Source: Streptosporangium sandarakinum
GTDB taxonomy: Bacteria > Actinomycetota > Actinomycetes > Streptosporangiales > Streptosporangiaceae
Assembly (NCBI RefSeq): GCF_013409935.1
Contig: NZ_JACCCO010000002.1
Span: 372,001 to 436,000 of the forward strand
Direction of reading: 5' to 3'
DNA: 64,000 nt
In this document: one piece after another, positions 1-64,000 of the stretch
Layout: each line of letters opens with the position of its first letter
Numbering within the stretch: position 1 is the stretch's first letter
The notes under the pieces: model-generated
Seen by the model: only the letters and a program-made list of their open reading frames with translations
What the model was told of the DNA's origin: nothing
The model's database searches: none
Program-made: the position numbers and the translations under genes

Positions 1-856
1 GGTCGAGGACCGGGTCGGCCTGGAGGGTCTCGATGACGTCCTGCGGGGTGCCGACGTGCACGTCGAACGCGGTGATCCGCCGATCAAGGTCGCTGTCGGG
101 CAGCTCGAACGGGAGCCGGTCGCCGCTGAGGCCGCGTTCCGCGTGCCGGAGCGCCTCGGTCCGGCTGTCGGCCACGAAGGCGGTGCGCGAAGCCATGATC
201 CGCGGTGTGGCGTCCGGCGGCAGGTTCTCCAGGTAGGCGTCCACGATGGGCCGCTGGAGCTCCGCGAGGGTCGCCTCCGGCCGGTCGGCGGGGCGGGGCT
301 GGGTGCGCGAGAGCATCAGCCCGTTGCCCGCCCGGCCGGCGCGGGCGCCGCCGGCCGCGGAGAACGTCGCCTCCCACACGGCGCCGGTCAGCCGGGGCGC
401 GGGCGGGTGGAGCCGGTTGCCGCCGCCGAGGTCCTCCCCGGACCAGGCCCGGACCAGCACGGCCAGGTGCTCGGCGTACAGGGCCGCGCGGCCGGCGCTG
501 TCGCGGCCGAAGGGGGCGAAGGAGGCGGGCGTCCCCCCGCTGCCCACGCCCACTTCCAGGCGGCCACCGGACAGCAGGTCGAGTACGGCGGTGTCCTCGG
601 CCGTGCGCAGCGGGTCTTCGAGCGGGAGCGTGATGATGCCGGTGCCGAGGCGGATCCTGCGGGTCTCCGCCGCCACGTGCGCCAGGAACACCAGTGGCGA
701 GGGCAGGCCGCCCTCGGCGGCGTTGAAGTGGTGCTGCGCGACCCAGGCGGTGTCGAACCCCAGGGCCTCCGCGTGCCGGATCTGCTCGGCCGCCAGCCGG
801 TAACGCTCTCCGGGCGGCGCCTCGTCGAGGAGCCGGGTGAAGAAGCCGAGCCTCAT
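1..856 (-). CDS. LLM-class flavin-dependent oxidoreductase (3' end cut by window)
   Basis: The reading frame starts at ATG 856 and runs off the left edge, so the C-terminus is missing. The N-terminus MRLGFFTRL and motifs such as GFDTAWVAQHHF and RIRLGTGIITLPLEDPLR are typical of the bacterial-luciferase-like TIM-barrel family, which uses reduced FMN (or F420) to oxidise small substrates. It is the last gene of a five-gene minus-strand operon. Its ATG overlaps the TGA of the upstream ABC ATPase gene (ATGA), so it is probably translationally coupled to an oligopeptide-type importer. Such pairs are known to act on imported sulfur- or nitrogen-containing organics. The substrate here is unknown. 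Confidence 0.85.
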   Translation of the reverse strand, partial: MRLGFFTRLLDEAPPGERYRLAAEQIRHAEALGFDTAWVAQHHFNAAEGGLPSPLVFLAHVAAETRRIRLGTGIITLPLEDPLRTAEDTAVLDLLSGGRLEVGVGSGGTPASFAPFGRDSAGRAALYAEHLAVLVRAWSGEDLGGGNRLHPPAPRLTGAVWEATFSAAGGARAGRAGNGLMLSRTQPRPADRPEATLAELQRPIVDAYLENLPPDATPRIMASRTAFVADSRTEALRHAERGLSGDRLPFELPDSDLDRRITAFDVHVGTPQDVIETLQADPVLD

Positions 857-2406
857 CGGACCGGCTCCGGGATCGCGGCGAGAAGTTCCCGGGTGTAGGG
901 ATGGCATGGGTCGGTGAAGACCTGCCGGGTGGTTCCGGATTCCACGATGCGCCCTTCGTTCATGACGGAGATGGTGTGTGAGATCTGCCGCACCACCGCG
1001 AGGTCGTGCGAGATGAAGAGATAGGTCAGTCCGAGGTCACGCTGGAGCCGTTCCAGCAGGTCGAGGATCTGCGCCTGGACGGTGACGTCGAGCGCGGAGA
1101 CCGCCTCGTCGAGCACGAGCACCTCGGGTCCGGCGGCCAGCGCGCGGGCGATGGCCACCCGCTGCCGTTGCCCGCCGGAGAGCTCCCGGGGCCTGCGCCC
1201 GGCGACGTCCCGCGGGAGCGCCACCCGTTCCAGCAGTTCGGTGACGCGGGTACGGCGGGCCGCGCGGTCACCGAGCCGGAAGTTGCGCAGCGGCTCCTCC
1301 ACGATCTCCGCGATGGACTGCCGGGGGTCGAGCGACCCGTACGGGTTCTGGTACACGAGCTGGACGTGGCGGCGGAACAGGCGTCCCGGGCCCGCCCCGG
1401 GGATCTCCACCGTCCCGGACGTGGGCTCGGCGAAGCGCGCCACCATCCGCGCCGTGGTGGTCTTGCCCGAGCCCGACTCCCCCACCAGCGCGTGCGTCGT
1501 CCCGGCGGCCACCTCGAAGGAGACTCCGTCGACGGCGCGGAACGGGCGCCGGCCGGTCCGGAACTCCTTGACCAGGTCCCGGACCACGACGGCGGGACCG
1601 CGGCCGCCCGGCTCGGCCGTCCGGAACTCCCGGGCCGACAGGGCCGGGGCGTCGTCCAGCAGCCGCGCGGTGTAGCCGGCCCGGGGGTCGGCGATCACGG
1701 CGGAGGTCGGTCCCTCCTCCTCGACCAGGCCGTCCTTCATGACGACCAGCCGGTCCGAGCGGGCGGCGGCCACGCCCAGGTCGTGGGTGACCAGCAGCAC
1801 CGCCGTGCCGAACTCGGCACGCAGGTCGTCGATGAGGTCCAGGATGCGCCGCTGCACGGTGACGTCCAGGGCGCTGGTGGGCTCGTCGGCGATGATCAGT
1901 TGCGGTTCCAGGGCGATCGCGATGGCGATGAGCACCCGCTGCCGCATCCCTCCGGAGAGCTCGTGCGGGTACTGGCGGGCCCGCGTCTCCGGGTCGGACA
2001 GGCCGACGCGGGCGAGCAGCTCGACGACCCGCCGCCGGATCGTACGGCGGTCGCCCCGCCCGTGCAGGCGGAACACCTCGCCGATCTGGGCGCCGATGGT
2101 CTTGACCGGGTTGAGGGAGTTCGCCGGGTCCTGCGGGACCAGGCCGATCCGTGTGCCGCGCACCGACTCCATGCGCCGCGAGGACCACGAGGTCAGGTCG
2201 GCGTCGCCGAGCAGGATCCGGCCGCCGTCCACCGTCCCGCCCGGGGGGAGCAACCCCATGATCGCGTGCGCGGTGGTGGACTTGCCGGACCCCGACTCGC
2301 CGACGAGGGCGACGACCTCCTTCGGCTCCACGCTGAAGGAGATCCCTCTGACCGCGGGCCTGCCGCCGTAGGACACGGCGAGGTCGCGGATGTCGAGCAG
2401 GCTCAT
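853..2406 (-). CDS. Fused two-domain oligopeptide-type ABC transporter ATPase (DppD-DppF-like)
   Basis: A protein of 517 residues carrying two complete ATP-binding cassettes in tandem. The first has Walker A GESGSGKST, signature LSGGMRQR and Walker B LIIADEPTSALD. The second has GESGSGKTT, LSGGQRQR and VLVLDEAVSALD. Standard systems encode these as separate DppD and DppF subunits; the fused form is common in actinobacteria. I start it at ATG 2406 (MSLLDIRDL) because a longer frame upstream lies inside the permease gene. The ATG overlaps the permease TGA. It supplies energy for the importer encoded upstream in the same operon. Confidence 0.93.
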   Translation of the reverse strand: MSLLDIRDLAVSYGGRPAVRGISFSVEPKEVVALVGESGSGKSTTAHAIMGLLPPGGTVDGGRILLGDADLTSWSSRRMESVRGTRIGLVPQDPANSLNPVKTIGAQIGEVFRLHGRGDRRTIRRRVVELLARVGLSDPETRARQYPHELSGGMRQRVLIAIAIALEPQLIIADEPTSALDVTVQRRILDLIDDLRAEFGTAVLLVTHDLGVAAARSDRLVVMKDGLVEEEGPTSAVIADPRAGYTARLLDDAPALSAREFRTAEPGGRGPAVVVRDLVKEFRTGRRPFRAVDGVSFEVAAGTTHALVGESGSGKTTTARMVARFAEPTSGTVEIPGAGPGRLFRRHVQLVYQNPYGSLDPRQSIAEIVEEPLRNFRLGDRAARRTRVTELLERVALPRDVAGRRPRELSGGQRQRVAIARALAAGPEVLVLDEAVSALDVTVQAQILDLLERLQRDLGLTYLFISHDLAVVRQISHTISVMNEGRIVESGTTRQVFTDPCHPYTRELLAAIPEPVR

Positions 2407-3200
2407 GCCGTGCTCCTTCCGATGGAGCGGCTGATCCGGCCGGCGGCGAGCACCACCGCGACCACCACGGCCCCCGGCAGCGTGGTCAGCCACCACGACG
2501 TCGCCAGGTAGTTGCGCCCTTCGGCGATCAGCAGGCCCCACTCCGGTGTGGGCGGCTCCGCGCCGTAGCCGAGGAAGCCGAGCGTCGAGATGGCCAGGAT
2601 CGCCATGCCGAACTGCAGCGCGGTGAGCGCGATGACGGGTCCGAGCGAGTTCGGCAGCACGTGCCTCCAGAGCACGACCGGGTATCTGCCGCCGCTGCCG
2701 AACGCGGCCTCCACGTAGTCGGTACGGCGCACCCGCACCACCTCGGACCGGGCGAGGCGGGCGAAGGCCGCGACCGAGCCGGTGCCGACCGCGATCGCCA
2801 CGTTCACCGTACCGGGGCCGAGCAGGATGATCACGGTGAGTGCCAGGAGCAGGCCGGGCACCGAGAGCAGCACGTCGACGAAGCGCATGACCGCGTCGTC
2901 GACCGGCCCGCCGGCCGATCCGGCCAGCAGCCCGAGCAGGGTCCCCAGGAGCAGCCCGACCGCGACGGCCACGAACGCCCCCGACAGCGAGTGCACGGAC
3001 CCGTGCACCACTCTCGCGAACAGGTCGCGGCCCACCGCGTCGGTGCCGAACAGGTGCCGCGCGCTCGGCGCCTGGAGCTTCTCGGCGGGCACGCCCGCGA
3101 TGGGGTCGTGGGCGGTGAACAGGCCCGGCGCGAGCGCCCAGAGCGCGACGACCGCGAGCACCAGCGAGGCCACGAGCAGCCCGGTCTTCGGCCGGTTCAT
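2403..3200 (-). CDS. ABC transporter permease, DppC-like
   Basis: An inner-membrane permease of 265 residues starting at ATG 3200 (MNRPKTGLL). It has a first membrane segment near residues 8-28, the DppC-type periplasmic stretch (HLFGTDAVGRDLFARVVHGS) and a C-terminal block of membrane helices containing the EAA-loop region (YVEAAFGSGG). It pairs with the DppB-like gene just upstream and the fused ATPase just downstream, and both junctions are 4-bp ATGA overlaps. It should form one half of the channel of a peptide/nickel-type importer. Confidence 0.92.
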   Translation of the reverse strand: MNRPKTGLLVASLVLAVVALWALAPGLFTAHDPIAGVPAEKLQAPSARHLFGTDAVGRDLFARVVHGSVHSLSGAFVAVAVGLLLGTLLGLLAGSAGGPVDDAVMRFVDVLLSVPGLLLALTVIILLGPGTVNVAIAVGTGSVAAFARLARSEVVRVRRTDYVEAAFGSGGRYPVVLWRHVLPNSLGPVIALTALQFGMAILAISTLGFLGYGAEPPTPEWGLLIAEGRNYLATSWWLTTLPGAVVVAVVLAAGRISRSIGRSTA

Positions 3201-4132
3201 CCGGTCACCGCCCTCAGCCGCGGGTCGAGCACCGGGAACAGCACGTCGACGGCGAAGTTGACCAGCACGAACACGGCCGCGGCGAGCACCACGACGGCGA
3301 GCATCACCGGCGTGTCCTGGGCGTTCACGGCCTGCTCGGTCAGCCTGCCGATGCCGTTGCGGCCGAACACCGTCTCCGTCACGACGGAACCGGCGATCAG
3401 CTCGCCGAACGTCACCCCGGCCACGGTCAGCGCGGGCAGCGCCGCGTTGCGCGCCACGTGCCGCCAGAGGATCCACCACCGCGACGCGCCCTTCGCGGCC
3501 ACGACGGGCACGAACGCCTGCGCCTGCACCCGGTCGATGCTCCGGGCCAGGACCTGAGCGATCGGGGCGGCGATCGGCACGGCCAGCGTCAGCACGGGCA
3601 GGACGAGCTGCTGGAGGGCGCTTCCCCCGATGACGGGCACCAGGCCGAGCCGGAACGAGAACACCTGGATGAGCAGGATGCCCAGCCAGAACACCGGGAC
3701 CGAGACGAACAGCGACGGCACCGCCAGCAGCGCGCCCCTGATCCACGACGTCCTGCTGTGACCCGCCGCGAACGCGATCACCACGGCGATCAGCACCGCC
3801 AGCAGGAACCCGCTTCCGGCCAGCACGGCCGTCGCGGGCAGCGCCTCGGCCAGCCTCTCGACCACCGGGGTGCCGGTGTCGATGGAGTAGCCGAAGCCGC
3901 CGCGCAGGAACCCGAGCAGGGTGGTCGCGTAGGACTCCAGGGGGGACACGTCACCGCCGTAGTAGGCGCGGATCTCCTGGATCTGCCGCGGCGACAGGCC
4001 CAGCTCCGGATTCTGGAACTTGATCAGGATCGAGTCGCCCGGCAGCAGTTGCAGGAGGACGTAGGCGACGGTGAAGGCGGCCCACAGCACGAACGCCGCC
4101 TGCGCGGTCCGTCGAAGCAGATACCTCGCCAC
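3197..4132 (-). CDS. ABC transporter permease, DppB-like
   Basis: An inner-membrane permease of 311 residues. I start it at GTG 4132 (VARYLLRRTAQA), two bases after the stop of the binding-protein gene. The longer upstream frame would overlap the binding-protein coding region and lacks homology-like sequence. The N-terminal helix, the following LLPGD stretch and the C-terminal GELIAGSVVTETVFGRNGIG motif are classic DppB/OppB features. It partners the DppC-like gene downstream, with a 4-bp overlap. Confidence 0.92.
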   Translation of the reverse strand: MARYLLRRTAQAAFVLWAAFTVAYVLLQLLPGDSILIKFQNPELGLSPRQIQEIRAYYGGDVSPLESYATTLLGFLRGGFGYSIDTGTPVVERLAEALPATAVLAGSGFLLAVLIAVVIAFAAGHSRTSWIRGALLAVPSLFVSVPVFWLGILLIQVFSFRLGLVPVIGGSALQQLVLPVLTLAVPIAAPIAQVLARSIDRVQAQAFVPVVAAKGASRWWILWRHVARNAALPALTVAGVTFGELIAGSVVTETVFGRNGIGRLTEQAVNAQDTPVMLAVVVLAAAVFVLVNFAVDVLFPVLDPRLRAVTG

Positions 4133-4134
4133 CG

Positions 4135-5781
4135 CTACTCCCGCTCCGACTTCCAGACCGAGTAGAACGAGGGCCTGGCCACCGCCTCGAAGGCGACTCC
4201 GTGCACGTAGGGCGCCCCGCCGTACACCTGGGGCTCCTCGAACAGCGGGATGGCGTACCCCTGGTCGACCACGTACCGCTGGATCTCGGCGACCTTGGCG
4301 TTGCGCTCGGTGACGTCGGGCTCGGCCGACTCCTCCTCCAGCAGCCGGTCCAGCTTCTCGTCGTCGGAGAGGATGACGTCGCGGTTCTGGCTGTGGAAGT
4401 GGCTCTTGATCACGTCCTGGTCGGCGCGGCCGACCATGCTGTGCGCGACGGCGGTCTTCTCGGCGTCCTTGATGTCCACGGCCTGGGTGCCCGCGTCGGC
4501 GGGGCGGATCTCCAGCTTGACCCCGATCCTGGCCCACTGCTGGCCGACCAGTTCCAGGGTCTGCTTCGAGAGCGGCTGGGGGCCGGCGACGAACACGCCG
4601 AGCCGGAGCTTCCTGCCGTCCTTCTCCCTGACGCCGTCGGGGCCCCGGGTCCAGCCGGCCTCGTCCAGCAGTGTGGCGGCCCGGTCCGGGTCGTAGGCGA
4701 GCTCCTTCGACAGGTCCGTGTAGCCCTGGGCGAGCCGGCTCAGCACCGAGGTGGCCACCGGGTAGCCGGAGGTGAAGAGGGTCTCGACGATCTCCTTGGC
4801 GTTCGTCCCGGCCTGGAGCGCCTTGCGGACGCCGCGGTCCTTCAGGATGCTGTTGCCCGGCCGCAGGTAGAGGCCGTTGTTCACGCCCCTGGTGGGTTCG
4901 GCGTAGACGGTGAACCCGGCGTTCTTGACGGTCGCCTCGTCGTACGCCTGCACGTACCGGACGAAGTCGGCCTGTCCGGAGACGAGCGCGCCGACGCGCA
5001 CGTTGTCCTCTGGCGTCACGATGATCTTGATCTCGTCGAGATAGGCCCGGCCCTGGTGCCCGGACGACGGCGGCGCCCAGTCGTAGTCCTTCCGGACGGC
5101 GAGGTCCACCTCCTTGTCGACGACCTGGTTCTTCACCGTGAAGGGACCGGAGCCGACGATGTTCCTCAGCCGGCACTGCTCCTCGTACGGCAGGGCGATC
5201 GTCTTCTTCGAGACCAGGCCGGCGCCGATGACGGATGTGCCCTGGAGGAAACCGGGCGAGGGCTTGGTGAAATGGAAGCGCACGGTCAGGGGGTCGACGA
5301 CCTCGCTGCGCTCGTAGTTGTTGACGAACTCCGCGACCGGGAGCTTCAGCTTCTCGTCGCCGAGGCCGTAGACGTCGAAGTTCGCGGCCACCGCCTCCGC
5401 GTCGAGCGGGGTGCCGTCGCTGAACGTCACGCCGTCACGCAGGTGGAAGGTGTACTCGGTCGCGTCCTTGTCGATCTCCCATTTGGTGGCGATCCACGGC
5501 TCGATCTTCAGCGTCTCGGGGTTCTGCCAGGTGAGCTTGTCGGTGATCTGGTTCAGGATGCCGCCGTTCGGATAGAACCCGGCGGCCGGCAGGTAGAGGC
5601 AGGTCGGAGGCTGGTGCTCCAGATAGGTCAGCGTGCCGCCGTACACCGGCTGCCCCGCGGCCTTCGCCTTTCCGGTCGAGGAGTCCGCCGCGGGTCCCGT
5701 GCCGCCACAGGCCCCGAGAAGCCCTGCGACGGCGAGCGTGGCGGCGCTCGCGGCGGCGAATCGCAGTCTGGAACGTGACAT
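4135..5781 (-). CDS. ABC transporter substrate-binding lipoprotein, family 5 (peptide/nickel type)
   Basis: A lipoprotein of 548 residues and first gene of the importer operon. The preferred start ATG 5781 (MSRSRLRF) has an AGGG-type ribosome site about 8 bases upstream and gives a normal signal peptide with lipobox LLGAC. An ATG at 5808 would add nine residues. The mature part has the SBP_bac_5 hallmarks, including the VTFSDGTPLDAEAVAANFD segment. Linkage to a flavin monooxygenase suggests import of an organic compound rather than ordinary peptides, but that is inference. Confidence 0.92.
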   Translation of the reverse strand: MSRSRLRFAAASAATLAVAGLLGACGGTGPAADSSTGKAKAAGQPVYGGTLTYLEHQPPTCLYLPAAGFYPNGGILNQITDKLTWQNPETLKIEPWIATKWEIDKDATEYTFHLRDGVTFSDGTPLDAEAVAANFDVYGLGDEKLKLPVAEFVNNYERSEVVDPLTVRFHFTKPSPGFLQGTSVIGAGLVSKKTIALPYEEQCRLRNIVGSGPFTVKNQVVDKEVDLAVRKDYDWAPPSSGHQGRAYLDEIKIIVTPEDNVRVGALVSGQADFVRYVQAYDEATVKNAGFTVYAEPTRGVNNGLYLRPGNSILKDRGVRKALQAGTNAKEIVETLFTSGYPVATSVLSRLAQGYTDLSKELAYDPDRAATLLDEAGWTRGPDGVREKDGRKLRLGVFVAGPQPLSKQTLELVGQQWARIGVKLEIRPADAGTQAVDIKDAEKTAVAHSMVGRADQDVIKSHFHSQNRDVILSDDEKLDRLLEEESAEPDVTERNAKVAEIQRYVVDQGYAIPLFEEPQVYGGAPYVHGVAFEAVARPSFYSVWKSERE

Positions 5782-5832
5782 GGGGCTGCCCTTCGTGAAC
5801 GGAGGCATGGGATCGCCTGAGGTGAATCGATA

Positions 5833-5857
5833 ATAACCTACCGGAAAAGAGGGTTAT
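5833..5857. promoter_or_regulatory. Inverted repeat upstream of the importer operon
   Basis: ATAACC and GGTTAT form an inverted repeat separated by 13 bases, in an unusually AT-rich patch 50-75 bases upstream of the binding-protein gene. On the minus strand a TATTAT hexamer, a good -10 candidate, overlaps the arm nearer the gene. The placement suits a repressor or activator site. No regulator is encoded next to it. Confidence 0.4.
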
Positions 5858-5989
5858 GGTCAGGTGTGATCGTGGCCACACGGAGGGCGTGGATCTCCGG
5901 GGATGAGTCACAAGAGGGACAGCGGGCGGCACCGGGCCGACGTGACGGCGGTGGCGACCTCCCCGATCACGGGGGTCGCCACGGCGGGT

Positions 5990-7120
5990 TCAGGGGACGA
6001 GCTGGCGGGTGATCGACGGGTCGGCGATCCTCAGCCGGGGCAGGAGCCGGGCCAGCACGTCGCGGCGGGTCCGGGCGGTCTCGGTGAGCTCGCCGAAGCC
6101 GCAGGAGTGCCAGTAGTCCTCGTGCCCGTCCCGGTGGAAGGTGATCTGCTCACTGGCGCAGAGTGAGGCCGTGTCCCAGCCGTCGGCCTCCGGGAAGCTG
6201 ACCACGTGCATGCCCCAGCGGGCCCGCCAGCCGGACAGCTCCCTGACCGCCGCGCCCTGGTCGCCGCCGCACTCGTAGTCCCAGTGGCCGATCGACAGAC
6301 CGGTCCAGCCGCGCTGGTTCAGCAGCGTCTTGGCCTGGCCGTAGCGGAGCACGTGCCCGGCGAACCGGTTGGAGAAGGTCCCGGTGCGCTCCTCGGCCGG
6401 GGTCAGCAGATAGACCTCGCGGAACGCCTGCTTGTACGGCTGTCTGAGCCAGCGGGCGCTCGGTTTGGCGGACCGGGCGGTGTTCCAGTGGCGCAGCAGC
6501 GGCAGGGCTTCGGGGGCGGCCAGGCGGGGACCGTACTCCTCGGCCAGCAGCCGGGCGAAGTCGTCGCACTCCCAGATCATGTTGTGCACCACGCCGGCCG
6601 GGCCGTGCCCGGGAGGTTCGGTCAGCAGCTCCTGCAGCCGCTCGGCCAGCGCCTCCCTCGCCTGCTCGCTCCGCACCCGCCGGCCCTGCGTCCGGGACCC
6701 GGAACGCCGCGACGGCCCCGCCAGCCGGCCGAGCAGCTCGCGGCGCTCCTGGAAGCCGAAGCGGCACGCCGCCGCGAACGGGATCCGGTAGATCTCCTCG
6801 TAGCGGGTGTGGCCCCGGTGGACCAGCTCCCCTGCCCGGTGCACGAGGAGCCGCGCGTCCACGAGCGTCCAGTCGATGTCGCGCTCGGCCACCGAACGGA
6901 TCAGCCGCAGCACCCGCTCGTCGTGCTCGCGCCCTCCCTCCGGGCCCAGGCCCAGCTTCAGCCGCGCCCAGTGCCCCTACACCCGCCAGTCGGTGTCCGG
7001 ACCGGGCGGCAGCCCCTGTTCGAAGAGCTCCTCGAAGCGGCGGCGGATCTCCCTGGTCTCATCGCTCACGTATCCGCGCAGGTTGTCGTAGATACAGGTC
7101 ATCTCATCGATCGCGCCCAC
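5990..7120 (-). pseudogene. DUF4132-type protein gene interrupted by an in-frame amber codon
   Basis: A continuous minus-strand frame runs from GTG 7120 (or ATG 7102, MTCIYDNLRGYV) to a stop at 5990, broken by one TAG at 6979-6977. Downstream of the stop the frame is intact for over 300 residues. It carries the DUF4132 block RQPYKQAFREVYLLTP, followed by FSNRFAGHVLRYGQ and RGW, as found at the C-terminus of MolR/WGR-type proteins. DUF4132 proteins are usually much longer. Either this is a recent nonsense pseudogene, translation restarts at GTG 6913 (a 307-residue product), or the stop is a sequence error. Function unknown. Confidence 0.7.
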
Positions 7121-7121
7121 C

Positions 7122-7514
7122 TCAGCCCCCGACCAGCGGGACGAGCTTGATGAACGACACCACCGGGTCGGCGGTCAGGTCGATCGTCTCGGACAGGTCC
7201 TCGATCTGGCGGTCCCCCACCAGCAGCAGGAACCCGTTGCGCAGGAAGGCCCGTTCGGCGGCGTCGGCCTGCCGCTCCCAGTCGATCCGCCGCCCGGCGC
7301 CCATCCGGTAGCCGTTCAGCTCCGCCTCGGCGTCCACCGGGCGGACCAGGCCGTTGAACCGGGTCGAGGGCGCGGCGTTGTACCGGGCGACCTCCTCGCG
7401 GACGCGGAGCCGTACCAGTTCCCGTGCCGAGACGCTCTCGGGCAGGTCGGGGAGGGCGAACTCCTCCATCGTCTTCCCCGTGGCCGTCTCGTCCCGGAAG
7501 GTGACCGTTGTCAT
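7122..7514 (-). CDS. Small conserved protein upstream of the DUF4132 gene
   Basis: A protein of 130 residues starting at ATG 7514 (MTTVTFRDETATGKTMEEF) and ending one base before the possible GTG start of the DUF4132 gene, so the two look co-transcribed. It is acidic in its first third and ends in a hydrophobic stretch (FIKLVPLVGG). No motif allows a function to be assigned. The tight spacing suggests it works with, or belongs to, the DUF4132 system. A longer frame upstream to 7859 overlaps treZ on the other strand and is not supported. Confidence 0.6.
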   Translation of the reverse strand: MTTVTFRDETATGKTMEEFALPDLPESVSARELVRLRVREEVARYNAAPSTRFNGLVRPVDAEAELNGYRMGAGRRIDWERQADAAERAFLRNGFLLLVGDRQIEDLSETIDLTADPVVSFIKLVPLVGG

Positions 7515-7725
7515 CACGCGGCTCCGCACGTCATCGGAAACATTATGAAGATCATCGATATCAACCGGTACCGACAGGAACAGGACGGCCGTCGTCCCGC
7601 TTGTGAGGGGCCCGGACGGGTAAGGAGAAACCGCGGCCGGTCGTGAGCCGCCCGGCGCGGCCTGCCCGCGCCCGGGAGTGGCACGGCGGGCCGCTCGCGA
7701 TGTCCGGCGGCGGGTAGGGGGACGG

Positions 7726-9456
7726 GTGGGACACGAGTTCCGGGTGTGGGCGCCGACGCGTGAGCGGGTCGAACTGGTGCTCGGCGAACGCAGGCTGCCG
7801 ATGCGGCGCTCCGGGGACGGCTGGTGGGAGCGCGCCGTCGAGGAGGCCGGGCCGGGCACCGACTACGCCTATTCGCTGGACGGCGGGCCGCCCCGGCCCG
7901 ACCCGCGCTCGCCGTACCAGCCGTACGGCCCGCACGACCCCTCCCGGCTGGTGGACCACGCCGCCTTCGGCTGGACCGACGACCGCTGGCGCGGGACGCC
8001 GCTGCCCGGCGCGGTGCTGTACGAGCTGCACGTGGGCACCTTCTCCCCCGCCGGGACCTTCGACGGGGCGATCGAGTATCTCCCGCACCTGGCGGAGCTG
8101 GGCGTCGACGCGGTCGAGCTGATGCCGGTGGCGGAGTTCTCCGGCGGCAGGGGCTGGGGGTACGACGGGGTGTCGCTGTTCGCCCCGCACCACGCCTACG
8201 GCGGGCCGGACGGCCTGAAACGGCTGGTGGACGCCTGCCACGCCCACGGGCTCGGCGTGGTGATGGACGTCGTCTACAACCACCTGGGCCCCTCGGGCAA
8301 CTACCTGCCGGAGTTCGGGCCCTACTTCACCGGCCGCCACAGCACCAACTGGGGCGACGCGGTCAACTTCGACGGCCCCGGCAGCGACGAGGTGCGCGCG
8401 TTCGTCGTCGACAACGCGCTGATGTGGCTGCGCGACTACCACGTGGACGGGCTGCGCCTGGACGCCGTGCACGCCATCGCCGACGACTCGGCCGTGCACG
8501 TCCTGGAGCGGCTGGCCGAAGAGGTGGAGGCGCTGGCCGCGCACGTGCGCCGGCCGCTGTTCCTCATCGCCGAGAGCGACCTGAACGACCCCCGGTTCGT
8601 GCGGGGGCGCGAGGCCGGCGGGTACGGCCTCGACGCGGCCTGGGCCGACGAGTGGCACCACGCCCTGCACGCGGTGCTGACCGGGGAGCGGAGCGGCTAC
8701 TACTCCGACTTCGGCCCGCTGTCCCTGCTCGCCAAGGGGCTGCGGCAGGCGTGGGTCTACGACGGCACGTGGTCGCCGCACCGCGGGCGGGCGCACGGCA
8801 GGTCCCCGGCGGGGCTGTCCGGGCACCGGTTCGTGGTGTGCGCGCAGAACCACGACCAGGTGGGCAACAGGGCGCGGGGCGAGCGCGGTTCGGCGCTGAT
8901 GAGCGAGGGCCGGCTGCGGATCGCCGCCGCGCTGCTGTTCACCGCGCCCTTCGTCCCGATGCTCTTCCAGGGTGAGGAGTGGGGCGCGACGACCCCGTTC
9001 CAGTACTTCACCGACCACGAGGACCCCGAGCTCGGCCGGGCGGTCAGCGAGGGCCGCCGCCGGGAGTTCGCCGCGTTCGGCTGGGAGCCCGACCAGGTGC
9101 CCGACCCGCAGGACCCGGCCACCTTCGAACGGTCGCGGCTGGACTGGAGCGAGCGGGACAAGGAGGTCCAGGGGCGGCTGCTCGACTGGCACCGGGAGCT
9201 GATCGCGCTGCGGCGGCGCGTCCCGGCCCTCACCGACGGCCGCCTGGACCGGGTCCGGGCCGACTGCGACGAGGACACCGGGCTGCTGGTCATCGAGCGG
9301 GGGCCGGTCCTGGTGGCGGTGAACCTCGGCGCGGAGACGCTGACCGTGCCGTCCCGGGGACGCGGTCGCGTCCTGGCCGCCTCCGACCCGGAGGTCGCCC
9401 TGTCCGGAACGGATCTGACCCTGCCACCGGACACCGTGGCGATCCTGGAGGACTGA
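7726..9456 (+). CDS. treZ: Malto-oligosyltrehalose trehalohydrolase
   Basis: A cytoplasmic GH13 enzyme of 576 residues, the usual TreZ length. It releases trehalose from maltooligosyl-trehalose ends made by TreY. The start is GTG 7726 (VGHEFRVWAPT), behind an AGGGGGA ribosome site. An N-terminal CBM48-like domain comes first, then the barrel with DVVYNHLGPSGNYLPEFGPY, the nucleophile D246 in GLRLDAVHAI, the acid/base E283 in IAESDL, and NHDQVGN. treY is not in the window. malQ follows after three bases, so the pair links trehalose production to alpha-glucan remodelling. Confidence 0.95.
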   Translation: MGHEFRVWAPTRERVELVLGERRLPMRRSGDGWWERAVEEAGPGTDYAYSLDGGPPRPDPRSPYQPYGPHDPSRLVDHAAFGWTDDRWRGTPLPGAVLYELHVGTFSPAGTFDGAIEYLPHLAELGVDAVELMPVAEFSGGRGWGYDGVSLFAPHHAYGGPDGLKRLVDACHAHGLGVVMDVVYNHLGPSGNYLPEFGPYFTGRHSTNWGDAVNFDGPGSDEVRAFVVDNALMWLRDYHVDGLRLDAVHAIADDSAVHVLERLAEEVEALAAHVRRPLFLIAESDLNDPRFVRGREAGGYGLDAAWADEWHHALHAVLTGERSGYYSDFGPLSLLAKGLRQAWVYDGTWSPHRGRAHGRSPAGLSGHRFVVCAQNHDQVGNRARGERGSALMSEGRLRIAAALLFTAPFVPMLFQGEEWGATTPFQYFTDHEDPELGRAVSEGRRREFAAFGWEPDQVPDPQDPATFERSRLDWSERDKEVQGRLLDWHRELIALRRRVPALTDGRLDRVRADCDEDTGLLVIERGPVLVAVNLGAETLTVPSRGRGRVLAASDPEVALSGTDLTLPPDTVAILED

Positions 9457-9459
9457 ACG

Positions 9460-11553
9460 ATGGCCGACGCCTGGGGGATCGAGCACGAATACGAGGACGC
9501 CGGGGGCCGGCGCCACCGGGTGTCGCCCGAGACCGTGGCGGCGCTGCGCGAGGCGATGGGCGCGCCGCCGTACGACGCGGGGACGGACGGGTCGTACGGC
9601 GGCGCGGACGCGGGCGCGGACCGGTCCCGGGGCGACACGGACGGCAGAGCCGGCGCGGACGGCGGAGATGGCGGGGACGGCGGGGGCGGCCCGCGGACGC
9701 TGGTACGGCGGCGCGGTGACCGCGTCGGCCCGGCCGAGCTGGTCCTGGAGGACGGCTCCGAGCTGCGGGTGGACGACGTGCTCCCGCCCGACCTGCCGTT
9801 CGGCTACCACACCCTGCGGCGGCCCGGTGAGGAGACCGGCCACCGGCTCATCGTGAGTCCCGGCCGGTGCCACCCGCCGGAGCGCCGGGCCTGGGGCTGG
9901 GCCGCGCAGCTGTACGCCGCCCGGTCGCGGGAGAGCTGGGGCGTCGGCGACCTCGCCGACCTGCGGCGGCTGGCCCGCTGGGCGTCCGGGCAGTGCGGGG
10001 CGGGGTTTCTGCTCCTCAACCCGCTGCACGCCACCGCGCCCGTCCCCCCGGTCCAGCCGAGCCCCTACTTCCCGGCGAGCCGCCGCTTCCACAGCCCCCT
10101 CTACCTGCGGGTGGAGGAGGTGCCGGGGGCGGCCGAGTCGGGCGCGGACCTGCGCGACCTGGCGGCGCGCGGCCGGGCGCTCAACGAGCGGCGGCACATC
10201 GACCGCGACGAGGCGTGGCGCCTGAAGCTGGCCGCCCTGGAGGCGATCTGGCGGCGCACCCCGCCGGGCGAGGAGTTCGACGCCTGGCGGGCCCGGCGGG
10301 GGGACGGCCTCGCGGAGTTCGCCGCCTGGTGCGCGCTGACCGAGCGGCACGGCCCGAACTGGCAGGTCTGGCCGGTGGAGTACCGCCGCCCGGACGGCCC
10401 GGCGGTGGCGCGCTTCGCCCGCGAGCACGCCGACCGGGTCCGCTTCCACGCCTGGTTGCAGTGGCTCACCGACCGGCAGCTGGCCGCGGCCGCCTCCGGC
10501 GTCCAGATCATCCAGGATCTGCCCGTCGGGGTCGACCCCGACGGCGCCGACGCCTGGTCCTGGCAGGACCTGCTCGCCCAGGGCGTCAGCGTCGGGGCGC
10601 CCGCCGACGAGTTCAACACCGCCGGGCAGGACTGGGGGCTGCCGCCGTTCGTGCCGTGGAAGCTGCGCCGGGCCGGGTACCGGCCGTTCGCCGACAGCGT
10701 CCGGGCCACGATCGCCTCGGCCGGGGGCCTGCGCATCGATCACGTCATGGGCCTGTTCCGCCTGTGGTGGATCCCGTCCGGGGCGGGGGCCGGCCAGGGC
10801 GCCTACGTCCGCTACCCCGCCGGCGACCTCCTCGACATCGTCGCGCTGGAGAGCCATCGCGCCGGGGCCGTGGTGGTCGGCGAGGACCTCGGGACGGTGG
10901 AGCCGGGCGTGCGCGAGACGCTGGCCGATCGCCGCATGCTGTCCTACCGGCTGCTGTGGTTCGAGGAGGACGATCCGGCCCGCTGGCCGGAACGCGCGCT
11001 GGCCGCGGTCACCACGCACGACCTGCCGACGGTCGCGGGCCTGTGGGACGGGAGCGACCTCGCGGCCCAGCGCCGCCTCGGGCTCGATCCGAACGAGGAC
11101 GGCTCGAAGGAGCTGCGCCGCAGGCTCGCCGAGGCCGGCGACCTCGACGCCGGGGCGGACGCCGATGCCGCGGTGCTCGCCGCCTACCGGCTGCTGGCCC
11201 GCGCCCCCTCGCTGCTGCTGTCGGCCACGCTCGACGACGCGCTGGCCGAGCCGGAGCGGCCCAACATCCCGGGTGCCGACGGCGAGCGCGCCAACTGGTG
11301 CCTGGCGCTGCCCGTCCCGCTGGAGGAGCTGGAGAACAGGCCGCTGGCCCGGCGGCTGGCGGAGACGCTGTCCGGCGCGGTCACCGCCGCCGGGGAACCC
11401 GTCGCCGGGCCCGGCACCGGAATCGAAGCCGGGCCCGGCGCCGGAACCGAAGCCGGACCTGACGCCGCCCCGGACCGACGAGCGTCCAGGCGCAGCCGGC
11501 GCGGGGAGCGGGGGGAGACGCCTCCGGAGCGGCCGGCCGTGTCGTGGACGTAG
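9460..11553 (+). CDS. malQ: 4-alpha-glucanotransferase
   Basis: A GH77 disproportionating enzyme that transfers alpha-1,4-glucan segments. Motifs include GEDLGTVEPGVRE, LRIDHVMGLFRLWW and the THDLPT block, all in family order. The ribosome site GGAGG overlaps the end of treZ, so the genes are coupled. Two parts are odd: a Gly/Asp/Ala-rich low-complexity stretch near residues 45-70, and a C-terminal tail from about residue 645 (repeated Gly/Ala/Glu/Pro, then Arg-rich). The tail does not resemble MalQ and looks like run-on into the decayed gene that follows on the other strand. The catalytic part appears intact. Confidence 0.93.
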   Translation: MADAWGIEHEYEDAGGRRHRVSPETVAALREAMGAPPYDAGTDGSYGGADAGADRSRGDTDGRAGADGGDGGDGGGGPRTLVRRRGDRVGPAELVLEDGSELRVDDVLPPDLPFGYHTLRRPGEETGHRLIVSPGRCHPPERRAWGWAAQLYAARSRESWGVGDLADLRRLARWASGQCGAGFLLLNPLHATAPVPPVQPSPYFPASRRFHSPLYLRVEEVPGAAESGADLRDLAARGRALNERRHIDRDEAWRLKLAALEAIWRRTPPGEEFDAWRARRGDGLAEFAAWCALTERHGPNWQVWPVEYRRPDGPAVARFAREHADRVRFHAWLQWLTDRQLAAAASGVQIIQDLPVGVDPDGADAWSWQDLLAQGVSVGAPADEFNTAGQDWGLPPFVPWKLRRAGYRPFADSVRATIASAGGLRIDHVMGLFRLWWIPSGAGAGQGAYVRYPAGDLLDIVALESHRAGAVVVGEDLGTVEPGVRETLADRRMLSYRLLWFEEDDPARWPERALAAVTTHDLPTVAGLWDGSDLAAQRRLGLDPNEDGSKELRRRLAEAGDLDAGADADAAVLAAYRLLARAPSLLLSATLDDALAEPERPNIPGADGERANWCLALPVPLEELENRPLARRLAETLSGAVTAAGEPVAGPGTGIEAGPGAGTEAGPDAAPDRRASRRSRRGERGETPPERPAVSWT

Positions 11554-11760
11554 TCGTGCTGCATCCGGACGCATGGCCGCCGGTGACCATGAGCGCCGCG
11601 TAGGCGGAGCCCTGCCCGGTGCCGTCCTTGACGCTGATCCCGGCCTTGCCGCGATCATGGCGATCATCGGGCCCCGGCCGCGGAAGGCGACCCACTCCCG
11701 GCGCACGACGGACGTGATCGGTGACATGGCGGTGGTTTCGTCGGTTGACGGCATGCGGCC
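11510..11760 (-). pseudogene. Frameshifted remnant of a secreted glycosidase-type (DUF1349/concanavalin A-like) domain
   Basis: Read on the minus strand, this stretch gives AGISVKDGTGQGSAYAALMV in one frame (about 11655-11595) and MQHDYVHDTAG in another (about 11564-11530). These are consecutive pieces of a motif common in the C-terminal lectin-like domains of secreted actinobacterial glycosidases (KAGVMIRDG, GSAYAAVMV, GVRMQYDY). No single frame holds them together, so this is a decayed gene with at least one frameshift. Its 3' part overlaps the abnormal tail of malQ. Confidence 0.45.
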
Positions 11761-11865
11761 GGTTCTTCGGCTCCGCGCCCGGCATCGCGCGAACCGCCGC
11801 CGTCATGCCGTTGTTAGGCGCGGCAGGGCATCCTGGTGGTCCGCACGTCACCCGGGAGAGGACCG

Positions 11866-13044
11866 ATGGGCAAGCCGCGAGGTCTCACGCTGAGGGGCCG
11901 GACCGTACGGCAGCGCTTCACCGTCATGTACGCCGCGCTGTTCCTGGCCTCCGGGATCGCCCTGCTGGCCATGACCAATCTGCTCGCCGGAGGGTGGCGG
12001 GCGTCCCGGGCCATCCCCGGGCCGCCCGCTCCGCAGACTGATCTCACGGCCCTCCAGGGGGACGTCGAGCTGCTCCAGGCACAGCTGGCGGACGTCCACG
12101 CGACGCAGTCGCGGCAGCTCCTGGCGGGCTCCCTGGTCGCGCTGGTGGTGATGGGGGCGGTCTCCGTACTGCTCGGCGGGGTCGTCGCCGGCCGGGTGCT
12201 GCGTCCGCTGCGTACGATCACCTCGGCCACCCGGCGGATCTCCGCCGACAACCTGCACGAGCGGCTGGCGGTGCCGGGTCCCGCCGACGAGGTCAAGGAC
12301 CTCGCGGACACCGTCGACGGGCTGCTGGAGCGTCTGGAGGCGTCCTTCGCCGCCCAGCGGCGGTTCGTGGCCGACGCCTCCCACGAGCTCCGCACGCCAC
12401 TGGCGACCATGCGGGCGTCGCTGGACGTGGCCGCGGCCAAGCCGTCGGCGACGTCCCAGACGCTCGCGCTGACCGATCGGCTCCGCACCGAGCTCGACCG
12501 GATCGACCACCTCCTGGAGGGTTTCCTCCTGCTCGCCCGCGCGCAGCACGGCGCGCTTCCCGGCCGGGCGCCGGTCTCGCTGGCCCGGCTGCTGTCGGAG
12601 GCGGTGACCGGCCGCTCCGCGGCCATCGCGGCGAAGGACCTGACCGTCCACGCCGACACGGGGGACGGCGCGTGGACCCGGGGCAGCCCGGTTCTGCTGT
12701 CCCGGGTGGCGGACAATCTGATCGACAACGCGGTGATCCACAACCGGCGCGGCGGCTGGATCCGGGTGGCGGCCACGACGGCGGGTTCCTCGGCGCGGCT
12801 CGTCGTGGAGACGGGTGGAGCCGTCCTCGACCGGGAGCACGTCGCCCGGCTCACCGAGCCCTTCCGGCGGCTCGCCGCGGACCGGACCGGATCGGAGGCC
12901 GGTTCCGGCCTCGGCCTGTCGATCGTCGCGGCCGTCGTCGACGCGCACGGCGGACATCTGGAGCTGCGCGCCCGGCCGGAAGGCGGCCTGCGGGTCGCCG
13001 TCTCGGTGCCGTCCGCGCCCGCGCCGGCGGGTGCCGCCGCATGA
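11866..13044 (+). CDS. Two-component sensor histidine kinase
   Basis: A membrane kinase of 392 residues. The start is ATG 11866 (MGKPRGLTLRG) with GGGAGAGG upstream; a GTG 30 bases earlier is less likely. It has membrane segments near residues 20-40 and 85-105 flanking a short extracellular loop, then a HAMP region, a HisKA domain with phospho-accepting H173 in DASHELRTP, and a HATPase with the N box DNLIDNAVIHN and G box GSGLGLSIV. The response regulator gene overlaps its stop codon, so the two form a cognate pair. Confidence 0.93.
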   Translation: MGKPRGLTLRGRTVRQRFTVMYAALFLASGIALLAMTNLLAGGWRASRAIPGPPAPQTDLTALQGDVELLQAQLADVHATQSRQLLAGSLVALVVMGAVSVLLGGVVAGRVLRPLRTITSATRRISADNLHERLAVPGPADEVKDLADTVDGLLERLEASFAAQRRFVADASHELRTPLATMRASLDVAAAKPSATSQTLALTDRLRTELDRIDHLLEGFLLLARAQHGALPGRAPVSLARLLSEAVTGRSAAIAAKDLTVHADTGDGAWTRGSPVLLSRVADNLIDNAVIHNRRGGWIRVAATTAGSSARLVVETGGAVLDREHVARLTEPFRRLAADRTGSEAGSGLGLSIVAAVVDAHGGHLELRARPEGGLRVAVSVPSAPAPAGAAA

Positions 13045-13709
13045 GGATCCTGGTCGTCGAGGACGCCCGCGCCCTGGCCGACGTCCTGGCGGAGGGGCTG
13101 CGCGACCGGGGCATGGCCGTGGACACGGCCCACGACGGTCTGGCCGCCGCCGCCAAGCTCGATCTCAACGCCTACGACGTGGTCGTCCTCGACCGCGACC
13201 TGCCCGGCATCCACGGCGACACGCTCTGCCACATGATCACCGAACGCGACGACCGCCCCATGGTCCTGATGCTCACCGCGGCCGGCTCGCCGGGGGACAG
13301 GGTCAGCGGCCTGACCCTGGGAGCCGACGACTACCTCGCCAAGCCGTTCCACTTCCCCGAACTCGTCCTGCGGATCCACGCCCTGGCCCGGCGGCGTCCC
13401 TCCGCCCGCCCGAGGACGCTGCGCGCGGCCGGCATCGAACTCGACGCCGCACGCCACGTCGCCACCCGCGACGGCCGTCCCCTCGACCTCTCGCCCAAGG
13501 AGTTCGCCCTCCTCGAAGCCCTCCTGAGCGTCGCCCCCGCGTTCCTCAGCGCCGAGGCCCTCCTGGAGCGGGTCTGGGATGAGAACGCCGACCCCTTCAC
13601 CAACACCGTGACCGTGACCGTCGGCCGTCTGCGCCGCAAGCTGGGTGACCCGTCACCCATCACCACGAGACCCGGTGTGGGCTACCGCATCACCGATCCG
13701 GCAGGTTAG
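13041..13709 (+). CDS. OmpR-family response regulator
   Basis: A DNA-binding regulator of 222 residues. The receiver domain (MRILVVEDARALADV) has the phosphorylation site D51 in VVLDRDLPG and the conserved K in YLAKPF. The C-terminal winged helix contains DLSPKEFALLEALL and NTVTVTVGRLRRKLG. Its ATG sits inside the kinase stop codon (ATGA). No target site is evident nearby. Confidence 0.94.
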   Translation: MRILVVEDARALADVLAEGLRDRGMAVDTAHDGLAAAAKLDLNAYDVVVLDRDLPGIHGDTLCHMITERDDRPMVLMLTAAGSPGDRVSGLTLGADDYLAKPFHFPELVLRIHALARRRPSARPRTLRAAGIELDAARHVATRDGRPLDLSPKEFALLEALLSVAPAFLSAEALLERVWDENADPFTNTVTVTVGRLRRKLGDPSPITTRPGVGYRITDPAG

Positions 13710-13851
13710 CGCGGGTCGTTGCCGCCCAGGCCCGGAACGGGACCGCACGCCGCGGAATCGGGCGGCGGGCCGCGGGGCCGAGTGCCGGCCGTACCGTGGG
13801 TGGGAGGATCACCCATCGGTTTCGCCTATCCGGCCCTTGCCGAAAATCGGC

Positions 13852-13861
13852 AGACCGGTCT
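13852..13861. promoter_or_regulatory. Probable TetR operator upstream of the TetR gene
   Basis: AGACCGGTCT is a perfect 10-bp palindrome lying 11 bases before the TetR start codon and followed by TATTTT. The same AGACCGRTCTATTTT string occurs just upstream of the dehydrogenase gene at 14496-14510. The shared motif suggests one regulator represses both. Its core resembles the LmrA/YxaF-type box of Firmicutes. Confidence 0.65.
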
Positions 13862-13872
13862 ATTTTTCTCTC

Positions 13873-14433
13873 ATGGGCCAGAAAGGTGAGGAGACGCGCG
13901 GGCGCCTGCTGGACGCCACCCGGGACCTGATCGAGACCGGGGGCTACTTCGGGACCGGGCTGAACCAGGTGATCGCGGCCAGCGGCACGCCCCGGGGCTC
14001 GCTGTACTTCCACTTCCCGGGCGGCAAGGACCAGTTGGTCGGCGAGTCCGTACGGCGGGCGGGCGACGAGATCGGCCGGTCGCTGCGCGCGCTGGCGGAG
14101 TCCTCGTCCGGCGCCCGCGGCATGGTCGCCGGGATGCTGGCGTTCCTGGGCGACCGGCTGGAGGGATCGGGATGGCGCAAGGGCTGTCCGGTGGCGACGG
14201 TGGCGCTGGAGACGGCGGCCACGAGTGACCCGCTTCAGCAGGTCTGCGCCGAGGTCTACGGCTCCTGGGAGGCGGAGCTGCGCCGCCGCCTGGCCGCCGA
14301 GGGGCACCCCGAGCCCGCCGACACCGCCGTCACCGTCCTCGCCCTGGTCGAGGGCGCGCTGCTGCTGGCCAGGGCCCATCGGAGCCGCGAGCCGCTGGAG
14401 CGCGTCGCCCGCCGGATCGAGGCCCTGCTGTGA
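13873..14433 (+). CDS. TetR-family transcriptional regulator (LmrA/YxaF type)
   Basis: A regulator of 186 residues starting at ATG 13873 (MGQKGEETRGRLL). The N-terminal helix-turn-helix includes GYFGTGLNQVIAASG and TPRGSLYFHFPGGKDQL, which is characteristic of the LmrA/YxaF subgroup. The C-terminal ligand-binding part has GCPVATVALE, also typical of that subgroup. It probably binds the AGACCGGTCT palindrome over its own promoter and the related site before the next gene. An intrinsic terminator separates it from the dehydrogenase, so each has its own promoter. Confidence 0.9.
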   Translation: MGQKGEETRGRLLDATRDLIETGGYFGTGLNQVIAASGTPRGSLYFHFPGGKDQLVGESVRRAGDEIGRSLRALAESSSGARGMVAGMLAFLGDRLEGSGWRKGCPVATVALETAATSDPLQQVCAEVYGSWEAELRRRLAAEGHPEPADTAVTVLALVEGALLLARAHRSREPLERVARRIEALL

Positions 14434-14454
14434 CCCCGGCGCCGTCACGGTGGG

Positions 14455-14479
14455 GCCCGCCTCCGGCGGGCTTTCTTTT
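14455..14479 (+). terminator. Intrinsic terminator after the TetR gene
   Basis: GCCCGCC and GGCGGGC form a perfect 7-bp stem with a 3-base loop, followed by TTTCTTTT. It lies about 20 bases after the TetR stop codon and before the dehydrogenase promoter. Confidence 0.8.
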
Positions 14480-14494
14480 CGGCCAAAAAATATG

Positions 14495-14506
14495 TAGACC
14501 GATCTA
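14495..14506. promoter_or_regulatory. Probable TetR operator upstream of the dehydrogenase gene
   Basis: TAGACCGATCTA is a near-perfect palindrome with the arms TAGA/TCTA, 15 bases before the dehydrogenase ATG. It shares AGACCGRTCTATTTT with the site before the TetR gene. The AT-rich flank (AAAAAATATG upstream) suits a promoter. Confidence 0.65.
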
Positions 14507-14521
14507 TTTTCAAGGAGTGTC

Positions 14522-15523
14522 ATGACCCCTCACCCGCCCGACTCGATCGTCTTCGGCGCCACCGGGTTCCTCGGCCGGTCCATCGTCGCGGAGCTGCTCC
14601 GCCAGGGGCGCCGGGTGGCCGCCGCGGTGCGCGGGCCGGGAGACCGGCTGACCTCCTGGCTGGCCGGGCAGGAGGTGGGCACCGCGGGGATGACCGTCGT
14701 CACCTGCGACGTCACCGTGCCGGGGCTGGGGCTCACCGGCCTCGCCGACCTCGCCGGGGTCCGCGACGTCTACAACGCCGCGGCCCGCTTCGCCTTCGGC
14801 CTGGACGTGGCGGAGGCGCGGCTCGCCAACGTCACCGGCGCGGTCAACGTGACCGAGTGGGCCGCGGCCCGGACCGGCCTGCGCCGCCTGGTCCACGTCA
14901 GCGGCTACCGGGTCAGCGGGGCGGAGCCGGACTACCGGAGGCTGGGTCCGTACGAGGCGTCCAAGGCCGAGGGGGACGCGGCGGTCCGCCGCCGGGCCCG
15001 CGAGCTGGACGTCCCCCTGACGATCGTCAACCCCGCCACGGTGATCGGTCCCGGCCAGTTCATCGGCCTGGCCTCGCTGGTCCACGACCTGTGGCGGGGG
15101 CGGCTGCCGGTCCTGCCCGGCGGTCCGGGCGTCTTCGTCCCGGTCGTGGACATCGGCTACCTCGCCCGTTTCATGGCCGCGGTGCCCGAGCACGAGGAGA
15201 CGGCGGGCCGGGCGTACTGGGTGCTCGACGACGACACGCCCGAACTGCCGGAACTGGTCGCGCTGCTGGCCTCCCACCTGGGAGTGCGCGCCCCGCGCCG
15301 GTCGATCCCGGTCTGGCTGCTGCGGCGGCTGCCCCGGGCGCTGACCGGGGCCGACCCGGAGACGCTGTCGTTCCTGTCGGGCGACCGCTACGACACCGCC
15401 CCGGCCCGGGCGTTCGCCGAGCGGGCGGGGCTGCGCATGCCGCCGGTGGAGCAGGCGCTGCGGCGCTGGGCCGACGACCTGGTGACCGCGCGCTTCGGCG
15501 CCGGTACGGCCGGCGCCCCCTGA
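14522..15523 (+). CDS. NAD(P)-dependent epimerase/dehydratase-type oxidoreductase (extended SDR)
   Basis: A Rossmann-fold protein of 333 residues with a strong AAGGAG ribosome site. The nucleotide-binding motif GATGFLGRS lies at residues 13-21. The catalytic Tyr/Lys pair fits YEASKAEGD, and NPATVIGPGQF is the typical region after it. The family includes sugar epimerases and dihydroflavonol-type reductases, so the substrate cannot be read from sequence. It is probably controlled by the TetR protein upstream through the shared operator. Confidence 0.85.
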   Translation: MTPHPPDSIVFGATGFLGRSIVAELLRQGRRVAAAVRGPGDRLTSWLAGQEVGTAGMTVVTCDVTVPGLGLTGLADLAGVRDVYNAAARFAFGLDVAEARLANVTGAVNVTEWAAARTGLRRLVHVSGYRVSGAEPDYRRLGPYEASKAEGDAAVRRRARELDVPLTIVNPATVIGPGQFIGLASLVHDLWRGRLPVLPGGPGVFVPVVDIGYLARFMAAVPEHEETAGRAYWVLDDDTPELPELVALLASHLGVRAPRRSIPVWLLRRLPRALTGADPETLSFLSGDRYDTAPARAFAERAGLRMPPVEQALRRWADDLVTARFGAGTAGAP

Positions 15524-15604
15524 GCCCTCCGGCACCGGCTTCCCGGACTTTCCGGAAACCCCGGCACCGGTTCCCCGGATTCCGACGGCGGGCCCCGCGG
15601 ATCG

Positions 15605-17203
15605 CTACCGGCGTCCGCCGCGCGGGGGGCGTTCGAGCAGGAGGACGGTGACGCCGCGCAGCGGCCAGGTCCGCGTCACGGTGTATCCCCCCTCCAGCAG
15701 CGCGTCGACCTTGGGGACCATCCCCGGGGCCACGCCGTTCCTGGACGGCAGCGCGGTCCCGGGGCGGACCGCCCGCCCGAAGTCGCTCCGGACGAGCCAG
15801 ACCCGCTCCCCCGCCGCGTCGCCGGAACGCCTCTCCGGCGGCATGGTCCCGTAGCGGGTCAGGCCCTGGCGGGCCCAGGGCACGACGTAGACGGTCCGGT
15901 CGCCGTCCCGGCGCTGCGCCGCGACGATCTCGGCGGCGGCGCGGTAGCTCACCTGGTGACCCGGCTCGGTGCGCAGCAGCACCTGCTGCCGGGCCCCGAG
16001 CGCCACGGCCACGCCGAGCCCGGCCACCAGGACGGCGCGCGGCAGGCGGGCCGCCCCCAGCCCGGTGAGCAGCGCGAAGGCGGGCGCGGCGAACAGGACG
16101 TACCGGGAGCTGTAAACCGGGGTGACCAGGTGGGACACCGCGACCAGGACCGGCATCGGCAGCAGGCCCCACACCACCAGCCCCGCGGCGAAGGCCCGGG
16201 GCGCGGGAACGCCACCGCCGGCCGGCCGGGCGGCGAGGACCCCGTCGGACGGCCGGCCGAGGGCGAGGTGACCGGTGGGCGTCCCGGCGGGCGGCCGGTC
16301 GAAGGCGAGGTCATCGGTGGGTGTCCCGGCGGCCGGCCGGTCGCCGTTCCCCCGCCGGAGCAGGACCGCCGCCGAGGCCAGCCCGGCCAGGGCGACGGCC
16401 CAGCCGAGGAGCACGGCCGGCAGGTTCCCCGGCTCGGGCTGCGGCTGCCAGCCGGTGATCGCGCTGCGGACCAGGACGACGTTCTCCCAGCCCGGCGCCT
16501 CCAGCCAGTTGACCTGCCCCACCTGCCCGGCCGAGACCGCCGCGACGGCGAGCGTGACCGGCGAGCCCAGCGCCAGCCACGGCAGGCAGCGCCGGGAGAC
16601 GACCAGGTGGGCCGGGAGGGACAGCACCGCGAAGAGGTGCGTGCAGGGCAGCAGTACGACGGACAGGACGTAACGGCCCCAGCGCCCGGTCTCCAGCGCC
16701 CGGTGCAGGCACCAGTAGGAGAAGACCGCGGCGGCGACGGCCAGCGTGTACGGCCTGGCCTCCTGCCCGAAGCGGGAGATCGCCGGCAGCACGAGCAGGG
16801 CGGCTCCCGCGACCGTCCCGGCGCGGACGCCGCCGAGCCGGCGGCCCAGGTCGGCGAGCAGTCCGGTGGCCGCGGCCACCGCCAGCGCGGAGGGCAGCCG
16901 CAGCCACCAGTCGGCCGTGCCCGCCCGGGACCAGACGTACATCAGCAGGTAGTACGGCAGGAACACCGCGTCCCGCTCGCGGAGCGTCTCCCACAGCGTG
17001 TCCCAGGAGGTCGCGGTCTGCGCGGTGGCCAGCTCGTCGGCCCACATCGAGGGCGCCCAGGAGCCCGCGACCGCCAGCACCAGCGCGACCGCCGCGAGGA
17101 GCAGCGGCAGCCGCGCCGGGAAGGGGGTCCGCCCGGCACGGCCCCGGCGACCCGTGCGAGACCCGCCGTCCGGACGAGGCCCGCGGCCGGCTAGCCGAGC
17201 CAC
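15605..17203 (-). CDS. GT-C-fold membrane glycosyltransferase (family 39/mannosyltransferase-like)
   Basis: A polytopic membrane protein of 532 residues with about ten hydrophobic segments. After the first membrane helix comes the acidic motif WADELATA, corresponding to the Asp-Glu catalytic loop of GT-C enzymes that use polyprenyl-phosphate sugars. FGQEARPYTL is another family-39 landmark. The region around residues 295-330 holds short Gly/Pro/Thr-rich repeats between membrane segments. The GTG start at 17203 lies inside the end of tenA (13-bp overlap), so the gene may share the riboswitch-controlled transcript. Acceptor unknown. Confidence 0.8.
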   Translation of the reverse strand: MARLAGRGPRPDGGSRTGRRGRAGRTPFPARLPLLLAAVALVLAVAGSWAPSMWADELATAQTATSWDTLWETLRERDAVFLPYYLLMYVWSRAGTADWWLRLPSALAVAAATGLLADLGRRLGGVRAGTVAGAALLVLPAISRFGQEARPYTLAVAAAVFSYWCLHRALETGRWGRYVLSVVLLPCTHLFAVLSLPAHLVVSRRCLPWLALGSPVTLAVAAVSAGQVGQVNWLEAPGWENVVLVRSAITGWQPQPEPGNLPAVLLGWAVALAGLASAAVLLRRGNGDRPAAGTPTDDLAFDRPPAGTPTGHLALGRPSDGVLAARPAGGGVPAPRAFAAGLVVWGLLPMPVLVAVSHLVTPVYSSRYVLFAAPAFALLTGLGAARLPRAVLVAGLGVAVALGARQQVLLRTEPGHQVSYRAAAEIVAAQRRDGDRTVYVVPWARQGLTRYGTMPPERRSGDAAGERVWLVRSDFGRAVRPGTALPSRNGVAPGMVPKVDALLEGGYTVTRTWPLRGVTVLLLERPPRGGRR

Positions 17204-17871
17204 TGCCGGGTGGGCCAGGTCTCAAGCCGCCACGCGCTGTCCCAGAACATCCACTCGTACTCCGTCGCCCGGCAGAACGCCTCGGCCATGGCGCGTCGCG
17301 TCGCGGGGTCTGCGGTCTCGGCCAGCCGGTCGGTGATCGCCTTGATCCGCTCCACCGAGGCGGCGAAGGACTCATCGGAGTAGGTGTCGATCCACGCCCG
17401 GTAGGGGTGGTCGTCCATGCCCGCCGTACGGGCGAGGAGCGCGGTGCCGACGTCCTGGTACACCCAGAAGCACGGCAGCACCGCGGCGGCGAGCACGGGC
17501 AGGGGTTCGGCGAGCGCCGTCGCCTGGAGGAACGACGCGTAGGCCAGGCAGGTGGGCGAGGTGGGGACCGCCGCCTCCTCCTCGGCGCTCACCCCGAACT
17601 CCTCCAGGTAGGAGGTGTGCAGGCCGCGCTCGACGGCCAGCGCCGTGTGCGCGCTCTCGGCGAAGAACATCGCGTCGGCGGGGTCGGCGGACCGCACCGA
17701 GGCCGCCGCCAGCGCCTTGGAGAACGCCGACAGGTAGCGGGCGTCCTGGACCATGTAGAACGCGAAGCGCTCCCGGTCGAGGGTGCCGTCGCCGAGGGCG
17801 GCGTTGAACGGGTGGTCGTGGATCGCCTTGAGCAGCGTGGCGGTACGCGCCCAGATCTCCTCGCAGAACAT
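17191..17871 (-). CDS. tenA: TenA-family aminopyrimidine aminohydrolase (thiaminase II)
   Basis: A cytoplasmic enzyme of 226 residues that salvages the pyrimidine half of degraded thiamine. The start ATG 17871 (MFCEEIWART) has GAGGGGA upstream. C134 in VLPCFWVYQDVG matches the catalytic cysteine (Cys135 in the Bacillus enzyme), and the C-terminal EYEWMFWDSAW matches the family's conserved Glu/Trp region. A TPP riboswitch about 100 bases upstream supports the assignment. Confidence 0.95.
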   Translation of the reverse strand: MFCEEIWARTATLLKAIHDHPFNAALGDGTLDRERFAFYMVQDARYLSAFSKALAAASVRSADPADAMFFAESAHTALAVERGLHTSYLEEFGVSAEEEAAVPTSPTCLAYASFLQATALAEPLPVLAAAVLPCFWVYQDVGTALLARTAGMDDHPYRAWIDTYSDESFAASVERIKAITDRLAETADPATRRAMAEAFCRATEYEWMFWDSAWRLETWPTRQWLG

Positions 17872-17973
17872 CGTGTCCCCTCGCTCACCGGGTCTCGGGG
17901 AGGACGACGCCGCGGGAGGCCCGCGGGCGCCGCGCACCGCGGCCTGCCGCGCCCGGGGACACGGCAGGCGGTG

Positions 17974-18053
17974 ACGTCCCTCCGCTAGTACGAACTAGAT
18001 CAGGTTCTACGGGTTTGATCTCAGCCCGGCGTACCGGGCACCCCGCGTCGCGA
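17974..18053 (-). ncRNA. TPP riboswitch (THI element)
   Basis: Read on the minus strand, the conserved blocks occur in order: GCGGGGTGCCCGG, the GGGCTGAGATCA core, ACCCGTAGAACCTGATCTAG and CTAGCGGAGGGA. Thiamine pyrophosphate binding should shut off tenA about 100 bases downstream. The spacer contains a CCTGCCG/CGGCAGG hairpin that could act in the expression platform, and the ribosome site of tenA lies beyond it. Confidence 0.95.
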
Positions 18054-18070
18054 CCAACCGTAACAGAGGC

Positions 18071-18976
18071 TCAGGGGGCCGGTGGGACCGGAGGGAACGG
18101 GATCTCGGCCAGTACGGGAAGCAGCGACTCCTCCTCGTGGTCGAGGTGGGCCCGCAGTTCCTCCGACAGCCGGTCCAGCTCGTCGCGGAAGCGGTGCGGG
18201 TCGGCGGTGGCGACGCCGTCCAGCAGGACGACCAGCTCGGCCTGGATGCGGGCGACCGTACGGTGCTCCTCGCGGAGCCGGTCGATGGCGTCGCGCAGGT
18301 GGGGATACCGGCTCGCGAGGTCGGGGAACGTGTACGCGTCCTCGTGGGTGTGGTGGGATTCCAGGGACTGGCAGAACGCCAGGCAGTGCTGCCGCAGTTG
18401 CAGCCCCAGCCCCGGCGCGGGCGGCTCGTCCGGGCCCTGGTGGGCCGCCCGCGCGGCGAAGTGCGCGTCGGCCTCGGCGCGCACGTGCCGCAGCTGCGAG
18501 CGCAGCCAGGCGTGGATCCGCAGGAGCACTCCGGCGAGGTCGGTGACCCCGTGCGGGTCCTCCTCGGGCCCGGAGCGCCGCAGCATGACGACCGGCAGGC
18601 GGCGGTCGACGCGGGCCTGGTAGTCGGCGTAGCCCGGGGCCGCGCGCACGGCGTGCTCGAACAGCCGGTCCCGCTCCTCGCCCTCGGCGGGGACGGCGAT
18701 CGCCCAGAACGTCTCGGCGCCGACCTCCACCCGGACCATGGGGTGGGCGAGCAGGTTGTGGTACCAGGCGGGGTGGCGGGGCGCGCCGCCGGCGGACGCG
18801 ACGACCAGCAGCAGGTCATCGTGGCGGACGTAGCCGAGGGGGACGGTGTGCTCGGTGCCGGACCGCGCGCCGGTGGTGGTCAGCAGGAGGAGGTCGCCGC
18901 CCTCGAACGGGCCGCCGACCCTCCCTCCGTTGGCCCGGAACTCCTCGATGATCGACTGGTTGAAGGACATGGGCAT
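18071..18976 (-). CDS. Fusion of an F420-dependent nitroreductase-type domain with a hemerythrin-like domain
   Basis: A protein of 301 residues. Residues 1-140 match the Ddn-type deazaflavin (F420) nitroreductase family: GGPFEGGDLLLLTTTGARSG, then TVPLGYVRHDD, HPAWYHNLLAHP and YQARVDRRLPVVML. Residues from about 155 form a hemerythrin HHE four-helix domain with metal-ligand candidates in HTHEDAYTFPDL, EEHRTV and HLDHEEESLLP. The start could be ATG 18976 or 18970, both after an AGAAAGG site. It suggests a redox enzyme with an oxygen- or iron-binding partner domain. Substrate unknown. Confidence 0.85.
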   Translation of the reverse strand: MPMSFNQSIIEEFRANGGRVGGPFEGGDLLLLTTTGARSGTEHTVPLGYVRHDDLLLVVASAGGAPRHPAWYHNLLAHPMVRVEVGAETFWAIAVPAEGEERDRLFEHAVRAAPGYADYQARVDRRLPVVMLRRSGPEEDPHGVTDLAGVLLRIHAWLRSQLRHVRAEADAHFAARAAHQGPDEPPAPGLGLQLRQHCLAFCQSLESHHTHEDAYTFPDLASRYPHLRDAIDRLREEHRTVARIQAELVVLLDGVATADPHRFRDELDRLSEELRAHLDHEEESLLPVLAEIPFPPVPPAP

Positions 18977-19509
18977 GCGGTGCGTGAACCTTTCTCTCGT
19001 GGGAGCGCTGAGAGCGCTGAGAGCGCTGAAAACATTGAGAACGCTGAGGACCTGTGGAAAAGGGTGGGAACGGAGGAAGACCGGGTGCCCGTACCCGATG
19101 ACGGGCGCGGACCGGATACGCGGAGTCCGTGGGACCACGAACGGCCGCCCGGAGACGGCGGACGCCGCCGGGCCGGGACGCGCCGGGAGCGCACGGCGGT
19201 GCCGGGCACCACGGCGTGCGGGAGACGGCGCGCGGCGTCGTCCGGTACGGCGCGGGGATGCCCGGTACGGCGCGCGGCGGTTACGTCAGATGTGGGACGC
19301 GGAGTGTGACCTCATGGCGTGTGTCCCTTCTGGAAAGGTGCTCACCCGGCCGCCGGCCGGCCCATTGCTCTTTGGCCGGCGCCACGTGGCACGCCGCCCA
19401 TTACAACCATCCGGCGATCGCCTGTCAACGGGGATGATCACGGGGCTCGCGCCGATCCCGGCGGCGGCCCGTCCCGGCCGCCCCGGGCGTGAGGCACCAT
19501 GAAGGGGTG
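18977..19509. other. Intergenic region between the fusion gene and the sirtuin gene
   Basis: This 530-base stretch has no supported gene. It holds the promoter region of the minus-strand fusion gene, including the 9-bp tandem repeat at 19003-19047, and must also hold the promoter of the plus-strand sirtuin gene. The middle part (about 19100-19320) is GC-rich filler with repeated CGGTACGGCGCG-like words. Confidence 0.6.
19003..19047. repeat. Five-unit 9-bp tandem repeat in a promoter region
   Basis: GAGCGCTGA occurs three times head to tail (19003, 19012, 19021), followed by a diverged AAACATTGA and then GAACGCTGA at 19039, all in 9-bp register. It lies 27-71 bases upstream of the start of the nitroreductase-hemerythrin fusion gene. 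Each unit contains the palindrome AGCGCT, so it may be an array of protein-binding sites. Confidence 0.7.
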
Positions 19510-20409
19510 ATGTGGAAGGTGGATGAGGGACCCGGCACCCCGACCGGCGCCCCGCCCGGTACCCCGGGCACCGCGAACCCCCGGTTCCGCATGCTGGCCG
19601 ATCTCGTCGCCGACGGCGACGTGGTGGTGCTGAGCGGGGCCGGCCTGTCGACGGAGTCCGGCATCCCCGACTACCGCGGGGAGACCGGCCGCGTGCGGCG
19701 GGCCGAGCCGATGACGTACCAGACGTTCGTCGGCAGCGCCGCGGCCCGGAGGCGGTACTGGGCGCGCAGCCACCTGGGCTGGCGGCACATCGCCGACGCC
19801 CTCCCCAACGCCGGTCACCGCGCGGTCGCCGGGTTGCAGGAGCGGGGGCTGGTCGGCGGGATCATCACCCAGAACGTCGACGGCCTGCACCACGCCGCCG
19901 GAGCGCGTGACGTGATCGAGCTGCACGGCGGCCTCGACCGCGTCCGCTGCCTGTCCTGCGGCCGGCGGACGTCCCGCCACGAGCTCGAACGGCGTCTGGG
20001 CGAGGCCAACCCCGGCTGGCACGCGCACGCCCGGACCGCGGTGATCAACCCCGACGGCGACGCCGTGCTCGACGACGACCTGATCGACGCCTTCCGGATC
20101 GTCGACTGCCGCGACTGCGGCGGCGTGCTCAAGCCCGATGTGATCTTCTTCGGGGAGAACGTCCCCGGTCCCCGCGTCCAGGAGTGCTACGAGCTGGTCG
20201 AGCGGGCGGGCCTGTTGCTGGTCCTCGGGTCCTCGCTGACCGTGATGTCGGGTTACCGGTTCGTACGGCGCGCCGCCGAGCACGGCATCCCCGTCGCGAT
20301 CGTCAACCAGGGGCCGACCCGGGGTGACGGCGACGCCCTCCTGACGCTCGACGCCCCGCTCGGCCCCACCCTCGCCGCCCTGGCCGCCGCGCTGGACCCG
20401 GCACGCTGA
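19510..20409 (+). CDS. Sir2-family NAD-dependent protein deacylase
   Basis: A sirtuin of about 299 residues. Motifs in order are GAGLSTESGIPDYRG (NAD binding), TQNVDGLHHAAG with the LHGG catalytic histidine, two zinc CxxC pairs (CLSCGRR and CRDCGG) and VLGSSLTVMSGYR. The GIPDYRG form places it with class II (SIRT4-like) enzymes. The start is uncertain: ATG 19510 (MWKVDEG) is my choice, but GTG codons at 19489 and 19507 are in frame and no ideal ribosome site decides it. Confidence 0.9.
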   Translation: MWKVDEGPGTPTGAPPGTPGTANPRFRMLADLVADGDVVVLSGAGLSTESGIPDYRGETGRVRRAEPMTYQTFVGSAAARRRYWARSHLGWRHIADALPNAGHRAVAGLQERGLVGGIITQNVDGLHHAAGARDVIELHGGLDRVRCLSCGRRTSRHELERRLGEANPGWHAHARTAVINPDGDAVLDDDLIDAFRIVDCRDCGGVLKPDVIFFGENVPGPRVQECYELVERAGLLLVLGSSLTVMSGYRFVRRAAEHGIPVAIVNQGPTRGDGDALLTLDAPLGPTLAALAAALDPAR

Positions 20410-20482
20410 CGCACGGCCCGGCACCGGCACCCGGCGCGGCACGGCGCGCCCGGCGCGTACGACCCAGCGCGGCGCGTAGGCC

Positions 20483-20506
20483 CGGCGGGCGGCGGCACGC
20501 CCGCCG
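20483..20506. terminator. Hairpin between converging sirtuin and CapA genes
   Basis: CGGCGGGC and GCCCGCCG form a perfect 8-bp stem around an 8-base loop, in the gap between two converging genes. There is no T tract, so it is a possible bidirectional terminator only. Confidence 0.4.
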
Positions 20507-20530
20507 TCCGCGGTGGACGTGCCGCCCGGC

Positions 20531-21670
20531 TCACGTCCACTCCGCCACGAGCGTGCCTTCGGGGCCGAGGCCGATCCGCGTCCCGAAGGGACGGCTGACC
20601 CCGTCGAGGACCGCCCGCAGCCACGCCGCGTCCTCGTCCGGCGCGCGGTGGAGCCGCATCCGGCGGGTCCGCACCGGCGCCATCCGCAGCCCGGCCAGCC
20701 TCCCGGAGGCCGCCTCCAGCGACACGAGGTACAGCAGCCGCAGCTCGTCCCGGTACTCCTCGTAGCCCGTGATGCCCTCGTAGTCGTCGATGAGGTCGCC
20801 GCAGCCGTACAGGACGAGCCGGTCCCGGTACACCTCGACGGGACGCGGGTGGTGCGAGGAGTGGCCGTGCACGACGTCGACGCCGCCGTCGACGAGCGCG
20901 TGCGCGAAACGCACCAGGCCGGGCGGGACGTCGTAGCCCCAGTTGGACCCCCAGTGGACGGAGGCGACCACGACGTCCCCGGGCCGCCGGATCCGCCGTA
21001 CCCGGTCGGTGATCCGCGCCGCCTCGGCGTCCGGCGTGCCGGCGGCGAGATCCGCGAGGTCCACCCCAGCGCGGTCCGCGGTCGCCGCCCAGTCCGGCGG
21101 GATGCCGCTGGACTCGGTCCCGAACGACAGGACCAGCACCCGCCCGCCGCCGCGCAGGGGGACGGCGACGGGCCGCCGCGCCTCCTCCGCGTCCCGTCCC
21201 GCCCCCGCCGACCGCAGTCCCGCGGCGGCCAGCGCGTCCAGCGTCTCGGCGAGCCCCCGCCGGCCGAAGTCCAGCACGTGGTTGTTCGCCAGCGCGCAGA
21301 CATCGGGTCGGACCGCGGCCAGGCACGGAAGGTTGGCCGGGTTCATCCGGTAGTGCACGGTCTTTCCCGGGGCGAAGTCGTCGCTCCGCGTGACGCTCGT
21401 CTCCAGGTTCACCACCCGCGCGTCGGGCCCGAAGTCCCCGATCATCGGCAGCGCGTCGCCCCAGGGCCGGGAGAAGCCGCACGGGCGGGGAACCGGGCCG
21501 CCCACGGCCTCCGCCAGCTCGACGTAGGACAGCGCGCTCCGCATGTACGGCTCCCGCAGTTCCGGGTCGCCCGGGTGCGGCAGGATCTGGTCGACGCCGC
21601 GGCCGAGCATGACGTCCCCGCCGAGGAACAGCCGTATCCGGCCGGTGGTCGTGTCCGCGGGCCGGTTCAT
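20531..21670 (-). CDS. CapA-family metallophosphatase-like protein
   Basis: A protein of 379 residues with the calcineurin-like metal motifs of the CapA (PGA_cap) family: FLGGDVMLGRGVD near the start, NLETSVT, ANNHVLDFG, SVHWGSNWGYD and HGHSSHHPRP. The family is named for poly-gamma-glutamate capsule assembly, but stand-alone actinobacterial members have no proven role. No signal peptide is obvious. Its ATG overlaps the stop of a membrane acyltransferase gene (ATGA), which suggests a joint role in surface modification. Confidence 0.88.
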   Translation of the reverse strand: MNRPADTTTGRIRLFLGGDVMLGRGVDQILPHPGDPELREPYMRSALSYVELAEAVGGPVPRPCGFSRPWGDALPMIGDFGPDARVVNLETSVTRSDDFAPGKTVHYRMNPANLPCLAAVRPDVCALANNHVLDFGRRGLAETLDALAAAGLRSAGAGRDAEEARRPVAVPLRGGGRVLVLSFGTESSGIPPDWAATADRAGVDLADLAAGTPDAEAARITDRVRRIRRPGDVVVASVHWGSNWGYDVPPGLVRFAHALVDGGVDVVHGHSSHHPRPVEVYRDRLVLYGCGDLIDDYEGITGYEEYRDELRLLYLVSLEAASGRLAGLRMAPVRTRRMRLHRAPDEDAAWLRAVLDGVSRPFGTRIGLGPEGTLVAEWT

Positions 21671-23001
21671 GATCCCGGACGCCTCCGGAGGAACCGGAGC
21701 AGGCCCGCCCCGGCGAGATAGGCCAGGAGCATCGGGACGGGCAGGCGGGCCGGGAGCGTCACGGCGGCGCCCAGCAGTCCCCCGGCGGCCAGCGCCGCGC
21801 CGACGACCGCCGCGACCGCGCGCGGGACCCGGCTCGCGGGCCCGTCCGCGCCGGGGACCGGCCCGGCGCGCCGCTCGATCCGGCCGAACACCGCGACGAG
21901 GACCGCCAGGACCACGAGCAGGCAGGCGAGCCAGGGCAGGCGGAGCAGCAGCCACGGCGCCGACCCGGCGGGCGGCTGCGGCAGCAGGCCCGTGGGGTAG
22001 AGCGCGACGGCCGCGATCACGACGGCGGTCAGGTGCCAGAGGAAGACGGTCATGATCACGGAGTTGACGCCCACCACGACCGTCCACGGGCGGGCGCGCC
22101 GGAGCCAGCGGTCGGCGGGGTCGTGCAGGAGCAGTGCGAGCCCGGTCTGCGCGGTCGCCAGGGCCAGCAGGGCGAGGGTCGGCGGGGAGGTGTTCTGCAG
22201 CCGCTCGCCGGGGGCCGCCACCATGCTGATCGGGTACGGCCCGGCCACGGTGAGCAGCACCAGGGCCGCGAGCCCCCCGGCCGCCATCGGCAGGGCCACC
22301 GTACGGCGGGTCGGCAGCGCCCCCTCCCGCCAGGCGATGCCGAGCTGGTGGATCGCCAGCCAGGCGAAGAGGAAGCCGGCCTGGCCGAGGAGGGGCGGGC
22401 CGGACCGGATGCGGACGGCGTCGCCCAGCCCGACCAGCGCGGCGAGCACGACCGGTACGGCGAGGCCCGCCCGGCGGTGCAGCGCGAGCATCACCGGCGT
22501 CAGGAGGACGACCGCGAGATAGGCGACCAGGAACCACAGCGGCATGACGGCGAGCCACACGGCCGTGGCGACCGTCCCCTCGCCGACCCCGAGGAGGAGC
22601 GCGAGGAGCGCCGCGGCGCTCAGCGTTAGCAGGAGCGCCGTGGTGGGGCGGATCAGCCGGTCGGTGCGGCCGAGGAGCCAGCCCGTGGCGGTGCCGCCCC
22701 GCCGCCGGTAGGAGTCGAGGGAGGCGGCGTTCACGAAGCCGCCCACCAGGAAGAACACCGGCATGACCTGGAACGCCCAGGTCAGCGGGCGGGCCCAGGG
22801 CAGAACCGCGAGGACGGTGTCGCCGCCGAACCCGCCGTGGTAGGTCACCACGACGGCCAGCCAGTGGCCGAGCACCACCGCGGCGATCGCGACGGCGCGC
22901 AGCAGGTCAAGGTGGCGGTCACGGTGCGGCGGCGTCCGCTCCGCGGTCAGGCGGATCGCGCGGACGGCGGCCCGGGGACGGCGTAGCAGCACCTCGCACA
23001 C
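21667..23001 (-). CDS. Membrane acyltransferase, family 3 (OafA/YrhL-like)
   Basis: A polytopic protein of 444 residues with about ten membrane segments. The N-terminal RHLDLLRAVAIAAVVLGHW carries the conserved R-x(n)-H signature of acyltransferase-3 enzymes, which O-acylate surface sugars. MPVFFLVGGFVNAAS is the next conserved block. The start is GTG 23001. Its stop overlaps the start of the CapA-like gene, so the two are coupled. Acyl donor and acceptor cannot be inferred. Confidence 0.85.
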   Translation of the reverse strand: MCEVLLRRPRAAVRAIRLTAERTPPHRDRHLDLLRAVAIAAVVLGHWLAVVVTYHGGFGGDTVLAVLPWARPLTWAFQVMPVFFLVGGFVNAASLDSYRRRGGTATGWLLGRTDRLIRPTTALLLTLSAAALLALLLGVGEGTVATAVWLAVMPLWFLVAYLAVVLLTPVMLALHRRAGLAVPVVLAALVGLGDAVRIRSGPPLLGQAGFLFAWLAIHQLGIAWREGALPTRRTVALPMAAGGLAALVLLTVAGPYPISMVAAPGERLQNTSPPTLALLALATAQTGLALLLHDPADRWLRRARPWTVVVGVNSVIMTVFLWHLTAVVIAAVALYPTGLLPQPPAGSAPWLLLRLPWLACLLVVLAVLVAVFGRIERRAGPVPGADGPASRVPRAVAAVVGAALAAGGLLGAAVTLPARLPVPMLLAYLAGAGLLRFLRRRPGS

Positions 23002-23155
23002 GGCCGATCCTCCATCCGTCCGGCCGGCCCGGCCGGATGACCGGTTCCTACCCGGTCAGGGCGGGTCTGGACCTCGGGCCCGGGAGAGCGGGGCTTAGGT
23101 CCCTGGTGCGCGCGGGTCCCGCCGTCGCACGGTGAACGAAGGCAGGGGAAAACCC

Positions 23156-23914
23156 GTGAACCGTCGGGGCGCGGGGATCGCACACTTGGAGCCACTCGTG
23201 GAACACGACAGGAACGGCGTGGTGAGGCTCTCCTGGCGGGGCGGGGACCGTTTCGACCTGGCGGTCCGCCGCCACGTGGTCCGCGTCGACCAGACCAGCG
23301 ACTTCCGCGGCAGCGACACGGGCCCCACCCCCGTGGAACTGTTCGTCGGGAGCCTCGCCGCCTCCGTCGCCCAGTGCGCCGAACGCTACCTCCACCGCTG
23401 CCAGCTGCCCGCCGGCGTCTCGGTGACGGCCCGCTACGACCTGGACGTCCGCCCGGAGCACGCCAGCCGGATCGAGCTGGTGGTGGAGGTCCCCGATATC
23501 CCGCACGGGCTGCGGGAGTCCTTGGCCAACACCCTGGACCACAGCACCGTGACCGCCTTCCTGCGGGTCCCGCCGGAGGTCGGCGTGCGGGTCCACGAGG
23601 CCGAGCCCGGCTCCGTCCCCGGGTGCGTGCCGGAGCGGGCCCGGGGGACCGCGCTCCGCTACGTCCGCGGGGACGAGAGGCTGCGGCGCGAGTTCGACAA
23701 CCTGCTCGCGCGGTTCCTGCGCGAGCAACCGGACCACGGCCGCTGGGACGTCACACCCCTGGTGGAGGCCCTCGACCGGCTCGGGCGGCAGATCCCCCGC
23801 CTGCTCGTACGGCTGAGCCGCCACCCCCCGGAGGAGGCGCTCCGGGTCAGCGTCGAGTTCGACCTCCCGGCGATCCCCGCGCCCGTTCCCGGGCCGTCCG
23901 CCCATCCCCGGTGA
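23156..23914 (+). CDS. OsmC-family protein with a C-terminal extension
   Basis: A protein of 252 residues starting at GTG 23156, with AGGGGA six bases upstream. An earlier in-frame GTG at 23132 lacks such a site. The first 150 residues carry the OsmC fold signature (DQTSDFRGSDTGPTPVELFVGSLAASVAQCAERYL). The usual second, peroxidatic-pair cysteine is not seen in the expected C-terminal motif, so hydroperoxide reduction by the classic mechanism is doubtful. Residues 165-252 are an Arg/Leu/Pro-rich extension of unknown role. Confidence 0.75.
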   Translation: MNRRGAGIAHLEPLVEHDRNGVVRLSWRGGDRFDLAVRRHVVRVDQTSDFRGSDTGPTPVELFVGSLAASVAQCAERYLHRCQLPAGVSVTARYDLDVRPEHASRIELVVEVPDIPHGLRESLANTLDHSTVTAFLRVPPEVGVRVHEAEPGSVPGCVPERARGTALRYVRGDERLRREFDNLLARFLREQPDHGRWDVTPLVEALDRLGRQIPRLLVRLSRHPPEEALRVSVEFDLPAIPAPVPGPSAHPR

Positions 23915-23969
23915 ACGGCGGGGCGGCGCACCGGGCACGGCCGGCTCCCCCGTCCGGTCACCCGGGACC

Positions 23970-25595
23970 TCACCTGAGGATGTAGCAGTAGTTGGACTTG
24001 TTCCTGAACCGGTGGAACGCGCGCGGCTCCCGGTACCGCCATCGGCAGCCGTCGTCGAGCCGGCCACCGGCCAGGTACATGGTCTCGCCCTTCCGTTTGA
24101 CGCAGTAGGCGCCCGGGCGGGGAGTCTCCCGGTACTCCACCCATTCCCAGCCCAGCGTGACGCAGTACTGCGTGAAGTGGCCGGGGCCGAGTTCCGTGAT
24201 CCGGGCCTGGGGCGACCGGGACGGCGACGGCTTCGACGGGTCAGAGAACTTCGGCGGCTTCGGCGACTTCGGCGGGGAGGGGAGGGCGGTGGTGGTCTCG
24301 GGTGGCCGCGGCCGGACCCGGTCGTCCGGTGCGCGGGTGGCCGTGGGATGCCCGCTCACCCGGGGCCGGGGACCGCGCGTCGCCGGGGACGGCGAGGTCG
24401 GCACGGCCGGCGGGGAGGTCTCCGGGGTGGCGACCGCGGGGGTCGCCGCGAAGTGGGACTCCTCGGCGGGAGAGGCCGTACCGAGGCCGGCGGGCGCCTC
24501 CGGCGTGACCCCCGCGGCCATTCCCTGCGAGGTCCGGGACGCGCCGGCGTCCGTCGTCGCGGGGTCTCCGCCGGGCAGCAGCATGACGCCCGCGGTCCCG
24601 GCGACGGCCATCGCGGCGACGGCGACGACGGCCACGCGCGGCACGCGGCGCCCTCCCGGCGCGGCCGGAGGCCGCGTGCCCGCCGTCCCGCCGGACGAGG
24701 CCGCGCCGCCCGGCGGGTGCACCGGGATCGGCCCACCCGGGGGCGGATGGCCGACGGCGGCCGCCCCGTGTCCTCCGCGCACGAGACGGCCGAGGATCTG
24801 CTGGGCCGTCGGCCGCCGTGCCGGGTCCTTGACGAGGCATTCGCGGATCAGATCGAGCAGGGGCGGCTCGATCCCGTCCAGGACGGGCTCCTCGTTCAGG
24901 ATCCGGTTGATGATCGCGGGGATGGAGTCGTTGCCGAACGGCGGGCGGCCCGTGGCGGCGAAGGTCATGGTGGAGGCCCAGGCGAACACGTCCAGGGGAA
25001 GGCCGGGCTCGTCCGCGTTGAGCTGCTCGGGCGCCATGTAGGCGGGCGTGCCCACGACCCCGCTGGTCACCGTGCCGGTCGCGGCGAGGGAGCGGGCGAT
25101 GCCGAAGTCGATGACCCGTGGGCCGTCCGGGCCGAGGAGCACGTTCTGCGGCTTGAGATCCCGGTGGACGACGCCCGCGTCGTGCAGGGCGACCAGCGCG
25201 GTGGCCGTGCCGACGGCGAGGCGTTCGAGGGCGCTGCCCGAGCGCGGTCCCTCGGTGGTGACGACGTGCTGCAGCGAGGGGCCCGGGACGTACTCACTGA
25301 CGAGGTAGGGGCGCATGCCGTACAGGCCGAAGTCCAGGACCTGCGCCGTGCAGAACCGGGCGACCCGCTTGGCCATCTCCGCCTCGCGCATGAGGTCGTC
25401 GTGCACGGCGGGCTCCCCGCCGACCCGGGCGTGGTAGAGCTTGACCGCCACGCGGAGGCCGGGACCCGTCTCCGTGGACTCCGCAGGCTCCGCGAGGTAG
25501 ACGGCGCCCTGCCCGCCTTCGCCGATCCTTCCGACGACGCGGTAGGGGCCGAGCATCGTGGGATCGCCCGGTTCCGGGGGGTGGAGATCCGACAT
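23970..25595 (-). CDS. Membrane-anchored Ser/Thr protein kinase (PknB-type)
   Basis: A protein of 541 residues. The kinase domain (about 17-275) is complete: glycine loop GEGGQGAV, K52, catalytic HRDLKPQN with D146, DFG at 163-165, and the APE motif in YMAPEQ. A Pro/Gly-rich linker leads to one membrane helix (VAVVAVAAMAVAGTAGVMLL, about 325-345). An extracellular Ser/Thr/Pro-rich stalk follows, ending in a small domain of about 75 residues with three cysteines and many aromatics. There are no PASTA repeats, so the sensor domain is of another kind. The start is ATG 25595. Confidence 0.93.
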   Translation of the reverse strand: MSDLHPPEPGDPTMLGPYRVVGRIGEGGQGAVYLAEPAESTETGPGLRVAVKLYHARVGGEPAVHDDLMREAEMAKRVARFCTAQVLDFGLYGMRPYLVSEYVPGPSLQHVVTTEGPRSGSALERLAVGTATALVALHDAGVVHRDLKPQNVLLGPDGPRVIDFGIARSLAATGTVTSGVVGTPAYMAPEQLNADEPGLPLDVFAWASTMTFAATGRPPFGNDSIPAIINRILNEEPVLDGIEPPLLDLIRECLVKDPARRPTAQQILGRLVRGGHGAAAVGHPPPGGPIPVHPPGGAASSGGTAGTRPPAAPGGRRVPRVAVVAVAAMAVAGTAGVMLLPGGDPATTDAGASRTSQGMAAGVTPEAPAGLGTASPAEESHFAATPAVATPETSPPAVPTSPSPATRGPRPRVSGHPTATRAPDDRVRPRPPETTTALPSPPKSPKPPKFSDPSKPSPSRSPQARITELGPGHFTQYCVTLGWEWVEYRETPRPGAYCVKRKGETMYLAGGRLDDGCRWRYREPRAFHRFRNKSNYCYILR

Positions 25596-26182
25596 CTGCC
25601 TCCGGCACCTTTCCGTCGACCGGCGAACGTACGAATCGTAGATCCCGTGATGGGAGAAATCAGTCTTTCCGCCGAGGCGGGATTCACCCGCCGTGGCAGT
25701 GGTGGCGGTGTTCGCCGGCCATGGGGGACTTCGACGGAGGTACCCGAGGCGCGATGTCCGGCGCGGCTCCGATGGGTCCGGCCCCTGTGATCACGGCTCC
25801 GGCGGCCCGGTACGGGGGCCGGTACGGAGGTCCGGCGCGGCACGAACGGACCGCCTCGTCGCGGGCGGCTCTCCCCGGCACGGGCGGCCCGCCACGGCAC
25901 GGGCGGCCCGCCACGGCGACCCGTCGGGCGACATATACCTTATTGGCCCCATTTACCCTAAGCATCTTAAATGCTATATACAAAATAGGCTGGAAAAATA
26001 GTTGAGAACGCCTCCGAGCGACAGATCGGCCACCATTCCGCAATACTCATCCGCGTCTATCTTCCCTGGCCACGCGGCCAGAATTCCCCTCCCGCACAGC
26101 TGAAGACATGACGCCCGGATCGCACAAGAATGTCAGAGCAATCACCTGGGGCAGGGGGTGCCCAGAAAAGAAGGAGAGACCG
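25596..26182. promoter_or_regulatory. Divergent promoter region with an AT-rich island
   Basis: There is no supported gene in these 587 bases between the kinase (minus) and the EF-hand gene (plus). From about 25930 to 26005 the sequence becomes strikingly AT-rich for this genome (for example TTAAATGCTATATACAAAAT) and contains the inverted repeat AGCAT-CTTAA-ATGCT at 25961-25975. This is the most likely promoter or regulatory zone for the EF-hand gene and possibly for the biosynthetic operon beyond it. Confidence 0.5.
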
Positions 26183-26755
26183 ATGGAACTGAACGGCAAC
26201 CAGCTCCTCAACCGCAAGATCGACATCTGCTTCGGGCACGGCGACCAGAACGGTGACGGCATCCTCGAACCGGCCGACGCCCTGGCCCTGGCCGCGCGGA
26301 TCATCGCCTACCTGGGTGAGCCCTTCAACTCCCCCAAGGCGCAGGCGCTGCTGGACGGCTTCGAGAACTTCTGGAGGCACGTCTCCGCCCGCATGGACAC
26401 CAACCAGGACGGCAAGGTCACTCCCCTGGAGTGGCGCACCGGGATGATCGGCGCGTTCGCCGGCGACTCCAAGGCGTTCGACGAGGGGTTCCGCCCTCTG
26501 GCCGAGGCCCTGTGGAGCATCTGCGACCGGGACGACGACGGAACGGTCGGCCCCAACGAGTTCGCGGCCTTCCAGCGGGCCTTCGGCACGTCGCCGGCCA
26601 ACAGCAAGATCGCCTTCGACAGGCTCGACAAGGACAAGAGCGGCACGCTCTCGGTGGAGGAGCTGCTGGCCGCGTGGCAGGAGTACTACACCAGCCCCGA
26701 CCCACAGGCCGCCGGCAACTGGCTCTTCGGTGACATCTGGGGCGACGACGTCTAG
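26183..26755 (+). CDS. Four-EF-hand calcium-binding protein (calerythrin-like)
   Basis: A protein of 190 residues starting at ATG 26183 behind AAGGAGAG. Four canonical EF-hand loops are visible: 21-32 (DQNGDGILEPAD), 72-83 (DTNQDGKVTPLE), 115-126 (DRDDDGTVGPNE) and 149-160 (DKDKSGTLSVEE). All keep the Gly at loop position 6, and three end in Glu. Length and layout match calerythrin of Saccharopolyspora, a cytosolic calcium buffer or sensor. There is no signal peptide. It lies just upstream of the PKS operon, but a strong hairpin separates them. Confidence 0.93.
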   Translation: MELNGNQLLNRKIDICFGHGDQNGDGILEPADALALAARIIAYLGEPFNSPKAQALLDGFENFWRHVSARMDTNQDGKVTPLEWRTGMIGAFAGDSKAFDEGFRPLAEALWSICDRDDDGTVGPNEFAAFQRAFGTSPANSKIAFDRLDKDKSGTLSVEELLAAWQEYYTSPDPQAAGNWLFGDIWGDDV

Positions 26756-26796
26756 GACCGCACGCGCGTGAAGCTCTGACCGGCCGGACCGGGACG

Positions 26797-26829
26797 GGTC
26801 CCCGGCGCGGCGCGCCCGCGCCGGGGACC
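26797..26829. terminator. Strong hairpin between the EF-hand gene and the PKS operon
   Basis: Arms at 26797-26810 and 26816-26829 form a perfect 14-bp GC-rich stem with a 5-base loop. It follows the EF-hand stop by about 40 bases and has no T tract. It probably ends or attenuates that transcript before the PKS gene. Confidence 0.6.
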
Positions 26830-26885
26830 GCTCTCGCGTGTCCACCGGATCCCGCCGACGAGCGAACGCGAGCTTGGAGAACCCA

Positions 26886-29800
26886 ATGGAAAGCCGATGT
26901 GAGCCGATCGCGGTCATCGGAATGGGGTGCCGTTTCGCATCCGGCATAGACACCCCCGACTCGCTGTGGCGTTTTCTCATCGAACGCGGTGACGCATCGG
27001 GAACGGCACCGGAAGGTCGCTGGTCCCCTTATCACCGCATAAGTCCGGAAAACTCCGCCGTACTGCGGGCGACCACTGCCCGCGGCTCCTTCATTCCCGA
27101 CATCGCGGGATTCGACGCGGATTTCTTTGGGATATCCCCACGCGAGGCCCGGCTGATGGACCCGCAGCAGCGGATGACACTTGAGGTCGCCTGGGAGGCC
27201 CTGGAACACGCGGGCATCCCGCCGCACTCCCTCACCGGCTCCGACACGGGCGTCTTCACCGGCGTCAGCGCCGACGACTACGGCCGGCGGCTGCTTTCCG
27301 ACCTGCCCCGGATCGAGGCGTGGACCGGCATCGGAGCCGCCCCGTGCGGGGTGGCCAACCGCGTCTCCCATGCCCTCGACCTGCGCGGCCCCAGCGTGGC
27401 CGTGGACACCGCCTGCTCGGCCTCGCTGGTGGCGATCCACCAGGCGTGCCAGAGCCTGCGGCTCGGCGAGATCCCGCTGGCGCTGGCCGGTGGCGTGATG
27501 CTGATGGCCGGCCCCGAGCTGAGCGTGGTGCTCGACGCCGCCGGCGCGATCTCCCCGGACGGGCGGTCGCGGGCCTTCGACGCCGCGGCGACGGGTTACG
27601 GGCGCGGCGAGGGTTGCGGCGTCGTCGTCCTCAAGCTCCTGCGCGACGCCGTCGCCGACCGCGACCGGGTGCTCGCGCTGATCACCGGGAGCGCGGTTCT
27701 GCAGGACGGCAGGACCCCGGGCATCATGGCCCCCAGCCGCGAGGCCCAGGAGCACCTGCTGCGCCGGGCGTACCGGGCGGCGGGCGTCGACCCGGCAGAC
27801 GTCGGCTACGTCGAGGCCCACGGCACCGGGACCCGCGTGGGCGATCCGGTGGAGGCCGGCGCCCTGGCGGCGGTGCTGGGCGCCGGACGCCCCGCCGGCC
27901 GCCCCTGCCTCATCGGCTCGCTCAAGCCCAACATCGGCCATCTGGAGGCGGCATCGGGCGTCGCGGGCCTGATCAAGGCCGTGCTGTGCCTGGGACACGG
28001 GCTCATCCCGCCGACGCCGACCACCGCCGGGCCCACCCCGGCGATCCCCTGGGAGAGCTCCGGCCTGCGGCTGGTCACCGAGACGACCGGGTGGCCGGGC
28101 ACCGGGCGCCCCCGGCGGGCGGGGGTCTCGGGCTTCGGGTACGGCGGCACGATCGCCCACCTCGTCCTCCAGGAGGCCCCGCCCGCCCCCGCCCCGGCCC
28201 CGGCGGACGATGCGGACGACGTGGACGACGTGGACGACGTGGACGACGCGGCGGTCCGGCCGTACCCGCTGTCCGGCGCCACCGACGAGGCCCTGCGGGC
28301 CAACGCCGCCCGGCTGGCCGACCGGCTGTCGGGGCGCGAGGACCCGCCGCTCGCCGCGGTGGTCTCCACCCTCGCCCGCCGCCGTACCCACCTGGCCCGC
28401 CGCGCCGTCGTCGTCGCGGCCGGACGGGCCGAGCTGGTCGAGCGGCTGCGCTCCCTGGCGGCGGGCGACCCGGCCGCCGTGACCGGCCACGCACCTCCGG
28501 AACCCGTACGGCCCGCCCCCGCGACCGGCCATGCCGCACCGGAGTCCGTACGGCCCGGTCCGCACGCGGACGCCGGGCCGGTACGGCGCGACCCGGTGTG
28601 GGTGTTCTCCGGGCACGGGGCGCAGTGGGCGGGCATGGGCGCGGACCTGCTCGCCGACGAGCCGGCGTTCGCCGCCACGCTGGACCGCCTGGAGCCGGTG
28701 TACCGCGAGGAACTCGGCCTCTCCCCCGCCGACGCGTTGCGCGCCGCCGACCTGGGCGGGACGGACCGGGTCCAGGCGCTGACCTACGCGCTGCAGACCG
28801 GGCTGGCCGCCGTCTGGCGGTCGTACGGCGTGCGGCCCGGCGCCGTCATCGGGCACTCCGTCGGCGAGATCGCGGCCGCGGTGGCCGCCGGGGTCCTGAC
28901 CGAGTCCGACGGCGCGCGCCTGGCCTGCCGCCGCTCCCGGCTGTTGCGCCGGGTCGCGGGGGCCGGGGCGATGGTGATGGTCGGCCTGTCCCCCGAGGAG
29001 ACGGCCGCCCTGCTCGCCGGGGACGGAGCCGGCGACGAAGCCAGGGACGGGGACGGGGACGGGGACGGAGACGGAGACGGAGACGGAGACAGGGCCGGGG
29101 ACGGGGAGCTGTGCGCGGCGGTGTGGGCCTCGCCGTACTCCACCGTCGTGGCCGGTGACCGGGAGGCGGTGGAGCGGGCGGTCCGCCGCTGGCGCGCCCG
29201 GGGGATCGCCGTCCGCGAGGTCGCCTCCGACGTGGCCTTCCACAGCCGCCACATGGACCCCCTGCGCGCCGACCTCGCCGCCGCGGTCAAGGACCTCCCG
29301 GCGGGCCCGGCCCGGGTCCCCCTCTACACGACCGCCCTGGCCGATCCGCGGGACCCGGCCGAGCGCGACGCGGCGTACTGGGCGCGTAACCTCCGCGAAC
29401 CCGTCCGCTTCGCCGCGGCGGTGGGCGCCGCCGCGGAGGACGGCCACCGGGCCTTTCTGGAGGTCTCGGCGCACCCGGTCGTGAGCCACTCGATCGGGGA
29501 GGTCCTCGACGCCGCCGGGGTGACGGGCGCCGTCGTCACGCACAGCCTGCGGCGCGACCGGCCCGGACGGCGCGCGCTCCTCGGCGGCCTGGCCGTCCTG
29601 CACGGCGGTGGCGTGCCCGTCGACTGGCGGGCCCTCTGCCCCGGCGACGACCTGGTGGACCTGCCGAGATACGCCTGGCGGCACCGGACGCACTGGGTGG
29701 GCGACCCGCCCGCGGCGGCCGGTGGCCCCGGCCATGACCCGGACCGTCACACGCTGCTGGGCGGCCGGGAGACGGTGCACGGCACCTCCCCGGCGTACCT

Positions 29801-32800
29801 GTGGCGCACCCGGCTCCGGCACGGCAACCGCCCCTACCCCGGGGAGCACCCCGTGCGGGGGACCGAGGTGGTGCCGGCGGCCGTGCTGTTGAACACGCTG
29901 TTCACCGCGGCCGGAGAGGTCTTCGGGGGGACGCCGGCGCTGGCCGGGGTGTCGCTGCGGGTGCCCCTGTCCCCCGCCGTTCCCCGGGAGGTCCAGGTGG
30001 TCTGCCAGGACAGGACGCTGCGGCTGTCCTCCCGGCTGCTCCGCGACCCCGCCGCGTCGCCCCCCGGCACGGACGGGCTCCGTCCCGGTACGAACGGGTT
30101 CCCGCCTGGCGTGGGCGGTTCCCGCTTCGGCGCGGACGGGCCGGGCGGACGAGGGGAGGCGGCCGACGAGTGGCTCACCCACACGACGGCGGTCGTCGTC
30201 CCCCCGGGCGACGAGATCCCCGAGCCATCGTCCCCACCCGGCCGCCGGGAGGCGGGCCCCGGAGACGGCGGGCGTCCCGGGCATCCGCGCGTCGCGGCCT
30301 CCGGCGGTCTTACCGATGTCGCCGCCCGCGAGCGATCGGCGCCGGCCGCCGCTCCCGCGCCGGAAGGGCCGGCCGAGACCGGGGAGCCGCTCGACCCGGG
30401 TTTCGTGGTCGACCGGCTCGCCTCGGTCGGGGTGGCGTCGATGGGCCTCCCCTGGCGGATCGAGGAGTTGCGCCGGACCGGCGGCACGCTCACCGCGACG
30501 GTCACCGTCGCTCCCGAGGAGCCGCGGCGGACCGGTGACGCGCTCACCACGACGCTCGCCACCGCTCCTGAGGAGCCGCGGCGGACCGGTGACGCGCTCA
30601 CCGCGGCGGTCGCCGCCCCTCCCGGAGCGACCCCGTACTCCCCCACCTGGGCCGGTGTCCTGGACGCCGCCTTCTCCGTCGCCTCGGTGGCCCTTCCCGG
30701 TCCGGCGCGCCTGCGGATGCCGGCCCACGTGGGCCACGCGGTCCTGACCGGTGAGCCGCCGTCCCGCGCGGTGATCGAGGTACGGCCGGCCGGCGCGGAT
30801 CTCGCGCCCGGTCACGGCGTCGACGCCGCGCCCGCCGCCGATCCCGGCGCCGCGGCCGTCATCGGCGCGGTCACCAGTGCCGTCGTCGACGTCGGGATCA
30901 TCGACGAGCGGGGCGTCCCCGTCGCCCGGCTGCTCGGGCTGCGGTTCGGCGAGCCGGACGCCGGCCCGTACCCCGGTCCCCACGGCGACGCGGAGGACGC
31001 GGGCGGCGCGGGCGACCCGGCGGGCCTCGTCCACGAGGTGGCCTGGCTTCCCCTGGAGGTCACCGACCGGGGACTGCCGCGCACCGTGCTCCTGGCCGGC
31101 GCCGATCCCGCCCTCCGCGAGGCGCTGGACGCCTGCCTGTCCGGCGCCGGGTCGTCCCTGGAGGTCGCCGCCGATCCGGACGACCTCGTACGGCGGGCCG
31201 GGCGGCTCTCCGCCGCCGACGCGGTGGTCCTCGCGCCGTCCCTGTCACCGTCCGCGTCGCCGTACGGCCTCGATCCGGCCGCGTGGTCGTACGGTTCCGG
31301 TCCGGTCGCGTCGCCGTACGGTCCCGGCCGGTCCGCGTCGTGCGGTCTCGATCCGGCCGAGGCGGCGGCGCGCCACGCGCTGCTCCTCACCGGGACGGCG
31401 CGGCTGCTGGCCGCGACGGTGCCCGTCGGGGGCCCGCGCCTGTGGTGCGTCACCCGCGGCGCGCGCGAGGCGCGGGACGAGGCGGCGCTGGCGCAGACGT
31501 CCCTGTGGGGCCTGGGCAGAGTGATCGCGGGCGAGCACCCCGACCTGTGGGGCGGCCTCGCCGACCTGCCCGCGGAGCCCGGAAGGAACGACGTCGCGAC
31601 CCTCGCCCGGCTGCTGGGCGGCCGGTGGGACGAGGACGTCATCGGCGTCGACCGCGGTACGGCCACCACCACGCGGCTCGTCCCCGCCGCCCCGGCCGGC
31701 GCGGCCTCCGGCGTCCGGTGCCGGGCTGACGGCACCTACGTCGTCACCGGCGGGACGGGGGCGCTCGGGCTGCGGGTGGCCCGGCGGCTGGCCGAGCGGG
31801 GCGCCCGGCGGCTGGTGCTCGTCGGCCGCGCCCCCCTGCCGCCGCGCGGGCGGTGGGACGGCGACGGCCACCCCGCCGTCGCGGTGATCCGCTCGCTGGA
31901 GGCGACGGGGGTGACGATCCGGACGATCGCCGCCGACGTCGCCGACCACGACTGGATGGCCGACCTCCTCGCGCCCGACGCGCTCGGCATGCCCGCCGTA
32001 CGGGGGGTCGTGCACGCCGCCGGGGTCGTCGACGACCGGCTGCTGCGCGACCTCGACGGCCCGGCGATCCGGGCGGCCATGCGGCCGAAGGTCGCCGGGG
32101 CGCTGACCCTGCACGACCTCTACCCGCCCGGCAGCCTGGACTTCCTGGTGCTGTTCTCCTCCGCCGGACAGCTGCTGCGGCTGCCGGGGCAGGGCGCGTA
32201 CGCGGCGGCGAACGCCTTCCTCGACGGCCTCGCCCGGCACCGGCGGTGCCGGGGCGCCCGCGACACCGTCTCCGTGGCGTGGACGAGCTGGCACGGGCTC
32301 GGCATGTCCGTGTCGTCCGCGGTCACCGACGCCGAGCTGCGCGTCCGGGGGACCGCGGGCATCACGGCCGGGGAGGCGCTGCGGGCGTGGGACCACGCCG
32401 GCCCGCGCGCGGCGGGCAACCTGGCGGTGCTGCGCGTCCTGCCCGGCGGGGCACGCGCCGGCCGTCCCCGCGTCCTGGCGGCGATCCCCGACGCCACCGC
32501 GTCCGACGCGACCGGCCCCGCGGGCGCGGCGGCGAACGGTTCCGGAGCCGGAACCGGAGCCGAGCTCTCCTGGAGGGACCTCGATGGTCCCGAACTGCGC
32601 GCGTTCCTGCTGGCGGAGACGGACCGGGCCGCCGCCGAGACCCTGCGCGCCGAGCCCGGCGCGCTGGACCCGCACCGGCCGCTCGCCGAGCTGGGCGTCG
32701 ACTCCCTCCTGGCGACGCTGCTGCGGTCCAGGCTCCAGGAGCGGCTGGGGCTCACCCTGCCCGCCACGCTGCTGTGGAACCGGCCCGCGATCTCCGACAT

Positions 32801-32861
32801 CGCCGACTACCTGGCCGAACTGCGCGCGGCCGACTCTTCCCTCCCTAGGAGCGCAACATGA
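26886..32861 (+). CDS. Iterative type I polyketide synthase, 6-methylsalicylate-synthase-like (KS-AT-TH/DH-KR-ACP)
   Basis: A protein of 1991 residues, longer than typical 6-MSA synthases (about 1700-1800). The start is ATG 26886 (MESRCEPIAVIGMG) after GGAG. Domains in order are: KS with C177 in VDTACSASL and the histidines in EAHGTG and KPNIGHLE; AT with S658 in GHSVG and VAFHS, suggesting malonyl-CoA; a thioester-hydrolase/dehydratase-type domain with H988 in HPVRGTEVVPAA; KR with TGGTGALG and Y1772; and ACP with S1940 in LGVDSLL. There is no ER or terminal thioesterase, matching the iterative synthases NcsB, ChlB1 and AziB. Extra length comes from repeat-rich linkers. It should make a small aromatic acid. 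Confidence 0.93.
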   Translation: MESRCEPIAVIGMGCRFASGIDTPDSLWRFLIERGDASGTAPEGRWSPYHRISPENSAVLRATTARGSFIPDIAGFDADFFGISPREARLMDPQQRMTLEVAWEALEHAGIPPHSLTGSDTGVFTGVSADDYGRRLLSDLPRIEAWTGIGAAPCGVANRVSHALDLRGPSVAVDTACSASLVAIHQACQSLRLGEIPLALAGGVMLMAGPELSVVLDAAGAISPDGRSRAFDAAATGYGRGEGCGVVVLKLLRDAVADRDRVLALITGSAVLQDGRTPGIMAPSREAQEHLLRRAYRAAGVDPADVGYVEAHGTGTRVGDPVEAGALAAVLGAGRPAGRPCLIGSLKPNIGHLEAASGVAGLIKAVLCLGHGLIPPTPTTAGPTPAIPWESSGLRLVTETTGWPGTGRPRRAGVSGFGYGGTIAHLVLQEAPPAPAPAPADDADDVDDVDDVDDAAVRPYPLSGATDEALRANAARLADRLSGREDPPLAAVVSTLARRRTHLARRAVVVAAGRAELVERLRSLAAGDPAAVTGHAPPEPVRPAPATGHAAPESVRPGPHADAGPVRRDPVWVFSGHGAQWAGMGADLLADEPAFAATLDRLEPVYREELGLSPADALRAADLGGTDRVQALTYALQTGLAAVWRSYGVRPGAVIGHSVGEIAAAVAAGVLTESDGARLACRRSRLLRRVAGAGAMVMVGLSPEETAALLAGDGAGDEARDGDGDGDGDGDGDGDRAGDGELCAAVWASPYSTVVAGDREAVERAVRRWRARGIAVREVASDVAFHSRHMDPLRADLAAAVKDLPAGPARVPLYTTALADPRDPAERDAAYWARNLREPVRFAAAVGAAAEDGHRAFLEVSAHPVVSHSIGEVLDAAGVTGAVVTHSLRRDRPGRRALLGGLAVLHGGGVPVDWRALCPGDDLVDLPRYAWRHRTHWVGDPPAAAGGPGHDPDRHTLLGGRETVHGTSPAYLWRTRLRHGNRPYPGEHPVRGTEVVPAAVLLNTLFTAAGEVFGGTPALAGVSLRVPLSPAVPREVQVVCQDRTLRLSSRLLRDPAASPPGTDGLRPGTNGFPPGVGGSRFGADGPGGRGEAADEWLTHTTAVVVPPGDEIPEPSSPPGRREAGPGDGGRPGHPRVAASGGLTDVAARERSAPAAAPAPEGPAETGEPLDPGFVVDRLASVGVASMGLPWRIEELRRTGGTLTATVTVAPEEPRRTGDALTTTLATAPEEPRRTGDALTAAVAAPPGATPYSPTWAGVLDAAFSVASVALPGPARLRMPAHVGHAVLTGEPPSRAVIEVRPAGADLAPGHGVDAAPAADPGAAAVIGAVTSAVVDVGIIDERGVPVARLLGLRFGEPDAGPYPGPHGDAEDAGGAGDPAGLVHEVAWLPLEVTDRGLPRTVLLAGADPALREALDACLSGAGSSLEVAADPDDLVRRAGRLSAADAVVLAPSLSPSASPYGLDPAAWSYGSGPVASPYGPGRSASCGLDPAEAAARHALLLTGTARLLAATVPVGGPRLWCVTRGAREARDEAALAQTSLWGLGRVIAGEHPDLWGGLADLPAEPGRNDVATLARLLGGRWDEDVIGVDRGTATTTRLVPAAPAGAASGVRCRADGTYVVTGGTGALGLRVARRLAERGARRLVLVGRAPLPPRGRWDGDGHPAVAVIRSLEATGVTIRTIAADVADHDWMADLLAPDALGMPAVRGVVHAAGVVDDRLLRDLDGPAIRAAMRPKVAGALTLHDLYPPGSLDFLVLFSSAGQLLRLPGQGAYAAANAFLDGLARHRRCRGARDTVSVAWTSWHGLGMSVSSAVTDAELRVRGTAGITAGEALRAWDHAGPRAAGNLAVLRVLPGGARAGRPRVLAAIPDATASDATGPAGAAANGSGAGTGAELSWRDLDGPELRAFLLAETDRAAAETLRAEPGALDPHRPLAELGVDSLLATLLRSRLQERLGLTLPATLLWNRPAISDIADYLAELRAADSSLPRSAT
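28215..28250 (+). repeat. 9-bp tandem repeat in the PKS KS-AT linker
   Basis: GACGACGTG is repeated three times plus a variant copy, encoding Asp-Asp-Val repeats in the linker after the KS domain. It is in frame and lies in a flexible spacer. Confidence 0.85.
29045..29091 (+). repeat. 6-bp tandem repeat (Asp-Gly) inside the PKS AT domain
   Basis: About eight in-frame copies of GACGGG/GACGGA encode a run of Asp-Gly dipeptides between GLSPEETAALLAG and LCAAVWASPYSTVVAGD of the acyltransferase domain. The insert sits at a surface loop position, so the fold can probably tolerate it. Confidence 0.85.
30516..30605 (+). repeat. 54-bp tandem repeat in the PKS TH/DH domain
   Basis: An 18-residue unit (EEPRRTGDALTTTLATAP) is present about one and a half times at a period of 54 bases, with a third, more diverged copy just upstream. 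It inserts into the C-terminal half of the thioester-hydrolase/dehydratase-type domain without breaking the frame. Confidence 0.75.
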
Positions 32862-34252
32862 TCACCGGACCCGATGTCCGCCTCTTCGCGGACGACCCGA
32901 TGGAGTTCTTCGGCGGCTCGCGCCACGCCATGCACACCATGCCCCCGCACGACCTCGCCGCCCTCCAGCTCGCGGCGCTGCGGCTGCGCTTCGCCGAGCT
33001 GCGCGACCGGCTGCCGGTGCTCCGCGCGATGGCCGACGAGCAGGGCATCGACGGGATCACCCGGCTCGACGACGCGGCCCCGCTGCTGTTCCCGCACACG
33101 ATCTACAAGTCGTATCCGGCGTCGCTGCTGCTGGAGGGCAGGTTCGACCGGCTGACGACCTGGCTGTCGCGGCTCGTCACCGTCGACCTGTCCGGCCTCG
33201 ACGTCTCCGGGTGCGACTCCATCGACGGGTGGCTCGACCTGCTGGACGGCCGGACCGAGCTGCGCCTGGCCCATTCCTCCGGCACCTCGGGCACGATGTC
33301 GTTCATCCCGCACACGCGCGAGCAGTACACCAGGCTCTACGACATCGTGCGACTGGAGGTCCTCCCCGGCCCGGAGCGGAGCGGGGAGCGGCTCGACGTC
33401 GTCTGGCCCGGGTTCCGCACCGGCCGCAGCGGCATCGACCGGCACGCCGCCGCCATGGCGGAGCGGATCGCGGGCTCGCCGGACCGGTTCCACAGCGCCC
33501 ATCCGGGGCCGCTCAGCGCCGACGTGATGTTCCTCGCCGCCCGGCTGCGGGCCGCGGCCGCCCGGGGCGAGGCCGGCCGCATGGAGATCCCGGCGACGCT
33601 CCGGGAGCGCCGCGCGGAGTTCGAGGAGGCGCAGCGGGCCGCCGCGGCCGGGATGGGCCGGTACGTCGAGGAGCTGGCCGAGCGCCTCGCCGGGCGGCGG
33701 GTCGTCTCGCTCAGCCTCTGGGCCACCTACCACGAGATGGCCACGGCCGGTCTCGCCCGCGGCATCGAGGGCGTCTTCGCCCCGGACTCGGTGATCTTCC
33801 CGGGCGGCGGCGCGAAGGGCACGGCCCTGCCCGCCGACTGGGCGAGGGGCGTCGAGCGGTTCGCCGGGGTGCCGGCCCTGCGGTACTGCTACGCGATGGC
33901 GGAGGTCATCGCGCTCAACCTGATCTGCCCGCGCGGCCGCTACCACATCGAGCCGTGGGTGGTCCTGTACGTCCTGGACCCCGACACCGGGGCCCCGCTG
34001 CCCCGCGAGGGGACGCGGACCGGCCGGGCCGCGTTCTTCGACCTGCTGGCCGACGTCTGCTGGGGCGGTTTCGTCTCCGGCGACGAGGTCACCGTCGACT
34101 GGTCGCCGTGCGGCTGCGGGCGCACCACCCCCCACCTGGCCACGGACATCGGCCGCTACAGCGACCGGCGGGGAGACGACAAGATCACCTGTGCGGCGAC
34201 CCCGGAGGCGCTCAACGACGCGCTGGACTTCCTCAACGGGGCGCTGCTCTGA
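32858..34252 (+). CDS. Acyl-activating (adenylate-forming) enzyme, PaaK/LuxE-like
   Basis: A protein of 464 residues. The Ser/Gly/Thr-rich AMP-binding loop SSGTSGTMSF is at about 139-148. The later FPGGGAKG and the Cys-rich CGCGRTTPHL block resemble phenylacetate-CoA ligase and acyl-protein synthetase (LuxE) relatives. Such enzymes adenylate a carboxylic acid and pass the acyl group to CoA or to a protein cysteine. The ATG lies inside the PKS stop codon (ATGA) with AGGAG before it, and the next gene encodes a LuxC-like reductase. I infer that it activates the PKS product for reduction. Substrate not proven. Confidence 0.82.
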   Translation: MITGPDVRLFADDPMEFFGGSRHAMHTMPPHDLAALQLAALRLRFAELRDRLPVLRAMADEQGIDGITRLDDAAPLLFPHTIYKSYPASLLLEGRFDRLTTWLSRLVTVDLSGLDVSGCDSIDGWLDLLDGRTELRLAHSSGTSGTMSFIPHTREQYTRLYDIVRLEVLPGPERSGERLDVVWPGFRTGRSGIDRHAAAMAERIAGSPDRFHSAHPGPLSADVMFLAARLRAAAARGEAGRMEIPATLRERRAEFEEAQRAAAAGMGRYVEELAERLAGRRVVSLSLWATYHEMATAGLARGIEGVFAPDSVIFPGGGAKGTALPADWARGVERFAGVPALRYCYAMAEVIALNLICPRGRYHIEPWVVLYVLDPDTGAPLPREGTRTGRAAFFDLLADVCWGGFVSGDEVTVDWSPCGCGRTTPHLATDIGRYSDRRGDDKITCAATPEALNDALDFLNGALL

Positions 34253-35730
34253 TGGGCGCGCCGACGATCCCGGCGTTCGTCCGGGGCGAGACGGTCTGGG
34301 ACGACCCCGTCGCCTTCGGCGGGACCGGCGAGGCGTGCGCGTTCCGCGCGCCCGACCCGGTGGCCCTGCTGGACCGGCTGCCGCTGACCGACCCGCTGCG
34401 CATGCGCGACCTGGCCGAGGTCACCACCTCCGACGTCGTGGACTACCTCGCCGAGCTGGGGCCGCGGCTCCGCCTCTCGGTGAACGGCTTCCTGCGGGAG
34501 GCGCTGGAGCACTCGACGGCGTGGTCCGACATGACGCCGCCTGTCCTGGCGGCCTGCTACGAGCAGCTCCCGTCGCTGTTCACGCCCGAGGCCGTCCGCG
34601 CGGTCGCCGAGGGGACGGTGGGCTCCCGGTTCCTGGACGGCTGGCAGGAGGTGGCCTCGCCCGGCGGCGGGACCGCGGCGGTGCGGGCCGTCGGGGCCCG
34701 CGCCGTGCACATCATCGCGGGCAACAACCCGATCATCGCGGCCATCACGATCATCCGGAACGCCCTCGTGCGCGGCGACGCCGTGATCAAGACCCCGGCC
34801 AACGATCCGCTCACCGCGGTGGCCGTCGCCCGGACGATGGCGGAGACGGCGCCCGGCCATCCGCTCACCCGGCACCTGGCCGTCGCCTACTGGAAGGGCG
34901 GCGGCGCCGCCGTCGAGGACCGCCTCTACCAGCCCGGCAACATCGACAAGATCGTGGCGTGGGGCGGGCTCGCGTCCGTCCGGCACGTCACCCGCTACAT
35001 CCAGCCGGGCGTGGAGCTGGTCACCCTCGACCCGAAGCTCAGCGCCACGATCGTCGGCGCGGAGGCGTTCGCCGACGAGGCGAGCATGGCCGAGACGGCC
35101 CGGCTGGCCGCCGTGGACGTCGGCGCGCTGAACCAGCTCGGCTGCTTCAACGCCCGCGTCGTCCACGTCGTCACCGGCCTCGACGCCGCGGGCCTGGAGC
35201 GCGCCGAGCGCTGGGGGGAGCTGCTCCACCGGGAGATCCTGCGGCTGCCCGCCGCAGTGAGCACCCCGGCCCGGTGGTTCGACCCGGAGCTGCGGGCGTC
35301 GTTGCGGGCGTTGCGGACCAGCCCCGACTGGTACCGCGTCATCGGCGGCCACGACGACGAGGGGGCGGTGGTCGTCTCCCGGGTGGCCGAGCCGGTCGAC
35401 TTCCACACCGCCCTGTCGGGCCGGGTGGCCAACGTCGTGCCGGTGGCCTCGCCGCGGGACGCGCTGAAGGCCATGAACGCCTACACCCAGACGGTCGGCG
35501 TCTACCCCGAGTCGCTCAAGCGGCGGCTGCGCGACCTCCTCCCCCTGTACGGCGTGCAGCGCCTGGTCTCGCTCGGCTACGCCACCCGCTTCCGGCCGGA
35601 CGTGCCCCAGGACGCCATGGAGCCGGTCCGCCGCATGGTCAAGTGGATCGTCGACGAGAGCTGCTCCCCCGGCGACGTCCACCCCCTCGGTCACCTGGAC
35701 CGGCGGGCGGAACCCTGGGGGCGGTCATGA
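34252..35730 (+). CDS. LuxC-like acyl-CoA/acyl-protein reductase
   Basis: A protein of 492 residues with the aldehyde-dehydrogenase-like LuxC architecture. Visible motifs are HIIAGNNPIIAAITIIRNAL with VIKTPANDPLTA (nucleotide-binding region), ELVTLDPKLSATIVG, and catalytic C298 in ALNQLGCFNARVV, near LuxC Cys286. LuxC reduces an activated acyl group to an aldehyde with NADPH. The ATG shares one base with the upstream stop (TGATG). No luxA, luxB or luxD genes are present, so light emission is not implied. Pairing with a PKS suggests an aromatic aldehyde as intermediate. Confidence 0.88.
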   Translation: MGAPTIPAFVRGETVWDDPVAFGGTGEACAFRAPDPVALLDRLPLTDPLRMRDLAEVTTSDVVDYLAELGPRLRLSVNGFLREALEHSTAWSDMTPPVLAACYEQLPSLFTPEAVRAVAEGTVGSRFLDGWQEVASPGGGTAAVRAVGARAVHIIAGNNPIIAAITIIRNALVRGDAVIKTPANDPLTAVAVARTMAETAPGHPLTRHLAVAYWKGGGAAVEDRLYQPGNIDKIVAWGGLASVRHVTRYIQPGVELVTLDPKLSATIVGAEAFADEASMAETARLAAVDVGALNQLGCFNARVVHVVTGLDAAGLERAERWGELLHREILRLPAAVSTPARWFDPELRASLRALRTSPDWYRVIGGHDDEGAVVVSRVAEPVDFHTALSGRVANVVPVASPRDALKAMNAYTQTVGVYPESLKRRLRDLLPLYGVQRLVSLGYATRFRPDVPQDAMEPVRRMVKWIVDESCSPGDVHPLGHLDRRAEPWGRS

Positions 35731-37076
35731 CGGGCACGCGCGGCGTCCAGGCGACGGTGAACGGGCCGGGGAACGGGCCGGGGAGCGGCGGCCCGACGGC
35801 CGGGGACGCGGCGGACGGGGCTCCGGGGAGCGGCGGGCCGGTGGACGACGACCGGCGGGCCGCCGAACGGAGGGCCGCCGAACGGCTGACCGCCGACTTC
35901 GACCACCACGACCCCGAGCTCACGCCCGACCTGGCGTGCCTGGTCCACCGGGAGATCCGGGAGACGACGCCGGTCGCGTACTCCCGCGCCCACGGCGGAA
36001 TGTGGATCCTGTCCCGCTATGACGACGTCCGCGCCGCGCTCCGGGACCACGATACGTTCAGCTCGGCCTCCGGGGTCTTCTTCCCGCGCGCCGAGGGCAC
36101 CCCGCCGTTCGCGCCCCTGGAGTACGACCCGCCGGAGCACACCCGCTTCCGCGCCCTGATGAAGCCTCCGCTGCTGCTGCCCGAGGCCCGGCGGCTGACG
36201 CCGGAGATCGCCGTCCTGGTCGCCCACGCCGTACGGCCCGTCGTCGCACGGGGCGGTGGGGACCTGGTGCGCGAGCTCGCCGTACCTCTGCCGCTGGCGG
36301 TGGTGTCGCTCGCCGTCGGCTTCTCGGCGGACGCGCGCGACCGCATCCGCGACCTGACCAGCAACACCTGGGCGCGGATGCCCAGGGACGGCGACGCGGG
36401 CGGCTTCTGGCCGGCGTTCGCCGAGCTGTTCCAGTCGGAGATCCGCCGGGCCCGCGCCCGGTCCGGCGGCGACCACCTGTCCGTCCTGGTCCGCGAGGAG
36501 ATCGACGGCCGCCCGGTCACCGACGCCGAGCTGCACGTCATGCTGGTCGCCTACGCCATCGCCGGCCACGAGACCTCCATGAACACCCTGGCGCACCTGC
36601 TGCGGCACCTGGCGGCGCACCCCGGCCTGCAGGACCGGCTGCGCGCCGAGCCGCACCTGATGCCCGCGGCGGTGGAGGAGGCGCTGCGGCTGTGGACGCC
36701 GGTCGACCACGGCACCCGGCTGACCACGAGGGACGTCGAGGTCGGCGGGGTCGTCATCCCGCGCGGGTCGCGGGTCGTCCTGCTGACCGGCGCGGCCAAC
36801 CGCGACCCGCGGGCCTTCCCCGAGCCGGAGGAGTTCCGGCTGGACCGGACGCCGAACCGGCACCTGACCTTCGGCCACGGCATCCATTTCTGCCTCGGCG
36901 CCCACCTGGCCCGCGTGGAGTTCCTCGCCGTCCTGCGCGAGCTCGCCCGCCACCCGGACTACGAGCTCGCGGGCGAGACCCGCCGCTACTACGAGAACGG
37001 CCGGCACATCTGCCTGGACCGGCTGCCGGTACGGTTCCGCCCGGCCAGCCCGGTCGGCACGGCCCGGACGGCCTGA
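35727..37076 (+). CDS. Cytochrome P450, last gene of the PKS operon
   Basis: A protein of 449 residues starting at ATG 35727 (MTGTRGVQA), overlapping the reductase stop (ATGA). It has the I-helix oxygen-activation motif IAGHETS, the ExxR pair in EEALRLW and the heme loop FGHGIHFCLGAH with ligand C389. Residues 1-45 are a Gly/Pro-rich extension before the usual P450 start, so translation could begin later. No ferredoxin gene is adjacent. It probably oxidises the product of the three upstream enzymes. Confidence 0.92.
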   Translation: MTGTRGVQATVNGPGNGPGSGGPTAGDAADGAPGSGGPVDDDRRAAERRAAERLTADFDHHDPELTPDLACLVHREIRETTPVAYSRAHGGMWILSRYDDVRAALRDHDTFSSASGVFFPRAEGTPPFAPLEYDPPEHTRFRALMKPPLLLPEARRLTPEIAVLVAHAVRPVVARGGGDLVRELAVPLPLAVVSLAVGFSADARDRIRDLTSNTWARMPRDGDAGGFWPAFAELFQSEIRRARARSGGDHLSVLVREEIDGRPVTDAELHVMLVAYAIAGHETSMNTLAHLLRHLAAHPGLQDRLRAEPHLMPAAVEEALRLWTPVDHGTRLTTRDVEVGGVVIPRGSRVVLLTGAANRDPRAFPEPEEFRLDRTPNRHLTFGHGIHFCLGAHLARVEFLAVLRELARHPDYELAGETRRYYENGRHICLDRLPVRFRPASPVGTARTA

Positions 37077-37107
37077 GCCGGCCTGTCCGGGTGTTCCGAC
37101 GCGGCCA

Positions 37108-37131
37108 CCGGAGCGCCGGCCGGCGCTCCGG
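37108..37131. terminator. Perfect palindrome between converging P450 and glpK genes
   Basis: The 24 bases are a perfect palindrome (half-site CCGGAGCGCCGG). It lies between converging genes about 30 bases after the P450 stop and 18 bases after glpK. It is likely a bidirectional terminator, though no T tract follows. Confidence 0.65.
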
Positions 37132-37148
37132 TTCCGCCGGGGGGCGCG

Positions 37149-38666
37149 TCAGGACACGTCCACCCAGTCGAGGGTACGGTTCACCGCCTTCTTCCAGCCG
37201 GCGTAGCCCTCGGCCCGCTGCTCGTCGGACCACCGCGGCTCCCAGCGCCGGTCCTCGTTCCAGTTCTGCTTGAGCTCCTCGGTGGACTTCCAGAAGCCGA
37301 CGGCGAGCCCGGCGGCGTAGGCGGCGCCCAGGGCGGTGGTCTCGGCGACGACCGGCTTGGAGACGGGCACGCCGAGCACGTCGGCCTGGATCTGCATGCA
37401 CAGGTCGTTGGCGGTGACGCCGCCGTCGACCCGCAGCACGTCCAGGGTGACGCCGGAGTCCTGCCGCATCGCCTCGACCACGTCGCGGCTCTGGTAGCAG
37501 ATCGCCTCCAGCGTGGCCCGGGCCAGGTGGGCGTTGGTGTTGTACCGCGACAGCCCGACGATCGCGCCGCGGGCGTCGGAACGCCAGTAGGGGGCGAACA
37601 GGCCGGAGAACGCCGGCACGAAGTAGATGCCGCCGTTGTCCGGCACCTGGCGGGCCAGCGCCTCGCTCTGCGCCGCCCCGGAGATGACGCCGAGCTGGTC
37701 GCGCAGCCACTGCACCGCCGAGCCGGTCACCGCGATCGACCCCTCCAGCGCGTACACCGGCCGCTCGTCGCCGAAGCGGTAGCAGACGGTGGTCAGCAGG
37801 CCGTTCTTGGAGCGGACCGGTTCGTGGCCGGTGTTGAGCAGCAGGAAGTTGCCGGTGCCGTAGGTGTTCTTGGCCTCCCCCGGGGAGAAGCAGACCTGAC
37901 CGACCGTGGCGGCCTGCTGGTCGCCGAGGTCACCGGAGATCCCGACCTCCCCGCCGAACGGGCCGTCGGGCCGGGTCGTGCCGTACAGGCCCGGATGCGA
38001 GGAGGGGAGGATCTTCGGCAGCATGGCGCGGGGGATGCCGAAGAACGACAGCAGCTCGTCGTCCCACTCCAGCGTTTCGAGGTCCATGAGCATGGTGCGG
38101 CTGGCGTTGGTGGGGTCGGTGACGTGGACGCCGCCGTCGGTGCCGCCGGTGAGGTTCCACAGCAGCCAGGTGTCGGTGTTGCCGAAGATCGCCTCGCCGT
38201 CCTCGGCTGCCCGGCGGACCCCGTCGACGTTCTCCAGGATCCACTGGATCTTCCCGCCGGAGAAGTAGGTGGCCGGGGGCAGGCCGGCCTTGCGGCGGAT
38301 GACGTCGCCGCGGCCGTCGCGGTCCAGGGCCGAGGCGATGCGGTCGGTGCGGGTGTCCTGCCAGACGATCGCGTTGTGGTACGGCCGGCCGGTGCGCCGG
38401 TTCCACACCACCGCGGTCTCGCGCTGGTTGGTGATCCCCAGGGCGGCCAGGTCGGAGGCGGACAGGTTCGCCCTGTTGAGGGCCGTCTGGACCACCGAGC
38501 GGGTGCGTTCCCAGATCTCCACCGGGTCGTGCTCGACCCAGCCGGCCCGGGGCAGGATCTGCTCGTGTTCGAGCTGGTGGCGGGCGATCTCGTTGCCGCC
38601 GTGGTCGAAGATCATGAATCGGGTGCTCGTCGTCCCCTGGTCGACTGCTCCGACGAAGTCAGGCAT
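37149..38666 (-). CDS. glpK: Glycerol kinase
   Basis: A cytoplasmic FGGY-family kinase of 505 residues, standard length, making glycerol 3-phosphate from glycerol and ATP. The start ATG 38666 follows AAAGGAGA. Motifs include [47 protein letters not shown] and the FGGY-signature region [17 protein letters not shown]. glpF lies 142 bases upstream on the same strand, giving the usual uptake-and-trap pair. Confidence 0.97.
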
Positions 38667-38808
38667 GAGGGTCGTGTCTCCTTTGGCGCTCAGTTGATCC
38701 GCCGGGGCCTCTAAGGTCCGGCGGCTTGCGGGGCGGCTCGCGGAGCGGCTCGCGCGCGGTCTCCCGGCCGGTCTCGTGTACGGTCCCCGGACGGACGTCA
38801 GGCGGGTG

Positions 38809-39666
38809 TCAGGCGGCCTCGCTGTCGGCCGGCACCCGGCCCGCCCCGGGCTCGTCGGCCGGCACCGGCACCCGGCCCGCCTCGGGCTCCTCGCCGGGCG
38901 GCAGGAACCGGGCCACCATGATCTGGTAGAGGCCCGCGCCGAGCAACCCTCCGATCAGCGGGCCCACGATCGGCACCCAGAAGTAGAGCCGGCCGTACTG
39001 GTCCTGCCAGGCGGTCTCGTAGCCGGTGAGGAAGGAGGCCAGGCGCGGCCCGAAGTCGCGGGCGGGGTTGATGGCGTAGCCGGCGTCGGTGCCCCAGGCC
39101 ATGCCGATCGCCACCACGATCAGGCCCACCACGAAGGGCGCGAGGTTCGCCGCGGGCGCGGAGTTGCGCAGGTCGGAGACGGCGAGCACGAGCAGGAGCA
39201 GGATCGCGGTGCCGATCACCTGGTCGCGGAGGGCGCCCCAGGTGCCCACGGGCAGGGTGCCGTTGCCGGGCAGCGTCGAGAAGACGCCCTGTGTCTTGAT
39301 GGTCAGTCCCGGGTCGGCGGCGTGCAGCACCTCGGTGTAGTTCCACCGCACGACCAGCGCGGCGACGAACGCGCCCGCGGTCTGCGCCAGCGAGTAGGGG
39401 AGCACCTTGCGCCAGGGGAAGCCCTTGAACGCGGCGAGCGCGACGGTGACGGCGGGGTTGAGGTGCGCCCCGCTGATCCGGGCCGCCACGTAGACGCCGA
39501 GGGTGACGCCCAGGCCCCAGGCCCAGGCGATGCTGTCGTGGTCGCCGATCCCGCCCGCGACGACCTGGGCGACGACTCCGGTTCCGAACAGGATAAGGAT
39601 CATGGTTCCCGCGAACTCGGCGGCCAGCTCACCGAGCAGGCCCCGGGCTCTCACAGATTCCGCCAC
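38809..39666 (-). CDS. glpF: Glycerol uptake facilitator (aquaglyceroporin)
   Basis: A membrane channel of 285 residues of the MIP family with six membrane segments and both pore NPA boxes: [11 protein letters not shown] and NPARDFGPR. The Asp after the second box (NPARD) is typical of glycerol facilitators rather than water channels. The start GTG 39666 has a strong AGGAGGAG site. The C-terminal 25 residues hold a repeated Glu/Ala/Gly/Arg motif ([20 protein letters not shown]). It is first gene of the glpF-glpK unit. Confidence 0.95.
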
Positions 39667-40001
39667 TTCTCCTCCTCATCGTGCCGTGCTGCGGCGCGGG
39701 CCGTACCCGGCTCGATGCGGCTACCGGGGGGCCTCGCGGACAGCCATGGAGGAAGGCCGCCGACTCCCGGCGGCCCTCGCACAATTCGGACGTTAAGGTC
39801 GTGATGATCAACGGTCAACCGCAATAACAGAGAAATATTCTGGCATTTCTGCGCGTTTCCGCCGTGACGATTTCGCCGGTCGTGACGTGTGCGCCGGGCC
39901 GCCACGCCCCCGGTGAGCCGAGTCCGTACCCTTGCCGCGTCCGCCCGGGCATGTAACGGTCGAAGAGAATCCGACCGCGAGTACAGGGGGGTACGTTCCG
40001 C
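39667..40001. promoter_or_regulatory. Divergent promoter region between glpF and a P450 gene
   Basis: This region holds no gene. An AT-rich patch at about 39800-39850 contains, on the minus strand, a TTGACC hexamer followed 16 bases later by TTAACG, a plausible glpF promoter. The palindrome CGGTCAACCG at 39812-39821 overlaps the TTGACC box and could be a regulator site (GylR- or GlpR-like control would be expected). The remaining part before the P450 gene is GC-rich. Confidence 0.45.
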
Positions 40002-41171
40002 ATGGAGAAGAGGATGCCGTTCGAGCGGGAGAACCTGCTCGACCTGCCCGACACGTACCGGGAACTGCGCGCCACCGAGCCGGTGGCCCGGATCCGCACC
40101 TACGTGGGCGACCCCGCGTGGCTGGTCTCCGGCTACGAGGAGGCCCGGCAGGCCCTCTCCGACCCGCGCCTGGGCCGCTCGTCCCCCGATCCGGAGCGCT
40201 CCTCCCGGATCTCGGACTCGGTGCTGTTCGGCGGCCCGCGCGACGAGATCGAGACCGAGAAGTCCCGGCACCAGCGGATGCGCCGGATGCTCACCCCGGC
40301 CTTCTCCGCCCGCCGGATGGGCGCCATGCGGCCGCGCGTCCAGGAGCTCGTCGACGGCCTCCTCGACCGCCTGGCCGAGTTGCCGAAGCCGGTCGACCTG
40401 CACGAGGGGTTCTCCGTCCCGCTGCCCATCCTGGTGATCTGCGAGCTGCTCGGCGTGCCGTACGAGGACCGCGACCACTTCAGGAAGCTGGCCGACGAGA
40501 TGGGGATGCTGGGCGACCCGGTGCGGGCCCAGGCGGCGATGGACGCCATGACCGAATACACCGGGGGGATCCTCGCCGAGAAGCGGGCGCGCCCGGCCGA
40601 GGACGTCTTCTCCGACCTGGCCACCATGGACGCCTCCGACGAGGAGGCCGCCAAGCTCGCGGGAGGGTTGCTGTTCGCGGGCCACGAGACCACCGTCAGC
40701 CGGATCGACTACGGCGTGCTCCTGCTGCTGGCCAACCCCGAGCAGCGGGACGCCCTGGTCGCCGACCCGTCGCTGGCGGACGCGGCGGTGGAGGAGATCC
40801 TGCGTCTGGCCGCGCCGAGCGACCACGGCCTGCCCCGCTACGCCCAGGAGCCGGTCACCGTCGGCGGCGTGGCCGTCGAACCCGGTGAGGCGGTGGTCGT
40901 CTCCATCCAGTCGGCCAACCGCGACGAGCGGGCCTTCCCGGACCCCGACCGGTTCGACCTGCGCCGCCCCACCGGCGAGCCGCACGTCGGGTTCGGCTAC
41001 GGCCCGCACTTCTGCATCGGGGCGAGCCTGGCCCGGGTGGAGCTGCGGACGGTGTTCGGCACGCTGTTCCGGCGCTTCCCCACCCTGGCCCTGGCGGTGC
41101 CCATGGAGGAGATCCGGGCTCGTCCGAACGCCCTGACCGGCGGCCTCACCGGCCTGCCCGTGACCTGGTAG
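40002..41171 (+). CDS. Cytochrome P450, CYP105/CYP107-like
   Basis: A soluble P450 of 389 residues. It shows the C-helix heme contact in RHQRMRRMLTPAFS, the I-helix LLFAGHETTVSR, ExxR in EEILRLA and heme loop FGYGPHFCIGAS with C338. The layout is that of actinobacterial secondary-metabolism P450s. I start it at ATG 40002, with AGGGGGG about 10 bases upstream; ATG 40014 is possible. It is monocistronic, without ferredoxin, and substrate unknown. Confidence 0.93.
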   Translation: MEKRMPFERENLLDLPDTYRELRATEPVARIRTYVGDPAWLVSGYEEARQALSDPRLGRSSPDPERSSRISDSVLFGGPRDEIETEKSRHQRMRRMLTPAFSARRMGAMRPRVQELVDGLLDRLAELPKPVDLHEGFSVPLPILVICELLGVPYEDRDHFRKLADEMGMLGDPVRAQAAMDAMTEYTGGILAEKRARPAEDVFSDLATMDASDEEAAKLAGGLLFAGHETTVSRIDYGVLLLLANPEQRDALVADPSLADAAVEEILRLAAPSDHGLPRYAQEPVTVGGVAVEPGEAVVVSIQSANRDERAFPDPDRFDLRRPTGEPHVGFGYGPHFCIGASLARVELRTVFGTLFRRFPTLALAVPMEEIRARPNALTGGLTGLPVTW

Positions 41172-41176
41172 CCCGG

Positions 41177-41195
41177 CCGCCCCCGAAAGGGGCGG
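41177..41195. terminator. Hairpin between converging P450 and 2H-phosphoesterase genes
   Basis: CCGCCCC and GGGGCGG form a perfect stem with a CGAAA loop immediately after the P450 stop codon. It probably ends transcription from the P450 gene, and possibly from both sides. Confidence 0.6.
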
Positions 41196-41213
41196 TCAGG
41201 ACGGGGAGATCAC

Positions 41214-41729
41214 TCAGGCCAGGGGGATGAAGGAGTCGCGAGCGTGGTCGGCGACGGCGGCGCCGACCACGGTCGCCTCGATCGGCAGCACGTCCATGCA
41301 CAGCCGGATCGCGTCCACGAACATCGGGCTGGGCACCCGCATGGACAGCGTGCAGTGCGGCACCCAGCGACCGGGCAGATAGACGTCGAAGCCGTCGATC
41401 CCGGCCCGGCCGAGCCGTTCGTGCACCGCCGCGTGGTGGGCGAGCAGTTCCGGCGTCGGGATCGGGCCGAGCCAGAGCACCCGGCCCAGGAACTGCCCGA
41501 CGAAGTCGAAGCGCAGCTCGAACGGCGCCGCCACCCGCATGTCCCGCAGCGCCGCGACGACCGCGGGGCCGTCGAGCCGGGGAGCGCCGATCAGCGAGAC
41601 GTGGGGACGGTGCCGGCCGCTGAGCAGGTCGCGCATCGACGGCACGCCCGCCCGCGCCAGCGCGTCCCACAGCGTCCTGATCCGTTTCTCGGCGGCGGGA
41701 TCGAGATAGAGCTCCAGGGCGGCGACCAT
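41214..41729 (-). CDS. 2'-5' RNA ligase-like 2H phosphoesterase
   Basis: A protein of 171 residues starting at ATG 41729. It carries the two His-x-Ser/Thr motifs of the 2H superfamily: HVSLIG at about 43-48 and HCTLSMRV at about 125-132. Family members act on 2'-5' or cyclic phosphodiesters in RNA and nucleotide derivatives. Length fits single-domain bacterial members. No operon partner is evident, so the cellular substrate is unknown. Confidence 0.8.
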   Translation of the reverse strand: MVAALELYLDPAAEKRIRTLWDALARAGVPSMRDLLSGRHRPHVSLIGAPRLDGPAVVAALRDMRVAAPFELRFDFVGQFLGRVLWLGPIPTPELLAHHAAVHERLGRAGIDGFDVYLPGRWVPHCTLSMRVPSPMFVDAIRLCMDVLPIEATVVGAAVADHARDSFIPLA

Positions 41730-41768
41730 GAGGGAAGGGTAGGGCCTTTCCCGCGGGCCCCCGTCCCG

Positions 41769-41829
41769 CCGGGTCCGGCACCCGGGTCAGGGATGCGGGT
41801 GCCGGACCGGGCACGGGTGCCGGACCCGG
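41769..41829. repeat. Long inverted repeat after the SGNH hydrolase gene
   Basis: CCGGGTCCGGCACCCG at 41769-41784 and its exact complement at 41814-41829 form a 16-bp stem. A third partial copy (CGGGTGCCGGACC) lies at 41796-41808, so alternative stems compete. It lies downstream of the minus-strand SGNH gene and may act as its terminator. Confidence 0.6.
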
Positions 41830-41874
41830 GCCGGGGGCGCCGGGTCCGGCGGCACGGACGCCGGGTCCGGCCGG

Positions 41875-42702
41875 TCAGAGCAGGAAGCCGGTCGCCCCGT
41901 AGGTGACCTCGGACAGGACGGCCTGGCCGCCGGTGTTGGGGTGGAAGTAGTCCCAGGTGCTCAGCTGCGACAGCGTGAAGGGGTAGGAGAAGACGGCGCC
42001 GCCGTCGTGCCGGCAGTTGGCCCGCTCGGAGCAGACCCGCGTCAGGACGTTGTTGAAGTCGACGACGCGCTGCCGCACCCGGTCACGCCGGTCGGCGTCG
42101 GCCTGGGCGGTGGACAGCGGGTTGGCCAGCATCGACTTGCAGATACCGAAGGCCGACCACGCCGTCCGGGCCGACGAGCTGCCCTTGCCCGCCTCCCACA
42201 GCCGCTTGATGTCGGGGATGGTGGCGACGAAGATCGACGCGTTGGGCAGGCCGGTGGCGAGCGTCTGCATCGCCGTACGGAATCTCGCCTCGAAGTCGGC
42301 GACCGACGTCATGGTGGACTCCGACGACGTGCAGGCGTCGTTGGCCCCGATGAGGATCGTCACGTAGTCGGCGTTCTGGGAGACGGCCTGCTGGGCCTGG
42401 CCGGCCATGTCGGCGACCTTGGCGCCCGTCTTGGCGTCGTTGTAGGCGACGAGAGACGGGTTGGCGGCGCGCAGGCGCAGGTAGTGGCTGTTGACGGACG
42501 TGCTGGATCCGGTGGACCACGACCTGGACGCGCAGTCGAGGTAGTAGCCGCAGGCGTTGAAACCGCGGGTGATGGAGTCGCCCATCGAGGCCATGACGCC
42601 GGGGGCCTCGGCGGCCTGCGAGGCGTTCGCCAGGGTCAGGGCCGGGATGAACGCGAGCATCACGGCTGTGAGGAGGGTGAGGGCGCGACGGAGGGTGTGC
42701 AT
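41875..42702 (-). CDS. Secreted SGNH/GDSL-type hydrolase
   Basis: A protein of 275 residues starting at ATG 42702 after AGGAGAG. A signal peptide covers about residues 1-30 (cleavage near ANASQAA-EA). The catalytic blocks are block I GDSITRGF (Ser nucleophile), the oxyanion block GANDAC and block V DYFHPN (Asp and His). Several cysteines fit an extracellular fold, and it resembles Streptomyces secreted lipase/esterase proteins. The ester substrate is unknown. Confidence 0.9.
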   Translation of the reverse strand: MHTLRRALTLLTAVMLAFIPALTLANASQAAEAPGVMASMGDSITRGFNACGYYLDCASRSWSTGSSTSVNSHYLRLRAANPSLVAYNDAKTGAKVADMAGQAQQAVSQNADYVTILIGANDACTSSESTMTSVADFEARFRTAMQTLATGLPNASIFVATIPDIKRLWEAGKGSSSARTAWSAFGICKSMLANPLSTAQADADRRDRVRQRVVDFNNVLTRVCSERANCRHDGGAVFSYPFTLSQLSTWDYFHPNTGGQAVLSEVTYGATGFLL

Positions 42703-43012
42703 CTGCTCTCCTGGGGGGTGCTCCCCTGTCGGGGGTCGTGCTCAGAATGTCAGGTCGCCGCCTCGCTTTGACAAGTGGAGATGACAGATCGGTTATCCAT
42801 TCTTGACTTTCGTCTCCGCGCCGCCCCGAGACCGGGCGGGGCGCCGCGCCCGGCCCGGCGTCCGCGCCGGGAAGCCCCAAGACACGCCCAAGGACGTTTC
42901 CGGAGTTATTGGGGTCTCCGGGGCGGCGCGGTGACCTGCGGCGGAGGAGAATGGGAACGGTTGTCCGGGAGTGGACGGGGCGCGAGCGCCCACACGCCGA
43001 GAGGACACGGCA
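42703..43012. other. Divergent intergenic region between SGNH hydrolase and XRE regulator
   Basis: I see no gene in these 310 bases. The inverted repeat CCGGAG (42900-42905) and CTCCGG (42916-42921) flanks TTATTGGGG about 90 bases before the regulator gene and could be an operator. The rest is ordinary GC-rich spacer. Confidence 0.4.
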
Positions 43013-44314
43013 ATGATCACCATCGACACTCCCCTCTGGGCCGCCCGGTTGCGTGCGCGACGGCGGGCCCACCTGTGGAGCCGGAGAGAGCTCGGGGAAC
43101 GGGTCGCCGAGGCCGCGGGGGACGCCGGCCGCGACCGCCTGCCCGGCCCGGATGGAATGGCCGGGATGGTCGCCTCCTGGGAGGCCGGGGAGCGGCCGGA
43201 CGAGATGTGCGCGGAGTGGCTGTGCCGGGCGTTCGACGCCGACGAGACCGGCGAGAGGGGCCTGTTCGGCGGGGAGGCGGCCGGCACGACGCTCTGGCAC
43301 CACCTGACGGGTGTGCCGCTGATGCCCGAGCGGTTCTCACCCGACGACGAGGAGCGGACCGGCCGGGCGATCGAGGACCCGGCGCGGGCCGACGACCGTA
43401 CGGTCGCCTACTTCGAGGCCGTGCTCGACGCCTACACCCGCACGGACATGCGCCCCGCGGGCCTGGTCGGCGCCCTGGCCCCGGTCTTCGGCGCGATCCA
43501 GGGGCTGCGCCGCGACGCGGGCCCGGCCGTCCGCCGTTCCCTGCTGCGGCTCAGCTCGCAGGACGCCGACCTGGTCAGCCGGATGTACTGCGAGGCCGGC
43601 GACCCGGAGGCGGCGCTGGCCTGGTCGGACCGCGCCCTGCGGGCCGCCCGGGAGGCCGGTGACGAGCGGCTGGTGGCGTACGCGCTCGCCCACCGGGCCG
43701 GGCTGGAGGAGTCCCGGGGCGATCCCGGGGAGGTGATCGGGCTGGCCGTCGCCGCGCGCGAGCACGTCACCCCGGCCGAGCCGCCGACCGCGACGGCCCG
43801 CAGGCACGAGGCGCAGGGGCACGCCATGGCGGGCGAGGAGGACATGTGCCACCGCTGCCTTGAGGAGTGCGCGGAGGAGGCGGCCGCGGGAACGCCGGAG
43901 ACGCCGGGGGCATCGGCGGCCGGGACGTCCGAGACGCTCGGGGCGTCACGGTCCGGGGTGGAGGGGGCGGCCCGCCCGGAACCCGGGACGCCGGACGACG
44001 ACCGGCTCCGTCCGATCGAGTACCCCGCCGGGCTGGGCGGCGCGCTGGCCGCCGGCTGCCTCATCGACCTGCACCATCCCGCCGACGCGATCGAGATGCT
44101 GGAGCGGGAGCTGCCCGGCGCCCCGGCCGGGTACGTGACGGCGTACGCCATGGCACGCCTGGCCCACGCCTACGCCGACGCGCACGAGGACGAGCGGTCG
44201 GCCGCGACGGCCCGCGCGGCGCTCGCGCTGTCGCGGCGGACCGGGGCGACCCGTGCGATGCGGGAACTCCTCCTGATCCGCGGCGAGGCGCCCCGCTGGA
44301 TGTTCGCGGGCTGA
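43013..44314 (+). CDS. XRE-type helix-turn-helix regulator with TPR-like C-terminal region
   Basis: A protein of 433 residues starting at ATG 43013 (MITIDTPLWAARLR) after GAGAGGA. Residues 5-80 resemble an actinobacterial XRE DNA-binding domain (LWSRRELGERVAEA, then MVASWEAGERP). The rest is helical and TPR-like, with an Ala/Gly/Thr-rich low-complexity insert near 290-325. Similar proteins are pleiotropic regulators of development and secondary metabolism in Streptomyces, and often respond to small signals. The target genes are not evident. Confidence 0.75.
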   Translation: MITIDTPLWAARLRARRRAHLWSRRELGERVAEAAGDAGRDRLPGPDGMAGMVASWEAGERPDEMCAEWLCRAFDADETGERGLFGGEAAGTTLWHHLTGVPLMPERFSPDDEERTGRAIEDPARADDRTVAYFEAVLDAYTRTDMRPAGLVGALAPVFGAIQGLRRDAGPAVRRSLLRLSSQDADLVSRMYCEAGDPEAALAWSDRALRAAREAGDERLVAYALAHRAGLEESRGDPGEVIGLAVAAREHVTPAEPPTATARRHEAQGHAMAGEEDMCHRCLEECAEEAAAGTPETPGASAAGTSETLGASRSGVEGAARPEPGTPDDDRLRPIEYPAGLGGALAAGCLIDLHHPADAIEMLERELPGAPAGYVTAYAMARLAHAYADAHEDERSAATARAALALSRRTGATRAMRELLLIRGEAPRWMFAG

Positions 44315-44459
44315 CGGCCGGCCGCCGGACGCCCACGGGCCGGCCGCCGCGCTCCGGCACGGAGGAGACCGTAAAGGGACCGCAAAGGAGGCCGCGCATC
44401 CCGGCGCGGGGGCGGGCCCGGGGAACGAGCCGCGTCCCGGAGACCCGTGCCCCGCGAAC

Positions 44460-45083
44460 TCAGGCGGGGTCATCGGGGGCCCGGGACGCGCGGAGGATCC
44501 CGGCCCGGGCGGCGGCCAGGGCGGCGTCGGCCGCCCGGTCGGCGATCGCCCCGTCCACCGGCTCACCGCTGACGAACAGCCGGTAGTACAGCGGTGCGAC
44601 GGCGATCCGCACCACCTCGGCGGGGTCGGTGCCCGCCGGCAGCTCGCCGCGCTCGACCGCCCGGGTGACGAGGACGGCCGACTGCTCGTGGCGGCCGGCG
44701 AAGAACGCGCGCAGCGCCCGCGCCGTGGGCGCGTTGCGCATGGCGGCCGCGATGAACGCGGTCGAGACCGGCCCCAGCTCCGGATCGGCGAACCCGGCCA
44801 CCACCAGGCGGGTGAGCGCCCGCAGGTCACCCTGGATCGAGCCGGTGTCGGGGACGGGCCAGGGCTCGCCGCCCGCGAGGTCGAGGGCGTCGGCGGCGAG
44901 TCCTTCCACACCGCCCCAGCGCCGGTAGACCGTCGTCTTGTGGACGCCGGCGCGCGCGGCGACGCCCTCCACGGTCAGCCCGTCGAACCCCTTCTCGCCC
45001 AGCTCGGCGATGGTCGCCTGCCGTACGGCCTCGCGCACCCGCGCGGCGCGCCCGCCCGGCCGGGTCGTCCCACCGGAATCCAC
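44460..45083 (-). CDS. TetR/AcrR-family repressor, divergent from the ABC-F gene
   Basis: A protein of 207 residues starting at GTG 45083 with GGGAGGG upstream. The helix-turn-helix is LTVEGVAARAGVHKTTVYRRW. The C-terminal domain (FIAAAMRNAPTARALRAFF, then VVRIAVAPLYYRLFVSGEP) is of the TetR_C_16/AcrR type. It is transcribed away from the ABC-F gene, and a perfect 24-bp palindrome lies in the gap. That layout strongly suggests it represses itself and the resistance genes until an inducer, probably an antibiotic, binds. Confidence 0.9.
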   Translation of the reverse strand: MDSGGTTRPGGRAARVREAVRQATIAELGEKGFDGLTVEGVAARAGVHKTTVYRRWGGVEGLAADALDLAGGEPWPVPDTGSIQGDLRALTRLVVAGFADPELGPVSTAFIAAAMRNAPTARALRAFFAGRHEQSAVLVTRAVERGELPAGTDPAEVVRIAVAPLYYRLFVSGEPVDGAIADRAADAALAAARAGILRASRAPDDPA

Positions 45084-45136
45084 GATCCCTCCCGTTATCC
45101 GTTTGCCCGTTCCGCGTCGCGTCGGGCATACTCCAT

Positions 45137-45160
45137 CTTAACGCAACTAGTTGCGTTAAG
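45137..45160. promoter_or_regulatory. Perfect 24-bp palindromic operator
   Basis: The half-site CTTAACGCAACT is followed by its exact complement, giving a 24-bp perfect palindrome. It lies between the divergent TetR and ABC-F genes, 54 bases from the TetR start and 91 bases from the ABC-F start. Size and position are typical for a TetR-dimer operator. Confidence 0.85.
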
Positions 45161-45250
45161 ACCTGCCACAGCGACCAGGGAGGGCAGCAGCAATGGGCAT
45201 CCCGCCGGACACCGCGACGACCCGTTCATCCCGTCTTCCGGAGGAAAACC

Positions 45251-46910
<1,660 letters not shown>

Positions 46911-46915
<5 letters not shown>

Positions 46916-47008
46916 GCGCCGGGCCCCGCCCGCGTGGAAGGCCCTCCATCAGCCGGTCCAGGACGTCGCCGCTGGGCGCCGGGCCCCCGTCCGCGTGGAA
47001 GGCCCGTC
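46911..47008 (+). repeat. Imperfect 60-bp-period direct repeat between ABC-F and vgb
   Basis: About 37 bases starting GCTGAGCGCCGGGCCCC and ending in GCGTGGAAGGCCC are repeated with small changes 60 bases later (46911-46947 and 46971-47008). The first copy overlaps the end of the ABC-F gene. It looks like a local tandem duplication. Confidence 0.75.
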
Positions 47009-47078
47009 CTCCCCCGTGGCGAACGCCTCATGACGCGCTCCGACCCACCCCCTGTTCCCCCGAACGAAAGGACCCCCG

Positions 47079-47987
47079 ATGTCATCCGACCAGACCTTCG
47101 CCGTGACGGAGATCCGCGTGTCCGGCCCGGACGCCGGGCCGTACGGCATCACCGCCGGACCCGACGGCGCGCTGTGGTTCACCCTGGTCCATCAGGGCCG
47201 GATCGGCCGGATCACTCCCGGCGGGGAGCTCACCTCCCATCCGCTCGACCCGGCGTCGGGCGGGCCGACGACCATCACCGCCGGGCCCGACGGCGCGCTG
47301 TGGTTCACCGAGTACCGCGGCCACCGGATCGGGCGCCTCACCACCGGCGGGGAGGCCACCGCGTTCCCGCTGCCCACCCCGGAGGCGGGGCCGTTCGGGA
47401 TCGCGGCGGGGCCCGACGGCGCGCTGTGGTTCACCGAGACCGGCGCCGACCGGATCGGCCGCGTCACGGTGGACGGGGAGATCACCGAGTTCCCGCTGCC
47501 GGAACGCGGGACCTTCCCGTCGGCCATCGCCGCCGGACCCGACGACGCCCTGTGGTTCACGATGAACCAGGCGAACGCGATCGGCAGGATCGGCGTGGAC
47601 GGCGACGTCACCGTCCACCGGCTGCCGTCCGAGGGCGCGGCCCCGGTGGGCATCACCGCCGGGGCGGACGGCGCGATGTGGTTCGTGGAGATCGGAGCGG
47701 GTCAGATCGGGCGGATCACCCCGGACGGGCGAATCGAGGAGTTCCCGCTCCCCGACCGCGCCGCCCGCCCGCACGCCATCGTCGCCGGCCCGGACGGGAA
47801 CTGCTGGTTCACCGAGTGGGGCGCCAACCGCGTCGGCCGGATCACCCCCGGCGGGCGGATCGACGGGTACGACCTGCCGACCCCGTCGTCGGAGCCGCAC
47901 GGCATCGCGGCCGGGCCGGACGGCGCGCTGTGGGTGGCGCTGGAGATCGGCGCGCTGGCCCGCCTCGCTCCGGAGTCCGCGGGCTGA
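47079..47987 (+). CDS. vgb: Virginiamycin B lyase-like protein (streptogramin B lyase)
   Basis: A cytoplasmic seven-bladed beta-propeller of 302 residues, the standard Vgb length. Each blade carries a repeat of the form GIAAGPDGALWFTE followed by RIGRIT and a Gly/Glu-rich turn. Vgb linearises streptogramin B antibiotics by an elimination at the ester bond. The last blade keeps HGIAAGPDG, matching the region of the catalytic histidine. It lies 163 bases after the ABC-F gene on the same strand, so the two may be induced together. Confidence 0.9.
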   Translation: MSSDQTFAVTEIRVSGPDAGPYGITAGPDGALWFTLVHQGRIGRITPGGELTSHPLDPASGGPTTITAGPDGALWFTEYRGHRIGRLTTGGEATAFPLPTPEAGPFGIAAGPDGALWFTETGADRIGRVTVDGEITEFPLPERGTFPSAIAAGPDDALWFTMNQANAIGRIGVDGDVTVHRLPSEGAAPVGITAGADGAMWFVEIGAGQIGRITPDGRIEEFPLPDRAARPHAIVAGPDGNCWFTEWGANRVGRITPGGRIDGYDLPTPSSEPHGIAAGPDGALWVALEIGALARLAPESAG

Positions 47988-48046
47988 CCGTCCGGCGTAC
48001 GGGCGGAACCGGGAATTCAGCCCCGAAGCGCGGGTATGGACCCCGA

Positions 48047-48283
48047 ATGAGCATCAACGACGAACTTCACGAGGTTGAAGAGGAAATCGCGCGACTGCGT
48101 TCCGAGGCGGCCGACCTGCGCGAGCAGGTGAACGATCTCGGCCCGACCGACGCGGTCGAGCGGTCGGCGCTGATCACCATGGCCGAGCAGCAGGAGTCCC
48201 TGGCCGACGACCTGGAGCTCAGACGCGAGGGGCTGAACCGGAAGCTCGGCGAGGCGGGCCAGACGGGGTCGCGGGAGTCCTGA
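48047..48283 (+). CDS. Small coiled-coil protein
   Basis: A highly charged protein of 78 residues (MSINDELHEVEEEIARLRS). Heptad-like Leu/Ile/Val spacing runs through residues 4-70, predicting a two-helix coiled coil. The start ATG 48047 has only a weak ribosome site. Function unknown; it may oligomerise or bind a partner. Confidence 0.7.
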   Translation: MSINDELHEVEEEIARLRSEAADLREQVNDLGPTDAVERSALITMAEQQESLADDLELRREGLNRKLGEAGQTGSRES

Positions 48284-48400
48284 TCCGCGGGGACCGGTGG
48301 GCCGCCTTCTCCGGGGACATGACGTGACACAACGCAGGCGGTCGGTTACACGCCACCTCGAAGGGTACCCATAACAACGAACCATCATCGGGGGGACGAA

Positions 48401-48703
48401 ATGATCAAAGCTCTGCACAAGATGGGCGTGAAATCCAGCATGATGTACGGGGCCGGGCTCGCGTCCATCGGCCTGTCATTCGCGACGTGGTACGTGTCGC
48501 TCTCACAGGAGAAGGCCGGGCTGGACCGGGCCGACCGCTGGGGCATCTTCATCGGCGAATGGGCGCCCACCTTCTTCGCGATGGGCGTCGCGCTGCGGAT
48601 CGAGGAGACCCACGAGGGCATGGAGCAGGGCCGGGGGCACGGCATGGAGATGACCGAGGGGACCTACGCCGAGGGCATGATGCCCTCGCGCGCCGGGGTC
48701 TAG
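48401..48703 (+). CDS. Small membrane protein
   Basis: A protein of 100 residues starting at ATG 48401 with GGGGGGACGAA upstream. Two hydrophobic segments are visible, at about residues 14-33 (MYGAGLASIGLSFATWYVS) and 48-66 (FIGEWAPTFFAMGVALRI), followed by a Met/Gly/Glu-rich hydrophilic tail. Such proteins are common in actinobacteria, with no known function. Confidence 0.75.
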   Translation: MIKALHKMGVKSSMMYGAGLASIGLSFATWYVSLSQEKAGLDRADRWGIFIGEWAPTFFAMGVALRIEETHEGMEQGRGHGMEMTEGTYAEGMMPSRAGV

Positions 48704-48761
48704 CCCTTCGCGGTCTCCGCGGCGGGGACCGCGCGAAGGTTCGGCTCACGGCGACGACCGC

Positions 48762-48793
48762 GAGCGGGCCGCGTCCACGGGTGCGGCCCGCTC
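48762..48793. terminator. Hairpin between converging genes
   Basis: GAGCGGGCCGC and GCGGCCCGCTC form a perfect 11-bp stem with a 10-base loop, in the gap between the small membrane protein gene and the converging kinase-like gene. It is probably a bidirectional terminator. Confidence 0.6.
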
Positions 48794-48797
48794 ACGG

Positions 48798-49427
48798 TCA
48801 TGACCGTTCGACCACCGCCGGATGCCGGGGGTCGTCGGCGCGGACGACGACGTCGGCGCTCTTCACCGGTCCGGCCTCGTCCTCGTATCGCGCGTAGGCG
48901 GGCAACGTCCACCGCAGTCCGGGGTCGGTCCGCCGGGCCAGCGCGCCCGGCGACAGCCACAGGTGCACGGTCAGGTCGAACGGCAGGCCCCGGCCCAGCA
49001 GCAGGCCGCCGTCCAGCAGCAGCACCCCGCCCGGCGGCACGGTGACGTACGGCGCGCGTGTGGCCCGGTCGGTGACGCTGTCCCACAGCGTGGGGACGAT
49101 CCGCCCCGAGGAGCCGGGGCCGAGCGGGCCGAGGACCTCGCGCACCAGGCCCTTGAGGTCGAGCCAGTCGTCGTAGTAGGCGTCCGGGTCGGTACGGCCG
49201 TGCTCCAGGCGCAGCGACGCCGGGCGCAGGAAGTCTCGCGCCGACACCCTCATCACCTCCCTGCCGCGCAGGCGGAGCGGGCCGGCCAGCGCGTCGGCGA
49301 GATCCTCCGGCCGCGCGGCGGGGGCTCCGTCGAACGCCACCCGGACCCAGGCGTCACGGGGAGCCGCGGCGATCCGGTCGGCGAGTTCCTCCACCAGCAG
49401 CGACGGGGTGATGGGCCGTATCCTCAC
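48798..49427 (-). CDS. Uridine kinase-like protein lacking a Walker A motif
   Basis: A protein of 209 residues starting at GTG 49427 (VRIRPITPSLLVEEL) behind GAGAGGA. The longer upstream frame is Gly/Pro-rich and unsupported. The layout follows uridine kinases (VRVAFDGAPAARPEDLADAL, then VMRVSARDFLRPAS, YYDDWLDL, VLLLDGGLLL). The expected P-loop GxxxxGKT is replaced by GAPAARPED, with no Lys or Thr. Phosphate transfer in the usual way is therefore unlikely. Its true role is unknown. Confidence 0.75.
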   Translation of the reverse strand: MRIRPITPSLLVEELADRIAAAPRDAWVRVAFDGAPAARPEDLADALAGPLRLRGREVMRVSARDFLRPASLRLEHGRTDPDAYYDDWLDLKGLVREVLGPLGPGSSGRIVPTLWDSVTDRATRAPYVTVPPGGVLLLDGGLLLGRGLPFDLTVHLWLSPGALARRTDPGLRWTLPAYARYEDEAGPVKSADVVVRADDPRHPAVVERS

Positions 49428-49874
49428 CGGGATATCCTCTCCCACACGCCTGTCCGGAAACTCCCGCGCACCCTCCTGGAAACCCCCGCGCGACCGCCCG
49501 GAATCCCCCTCGCCCGCCCGGGGGTCCCCCGCGCCCGGAGACACGCGGCCACCCGGCGACGCACCGCCGACCGGGGACGTACCGTCGGCGGGGTGAAACC
49601 GCCGTCCACCGTCCGAGGCCCGGCCAATCGCCATGATCCAGTCAAAGTCGGACGTGATCCCGCTCAAAAATCAGCACATTCGGGTTGTCGAACCGTCACT
49701 CGCGGTAACGATCCTGATGGATCGTACCGGCTCGGCCGTGACTGGACGCCGGTCTCCCTGGCGGCGCCGCCCTCTGGCGGAGGCGGCGACGGGAGACCGA
49801 CGTGACCTTGGCGTCTCACCGTCACCGCGCTCGCGGCCGGCTACTCATGGAGACCGCGAGTCAGGAGAACTTCA
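49428..49874. other. Divergent intergenic region before the CBM48 protein
   Basis: There is no supported gene in these 447 bases. The hairpin CGATCC-TGAT-GGATCG lies at 49709-49724. A TTGTCG hexamer at about 49685 with TAACGA at about 49706 could be a promoter for the CBM48 gene. The part near 49430-49610 is C-rich low complexity. Confidence 0.4.
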
Positions 49875-50192
49875 ATGATCAAGCGTGGCAAACCGACCAA
49901 GAACGGACAGGTCAAGCTCACCTTCAGCGTGCCGGCCGACCACGCCGCCGGCGGGATCTCGCTGGTCGGCGACTTCAACGGCTGGGATCCCTACGCCCAC
50001 CCGATGCAGCGCAGGAACGGCACCTACCAGGTGAGCCTCACCGTCTCATCGGAGAGGCCCATCCGCTTCCGCTACCTCGCCGACGGCGGCGTGTGGTTCG
50101 ACGACGCCGACGCCGACCACTGTGACGAGCACGGCTGTCAGCTGAACCCGACGGGCCACGAGGACTCCTCCACGGCCCCCTCCCCGGCCTGA
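49875..50192 (+). CDS. Stand-alone CBM48/isoamylase-N-type glycogen-binding protein
   Basis: A protein of 105 residues starting at ATG 49875 after AGGAGAA. The motif SLVGDFNGWDPYAHPMQRR, followed by RFRYLADGGVWFDD, is the core of the CBM48 early-set domain found at the N-terminus of branching and debranching enzymes. No catalytic domain follows, and there is no signal peptide. It may bind glycogen or regulate enzymes of that pathway, such as treZ/malQ elsewhere in the window, but this is inference. Confidence 0.85.
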   Translation: MIKRGKPTKNGQVKLTFSVPADHAAGGISLVGDFNGWDPYAHPMQRRNGTYQVSLTVSSERPIRFRYLADGGVWFDDADADHCDEHGCQLNPTGHEDSSTAPSPA

Positions 50193-50250
50193 CACGCCGC
50201 GTCCCGGCCGTGCCGGCCCCACCCGGTGGCCGCCGTCCATCGGGACGGCC

Positions 50251-50709
50251 CTACGCCTCCCGCTCTGGACCGCGGCGGAGACGGTCCAGCAGGACGGCGA
50301 GCACCGTGCCGTACACCACGTGGCCGGCGGCCATCACCGCCGGCCGACCGGGCCGGTCGCCGGAGATCGGCGGCAGGATGCCGAAGCCCGGCACCCAGCC
50401 CTGATAGCTGACGAGCCAGATGGCCAGGCCGTAGCCGGCGCCCAGGGTGACCGGCGCGCGGCGTCCCCCGCGGAGCAGCGCGAGCAGGGAGCCGCAGGCC
50501 GCGCCGAACCCGAAGTGCGCGATCGTGCCGAGCGCCTTCTCCCCCGGCTTGGGACGGTGCCGATGGCCCGGCAGGACGGCGCGGGCGATCCGCTTGGGAG
50601 GCTGGTCGGGCATCAGTCCCGCCCGCTGCCCGGCGAGCATCACCACGCTCATCACCGCCGTCGCGCCCGCCCCGGCGACCGCGCCGCGCACGAGATTCCT
50701 CACCGTCAC
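50251..50709 (-). CDS. Small polytopic membrane protein downstream of ackA
   Basis: A protein of 152 residues starting at GTG 50709, overlapping the ackA stop by 4 bases. Hydrophobic segments lie near residues 8-27, 63-80, 88-105 and 125-142. It resembles DUF1440/DUF6789-type membrane proteins of unknown function. Translational coupling to acetate kinase is notable but gives no clear role. Confidence 0.7.
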   Translation of the reverse strand: MTVRNLVRGAVAGAGATAVMSVVMLAGQRAGLMPDQPPKRIARAVLPGHRHRPKPGEKALGTIAHFGFGAACGSLLALLRGGRRAPVTLGAGYGLAIWLVSYQGWVPGFGILPPISGDRPGRPAVMAAGHVVYGTVLAVLLDRLRRGPEREA

Positions 50710-51860
50710 CTGGTCTCTCCCGTCTTCCTGTCCCCACCGGGTGTCTTCTTCCCGTCTCCGCCGAGCGCGGCGAGGGTGTCGCGGGCGAGCTGGAGCTCCT
50801 CCCGCGGCTGGACCACCAGGACAGGTACGGCCGCGCCCGGCGCGCTCACCACCCCGTCCTCCTCCACCGCGGCACGGACCGGCGGCTCGACGCCGAGCAG
50901 GCCGAGCCGGGCGCAGACGGCCTCGCGGACCTCCGGCTGGTCCCAGCCGATCTCCCCGGTGAACACCAGCGCGTCCAGCCGGTCCAAGCTCGTCGCGGCG
51001 GCCCCGATCTCCCTGGCCACCCGGTGGGCGAACACCGCGAGGGCCAGCGCGGCGGCGGGGTCCGCGGCCTTCACCAGCTCCCGTGTGTCACCGGATACGC
51101 CCCCCGACAGCCCGATCAGCCCGGAGCGGTGCTCCAGGCCGTCGCGCAGTTCCGCAAGGGTCAGCCGGGAGTCCGACAGCAGCCACAGCAGCATGCCGGG
51201 GTCGACGCTGCCCGACCGCTTGCTCATCGGGACGCCCTCCAGCGGTGTGAAGCCCATCGAGGTGTCCAGGCTGCGGCCCTCGCGGACCGCGCACACCGAG
51301 GAGCCGCCGCCGAGGTGGGTGAGGACGAGCCGGAGCGCCCCGGCGGGCCTGTCCAGCAGCTCCGCCGCCCGGTCCAGCGCCCAGGAGTAGGACAGGCCGT
51401 GGAAGCCGTAGCGGTGCAGGCCGTACTTCTCGCGCCACTCCGCGGGCAGCGGGTAGGCCGCGGCGCTCTCGGGCAGACCGGCGTGGAAGGCGGTGTCGGG
51501 GCAGAGCACGTGCGGGACGCCGGGCAGCAGCCGGCGGCACGCCTCGACGAGCGCCAGCGCGGGCGGCACGTGCAGCGGGGCGAGGTCGGCGTACCCGCGC
51601 ACCGCGGCCACCACGCCGTCGTCGGCCACCGTCGGGCGCCGTACGGCCTCGCCGCCGTGCACCAGGCGGTGCCCGACGGCCGTGATCTCGTGGTCTCCGG
51701 CGGCGTCGAGGAAGTCCGCCACGGTCTGCTCGACCTCCGCCGGGTCCGGGCTCCGCTCGCTGTGCTCGACGCGCAGTACCTCGCCGTCGCGGACGAGGTG
51801 GAGCTGGAGGCTCGACGAGCCCGCGTTGACGGTGAGCACCGCCCGGTCTGTGGTGGCCAT
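50706..51860 (-). CDS. ackA: Acetate kinase
   Basis: A cytoplasmic enzyme of 384 residues that interconverts acetate plus ATP with acetyl phosphate. The start ATG 51860 (MATTDRAVLTVNAGSSSLQ) follows GGAGA, and the Asn-containing NAGSSS motif is the family's first signature. HRYGFHGLSY, GGGSSVCAV and MGFTPLEGVPMSKRSGSVDPG are the next conserved blocks, with GEIG near the end. pta is not adjacent. The in-frame extension upstream is repeat DNA and not part of the gene. Confidence 0.93.
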   Translation of the reverse strand: MATTDRAVLTVNAGSSSLQLHLVRDGEVLRVEHSERSPDPAEVEQTVADFLDAAGDHEITAVGHRLVHGGEAVRRPTVADDGVVAAVRGYADLAPLHVPPALALVEACRRLLPGVPHVLCPDTAFHAGLPESAAAYPLPAEWREKYGLHRYGFHGLSYSWALDRAAELLDRPAGALRLVLTHLGGGSSVCAVREGRSLDTSMGFTPLEGVPMSKRSGSVDPGMLLWLLSDSRLTLAELRDGLEHRSGLIGLSGGVSGDTRELVKAADPAAALALAVFAHRVAREIGAAATSLDRLDALVFTGEIGWDQPEVREAVCARLGLLGVEPPVRAAVEEDGVVSAPGAAVPVLVVQPREELQLARDTLAALGGDGKKTPGGDRKTGETR

Positions 51861-52332
51861 GGTCTCCGGGTGCCCGGCCCGGACCGGGGCAAACGCCCGC
51901 CCGGACCGGGGCGGACACCCGCGCGGACCGGGGCGGACGCCGGCCGGGCGGGGGCGGGCGCCGGGATGGACGCCGGGGCTGACCGGGGTGGACGACCGGG
52001 GCTCACCGGGGCGGACGACCGGGTGACGATCCTCCTCCCGGGGTGCGGCGGGTCGGGCCCCGGCAGCATTGAACTGTGCCCGGCCCGGGCGTACGGTGGT
52101 CGCAGCGGTTATCCGTCTCTGCACGCTCCGTAGGGAGCCGTCAGGCGGGGTGAGAAGAACGCCGGGTCCGCCCGGCGGGAAGGCCCTCGCTGATATGGTT
52201 CCCGTGATCGAAACGGGCAGGGTTGTCCGTCGCCCACCTCGACCGGGGAAAGCGAGCAACCGCTCTCCCCAGAGGGCGGAGAGGTCGCGAGGGCGCTGTT
52301 TCCAACAGCTGTGGACAGCGGGGCACATATTG
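51861..52332. other. Divergent intergenic region between ackA and a STAS protein gene
   Basis: No gene is supported in these 472 bases. It holds the 22-bp tandem repeat at 51878-51943 and further GC-rich variants of the same word up to about 52020. The perfect inverted repeat GCTGTT-TCC-AACAGC lies at 52295-52309, 24 bases before the STAS start, and could be an operator or a translational control hairpin. Confidence 0.5.
51878..51943. repeat. 22-bp tandem repeat upstream of ackA
   Basis: Three adjacent 22-base units of the form CCCGGACCGGGGCRRACRCCCG begin at 51878, 51900 and 51922. They lie 18-83 bases upstream of the ackA start, in the presumed promoter or leader. Each unit is partly self-complementary (CCGGACCGG). 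Confidence 0.75.
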
Positions 52333-52701
52333 ATGAACCAGCTCTCCATCGCCGTGAACGACCAGCCGCGGTTCGCCGTGGTATCACTGGCCGGCGATCT
52401 CGACAAGCTGTCCGCCTCCGATCTGGAGGAGGCACTCTCCGCGCTGCTGGCGCGCGGGCGGATCCACATCATCATCGACGTGCACGAGCTGAGGTTCTGC
52501 GACTCCACAGGCGTGTGGGCGCTGCTCGGCGGCCTGCGCCGCGCCTACGAGCTCAAGGGCTGGCTGCGGCTGGCCGGGGTGCACGGCTTCCTGGGGCGCC
52601 TGCTCGACCTCACCCGGCTCAGGGACGCCTTCCCCATCGACGCGAGCGTGGACGAGTCCGTCCTGCGCGCCTTCGAGAGAAACGTCCCGCTCTCCCTGTG
52701 A
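52333..52701 (+). CDS. STAS-domain anti-sigma factor antagonist
   Basis: A protein of 122 residues (start ATG 52333, MNQLSIAVND). The STAS motif is VVSLAGDLDKLSASDLEEAL, followed by IIDVHELRFCDSTGVWALLG. The Ser of DST is the predicted phosphorylation site of SpoIIAA/BldG-type antagonists, which free a sigma factor by binding a kinase anti-sigma factor. No anti-sigma or sigma gene is adjacent, which is common in actinomycetes. Confidence 0.88.
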   Translation: MNQLSIAVNDQPRFAVVSLAGDLDKLSASDLEEALSALLARGRIHIIIDVHELRFCDSTGVWALLGGLRRAYELKGWLRLAGVHGFLGRLLDLTRLRDAFPIDASVDESVLRAFERNVPLSL

Positions 52702-53082
52702 CCCGTCTCCTCCCCTGAGGTCACGGAGGACCGTCGAGGGACCATCGGGTCCACCCACCCCCCTGCGGTGATCCGCCGGGGCGCCCTCCGTCCCGGTGCC
52801 GCCGCACGGACCTCCCACACGGCCACGCGGACCTCCTGTACGGCTCGCCGCCGTTCCCGTACGGCTCGCCCACCCGTTCCCGGTGCCGCCCCCGGCGTCC
52901 CGTCCGGATGCCCGGCGTACTACGGGTGCCCGCCGTGCTCCGGATGCTCACCGTACGAGGAATCCGAATGTCCGCCGCACAAAGAATAAAAACGGATTCG
53001 GATTTCCATTACCGGAAAATCCACGTTTAACCCTCCCTTTAAGGGAAGGGACCTGGCGCACAAGTGAACCGAGGAGGCGTGG
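52702..53082. promoter_or_regulatory. Intergenic region upstream of the sugar ABC importer
   Basis: No gene is supported. From about 52975 the sequence turns AT-rich. It contains the near-palindrome GGATTTCC/GGAAAATCC (about 53000-53022) and an inverted repeat centred on CCCTTTAAGGG at 53035-53045 (arms extending to 53031-53050). These sit 35-80 bases before the binding-protein start, where LacI- or GntR-type operators of sugar importers usually lie. Confidence 0.5.
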
Positions 53083-54456
53083 ATGCCCAAGTACCACTCG
53101 GGCCGTATCTCGGCCGTGGCCCTTCTGGTGGCGGCCCTCAGCGCCTGCGGCGGTGTCGGAGCGAAAAGCGGTGACAGCGGCGGCGGAAGCGGAGCGGCGG
53201 GCGGCGGTGGCGCGGGATCATCACTGACCACGATGGGATTCGGCCTCCCCGACGAGATCGCCGCCGTCCGGGTCGACGCGTTCAAGAAGGCGTACCCGGA
53301 CGTGAAGGTCGCGATCAACGAGGGCCAGTTCGACGAGCAGGCGTTCCTGTCGGCGGTGGCGAGCGGCAACCCGCCGGACGTCGTCTACCTGGGCCGTGAG
53401 CGGATCGGCAGCTACGCCGCGCGTGGGGCCATCCAGCCGCTGGACGACTGCGTCTCCCGCGAGAAGATCGCCACCGACGACTTCTACCCGGCGGCGCAGC
53501 AGCAGTCGAAGTACGACGGCAAGTGGTACGCCATTCCGGAGTTCTACAACTCGATCGTCCTGCTGGTGAACAACAAGGCCGCCAAGGACGCCGGGGTCGA
53601 TCCGGCGAGCATCGACACCTCCGACTGGGACGCGCTGGCCAAGCTCGCGGAGAAGATGAACCGCGTCCGGGACGGCAGGATCGAGCGGTTCGGCTTCTAT
53701 CCCAAGTTGCCGGAGTTCCTGCCGCTGTGGGCCAAGGCCAACGGCGCCGACATCCTGTCCGCCGACGGCCGCACCGCGAAGCTCGACGACCCGAAGGTCG
53801 TCGAGGCCCTCGACTACGCCGGCCGGCTGGTGGAGTCGCAGGGCGGCTGGAAGAAGCTGAAGGCGTTCACCGAGACCTTCGACTACTTCGGCGAGGAGAA
53901 CCCGTTCGCCACCGACAAGCTCGGCGCCATGCTCACCGAGCAGTTCGTGGTCAGCGCCATGGCGGGCACGACGCCGGACGCCGACATCACCGTGCTGCCG
54001 GTCAAGGACCGCCAGGGCAACCCGGTCAACAACGTGGGCGGCAACGCGTGAGTGGTCCCCAAGGGCGCCAAGCACCCCGACGTGGCCTGCCGCTGGATGA
54101 GGACCATGACCTCCGCCGACACCTGGATCGCGGCGGCCAAGGCCCGCGCCGACAAGCGCGCCAAGGAGGGCAAGGTCAACATCGGCACCTACACCGGCAA
54201 CGTCAAGGCCGACGACGTCATCTTCTCGGAGGTCGTGAAGCCCAGCGGGCACAAGGCCTACGACGACGCGGTCAAGACGATCCGCTCGGTGCAGCAGGCC
54301 GGGTTCGTGGTGCCCCCGTCGGCGGCCGCGGCCGAGTTCACCAAGGCCTGGCAGGACGCGGGCAACCGGGTCCTGCTCGGCGAGAGGAAGCCGGCCGACG
54401 CCATGAAGCAGGCGCAGCAGCAGGCGCAGCAGGCCATCGACGAGGCGACACAGTGA
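53083..54456 (+). pseudogene. Sugar ABC transporter substrate-binding lipoprotein gene with in-frame TGA
   Basis: One frame covers 458 codons from ATG 53083 (GAGGAGG ribosome site) to the stop at 54456, but codon 323 is TGA (54049-54051). Before it are a signal peptide with lipobox LSAC, a Gly/Ser linker and a family-1 solute-binding domain (WYAIPEFYNSIVLLVNNKAA). After it the same frame continues with VVPKGAKHPDVACRW, the normal C-terminal lobe. The stop falls where family members usually have an aromatic residue before PKGAKHP, so a Trp TGG to TGA change is the simplest explanation. Readthrough or sequence error are alternatives. Both permease genes downstream are intact. Confidence 0.8.
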
Positions 54457-54523
54457 TCCGCGCTGTGATCCGCGCAGTGGTCCCCGCGGTGATCCGCCGG
54501 TCGGCGGCCCCGCGGGGGCCGCG

Positions 54524-55435
54524 GTGAGGCGGATCCGCCCGGAGACGCGGTGGGCGTACGTCTTCCTGCTGCCGTGGCTGATCGGCCTGCTGGTCTTCCA
54601 GCTCGGCCCGATGGTCGCCAGCCTGGTGCTGTCGTTCACCGACTTCGACCTGATCGGCGACCCGGAGTTCGTCGGCCTCGGCAACTACGCCAGGATGGCC
54701 CAGGACCCGAAGGTCCTCCGGGCCGTCGGCAACACCGTCTACTACACGGCGCTGCACGTGCCGCTGTCCATCGCGCTCGCGCTCGCCCTGGCGCTCATGC
54801 TCAACCGGATCACCGGGCGGGCCGCGGGCGTGTTCCGCACGATCTTCTACCTGCCGTCCATGACGCCGTACGTCGCCGTGGGCGTGCTCTTCCTGTTCCT
54901 GCTGAACGGCCAGGCCGGGATGGTCAACCAGTTCCTCGGCCTGTTCGGGATCGAGGGACCGCAGTGGACGACCGACCCGGACTGGATCCTGCCGGGCATC
55001 GTGCTGATGTCGCTGTGGAACCTGGGCTCGACCACGATCATCCTGTTCGCGGCGCTGCGCAACGTGCCACGCGAGCTGACCGAGGCGGCGATGATCGACG
55101 GGGCCGGCCGGTGGCAGCGGTTCCGGTCGATCACGCTGCCGATGATCAGCTCGGCGGTCTTCTTCGTGGTGATCATCAACACGATCTCCGCGTTGCAGAT
55201 GTTCGACCAGGTGTACGCGATGTTCTTCGGCAACCAGGTCGCCCAGCAGTCGCACGGCGACGCGGCCCTGTTCTACGTGGCCTACCTGTTCCAGCAGGCC
55301 TTCCAGTTCCTGCACATGGGATACGCCTCGGCCCTGGCCTGGGTGCTGTTCCTGGTCATCCTGGTGATCACTCTCATCCAGGTGAAGGTGGGCAACCGGT
55401 TGGTCTACTACGAAGCCGAGGAGCACGCCGGATGA
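54524..55435 (+). CDS. Sugar ABC transporter permease, MalF-type
   Basis: An inner-membrane permease of 303 residues starting at GTG 54524. It has six membrane segments (first at about residues 11-32, YVFLLPWLIGLLVFQLGPMV) and the cytoplasmic EAA loop ELTEAAMIDGAGRWQRFRSITLP, the docking site for a shared MsiK-type ATPase. No ATPase gene is in this operon, as usual for actinomycete carbohydrate importers. Its stop overlaps the next permease start. Confidence 0.92.
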   Translation: MRRIRPETRWAYVFLLPWLIGLLVFQLGPMVASLVLSFTDFDLIGDPEFVGLGNYARMAQDPKVLRAVGNTVYYTALHVPLSIALALALALMLNRITGRAAGVFRTIFYLPSMTPYVAVGVLFLFLLNGQAGMVNQFLGLFGIEGPQWTTDPDWILPGIVLMSLWNLGSTTIILFAALRNVPRELTEAAMIDGAGRWQRFRSITLPMISSAVFFVVIINTISALQMFDQVYAMFFGNQVAQQSHGDAALFYVAYLFQQAFQFLHMGYASALAWVLFLVILVITLIQVKVGNRLVYYEAEEHAG

Positions 55436-56325
55436 CCACCGCGCTGGACCGGGCGCGGCCCCGGGTCGAGGCCGGCGGCCCGGCCGACGACGCCGGACGC
55501 GGGTCGCGGAAGATCTTCTTCCTGGTCATGCCGTCCGCGGCGTCGGCCCTGTTCCTGTACCCGTTCGTCTGGCTCGTGGTCGCGTCGCTCAAGCCGCGGT
55601 CCCGGACGTTCGCCGACCCGTTCGTCCCGTGGCCCCACCCGTTCGCGCCGGAGAACTACCTGGCGGTCTGGGACGCGGCGCCCATGCTGGCGTGGCTGGT
55701 CAACACGCTGGTCATCGGCGTCGTCGCGGCGGGCGCGGTCACCCTGTCGAGCGCCTTCGTCGCCTTCGGGTTCGCCTACTTCCGCTTCCCGGGGCGCAAC
55801 CTGCTCTTCGGCAGCGTGCTGGCGACGATGATGCTGCCCGCGGCGGTCACGCTGGTGCCGACCTACCTCATCTGGAACTCGGTGGGGCTGACCGGCACGC
55901 AGGTGCCGCTGTGGGCGGGCAATCTGTTCGGCTCGGCGTTCTACATCTTCCTGCTGCGCCAGTTCCTGCTGGGCGTGCCCCGGTACGTCTTCGAGGCCGC
56001 CCGGGTGGACGGGGCGTCCTACCTGGACCTGTTCTGGCGGATCGCCGTGCCGCTGGCCAGACCGGCGCTGATCATCGCCTTCATCTTCGAGCTCAAGGCG
56101 AGCTGGTTCGACCTGATGAAGCCGCTGATCTATCTCCAGGACCCGGCGCTCTACACGCTGCCGCGCGGCCTGAAGGCGATCGTCGACCAGTTCTACCAGG
56201 GCGGCGACCCCAAGTGGGAGATCGTCCTGGCGGCGAGCGTCATCACCACGCTCCCGCTGGTCGTGATCTTCTTCTTCGGCCAGCGCCACTTCGTCCAGGG
56301 CATCGCCACCACCGGGCGCCGCTGA
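55432..56325 (+). CDS. Sugar ABC transporter permease, MalG-type
   Basis: An inner-membrane permease of 297 residues starting at ATG 55432, coupled to the MalF-type gene by an ATGA overlap. It has six membrane segments and the EAA loop FEAARVDGASYLDLFWRIAVPL. FADPFVPWPHPFAPENYLAVW is the typical MalG-family segment after helix 1. With its partner it should form a carbohydrate channel. The sugar is unknown, and the interrupted binding protein puts transport activity in doubt. Confidence 0.92.
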   Translation: MTTALDRARPRVEAGGPADDAGRGSRKIFFLVMPSAASALFLYPFVWLVVASLKPRSRTFADPFVPWPHPFAPENYLAVWDAAPMLAWLVNTLVIGVVAAGAVTLSSAFVAFGFAYFRFPGRNLLFGSVLATMMLPAAVTLVPTYLIWNSVGLTGTQVPLWAGNLFGSAFYIFLLRQFLLGVPRYVFEAARVDGASYLDLFWRIAVPLARPALIIAFIFELKASWFDLMKPLIYLQDPALYTLPRGLKAIVDQFYQGGDPKWEIVLAASVITTLPLVVIFFFGQRHFVQGIATTGRR

Positions 56326-56337
56326 GAGGCCGGGGCG

Positions 56338-56365
56338 CCGCCGGGCCGGAAGGACGGCCCGGCGG
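56338..56365. terminator. Hairpin after the sugar importer operon
   Basis: CCGCCGGGCCG and CGGCCCGGCGG form a perfect 11-bp stem with a GAAGGA loop. It lies between the permease gene and the converging HAD gene and probably terminates both. Confidence 0.7.
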
Positions 56366-56370
56366 CCCGG

Positions 56371-56952
56371 TCAGTCCGGCCGCCGCTCGAAGGGTGTGCC
56401 GGGCCGGTACAGGACGGCGTGGATGCCGACCGCCGCGGCGGCCTCGACGTTGACCGCCCGGTCGTCGAAGAAGGTGACCTCGCCCGGTTCCGCGCCGAGC
56501 CTGTGCAGGACCTTCTCGAAGATCTCGGGGTCGGGCTTGGCCAGGCCGAGGCGGCAGCTGTAGAAGCGGTGGTCGAACGCCTGCGCCCACGGCGCCCGGT
56601 CGATGGCCGCGGCCATCGGCTCGGGGGCGTTGGACAGCAGCGCGAGCCGGTGGCGGCCGGCGAGGACGCGGATCGCCTCCAGGCTCGCCGGGTCGAGGCG
56701 CGACCAGCTCGCGGTGTCGGCCGCGTCGAGCGCGGCCACCAGCGGGTCCCCCTCGGAGAACCCGCGGTCCAGGACGTCGCCCCAGTAGGCGTGGGAGGGT
56801 CTCCCCCGGTCGTAGAGGTCCCGGTGACGCCAGTAGCGGTCGAGGAACGTCTCGGTGTCGAGGTCGGCGAGGACCGCCATGGCCGTCACGTCCTCGGGCG
56901 GCTGCGGCAGTGAGATGACCTCGCCGTAGTCGAGCAGCATCCAGGTGGTCAC
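56371..56952 (-). CDS. HAD-superfamily hydrolase
   Basis: A protein of 193 residues starting at ATG 56952. Motif I is LLDYGEVIS with D8 as nucleophile, motif II is ALLSNAPEPM, motif III is the lysine in GLAKPDPEIFEKVL, and motif IV is VTFFDDRAVNVEAA. The small helical cap between motifs I and II fits the YihX/epoxide-hydrolase-N type of phosphatase. The second motif I aspartate is replaced by Gly (DYG), as is common in this subgroup. Substrate unknown. Confidence 0.85.
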   Translation of the reverse strand: MTTWMLLDYGEVISLPQPPEDVTAMAVLADLDTETFLDRYWRHRDLYDRGRPSHAYWGDVLDRGFSEGDPLVAALDAADTASWSRLDPASLEAIRVLAGRHRLALLSNAPEPMAAAIDRAPWAQAFDHRFYSCRLGLAKPDPEIFEKVLHRLGAEPGEVTFFDDRAVNVEAAAAVGIHAVLYRPGTPFERRPD

Positions 56953-57468
56953 GCGTCTCCTCCGTCTCGTGGCGAACTTCGTCTCCGTGCCGGAACCGGT
57001 CGCGGTGGTCCCGCGGCACCCGGCCGGCCGCCGTGGGCGGACCGCCGGAGACCGCCCCGGGTGCCTCGCCGTACGGAGGACCGCCGGAACCGATCCGCAA
57101 GGGCTTACGGTTCATTTGAACATCTCATGTGTTCGAAGGCAAGGGAGGCCGGTCACCGGGAGAAGGCACGGGTCCGATCATCCTGGTCGACGACGTGCTC
57201 ACTCTCACCGGCCTGGCCCTCGTCCGGGAGCCGGTCACCATGCACGGCGGCCGGATCGAGGTGACCGGCCGTGTCGGCGCTGGCACCACCTTCACGATCA
57301 GCCCGCCATACGGCTCGGCCCGCCTTCCCCCGGAGCGGGTCGCCGAGGCGGCGACGCCGTGCCGGGACGGCGGAGTCGGGGCTCCCGGGTCAGGGCGGCG
57401 GGCCAGGACTCCCAGGTCAGGACGGCGGGGCCGGGAAGGCAGGGTCGGAAAAGGCCTAAACTTCACCC
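56953..57468. other. Intergenic region holding a kinase fragment
   Basis: These 516 bases separate the HAD gene (minus) and the GNAT gene (plus). The only coding-like piece is the histidine-kinase-like fragment at 57127-57330. The last bases before the GNAT start contain TAAACT (57454-57459), a possible -10 box giving a nearly leaderless transcript. Confidence 0.5.
57127..57330 (+). pseudogene. Fragment of a sensor histidine kinase ATPase domain
   Basis: The frame from about 57127 reads GEGTG, then a short unusual insert, then GLALVREPVTMHGGRIEVTG and RVGAGTTFTI. This is the G2-box end of a HATPase_c domain, normally GTGLGLALVRE..MHGG. No kinase domain precedes it and no complete gene can be built. 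It looks like a relic with a roughly 12-codon insertion between the two halves of the G box. Confidence 0.55.
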
Positions 57469-57954
57469 ATGATTCGCCCCGCAACACCGGACGACGTCCC
57501 AGCGATCATCGGCATGATCCGCGACCTCGCCGAGTACGAGAAATCGCTGGACAAGGTCCAGACCACCCCCGACGACCTGCACGAGGCGCTCTTCGGCGAC
57601 TCCCCCGCGGTGTTCTGCCACCTCGCCACCGAGCGCGACGAGCGGGGCGAGGAGAAGCCCGTGGGCTTCGCGATCTGGTTCCTCACCTACTCCACCTGGG
57701 TGGGCAAGCACGGCATCCACCTCGAAGACCTCTTCGTCCACCCCGACCGGCGGGGCGGGGGACACGGCAAGCGGTTGCTCGCCGAACTGGCGCGCATCTG
57801 CGTGGAACGCGGCTACGGCCGTCTGGAATGGGCGGTCCTCGACTGGAACACCCCCTCCATCGAGTTCTACCGGTCGCTGGGCGCCGCGCACCTCGACGAG
57901 TGGCACACGTACCGGCTCGCCGGCCCGGCGCTGGAGAAGCTCGCCGCCCGGTAG
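57469..57954 (+). CDS. GNAT-family N-acetyltransferase (spermidine/thialysine acetyltransferase-like)
   Basis: A protein of 161 residues starting at ATG 57469 (MIRPATPDDVPAII). The acetyl-CoA site is LEDLFVHPDRRGGGHGKRLL, and LEWAVLDWNTPSIEFYRSLGA is the C-terminal family motif. The whole pattern, including GFAIWFLTYSTWVGKHGIHLEDLF, matches SSAT/thialysine acetyltransferases, which acetylate polyamines or lysine analogues. The exact amine is not determined. Confidence 0.88.
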   Translation: MIRPATPDDVPAIIGMIRDLAEYEKSLDKVQTTPDDLHEALFGDSPAVFCHLATERDERGEEKPVGFAIWFLTYSTWVGKHGIHLEDLFVHPDRRGGGHGKRLLAELARICVERGYGRLEWAVLDWNTPSIEFYRSLGAAHLDEWHTYRLAGPALEKLAAR

Positions 57955-58298
57955 GGACCCGCGGGAACGGCCCCGGCGGGACGCCCGACGCGACCCGCGG
58001 CGGGAGGCGGCGATGACCGGCCCGGCGATCACGGCCCGGCCGGACCGCCGGGCGACACCTCCTCCCGGCGGGGCCGCCGACGGGGGCCGGCCCGGCGATC
58101 ACCGTCGGCCGGGGCATGAACCTTTCATCCTTCCGCTCATCCCCGCACCTCGCTGACCTGCGTCGATGACGCATGCCTCGCCCACGGCGACCGCACCGCG
58201 TTCACTCCCCGGAGACGACGGCCTAAAGTCCGTCTCGCGTGAGCGCTTCACCGCCATGAACCAGCGGTTCGTCGTCCCCGGAAGGGGGAGGTAATCCC
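57955..58298. promoter_or_regulatory. Region upstream of the LPMO gene with a CebR-like box
   Basis: No gene is supported in these 344 bases. CGTGAGCGCTTCAC at 58239-58252 shares the GAGCGCT core and 9 of 14 positions with the CebR operator of cellulose-utilisation genes (TGGGAGCGCTCCCA). It lies about 50 bases before the LPMO start, and a TAAAGT hexamer lies just upstream. The remaining sequence is GC-rich, with a repeated GGCCCGGCGATCAC word. Confidence 0.45.
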
Positions 58299-59399
58299 GT
58301 GAAGAAATGGCCAGGCGCCGTCGCCGCGGGCGCGGTCGCCCTCCTGTCCGCATTGCTCGCGGTCGTTCTCGTCCCCGGTTCGGCGTCCGCGCACGGCGCG
58401 ATGATGGTGCCGGGCAGCCGTACCTATCTCTGCTGGCAGGACGGGCTGTCGCAGACGGGGCAGATCATCCCCGTCAACCCCGCCTGCGCGGCGGCGGTCG
58501 CGAAGAGCGGCCCCAACTCCCTGTACAACTGGTTCGGCGTGCTCCGCTCCGACGGCGCCGGGCGCACCCGCGGGTTCATCCCCGACGGGCAGGCGTGCAG
58601 CGGCGGCAACCCCACCTACAGCGGGTTCGACCTGCCGCACGCCGACTGGCCCATGACACACCTGACCGCCGGAAGCTCCATCCAGTTCCGGTACAACAAG
58701 TGGGCCGCGCACCCCGGCTGGTTCTACGTCTACGTCACCAAGGACGGCTGGGACCCCACTCGGCCGCTGACCTGGGACGACCTTGAGGCGGAGCCCTTCT
58801 ACACGGCCGACCACCCGGCGAGCGTCGGTTCGGCGGGCACCGCGGACGCCTACTACTACTGGGACGCCCGCCTGCCCTCGGGCAAGTCGGGCCGGCACAT
58901 CGTCTACTCGGTGTGGAAGCGGTCCGACTCCAACGAGACGTTCTACAACTGCTCCGACGTCGTCTTCGACGGCGGAAAGGGCGAGGTGACCGGTGTGGGC
59001 CGGCCCGGCTCGACCCCGACCCCCACGGTGACGCCCACCTCGACGCCCACCTCGACGCCCACCGCGACCCCCACGGTGACCCCGAGTTCGACGCCGATCG
59101 CGGGCGACTGCACGGCCACCTACCGGACGATCAACTCCTGGCAGGGCGGGTTCCAGGGCGAGGTGACCGTGACCAACCGCGGCTCCTCCCCGCTCAACGG
59201 CTGGACGGTGAGCTGGACTCCGGGCAGCGGCACCACGATCAACAGCGTCTGGAACGGCGTCTACACCGCGTCCGGATCGATCGCCGTGGTCAGGAACACC
59301 GACTGGAACCGGACCGTCGCGGCGAACGGCTCGACCACCTTCGGGTTCGTCGCCAACGGCACCAGCGGCTCACCCACCCCGACCTGCACCAGCCCCTGA
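58299..59399 (+). CDS. Secreted lytic polysaccharide monooxygenase (AA10) with CBM2
   Basis: A protein of 366 residues starting at GTG 58299 behind GGGGGAGG. The signal peptide ends ...GSASA, leaving H32 as the mature N-terminal residue. It forms the copper histidine brace with H138 in AAHPGWFYVYV. The catalytic domain (32-228) has YLCWQDG and the C-terminal NETFYNCSDVVF with the axial Phe. A Thr/Pro linker (TPTSTPTSTPT) leads to a CBM2 cellulose-binding domain (about 266-366) with two terminal cysteines. It oxidatively cleaves cellulose or chitin; the CBM2 favours cellulose. Confidence 0.95.
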   Translation: MKKWPGAVAAGAVALLSALLAVVLVPGSASAHGAMMVPGSRTYLCWQDGLSQTGQIIPVNPACAAAVAKSGPNSLYNWFGVLRSDGAGRTRGFIPDGQACSGGNPTYSGFDLPHADWPMTHLTAGSSIQFRYNKWAAHPGWFYVYVTKDGWDPTRPLTWDDLEAEPFYTADHPASVGSAGTADAYYYWDARLPSGKSGRHIVYSVWKRSDSNETFYNCSDVVFDGGKGEVTGVGRPGSTPTPTVTPTSTPTSTPTATPTVTPSSTPIAGDCTATYRTINSWQGGFQGEVTVTNRGSSPLNGWTVSWTPGSGTTINSVWNGVYTASGSIAVVRNTDWNRTVAANGSTTFGFVANGTSGSPTPTCTSP

Positions 59400-59415
59400 C
59401 GGATCCCCGGTGAGA

Positions 59416-59460
59416 GGCGGCCCCGGCCGGCGCCCGCAGTCCGCGCCGGCCGGGGCCGCC
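59416..59460 (+). terminator. Long hairpin after the LPMO gene
   Basis: Arms at 59416-59433 and 59443-59460 form a perfect 18-bp GC-rich stem with a 9-base loop, 17 bases after the LPMO stop. It is probably a terminator or transcript stabiliser separating the LPMO from the CBM2 lipoprotein gene. Confidence 0.75.
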
Positions 59461-59498
59461 GCAGTCCGCCGCGTTCCCGCACGGAAGGAGGCCCCGCG

Positions 59499-60017
59499 GT
59501 GGTGACCCGGAGGATCGCGCCCCTGCTGGGCGTCGTCTCGCTGGGAGCCGCGGCGGCGCTGGTCGTGGCGTCCTGCGCCGGCCGTACGGCGGACACCCGG
59601 CACACCGCCGGGCACGCGGCGGAGACCCGGCACACCGCCGGGCGCACCGCGGACCCCCGGGACGCCGCCGGAGCCGCGACGGGGACCCCGGACGCCGCCG
59701 GGTCCGCGGCGGCGTCCGCCGCCGGCTGCACCGCCACCGTCACCCTCGTCGAGTCCTGGCCGGGCGGCTACCGGGGAGCCGCGACGATCAGCAACGTCTC
59801 CGGCCGGCCGATGCGCGACTGGTACATCCAGTGGCTGCTCCCCCAGGGCGCCAAGCTCACCCAGGTGTGGAACGGCACGCCCATGCAGAGCGGCCCCATC
59901 GCGATGATCCACGCGCCCGAGGGGGCCGTCCTCTCCCCCGGGGCCACCGTCTCCGAAGTCGGCTTCGTGGGCTCCGCCGCCGCTCCCCCGGCCTTCACCG
60001 AGATCACCTGCGGCTGA
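59499..60017 (+). CDS. Free-standing CBM2-like lipoprotein
   Basis: A protein of 172 residues starting at GTG 59499 (or 59502) after AAGGAGG. A lipoprotein signal ends at VVASC with C26. It is followed by a stalk of four 10-residue repeats (TADTRHTAGH type) and then a CBM2-like domain from about residue 76 (CTATVTLVESWPGGYRGAAT to FTEITCG) with the usual terminal cysteines. No catalytic domain is present. It would display a cellulose-binding module on the cell surface next to the LPMO gene. Function inferred. Confidence 0.8.
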   Translation: MVTRRIAPLLGVVSLGAAAALVVASCAGRTADTRHTAGHAAETRHTAGRTADPRDAAGAATGTPDAAGSAAASAAGCTATVTLVESWPGGYRGAATISNVSGRPMRDWYIQWLLPQGAKLTQVWNGTPMQSGPIAMIHAPEGAVLSPGATVSEVGFVGSAAAPPAFTEITCG

Positions 60018-60136
60018 CCGTACCGTCCGGCCGTGCGGGGCGACCGCCGGCACCCGCCGGTACGGCGCCGGCAGATCATGTTGCCGGAATGCTTCCGGGA
60101 ACTACACAATCGCTGCAGGAAGACGGAGGGAGGATC

Positions 60137-60706
60137 GTGGCACGCGCGGGGCTGACGGCGGAACGCCTGGTCCGGGCGGGGGCGGAACTGGCCGACGAGG
60201 TCGGCTTCGACCAGGTGACCGTCTCGGCGCTCGCCAGGCGGTTCGACGTCAAGGTCGCGAGCCTGTACTCCCACCTGAAGAACTCGCGGGACCTCAGGAC
60301 CGGGATCGCCCTGTTCGCACTGGAGGAGCTCGCCGACCGGGCCGCCGCCGCCCTGGCCGGACGGGCCGGCCGGGACGCCCTGGCCGCACTGGGAAACGTC
60401 TACCGCGACTACGCCCGGGAGCACCCCGGCCGCTACGACGCGGCGCGGCTCCGGCTCGACCCGGACACGGCGGCCGCCAGTGCCGGGGGCAGGCACGCGC
60501 GGATGACGCGGGCGATCCTGCGCGGCTACGACCTGACGGAGGCGGACCGGACGCACGCCGTACGGCTGCTGGGCAGCGTTTTCCACGGCTACATCAGTCT
60601 GGAGGCGGCCGGCGGCTTCGGTCACAGCGATCCCGGCACGCAGGAGAGCTGGGAGTGGATCCTGGACCACCTCGACGCCCTGCTGCGGAGCCGAGCCGCG
60701 CCCTGA
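60137..60706 (+). CDS. TetR-family regulator (WHG-domain type)
   Basis: A protein of 189 residues starting at GTG 60137 behind GGAGGGAGG. The helix-turn-helix region is FDQVTVSALARRFDVKVASLYSHLKNSRDL. The C-terminal domain (DALAALGNVYRDYAREHPGRYDAA to VFHGYISLEAAGGFG) is the TetR_C_33/WHG form. No partner gene diverges from it, and no clear palindrome is seen upstream. It ends at a strong terminator shared with rpmG. Confidence 0.9.
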   Translation: MARAGLTAERLVRAGAELADEVGFDQVTVSALARRFDVKVASLYSHLKNSRDLRTGIALFALEELADRAAAALAGRAGRDALAALGNVYRDYAREHPGRYDAARLRLDPDTAAASAGGRHARMTRAILRGYDLTEADRTHAVRLLGSVFHGYISLEAAGGFGHSDPGTQESWEWILDHLDALLRSRAAP

Positions 60707-60793
60707 GACCCGCCCGCGGCGACCCGGCGGCACAACGGAACGACGCCCCGCGGCGCCTGGCACCGGGACCCCGCCCGGATCGCGCCCGCCGGG

Positions 60794-60821
60794 ACCGCCC
60801 GGGGGAAGACCCCCGGGCGGT
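60794..60821. terminator. Bidirectional hairpin between TetR and rpmG genes
   Basis: ACCGCCCGGGGG and CCCCCGGGCGGT form a perfect 12-bp stem with an AAGA loop, between two converging genes. It has no clear T tract. Confidence 0.75.
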
Positions 60822-60842
60822 GAGGACCGGCGGAACGGGATC

Positions 60843-61007
60843 TCAGCGGTCCTCGCGGAACTCCACGTGGCGCCGGGCGATCGGGTCGTACTTGGTGAGC
60901 GTGAGCCGGTCGGGGGAGTTCCGCCGGTTCTTGCGGGTCACGTAGGTGTAGCCGGTGCCCGCGGTCGAGCGCAGCTTGATCACGGGACGGATCTCGTTTC
61001 CAGCCAT
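60843..61007 (-). CDS. rpmG: 50S ribosomal protein L33, cysteine-free (zinc-independent) paralogue
   Basis: A protein of 54 residues starting at ATG 61007 after [27 protein letters not shown] and [15 protein letters not shown] are L33 signatures. The four zinc-ligand cysteines of the C+ form are absent: there is not one Cys in the protein. C- paralogues replace the zinc form in ribosomes during zinc starvation and are usually repressed by Zur. A Zur-like site lies 41 bases upstream. A zinc-containing L33 should exist elsewhere in the genome. Confidence 0.95.
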
Positions 61008-61047
61008 GGCCTTCTCCTTTTCCGATCGACGAGACCCACAACAACGC

Positions 61048-61062
61048 CGACAACGATTTCCA
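61048..61062. promoter_or_regulatory. Possible Zur box upstream of rpmG
   Basis: On the minus strand TGGAAATCGTTGTCG matches about 10 of 15 positions of the actinobacterial Zur consensus (TGAAAATGATTTTCA form). It lies 41-55 bases upstream of the cysteine-free L33 start, the expected place for zinc control. Confidence 0.45.
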
Positions 61063-61128
61063 TTCCTCCCGGTACGGAGATCCCCCGACTCCCGAACCGA
61101 AGCCGTCGACACCACCGTGACGCCACAC

Positions 61129-61192
61129 GACGTCCAGAAAGACGTCATAAGTGACGTCATATGGCTTGACGTGACGTCATTTTTGGCGTCAT
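61129..61192. promoter_or_regulatory. GACGTC repeat array over a promoter
   Basis: GACGTC (or one-base variants) recurs at 61129, 61141, 61153, 61173 and 61185, with spacings of 12, 12, 20 and 12 bases. Three copies extend to GACGTCAT. A TTGACG hexamer at 61166-61171 and CATAGT at 61190-61195, 18 bases apart, form a promoter inside the array. The start codon lies 8 bases beyond the -10 box, suggesting a leaderless mRNA. It looks like a cooperative binding site for a ribbon-helix-helix repressor. Confidence 0.75.
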
Positions 61193-61202
61193 AGTGGTGC
61201 CC

Positions 61203-61781
61203 ATGGACGTCACGCCCTTCGTCGAGAACCTCCGCCGGGCACTGGCCGCGTCGGCGGCGGTCGCCGACGCCGAGACCCGGGCCGCCGTGGAGAACCTGAC
61301 CACGTCACTCGACTCCGCGGTCAGGCTCACCCTCATCGAGGTGCTGTCGGCCGCGGCCGACGAGGTCACCCGCGAGCTCGCGCCCGGCTCGGTCGAGGTA
61401 CGGATCCGCAACCGCGAACCCGAGTTCGTGGTGACACCGCCGGACTTCGGGGAGGCCGCGGGTTTCGCGCCGCCGCCCGGAATGCCCGGCGCGTTCGCGC
61501 CGCCGGGCGCTCCGGCCCCGCCGGGGCCGCCCGGCTTCCCCGCACCGCCGTTCCCCCCGACCCCGCCGACCCCGCCGACGCTCCCGGGCGAGGAGGGCAC
61601 GGCCAGGATGACACTGCGCCTGCCCGAGTCGCTCAAGAGCCGCGTCGAGGAGGCGGCGGGCGCCGAAGGCGTCTCGGTCAACGCGTGGCTGGTCCGCGTG
61701 CTGTCCGCCGCGTTGCTGGACGGCCCGCGGGAGCCGCGTCCCCGCGGGAGTGGCAAGCGCCTCAGCGGCTGGGCCCGCTGA
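61203..61781 (+). CDS. Ribbon-helix-helix (Arc/HicB-like) DNA-binding protein, probably autoregulated
   Basis: A protein of about 192 residues (ATG 61203; GTG 61194 is also in frame). An N-terminal helical part (about 5-70) and a Pro/Gly-rich middle ([20 protein letters not shown]) precede a C-terminal Arc-type domain: [20 protein letters not shown], then [16 protein letters not shown]. The beta-strand RMTLRLPE is the DNA-contacting ribbon. It is read directly from a promoter covered by the GACGTC array and is followed by a DUF4097 gene containing the same motif. That suggests it represses both. Confidence 0.82.
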
Positions 61782-61890
61782 GGCCCCCGCGCCCGCCGGT
61801 CCACGCCTGAGTGGCGGTCATCAACCCCGGGCCTTCCTGCTCCCCCGGCACCATTCCATGATCCCCCGTACCCGAAAGGGAGATTCCGCC

Positions 61891-62793
61891 ATGCCCTCGT
61901 TCCCCGCCCCCGGACCCGTCACCCTGCGGGTCAAGCTTCCCGCCGGTCTCCTGGAGGTCACCGCCGCCCCGCGCGAGGACGCGGTCGTCGAGGTCCGGCC
62001 CTCCCGTCCGTCCAGCTCCGCCGACGCCGAGGCCGCGAGCAGGACCCGCGTCGAACGGCTGGACGACGGCACGATCCTCGTCGAGACACCCGAGCAGCGC
62101 GCGATGCTGGGACGCCGGGCGAGCGTGGACGTGCTCGTCGCCCTTCCCGCGGGGTCGGCGGTCGCCCTCGACGCCGCCTCCGCCGACGTCCGCGCCTCTG
62201 GGCCGCTGGGGGACGTCGCGGTCGGCTCGGCCTCCGGCGATGTCCGGATCGAGCGCTGCGCCCGGCTTGACGTCAGAACGGCGAGTGGTGACGTCACATG
62301 TGACGTCATCGGCGCCGAGGCCGGCGTCCAGACCTCCTCCGGCGACATCCGGCTGCGTGAGCTGCGCGGCGAGGCGGAGATCACCACCTCCAGCGGAGAT
62401 GTCAGGCTGGGCGCCGCCCACGGCGACACCACCGTCAGGAGCGGCTCCGGCGACATCACCGTCGAGACGTCGGCCGCGTCCTTCAGGACGAGGAGCACCT
62501 CCGGCGAGGTCACCGTCGGGACGGCCGGTGACCTGGTGGAGGTGCACAGCTCCTCGGGCGACGTCGAGGTCGGGGCGGTGACCCGCGGCCGGGTGTCGGT
62601 CGACAGCGTGTCGGGCGACGTCAGGATCGGTGTCGCCGACGGGGTGAGCGCCTGGCTCGACGTCTCCACGGTCTCCGGCGACCTCCGTTCCGGCCTGGAG
62701 GAGGCGGACCGGCCCGGTGACGAGGCCCCGCGGACCGAGATCCGCGTCAAGACCGTGAGCGGCGACATCTCCCTGGTCCGCACCCGCCCGTAG
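61891..62793 (+). CDS. DUF4097-family beta-repeat (adhesin-like) protein
   Basis: A protein of 300 residues starting at ATG 61891 (MPSFPAPGPVTLRV) with AAAGGGAG upstream. It contains at least eight repeats of the S-G-D-V/I type (ASGDVRIE, SSGDIRLR, SSGDVRLG, GSGDITVE, VSGDVRIG), predicting a right-handed beta-solenoid as in DUF4097/DUF4098 proteins. There is no signal peptide or membrane segment, so it is probably cytosolic or membrane-peripheral. It follows the ribbon-helix-helix gene by 110 bases. Function unknown. Confidence 0.85.
   Translation: MPSFPAPGPVTLRVKLPAGLLEVTAAPREDAVVEVRPSRPSSSADAEAASRTRVERLDDGTILVETPEQRAMLGRRASVDVLVALPAGSAVALDAASADVRASGPLGDVAVGSASGDVRIERCARLDVRTASGDVTCDVIGAEAGVQTSSGDIRLRELRGEAEITTSSGDVRLGAAHGDTTVRSGSGDITVETSAASFRTRSTSGEVTVGTAGDLVEVHSSSGDVEVGAVTRGRVSVDSVSGDVRIGVADGVSAWLDVSTVSGDLRSGLEEADRPGDEAPRTEIRVKTVSGDISLVRTRP
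62289..62308. promoter_or_regulatory. 20-bp palindrome made of two TGACGTCA motifs, inside the DUF4097 gene
   Basis: TGACGTCACATGTGACGTCA is a perfect palindrome within coding sequence, and another TGACGTCA-like word (TTGACGTCAG) lies about 20 bases upstream. The same core makes up the array before the ribbon-helix-helix gene. It is likely an intragenic binding site for that protein. Confidence 0.6.
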
Positions 62794-62890
62794 GACCCGT
62801 GCCACGGATCCCGCCACCGGAAGGATCCGCGGCGCGGGCCGCCGAACCGCTCCCAGAAGGCAGACCCCCCGTTCCCAGAAGGGAAGAGCC

Positions 62891-63100
62891 GTGAACAACG
62901 AGTTCCAGATCACCGCCCTGTGCCGGACGACGCACGCCGAGGCGATCGCCGAGGCCGAGCTCTCACGTCTGACCCCTCGGAGTCCCGGTCCCGCCCGCCG
63001 GTGGACCGCCCGCGCCATGCGCCGGCTCGCCGACCGGATCAGCCCCGAACCGGCCGGGGCGCGTCCCGGTCCCGCCCACCGCCGCCCGACCACCGTCTGA
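62891..63100 (+). CDS. Small basic hypothetical protein
   Basis: A protein of 69 residues starting at GTG 62891 with AAGGGAAGAG upstream. The N-terminal half is helical (NNEFQITALCRTTHAEAIAE), and the C-terminal half is Arg/Pro-rich. No motif is recognised. It follows the DUF4097 gene by about 100 bases and could share its transcript. Confidence 0.5.
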   Translation: MNNEFQITALCRTTHAEAIAEAELSRLTPRSPGPARRWTARAMRRLADRISPEPAGARPGPAHRRPTTV

Positions 63101-63478
63101 CCATCGCCCCGCCACCACCTGATCATCGCCCAGCCAACGTCCGGCCACCGTCTGACCACCACCCGGCCGCCGTCCGACCACCACCCGGCCGCCGTCCGAC
63201 CATCGCCCGACCACCGCCGGGCCATCGTCCGGCCGCCGTCTGACCACCATCCGGCCGCCGCCGGGAAGGCCGGGCATCCGGCCGGTGTCGCATCGCCCGG
63301 CCGCGACCGCCGAGCCCGCCGCGACGCCGGCGCCGCCCTCCCGTCACCCTCGCCCCGCTCGCGGGCACCACCGGGACATCCGTCTGTCTCCGCCGGACCC
63401 TGTCGGGGTCGCGCGGTAGCTTTGGGGCTGCCCACAGGGCCGCCCGCCCCGGCTGCCCGTCCCGAGGAAAGAGAGACC
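63101..63478. repeat. Minisatellite-bearing intergenic region before tex
   Basis: Between about 63110 and 63256 the DNA consists of degenerate repeats of CCGTCCGACCACCACCCGGCCG-type units, about 22 bases long. At least four copies are recognisable, including two near-identical neighbours at about 63155-63200. No gene is supported. The remainder up to 63478 is GC-rich, with TAGCTT (about 63418) as a possible -10 box for tex. Confidence 0.65.
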
Positions 63479-64000
63479 GTGACCACGTCAATTCATCAGC
63501 GGATCGCCGACGAGCTGGGTGTGCGCGAGCGGCAGGTACAGGCGGCCGTGGAGTTGCTCGACGGCGGCGCCACGGTGCCGTTCATCGCCCGTTACCGCAA
63601 GGAGGTCACGGGGGCGCTCGACGACACGCAGCTGCGCACGCTGGAGGAGCGGCTGCGCTACCTTCGGGAGCTGGAGGACCGGCGGGCCGCGATCCTGGAG
63701 TCGATCCGTTCCCAGGGCAAGCTCGACGACGCCCTTGAGGCGCAGATCGTCGCGGCCGACTCCAAGGCCCGCCTGGAGGACATCTACCTCCCCTACAAGC
63801 CCAAGCGGCGGACCAAGGCGCAGATCGCCCGCGAGGCCGGTCTCGAACCGCTCGCCGACGGCCTGCTCGCCGACCCGTCCGTCGACCCGCAGGCCGCCGC
63901 CGCGGCCTTCGTCGGCGAGGGGGTGCCCGACGCCGCCGCCGCGCTGGACGGGGCGCGGGCGATCCTCGTCGAACGGTTCGCCGAGGACGCCGACCTGGTC
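63479..64000 (+). CDS. tex: Tex-family transcription accessory protein (3' end cut by window)
   Basis: The first 174 residues of a Tex homologue, starting at GTG 63479 after GAGGAAAGAGAG. The N-terminal signature [30 protein letters not shown] and [19 protein letters not shown] are strongly conserved in Tex. Full-length proteins (about 770-800 residues) continue with YqgF, helix-hairpin-helix and S1 RNA-binding domains, all outside the window. Confidence 0.93.

What the first reader, a model, noticed from the sequence alone, without database searches (positions are those of the whole stretch)
26886..37076. Iterative aromatic PKS coupled to a LuxE/LuxC-type acid reductase pair and a P450
Four genes overlap by 1-4 bases, so they form one translationally coupled unit: a 6-MSA-synthase-like PKS, a PaaK/LuxE-like acyl-activating enzyme, a LuxC-like reductase with C298 in place, and a P450. 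Iterative PKSs of this layout make 6-methylsalicylic or naphthoic-type acids. LuxE/LuxC pairs normally reduce fatty acids to aldehydes. Together they imply reduction of a PKS-made aromatic acid to an aldehyde, then P450 oxidation. I do not know a described cluster with this set.
Basis: partly seen in the sequence, partly recalled or inferred. Interest (0 to 1): 0.85.

Follow-up and report, generated by a model that had tools for sequence, protein, structure and literature searches.

The report
Aromatic polyketide acid-to-aldehyde gene cassette
A rare soil-bacterium gene set joins a small aromatic-acid factory to a two-protein acid-to-aldehyde reducer (the kind used by glowing bacteria) and an oxidising enzyme; in two related bacteria the reducer and the oxidiser are one fused protein, so the set probably makes a still unknown aromatic compound by way of an aldehyde.

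Summary
Observation confirmed: four same-strand genes overlap by 4, 1 and 4 bases: an iterative PKS (KS-AT-PT/TH-KR-ACP), an acyl-activating protein, LuxC with C298, and a P450. The PT/TH domain is of the aromatic-cyclase type (AviM PT E 3.9e-64; best modular DH 1.1e-8). The activating protein matches no Pfam or NCBIfam model, but its family profile finds LuxE (E 1.4e-6); a LuxE-like cysteine near the C-terminus is present in 42 of 42 relatives, and the gene abuts LuxC in 43 of 46 loci. The PKS-linked form recurs at 13 loci in 12 genomes of four actinobacterial families. New here: LuxC and P450 are fused in two Streptomyces; an EF-hand gene accompanies five copies and a DpsC/ChlB3-like KSIII gene seven, never both; the set is rare (1 of 392 Streptomyces genomes). 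Most likely a PKS-made aromatic acid is adenylated, passed to LuxC, reduced to an aldehyde, and oxidised by the P450. Aryl-acid reduction by a two-protein activator/reductase pair has a precedent (GriC/GriD). Product, substrate and order of steps are untested. New variant of a known kind.

The parts
26108..26755 (+). EF-hand protein, 215 aa, four canonical 12-residue EF loops
   Evidence: Pfam EF-hand; four loops in 5 of 5 copies; nearest solved chains: juvenile hormone diol kinase, a putative calcium-binding protein, calerythrin; kept with the PKS in 5 of 13 cassettes
26797..26829 (+). GC-rich hairpin (14-bp stem) between EF-hand stop and PKS start
   Evidence: Hairpins with unlike sequence at the same place in all five EF copies; z -2.6 in the window, -5.2, -3.7 and -1.4 in three others
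26886..32861 (+). Iterative type I PKS, KS-AT-PT/TH-KR-ACP, 1991 aa
   Evidence: Pfam; motifs DTACS 27405, GHSVG 28851, KR GGTGALG 31749 and YAAAN 32199, ACP GVDSL 32694
29733..30947 (+). PT/TH (aromatic cyclase-type hot-dog) domain; His at 29847, Asp in LDAAFS at 30660
   Evidence: Profile of six copies: AviM PT 7vwk E 3.9e-64, next a modular DH E 1.1e-8; dyad conserved in 9 of 9 complete PT domains, L008 included
32858..34252 (+). LuxE/PaaK-type acyl-activating protein, 464 aa; candidate acyl-carrying Cys445 (codon 34190-34192)
   Evidence: Profile hit to LuxE 7xc6_E, E 1.4e-6; C445 in 42 of 42; next to LuxC in 43 of 46 loci
34252..35730 (+). LuxC-type acyl reductase, 492 aa; Cys298 (codon 35143-35145)
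   Evidence: PF05893 E 4.8e-35; 7xc6_A E 9.2e-29; Cys in 41 of 41
35727..37076 (+). Cytochrome P450, 449 aa, with heme-binding FGxGxHxCxG and I-helix AGHETS
   Evidence: Pfam; fused to LuxC in one ORF in L003 and L004; present in 13 of 13 cassettes

Best explanation
A small biosynthetic cassette. (1) The PKS condenses acetyl/malonyl units, reduces one keto group or more with its KR, and its PT/TH domain closes the chain into an aromatic acid of the 6-methylsalicylate type (inferred from domain order and PT class). (2) The acid is released, possibly by the PT/TH domain (inferred). (3) The LuxE-like protein adenylates it with ATP and takes it onto Cys445 as a thioester (inferred from the LuxE relation, the invariant Cys and the invariant pairing with LuxC). 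(4) The acyl group passes to Cys298 of LuxC and is reduced with NADPH to an aryl aldehyde (inferred from the Lux mechanism). (5) The P450, physically joined to LuxC in two Streptomyces, oxidises the aldehyde (order and position unknown). The EF-hand protein is an added calcium-binding part of one sub-type; a KSIII-like acyltransferase takes its place in the other. Shown by sequence: the genes, their domains and key residues, the conservation of the set, the fusion. All chemistry is inferred.
For: Domains and overlaps. PT domain: AviM PT E 3.9e-64 against 1.1e-8 for the best modular DH, His and Asp kept; H949A in AviM abolishes orsellinic acid (PMC9135731, abstract and passages). KS-AT tree of 12 rows puts the cassette PKSs beside L008, a KR-less KS-AT-PT-ACP enzyme, away from the modular ones. 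KR motifs intact. Activating protein: LuxE profile hit, intermediate sequence that is Pfam LuxE, C445 42 of 42 and LuxC C298 41 of 41, pairing 43 of 46. Mechanism of LuxE Cys364 and LuxC Cys286: passages of PMC8301110. Cassette at 13 loci, 12 genomes; PKS-linked LuxE-like and LuxC each one clade in trees that held 10 of the 13. LuxC-P450 fusions. KSIII of seven copies resembles DpsC, CerJ and ChlB3; ChlB3 moves 6-methylsalicylate (abstract in listing). Two-protein aryl-acid reductase precedent GriC/GriD.
Against: No product, activity or metabolite is known. The activating protein fails every family model on its own; its structure model is weak (pLDDT 54) and its Foldseek hits to PaaK1, AjiA1 and a PaaK-family AMP ligase have TM of only 0.21-0.24. 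The same LuxE-like/LuxC family occurs without a PKS in most loci examined (33 of 46), in settings that suggest other acids, so substrate cannot be read from the family. The P450 I-helix acid differs (AGHETS in the window, GGHQTT in the fusions), so its reaction may vary. The best PDB match of the whole PKS is mycocerosic acid synthase, by the KS-AT part. The Pfam DH-N match is weak.
Confidence: 0.6

Rival explanations
1. The P450 acts on the acid or on the PKS-bound chain, and reduction comes last, so the end product is an oxidised aryl aldehyde or alcohol.
For: In L030 and L118 the P450 is a separate, divergent gene upstream of the PKS, so it need not follow LuxC; gene order says nothing of reaction order.
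Against: The LuxC-P450 fusion in L003 and L004 and the LuxC-P450 overlap in the window suggest that the two work in sequence, though in either order.
Confidence: 0.25
2. LuxC takes the acyl group straight from the PKS carrier protein (reductive off-loading), and the LuxE-like protein serves as an acyl shuttle or salvage enzyme for hydrolysed acid.
For: PKS and reductase genes are translationally coupled; no separate thioesterase or KSIII is in the EF-hand sub-type.
Against: The LuxE-like/LuxC pair is kept in many loci without any PKS, so the pair works on acids as such.
Confidence: 0.12
3. The LuxE-like/LuxC pair acts on a fatty or other acid and lies next to the PKS for joint use in a larger molecule.
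For: Relatives sit beside acyl-CoA, SDR and steroid-type genes in Mycobacterium, Sphingobium and others.
Against: The PKS-linked pairs form one clade and always come with the same PKS and P450 (13 of 13); no other acid-making gene is in the set.
Confidence: 0.12

Closest known systems
Bacterial aromatic iterative type I PKSs (AviM, ChlB1, CalO5 type)
   Same: Single KS-AT-PT/TH-(KR)-ACP protein; PT domain and His/Asp as in AviM; a KSIII of the ChlB3/DpsC kind in seven copies
   Different: Partner genes reduce the acid instead of attaching it to a larger molecule; the window copy has no KSIII. ChlB1 and CalO5 sequences were not held, so not compared
Lux fatty acid reductase (LuxC, LuxE)
   Same: LuxC family with its acyl Cys; LuxE relation by profile, Cys near the C-terminus
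   Different: Activating protein too distant for PF04443; no luxA, luxB or luxD in the set; beside an aromatic PKS
GriC/GriD, 3-amino-4-hydroxybenzoate reductase of grixazone biosynthesis
   Same: Two-protein ATP-dependent reduction of an aryl acid to an aldehyde (passages of PMC10179220)
   Different: The aryl acid there is not a polyketide; no P450 or fusion was mentioned in the passages seen; sequence relation to the window pair not tested
Single-chain carboxylic acid reductases (CAR)
   Same: ATP and NADPH reduction of acids to aldehydes (recalled)
   Different: No adenylation-carrier-reductase chain here; LuxC is of the ALDH kind

Membership tests
Bacterial aromatic iterative type I PKS | One protein with KS, AT, PT/TH, (KR), ACP | tested here: met
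   Pfam and motifs
Bacterial aromatic iterative type I PKS | PT-type rather than modular DH domain, His/Asp dyad | tested here: met
   AviM PT E 3.9e-64 vs 1.1e-8; dyad in 9 of 9
Bacterial aromatic iterative type I PKS | Makes 6-methylsalicylic, orsellinic or naphthoic acid | not testable with these tools
   No biochemical data; characterised KR-bearing members were not held for a tree
LuxE acyl-protein synthetase | Reaches the Pfam LuxE (PF04443) cut-off | tested here: not met
   No match; 2 of 12 relatives match weakly, best E 0.0017
LuxE acyl-protein synthetase | Homology to LuxE by profile | tested here: met
   7xc6_E E 1.4e-6, best stretch on its own 1.5e-4; intermediate in G213
LuxE acyl-protein synthetase | Acyl-accepting Cys near the C-terminus | tested here: met
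   C445 in 42 of 42, compared with Cys364 of LuxE; direct alignment to LuxE Cys364 was not shown, since the profile alignment stops before it
LuxC acyl reductase | PF05893 over cut-off and acyl Cys | tested here: met
   121.7 bits against 21; Cys298 aligned to the Cys in YDQQACFSTQ; below the NCBIfam equivalog cut-off for true LuxC, 118 of 750 bits
lux bioluminescence operon | luxAB luciferase and luxD in the set | tested here: not met
   No such gene among the five cassette genes
GriC/GriD aryl-acid reductase | Sequence relation and activity on aryl acids | not tested
   GriC/GriD sequences were not held; only passages read

The most novel reading that the evidence does not exclude
The fused LuxC-P450 is a single channelled enzyme: LuxC hands a fresh aryl aldehyde to the P450, which removes the formyl carbon or oxidises next to it, so that the cassette turns a PKS-made aromatic acid into a decarboxylated or ring-oxidised phenol or quinone by reduction followed by oxidation. 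That would be an off-loading and tailoring logic not known for aromatic iterative PKSs, with the EF-hand protein as a calcium-set carrier or switch.
Probability: 0.15. Interest if true: 0.8.

Novelty: new variant of a known kind. Interest (0 to 1): 0.6.

Why it matters
It links two well-studied systems not seen together in the papers that I could search: aromatic iterative PKSs and the LuxE/LuxC acid reductase. It gives a name-free family of 'hypothetical proteins' (the LuxE-like partner, absent from Pfam and NCBIfam) a testable role, and the natural LuxC-P450 fusion offers a compact enzyme for making and further oxidising aryl aldehydes. Five genes in culturable strains (Streptosporangium pseudovulgare, Streptomyces ochraceiscleroticus, Streptomyces niger) make the product directly testable.

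Tried and rejected
Rejected: a modular PKS or fatty-acid type PKS (PT profile; KS-AT tree); a chance neighbourhood (13 loci with PKS, LuxE-like, LuxC and P450); a bioluminescence operon (no luxAB/luxD). Solanimycin was read (passages) because its P450 SolI matched: no LuxC/LuxE pair there. Led nowhere: single-sequence structure model of the activating protein (pLDDT 36); the six-sequence model (pLDDT 54, pTM 0.55) is too weak for more than a hint. Papers on Streptomyces ochraceiscleroticus: none on such a cluster in the listing. Rows dropped: L039 from the LuxE-like tree (kept in the LuxC tree); L038 from alignments, trees and recounts as a duplicate of L002; the KS-AT tree held 8 of the 13 cassette PKSs (L030 has an interrupted reading frame, L070 is cut by its contig end, L111, L112 and L118 came later), and L091 was left out of it by the length rule. 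Three of the 46 loci do not have the adjacent pair in the count: L014 (a second copy does abut LuxC), L039 (1.8 kb apart), L078 (no LuxC in about 20 kb).
Full report
What is there. The window lies in a Streptosporangium-like genome (G000 contig 2, 372001-436000); S. pseudovulgare carries the same block (92-99% identity for its five proteins). On the + strand stand an EF-hand gene (26108-26755), then after 130 bases the PKS (26886-32861), the activating protein (32858-34252), LuxC (34252-35730) and a P450 (35727-37076), the last four overlapping by 4, 1 and 4 bases. Beyond the P450, on the other strand, are a glycerol-kinase-type FGGY kinase and an aquaporin-type MIP gene; before the EF-hand gene is a protein kinase gene on the other strand. 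In Streptomyces ochraceiscleroticus and S. niger the same five genes stand among quite different neighbours, which fixes the borders of the set.

The PKS. Pfam gives KS, AT, a weak DH-N, KR and ACP. A profile of the central domain from six copies matches the AviM product-template domain (7vwk; PMC9135731 deposits it under that code) at E 3.9e-64, and the next solved chain, a modular DH, at 1.1e-8. With the single window sequence the same PT was the only DH-fold chain among seven hits at E up to 1. The catalytic His and Asp of AviM are kept in nine of nine complete PT domains, L008 included. AviM makes orsellinic acid and has no KR in its KS-AT-PT-ACP layout; Nonomuraea gerenzanensis L008 is such a KR-less enzyme and is 47% identical over KS-AT-PT, but has no LuxC or LuxE-like gene in its 27.9 kb. 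The window enzyme keeps a KR with its cofactor and catalytic motifs, which is the 6-methylsalicylate layout (recalled). The whole-protein PDB search is led by mycocerosic acid synthase, through KS-AT; this does not speak for an aromatic product, but no aromatic bacterial KS-AT was among the 60 rows shown of 138.

The activating protein. Alone it matches nothing in Pfam (E 10), NCBIfam (E 0.1) or the PDB (two chance hits at E 5 and 8). The profile of twelve relatives finds LuxE of entry 7xc6 at E 1.4e-6 (best stretch on its own 1.5e-4) and then phenylacetate-CoA ligases at 0.005 and above. A relative in G213, found with the first profile at E 3.6e-16, is itself Pfam LuxE over the cut-off. The same 7xc6 entry holds the LuxC that is the only PDB hit of our LuxC. 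C445, in DDKI[TS]CAA near the C-terminus, is C in 42 of 42 relatives, with K84, G145, G318, K320, E349, D409 and R433 also in 42 of 42. In LuxE the acyl carrier is Cys364, and in LuxC Cys286 (passages of PMC8301110); C298 of our LuxC is C in 41 of 41. The profile alignment to LuxE ends before the Cys, so the match of C445 to Cys364 rests on place and conservation, not on an alignment. The AlphaFold models are poor; Foldseek with the better one ranks PaaK1, AjiA1 and a PaaK-family AMP ligase first (E 2.4e-5 to 1.6e-4) but with TM near 0.2. I take it as a remote LuxE/PaaK relative, not as a member of PF04443.

A pair found far beyond this cluster. In 43 of 46 loci examined the gene lies on the same strand within 300 bases of LuxC. 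Relatives occur in 10 of 297 genomes of the window's family (E 1e-5), 27 of 394 of the class (E 1e-20) and 17 plasmid records, among them Sphingobium, Mycobacterium avium, Caballeronia and Paraburkholderia, annotated as hypothetical protein where annotated. 33 of the 46 loci have no such PKS, so the pair is a general acid reductase and the substrate must be read from the partners.

The PKS-linked form. In trees with 10 of the 13 (two of them identical), the PKS-linked LuxC and LuxE-like proteins are each one clade (support 96/92 and 96/86), with the M. avium plasmid pair as sister. With a profile of eight PKS-linked proteins at E 1e-100: 4 of 345 genomes of the window's order, 1 of 392 of the genus of S. 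ochraceiscleroticus, 6 of 249 in the Pseudonocardia family, of which 5 have the PKS, and 2 of 35 in the family of G533, of which one has the PKS. So it is rare and patchy, which fits transfer between lineages (inference).

Two sub-types. Five copies have the EF-hand gene directly upstream; seven have a KSIII-like gene next to LuxC; none has both, and the cut contig of G533 shows neither. The KSIII is closest to the daunorubicin DpsC-type acyltransferase (E 7.6e-55), then CerJ and ChlB3 (E 6.7e-27); ChlB3 moves 6-methylsalicylate in chlorothricin biosynthesis (abstract in listing). This is independent support for an aromatic acyl product in that sub-type. Four of those seven also have a cupin match and further genes (AMP-binding, acyltransferase, MFS).

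Fusion. In L003 (884 aa) and L004 (882 aa) LuxC and P450 are one open frame, with Pfam LuxC and P450 matches in both. The two species are close kin, so this is one event seen in two assemblies. In L030 and L118 the P450 is divergent and upstream. The I-helix reads AGHETS in the window and GGHQTT in the fusions.

The EF-hand protein has four canonical loops in five of five copies; its nearest solved relatives are juvenile hormone diol kinase, a putative calcium-binding protein and calerythrin, with calexcitin and the photoprotein obelin further off. Its NCBIfam match (XopAW, 49.8 bits) is far below the cut-off of 120. Between it and the PKS each of the five copies has a GC-rich hairpin of unlike sequence; z-scores are -2.6, -5.2, -3.7 and -1.4 for four of them, so the last is not significant. 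It may be a terminator without a U-run (inference).

Mechanism. Best reading: PKS, aromatic acid, adenylation and loading on Cys445, transfer to Cys298, NADPH reduction to aldehyde, P450 oxidation. Shown: genes, residues, conservation, fusion. Inferred: every chemical step. The literature precedent is GriC/GriD (AMP-binding GriC and GriD reduce 3-amino-4-hydroxybenzoate to the aldehyde; passages of PMC10179220).

Novelty. Ten paper searches, of which some were aimed at such a cluster, listed no paper that by title or abstract start describes it. The library lacks most subscription journals and MIBiG was not at hand, so a published case may exist.

Noticed in passing
window 45542-46915 (+) and 47079-47987 (+): An ATP-binding ABC protein with two ABC_tran stretches stands next to a virginiamycin B lyase family protein (E 8e-150): looks like a streptogramin self-protection or resistance pair.
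   Followed up: no
window 40002-41171 (+): A second P450, closest to the pentalenolactone synthase model (390 bits, cut-off 700), not related closely to the cassette P450.
   Followed up: no
L030 about 4569: The PKS of G201 is interrupted: its KS start and the rest lie in different frames. Assembly error or decay; left as it is.
   Followed up: no
L080 8725-6244 (-): A P450 follows directly on LuxC in a locus without the PKS (27% identity to the window P450): LuxC-P450 neighbourhood may be wider than this cassette.
   Followed up: no
L013, L014, L012, L011, L010: Unnamed LuxE-like/LuxC pairs on plasmids of Novosphingobium, Paraburkholderia (two LuxE-like copies), Sphingobium, Caballeronia and Mycobacterium avium, annotated hypothetical protein plus acyl-CoA reductase.
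   Followed up: partly
window 26797-26829 and L003, L004, L072, L002 intergenic EF-PKS: Hairpins of unlike sequence at the same place between EF-hand gene and PKS.
   Followed up: partly
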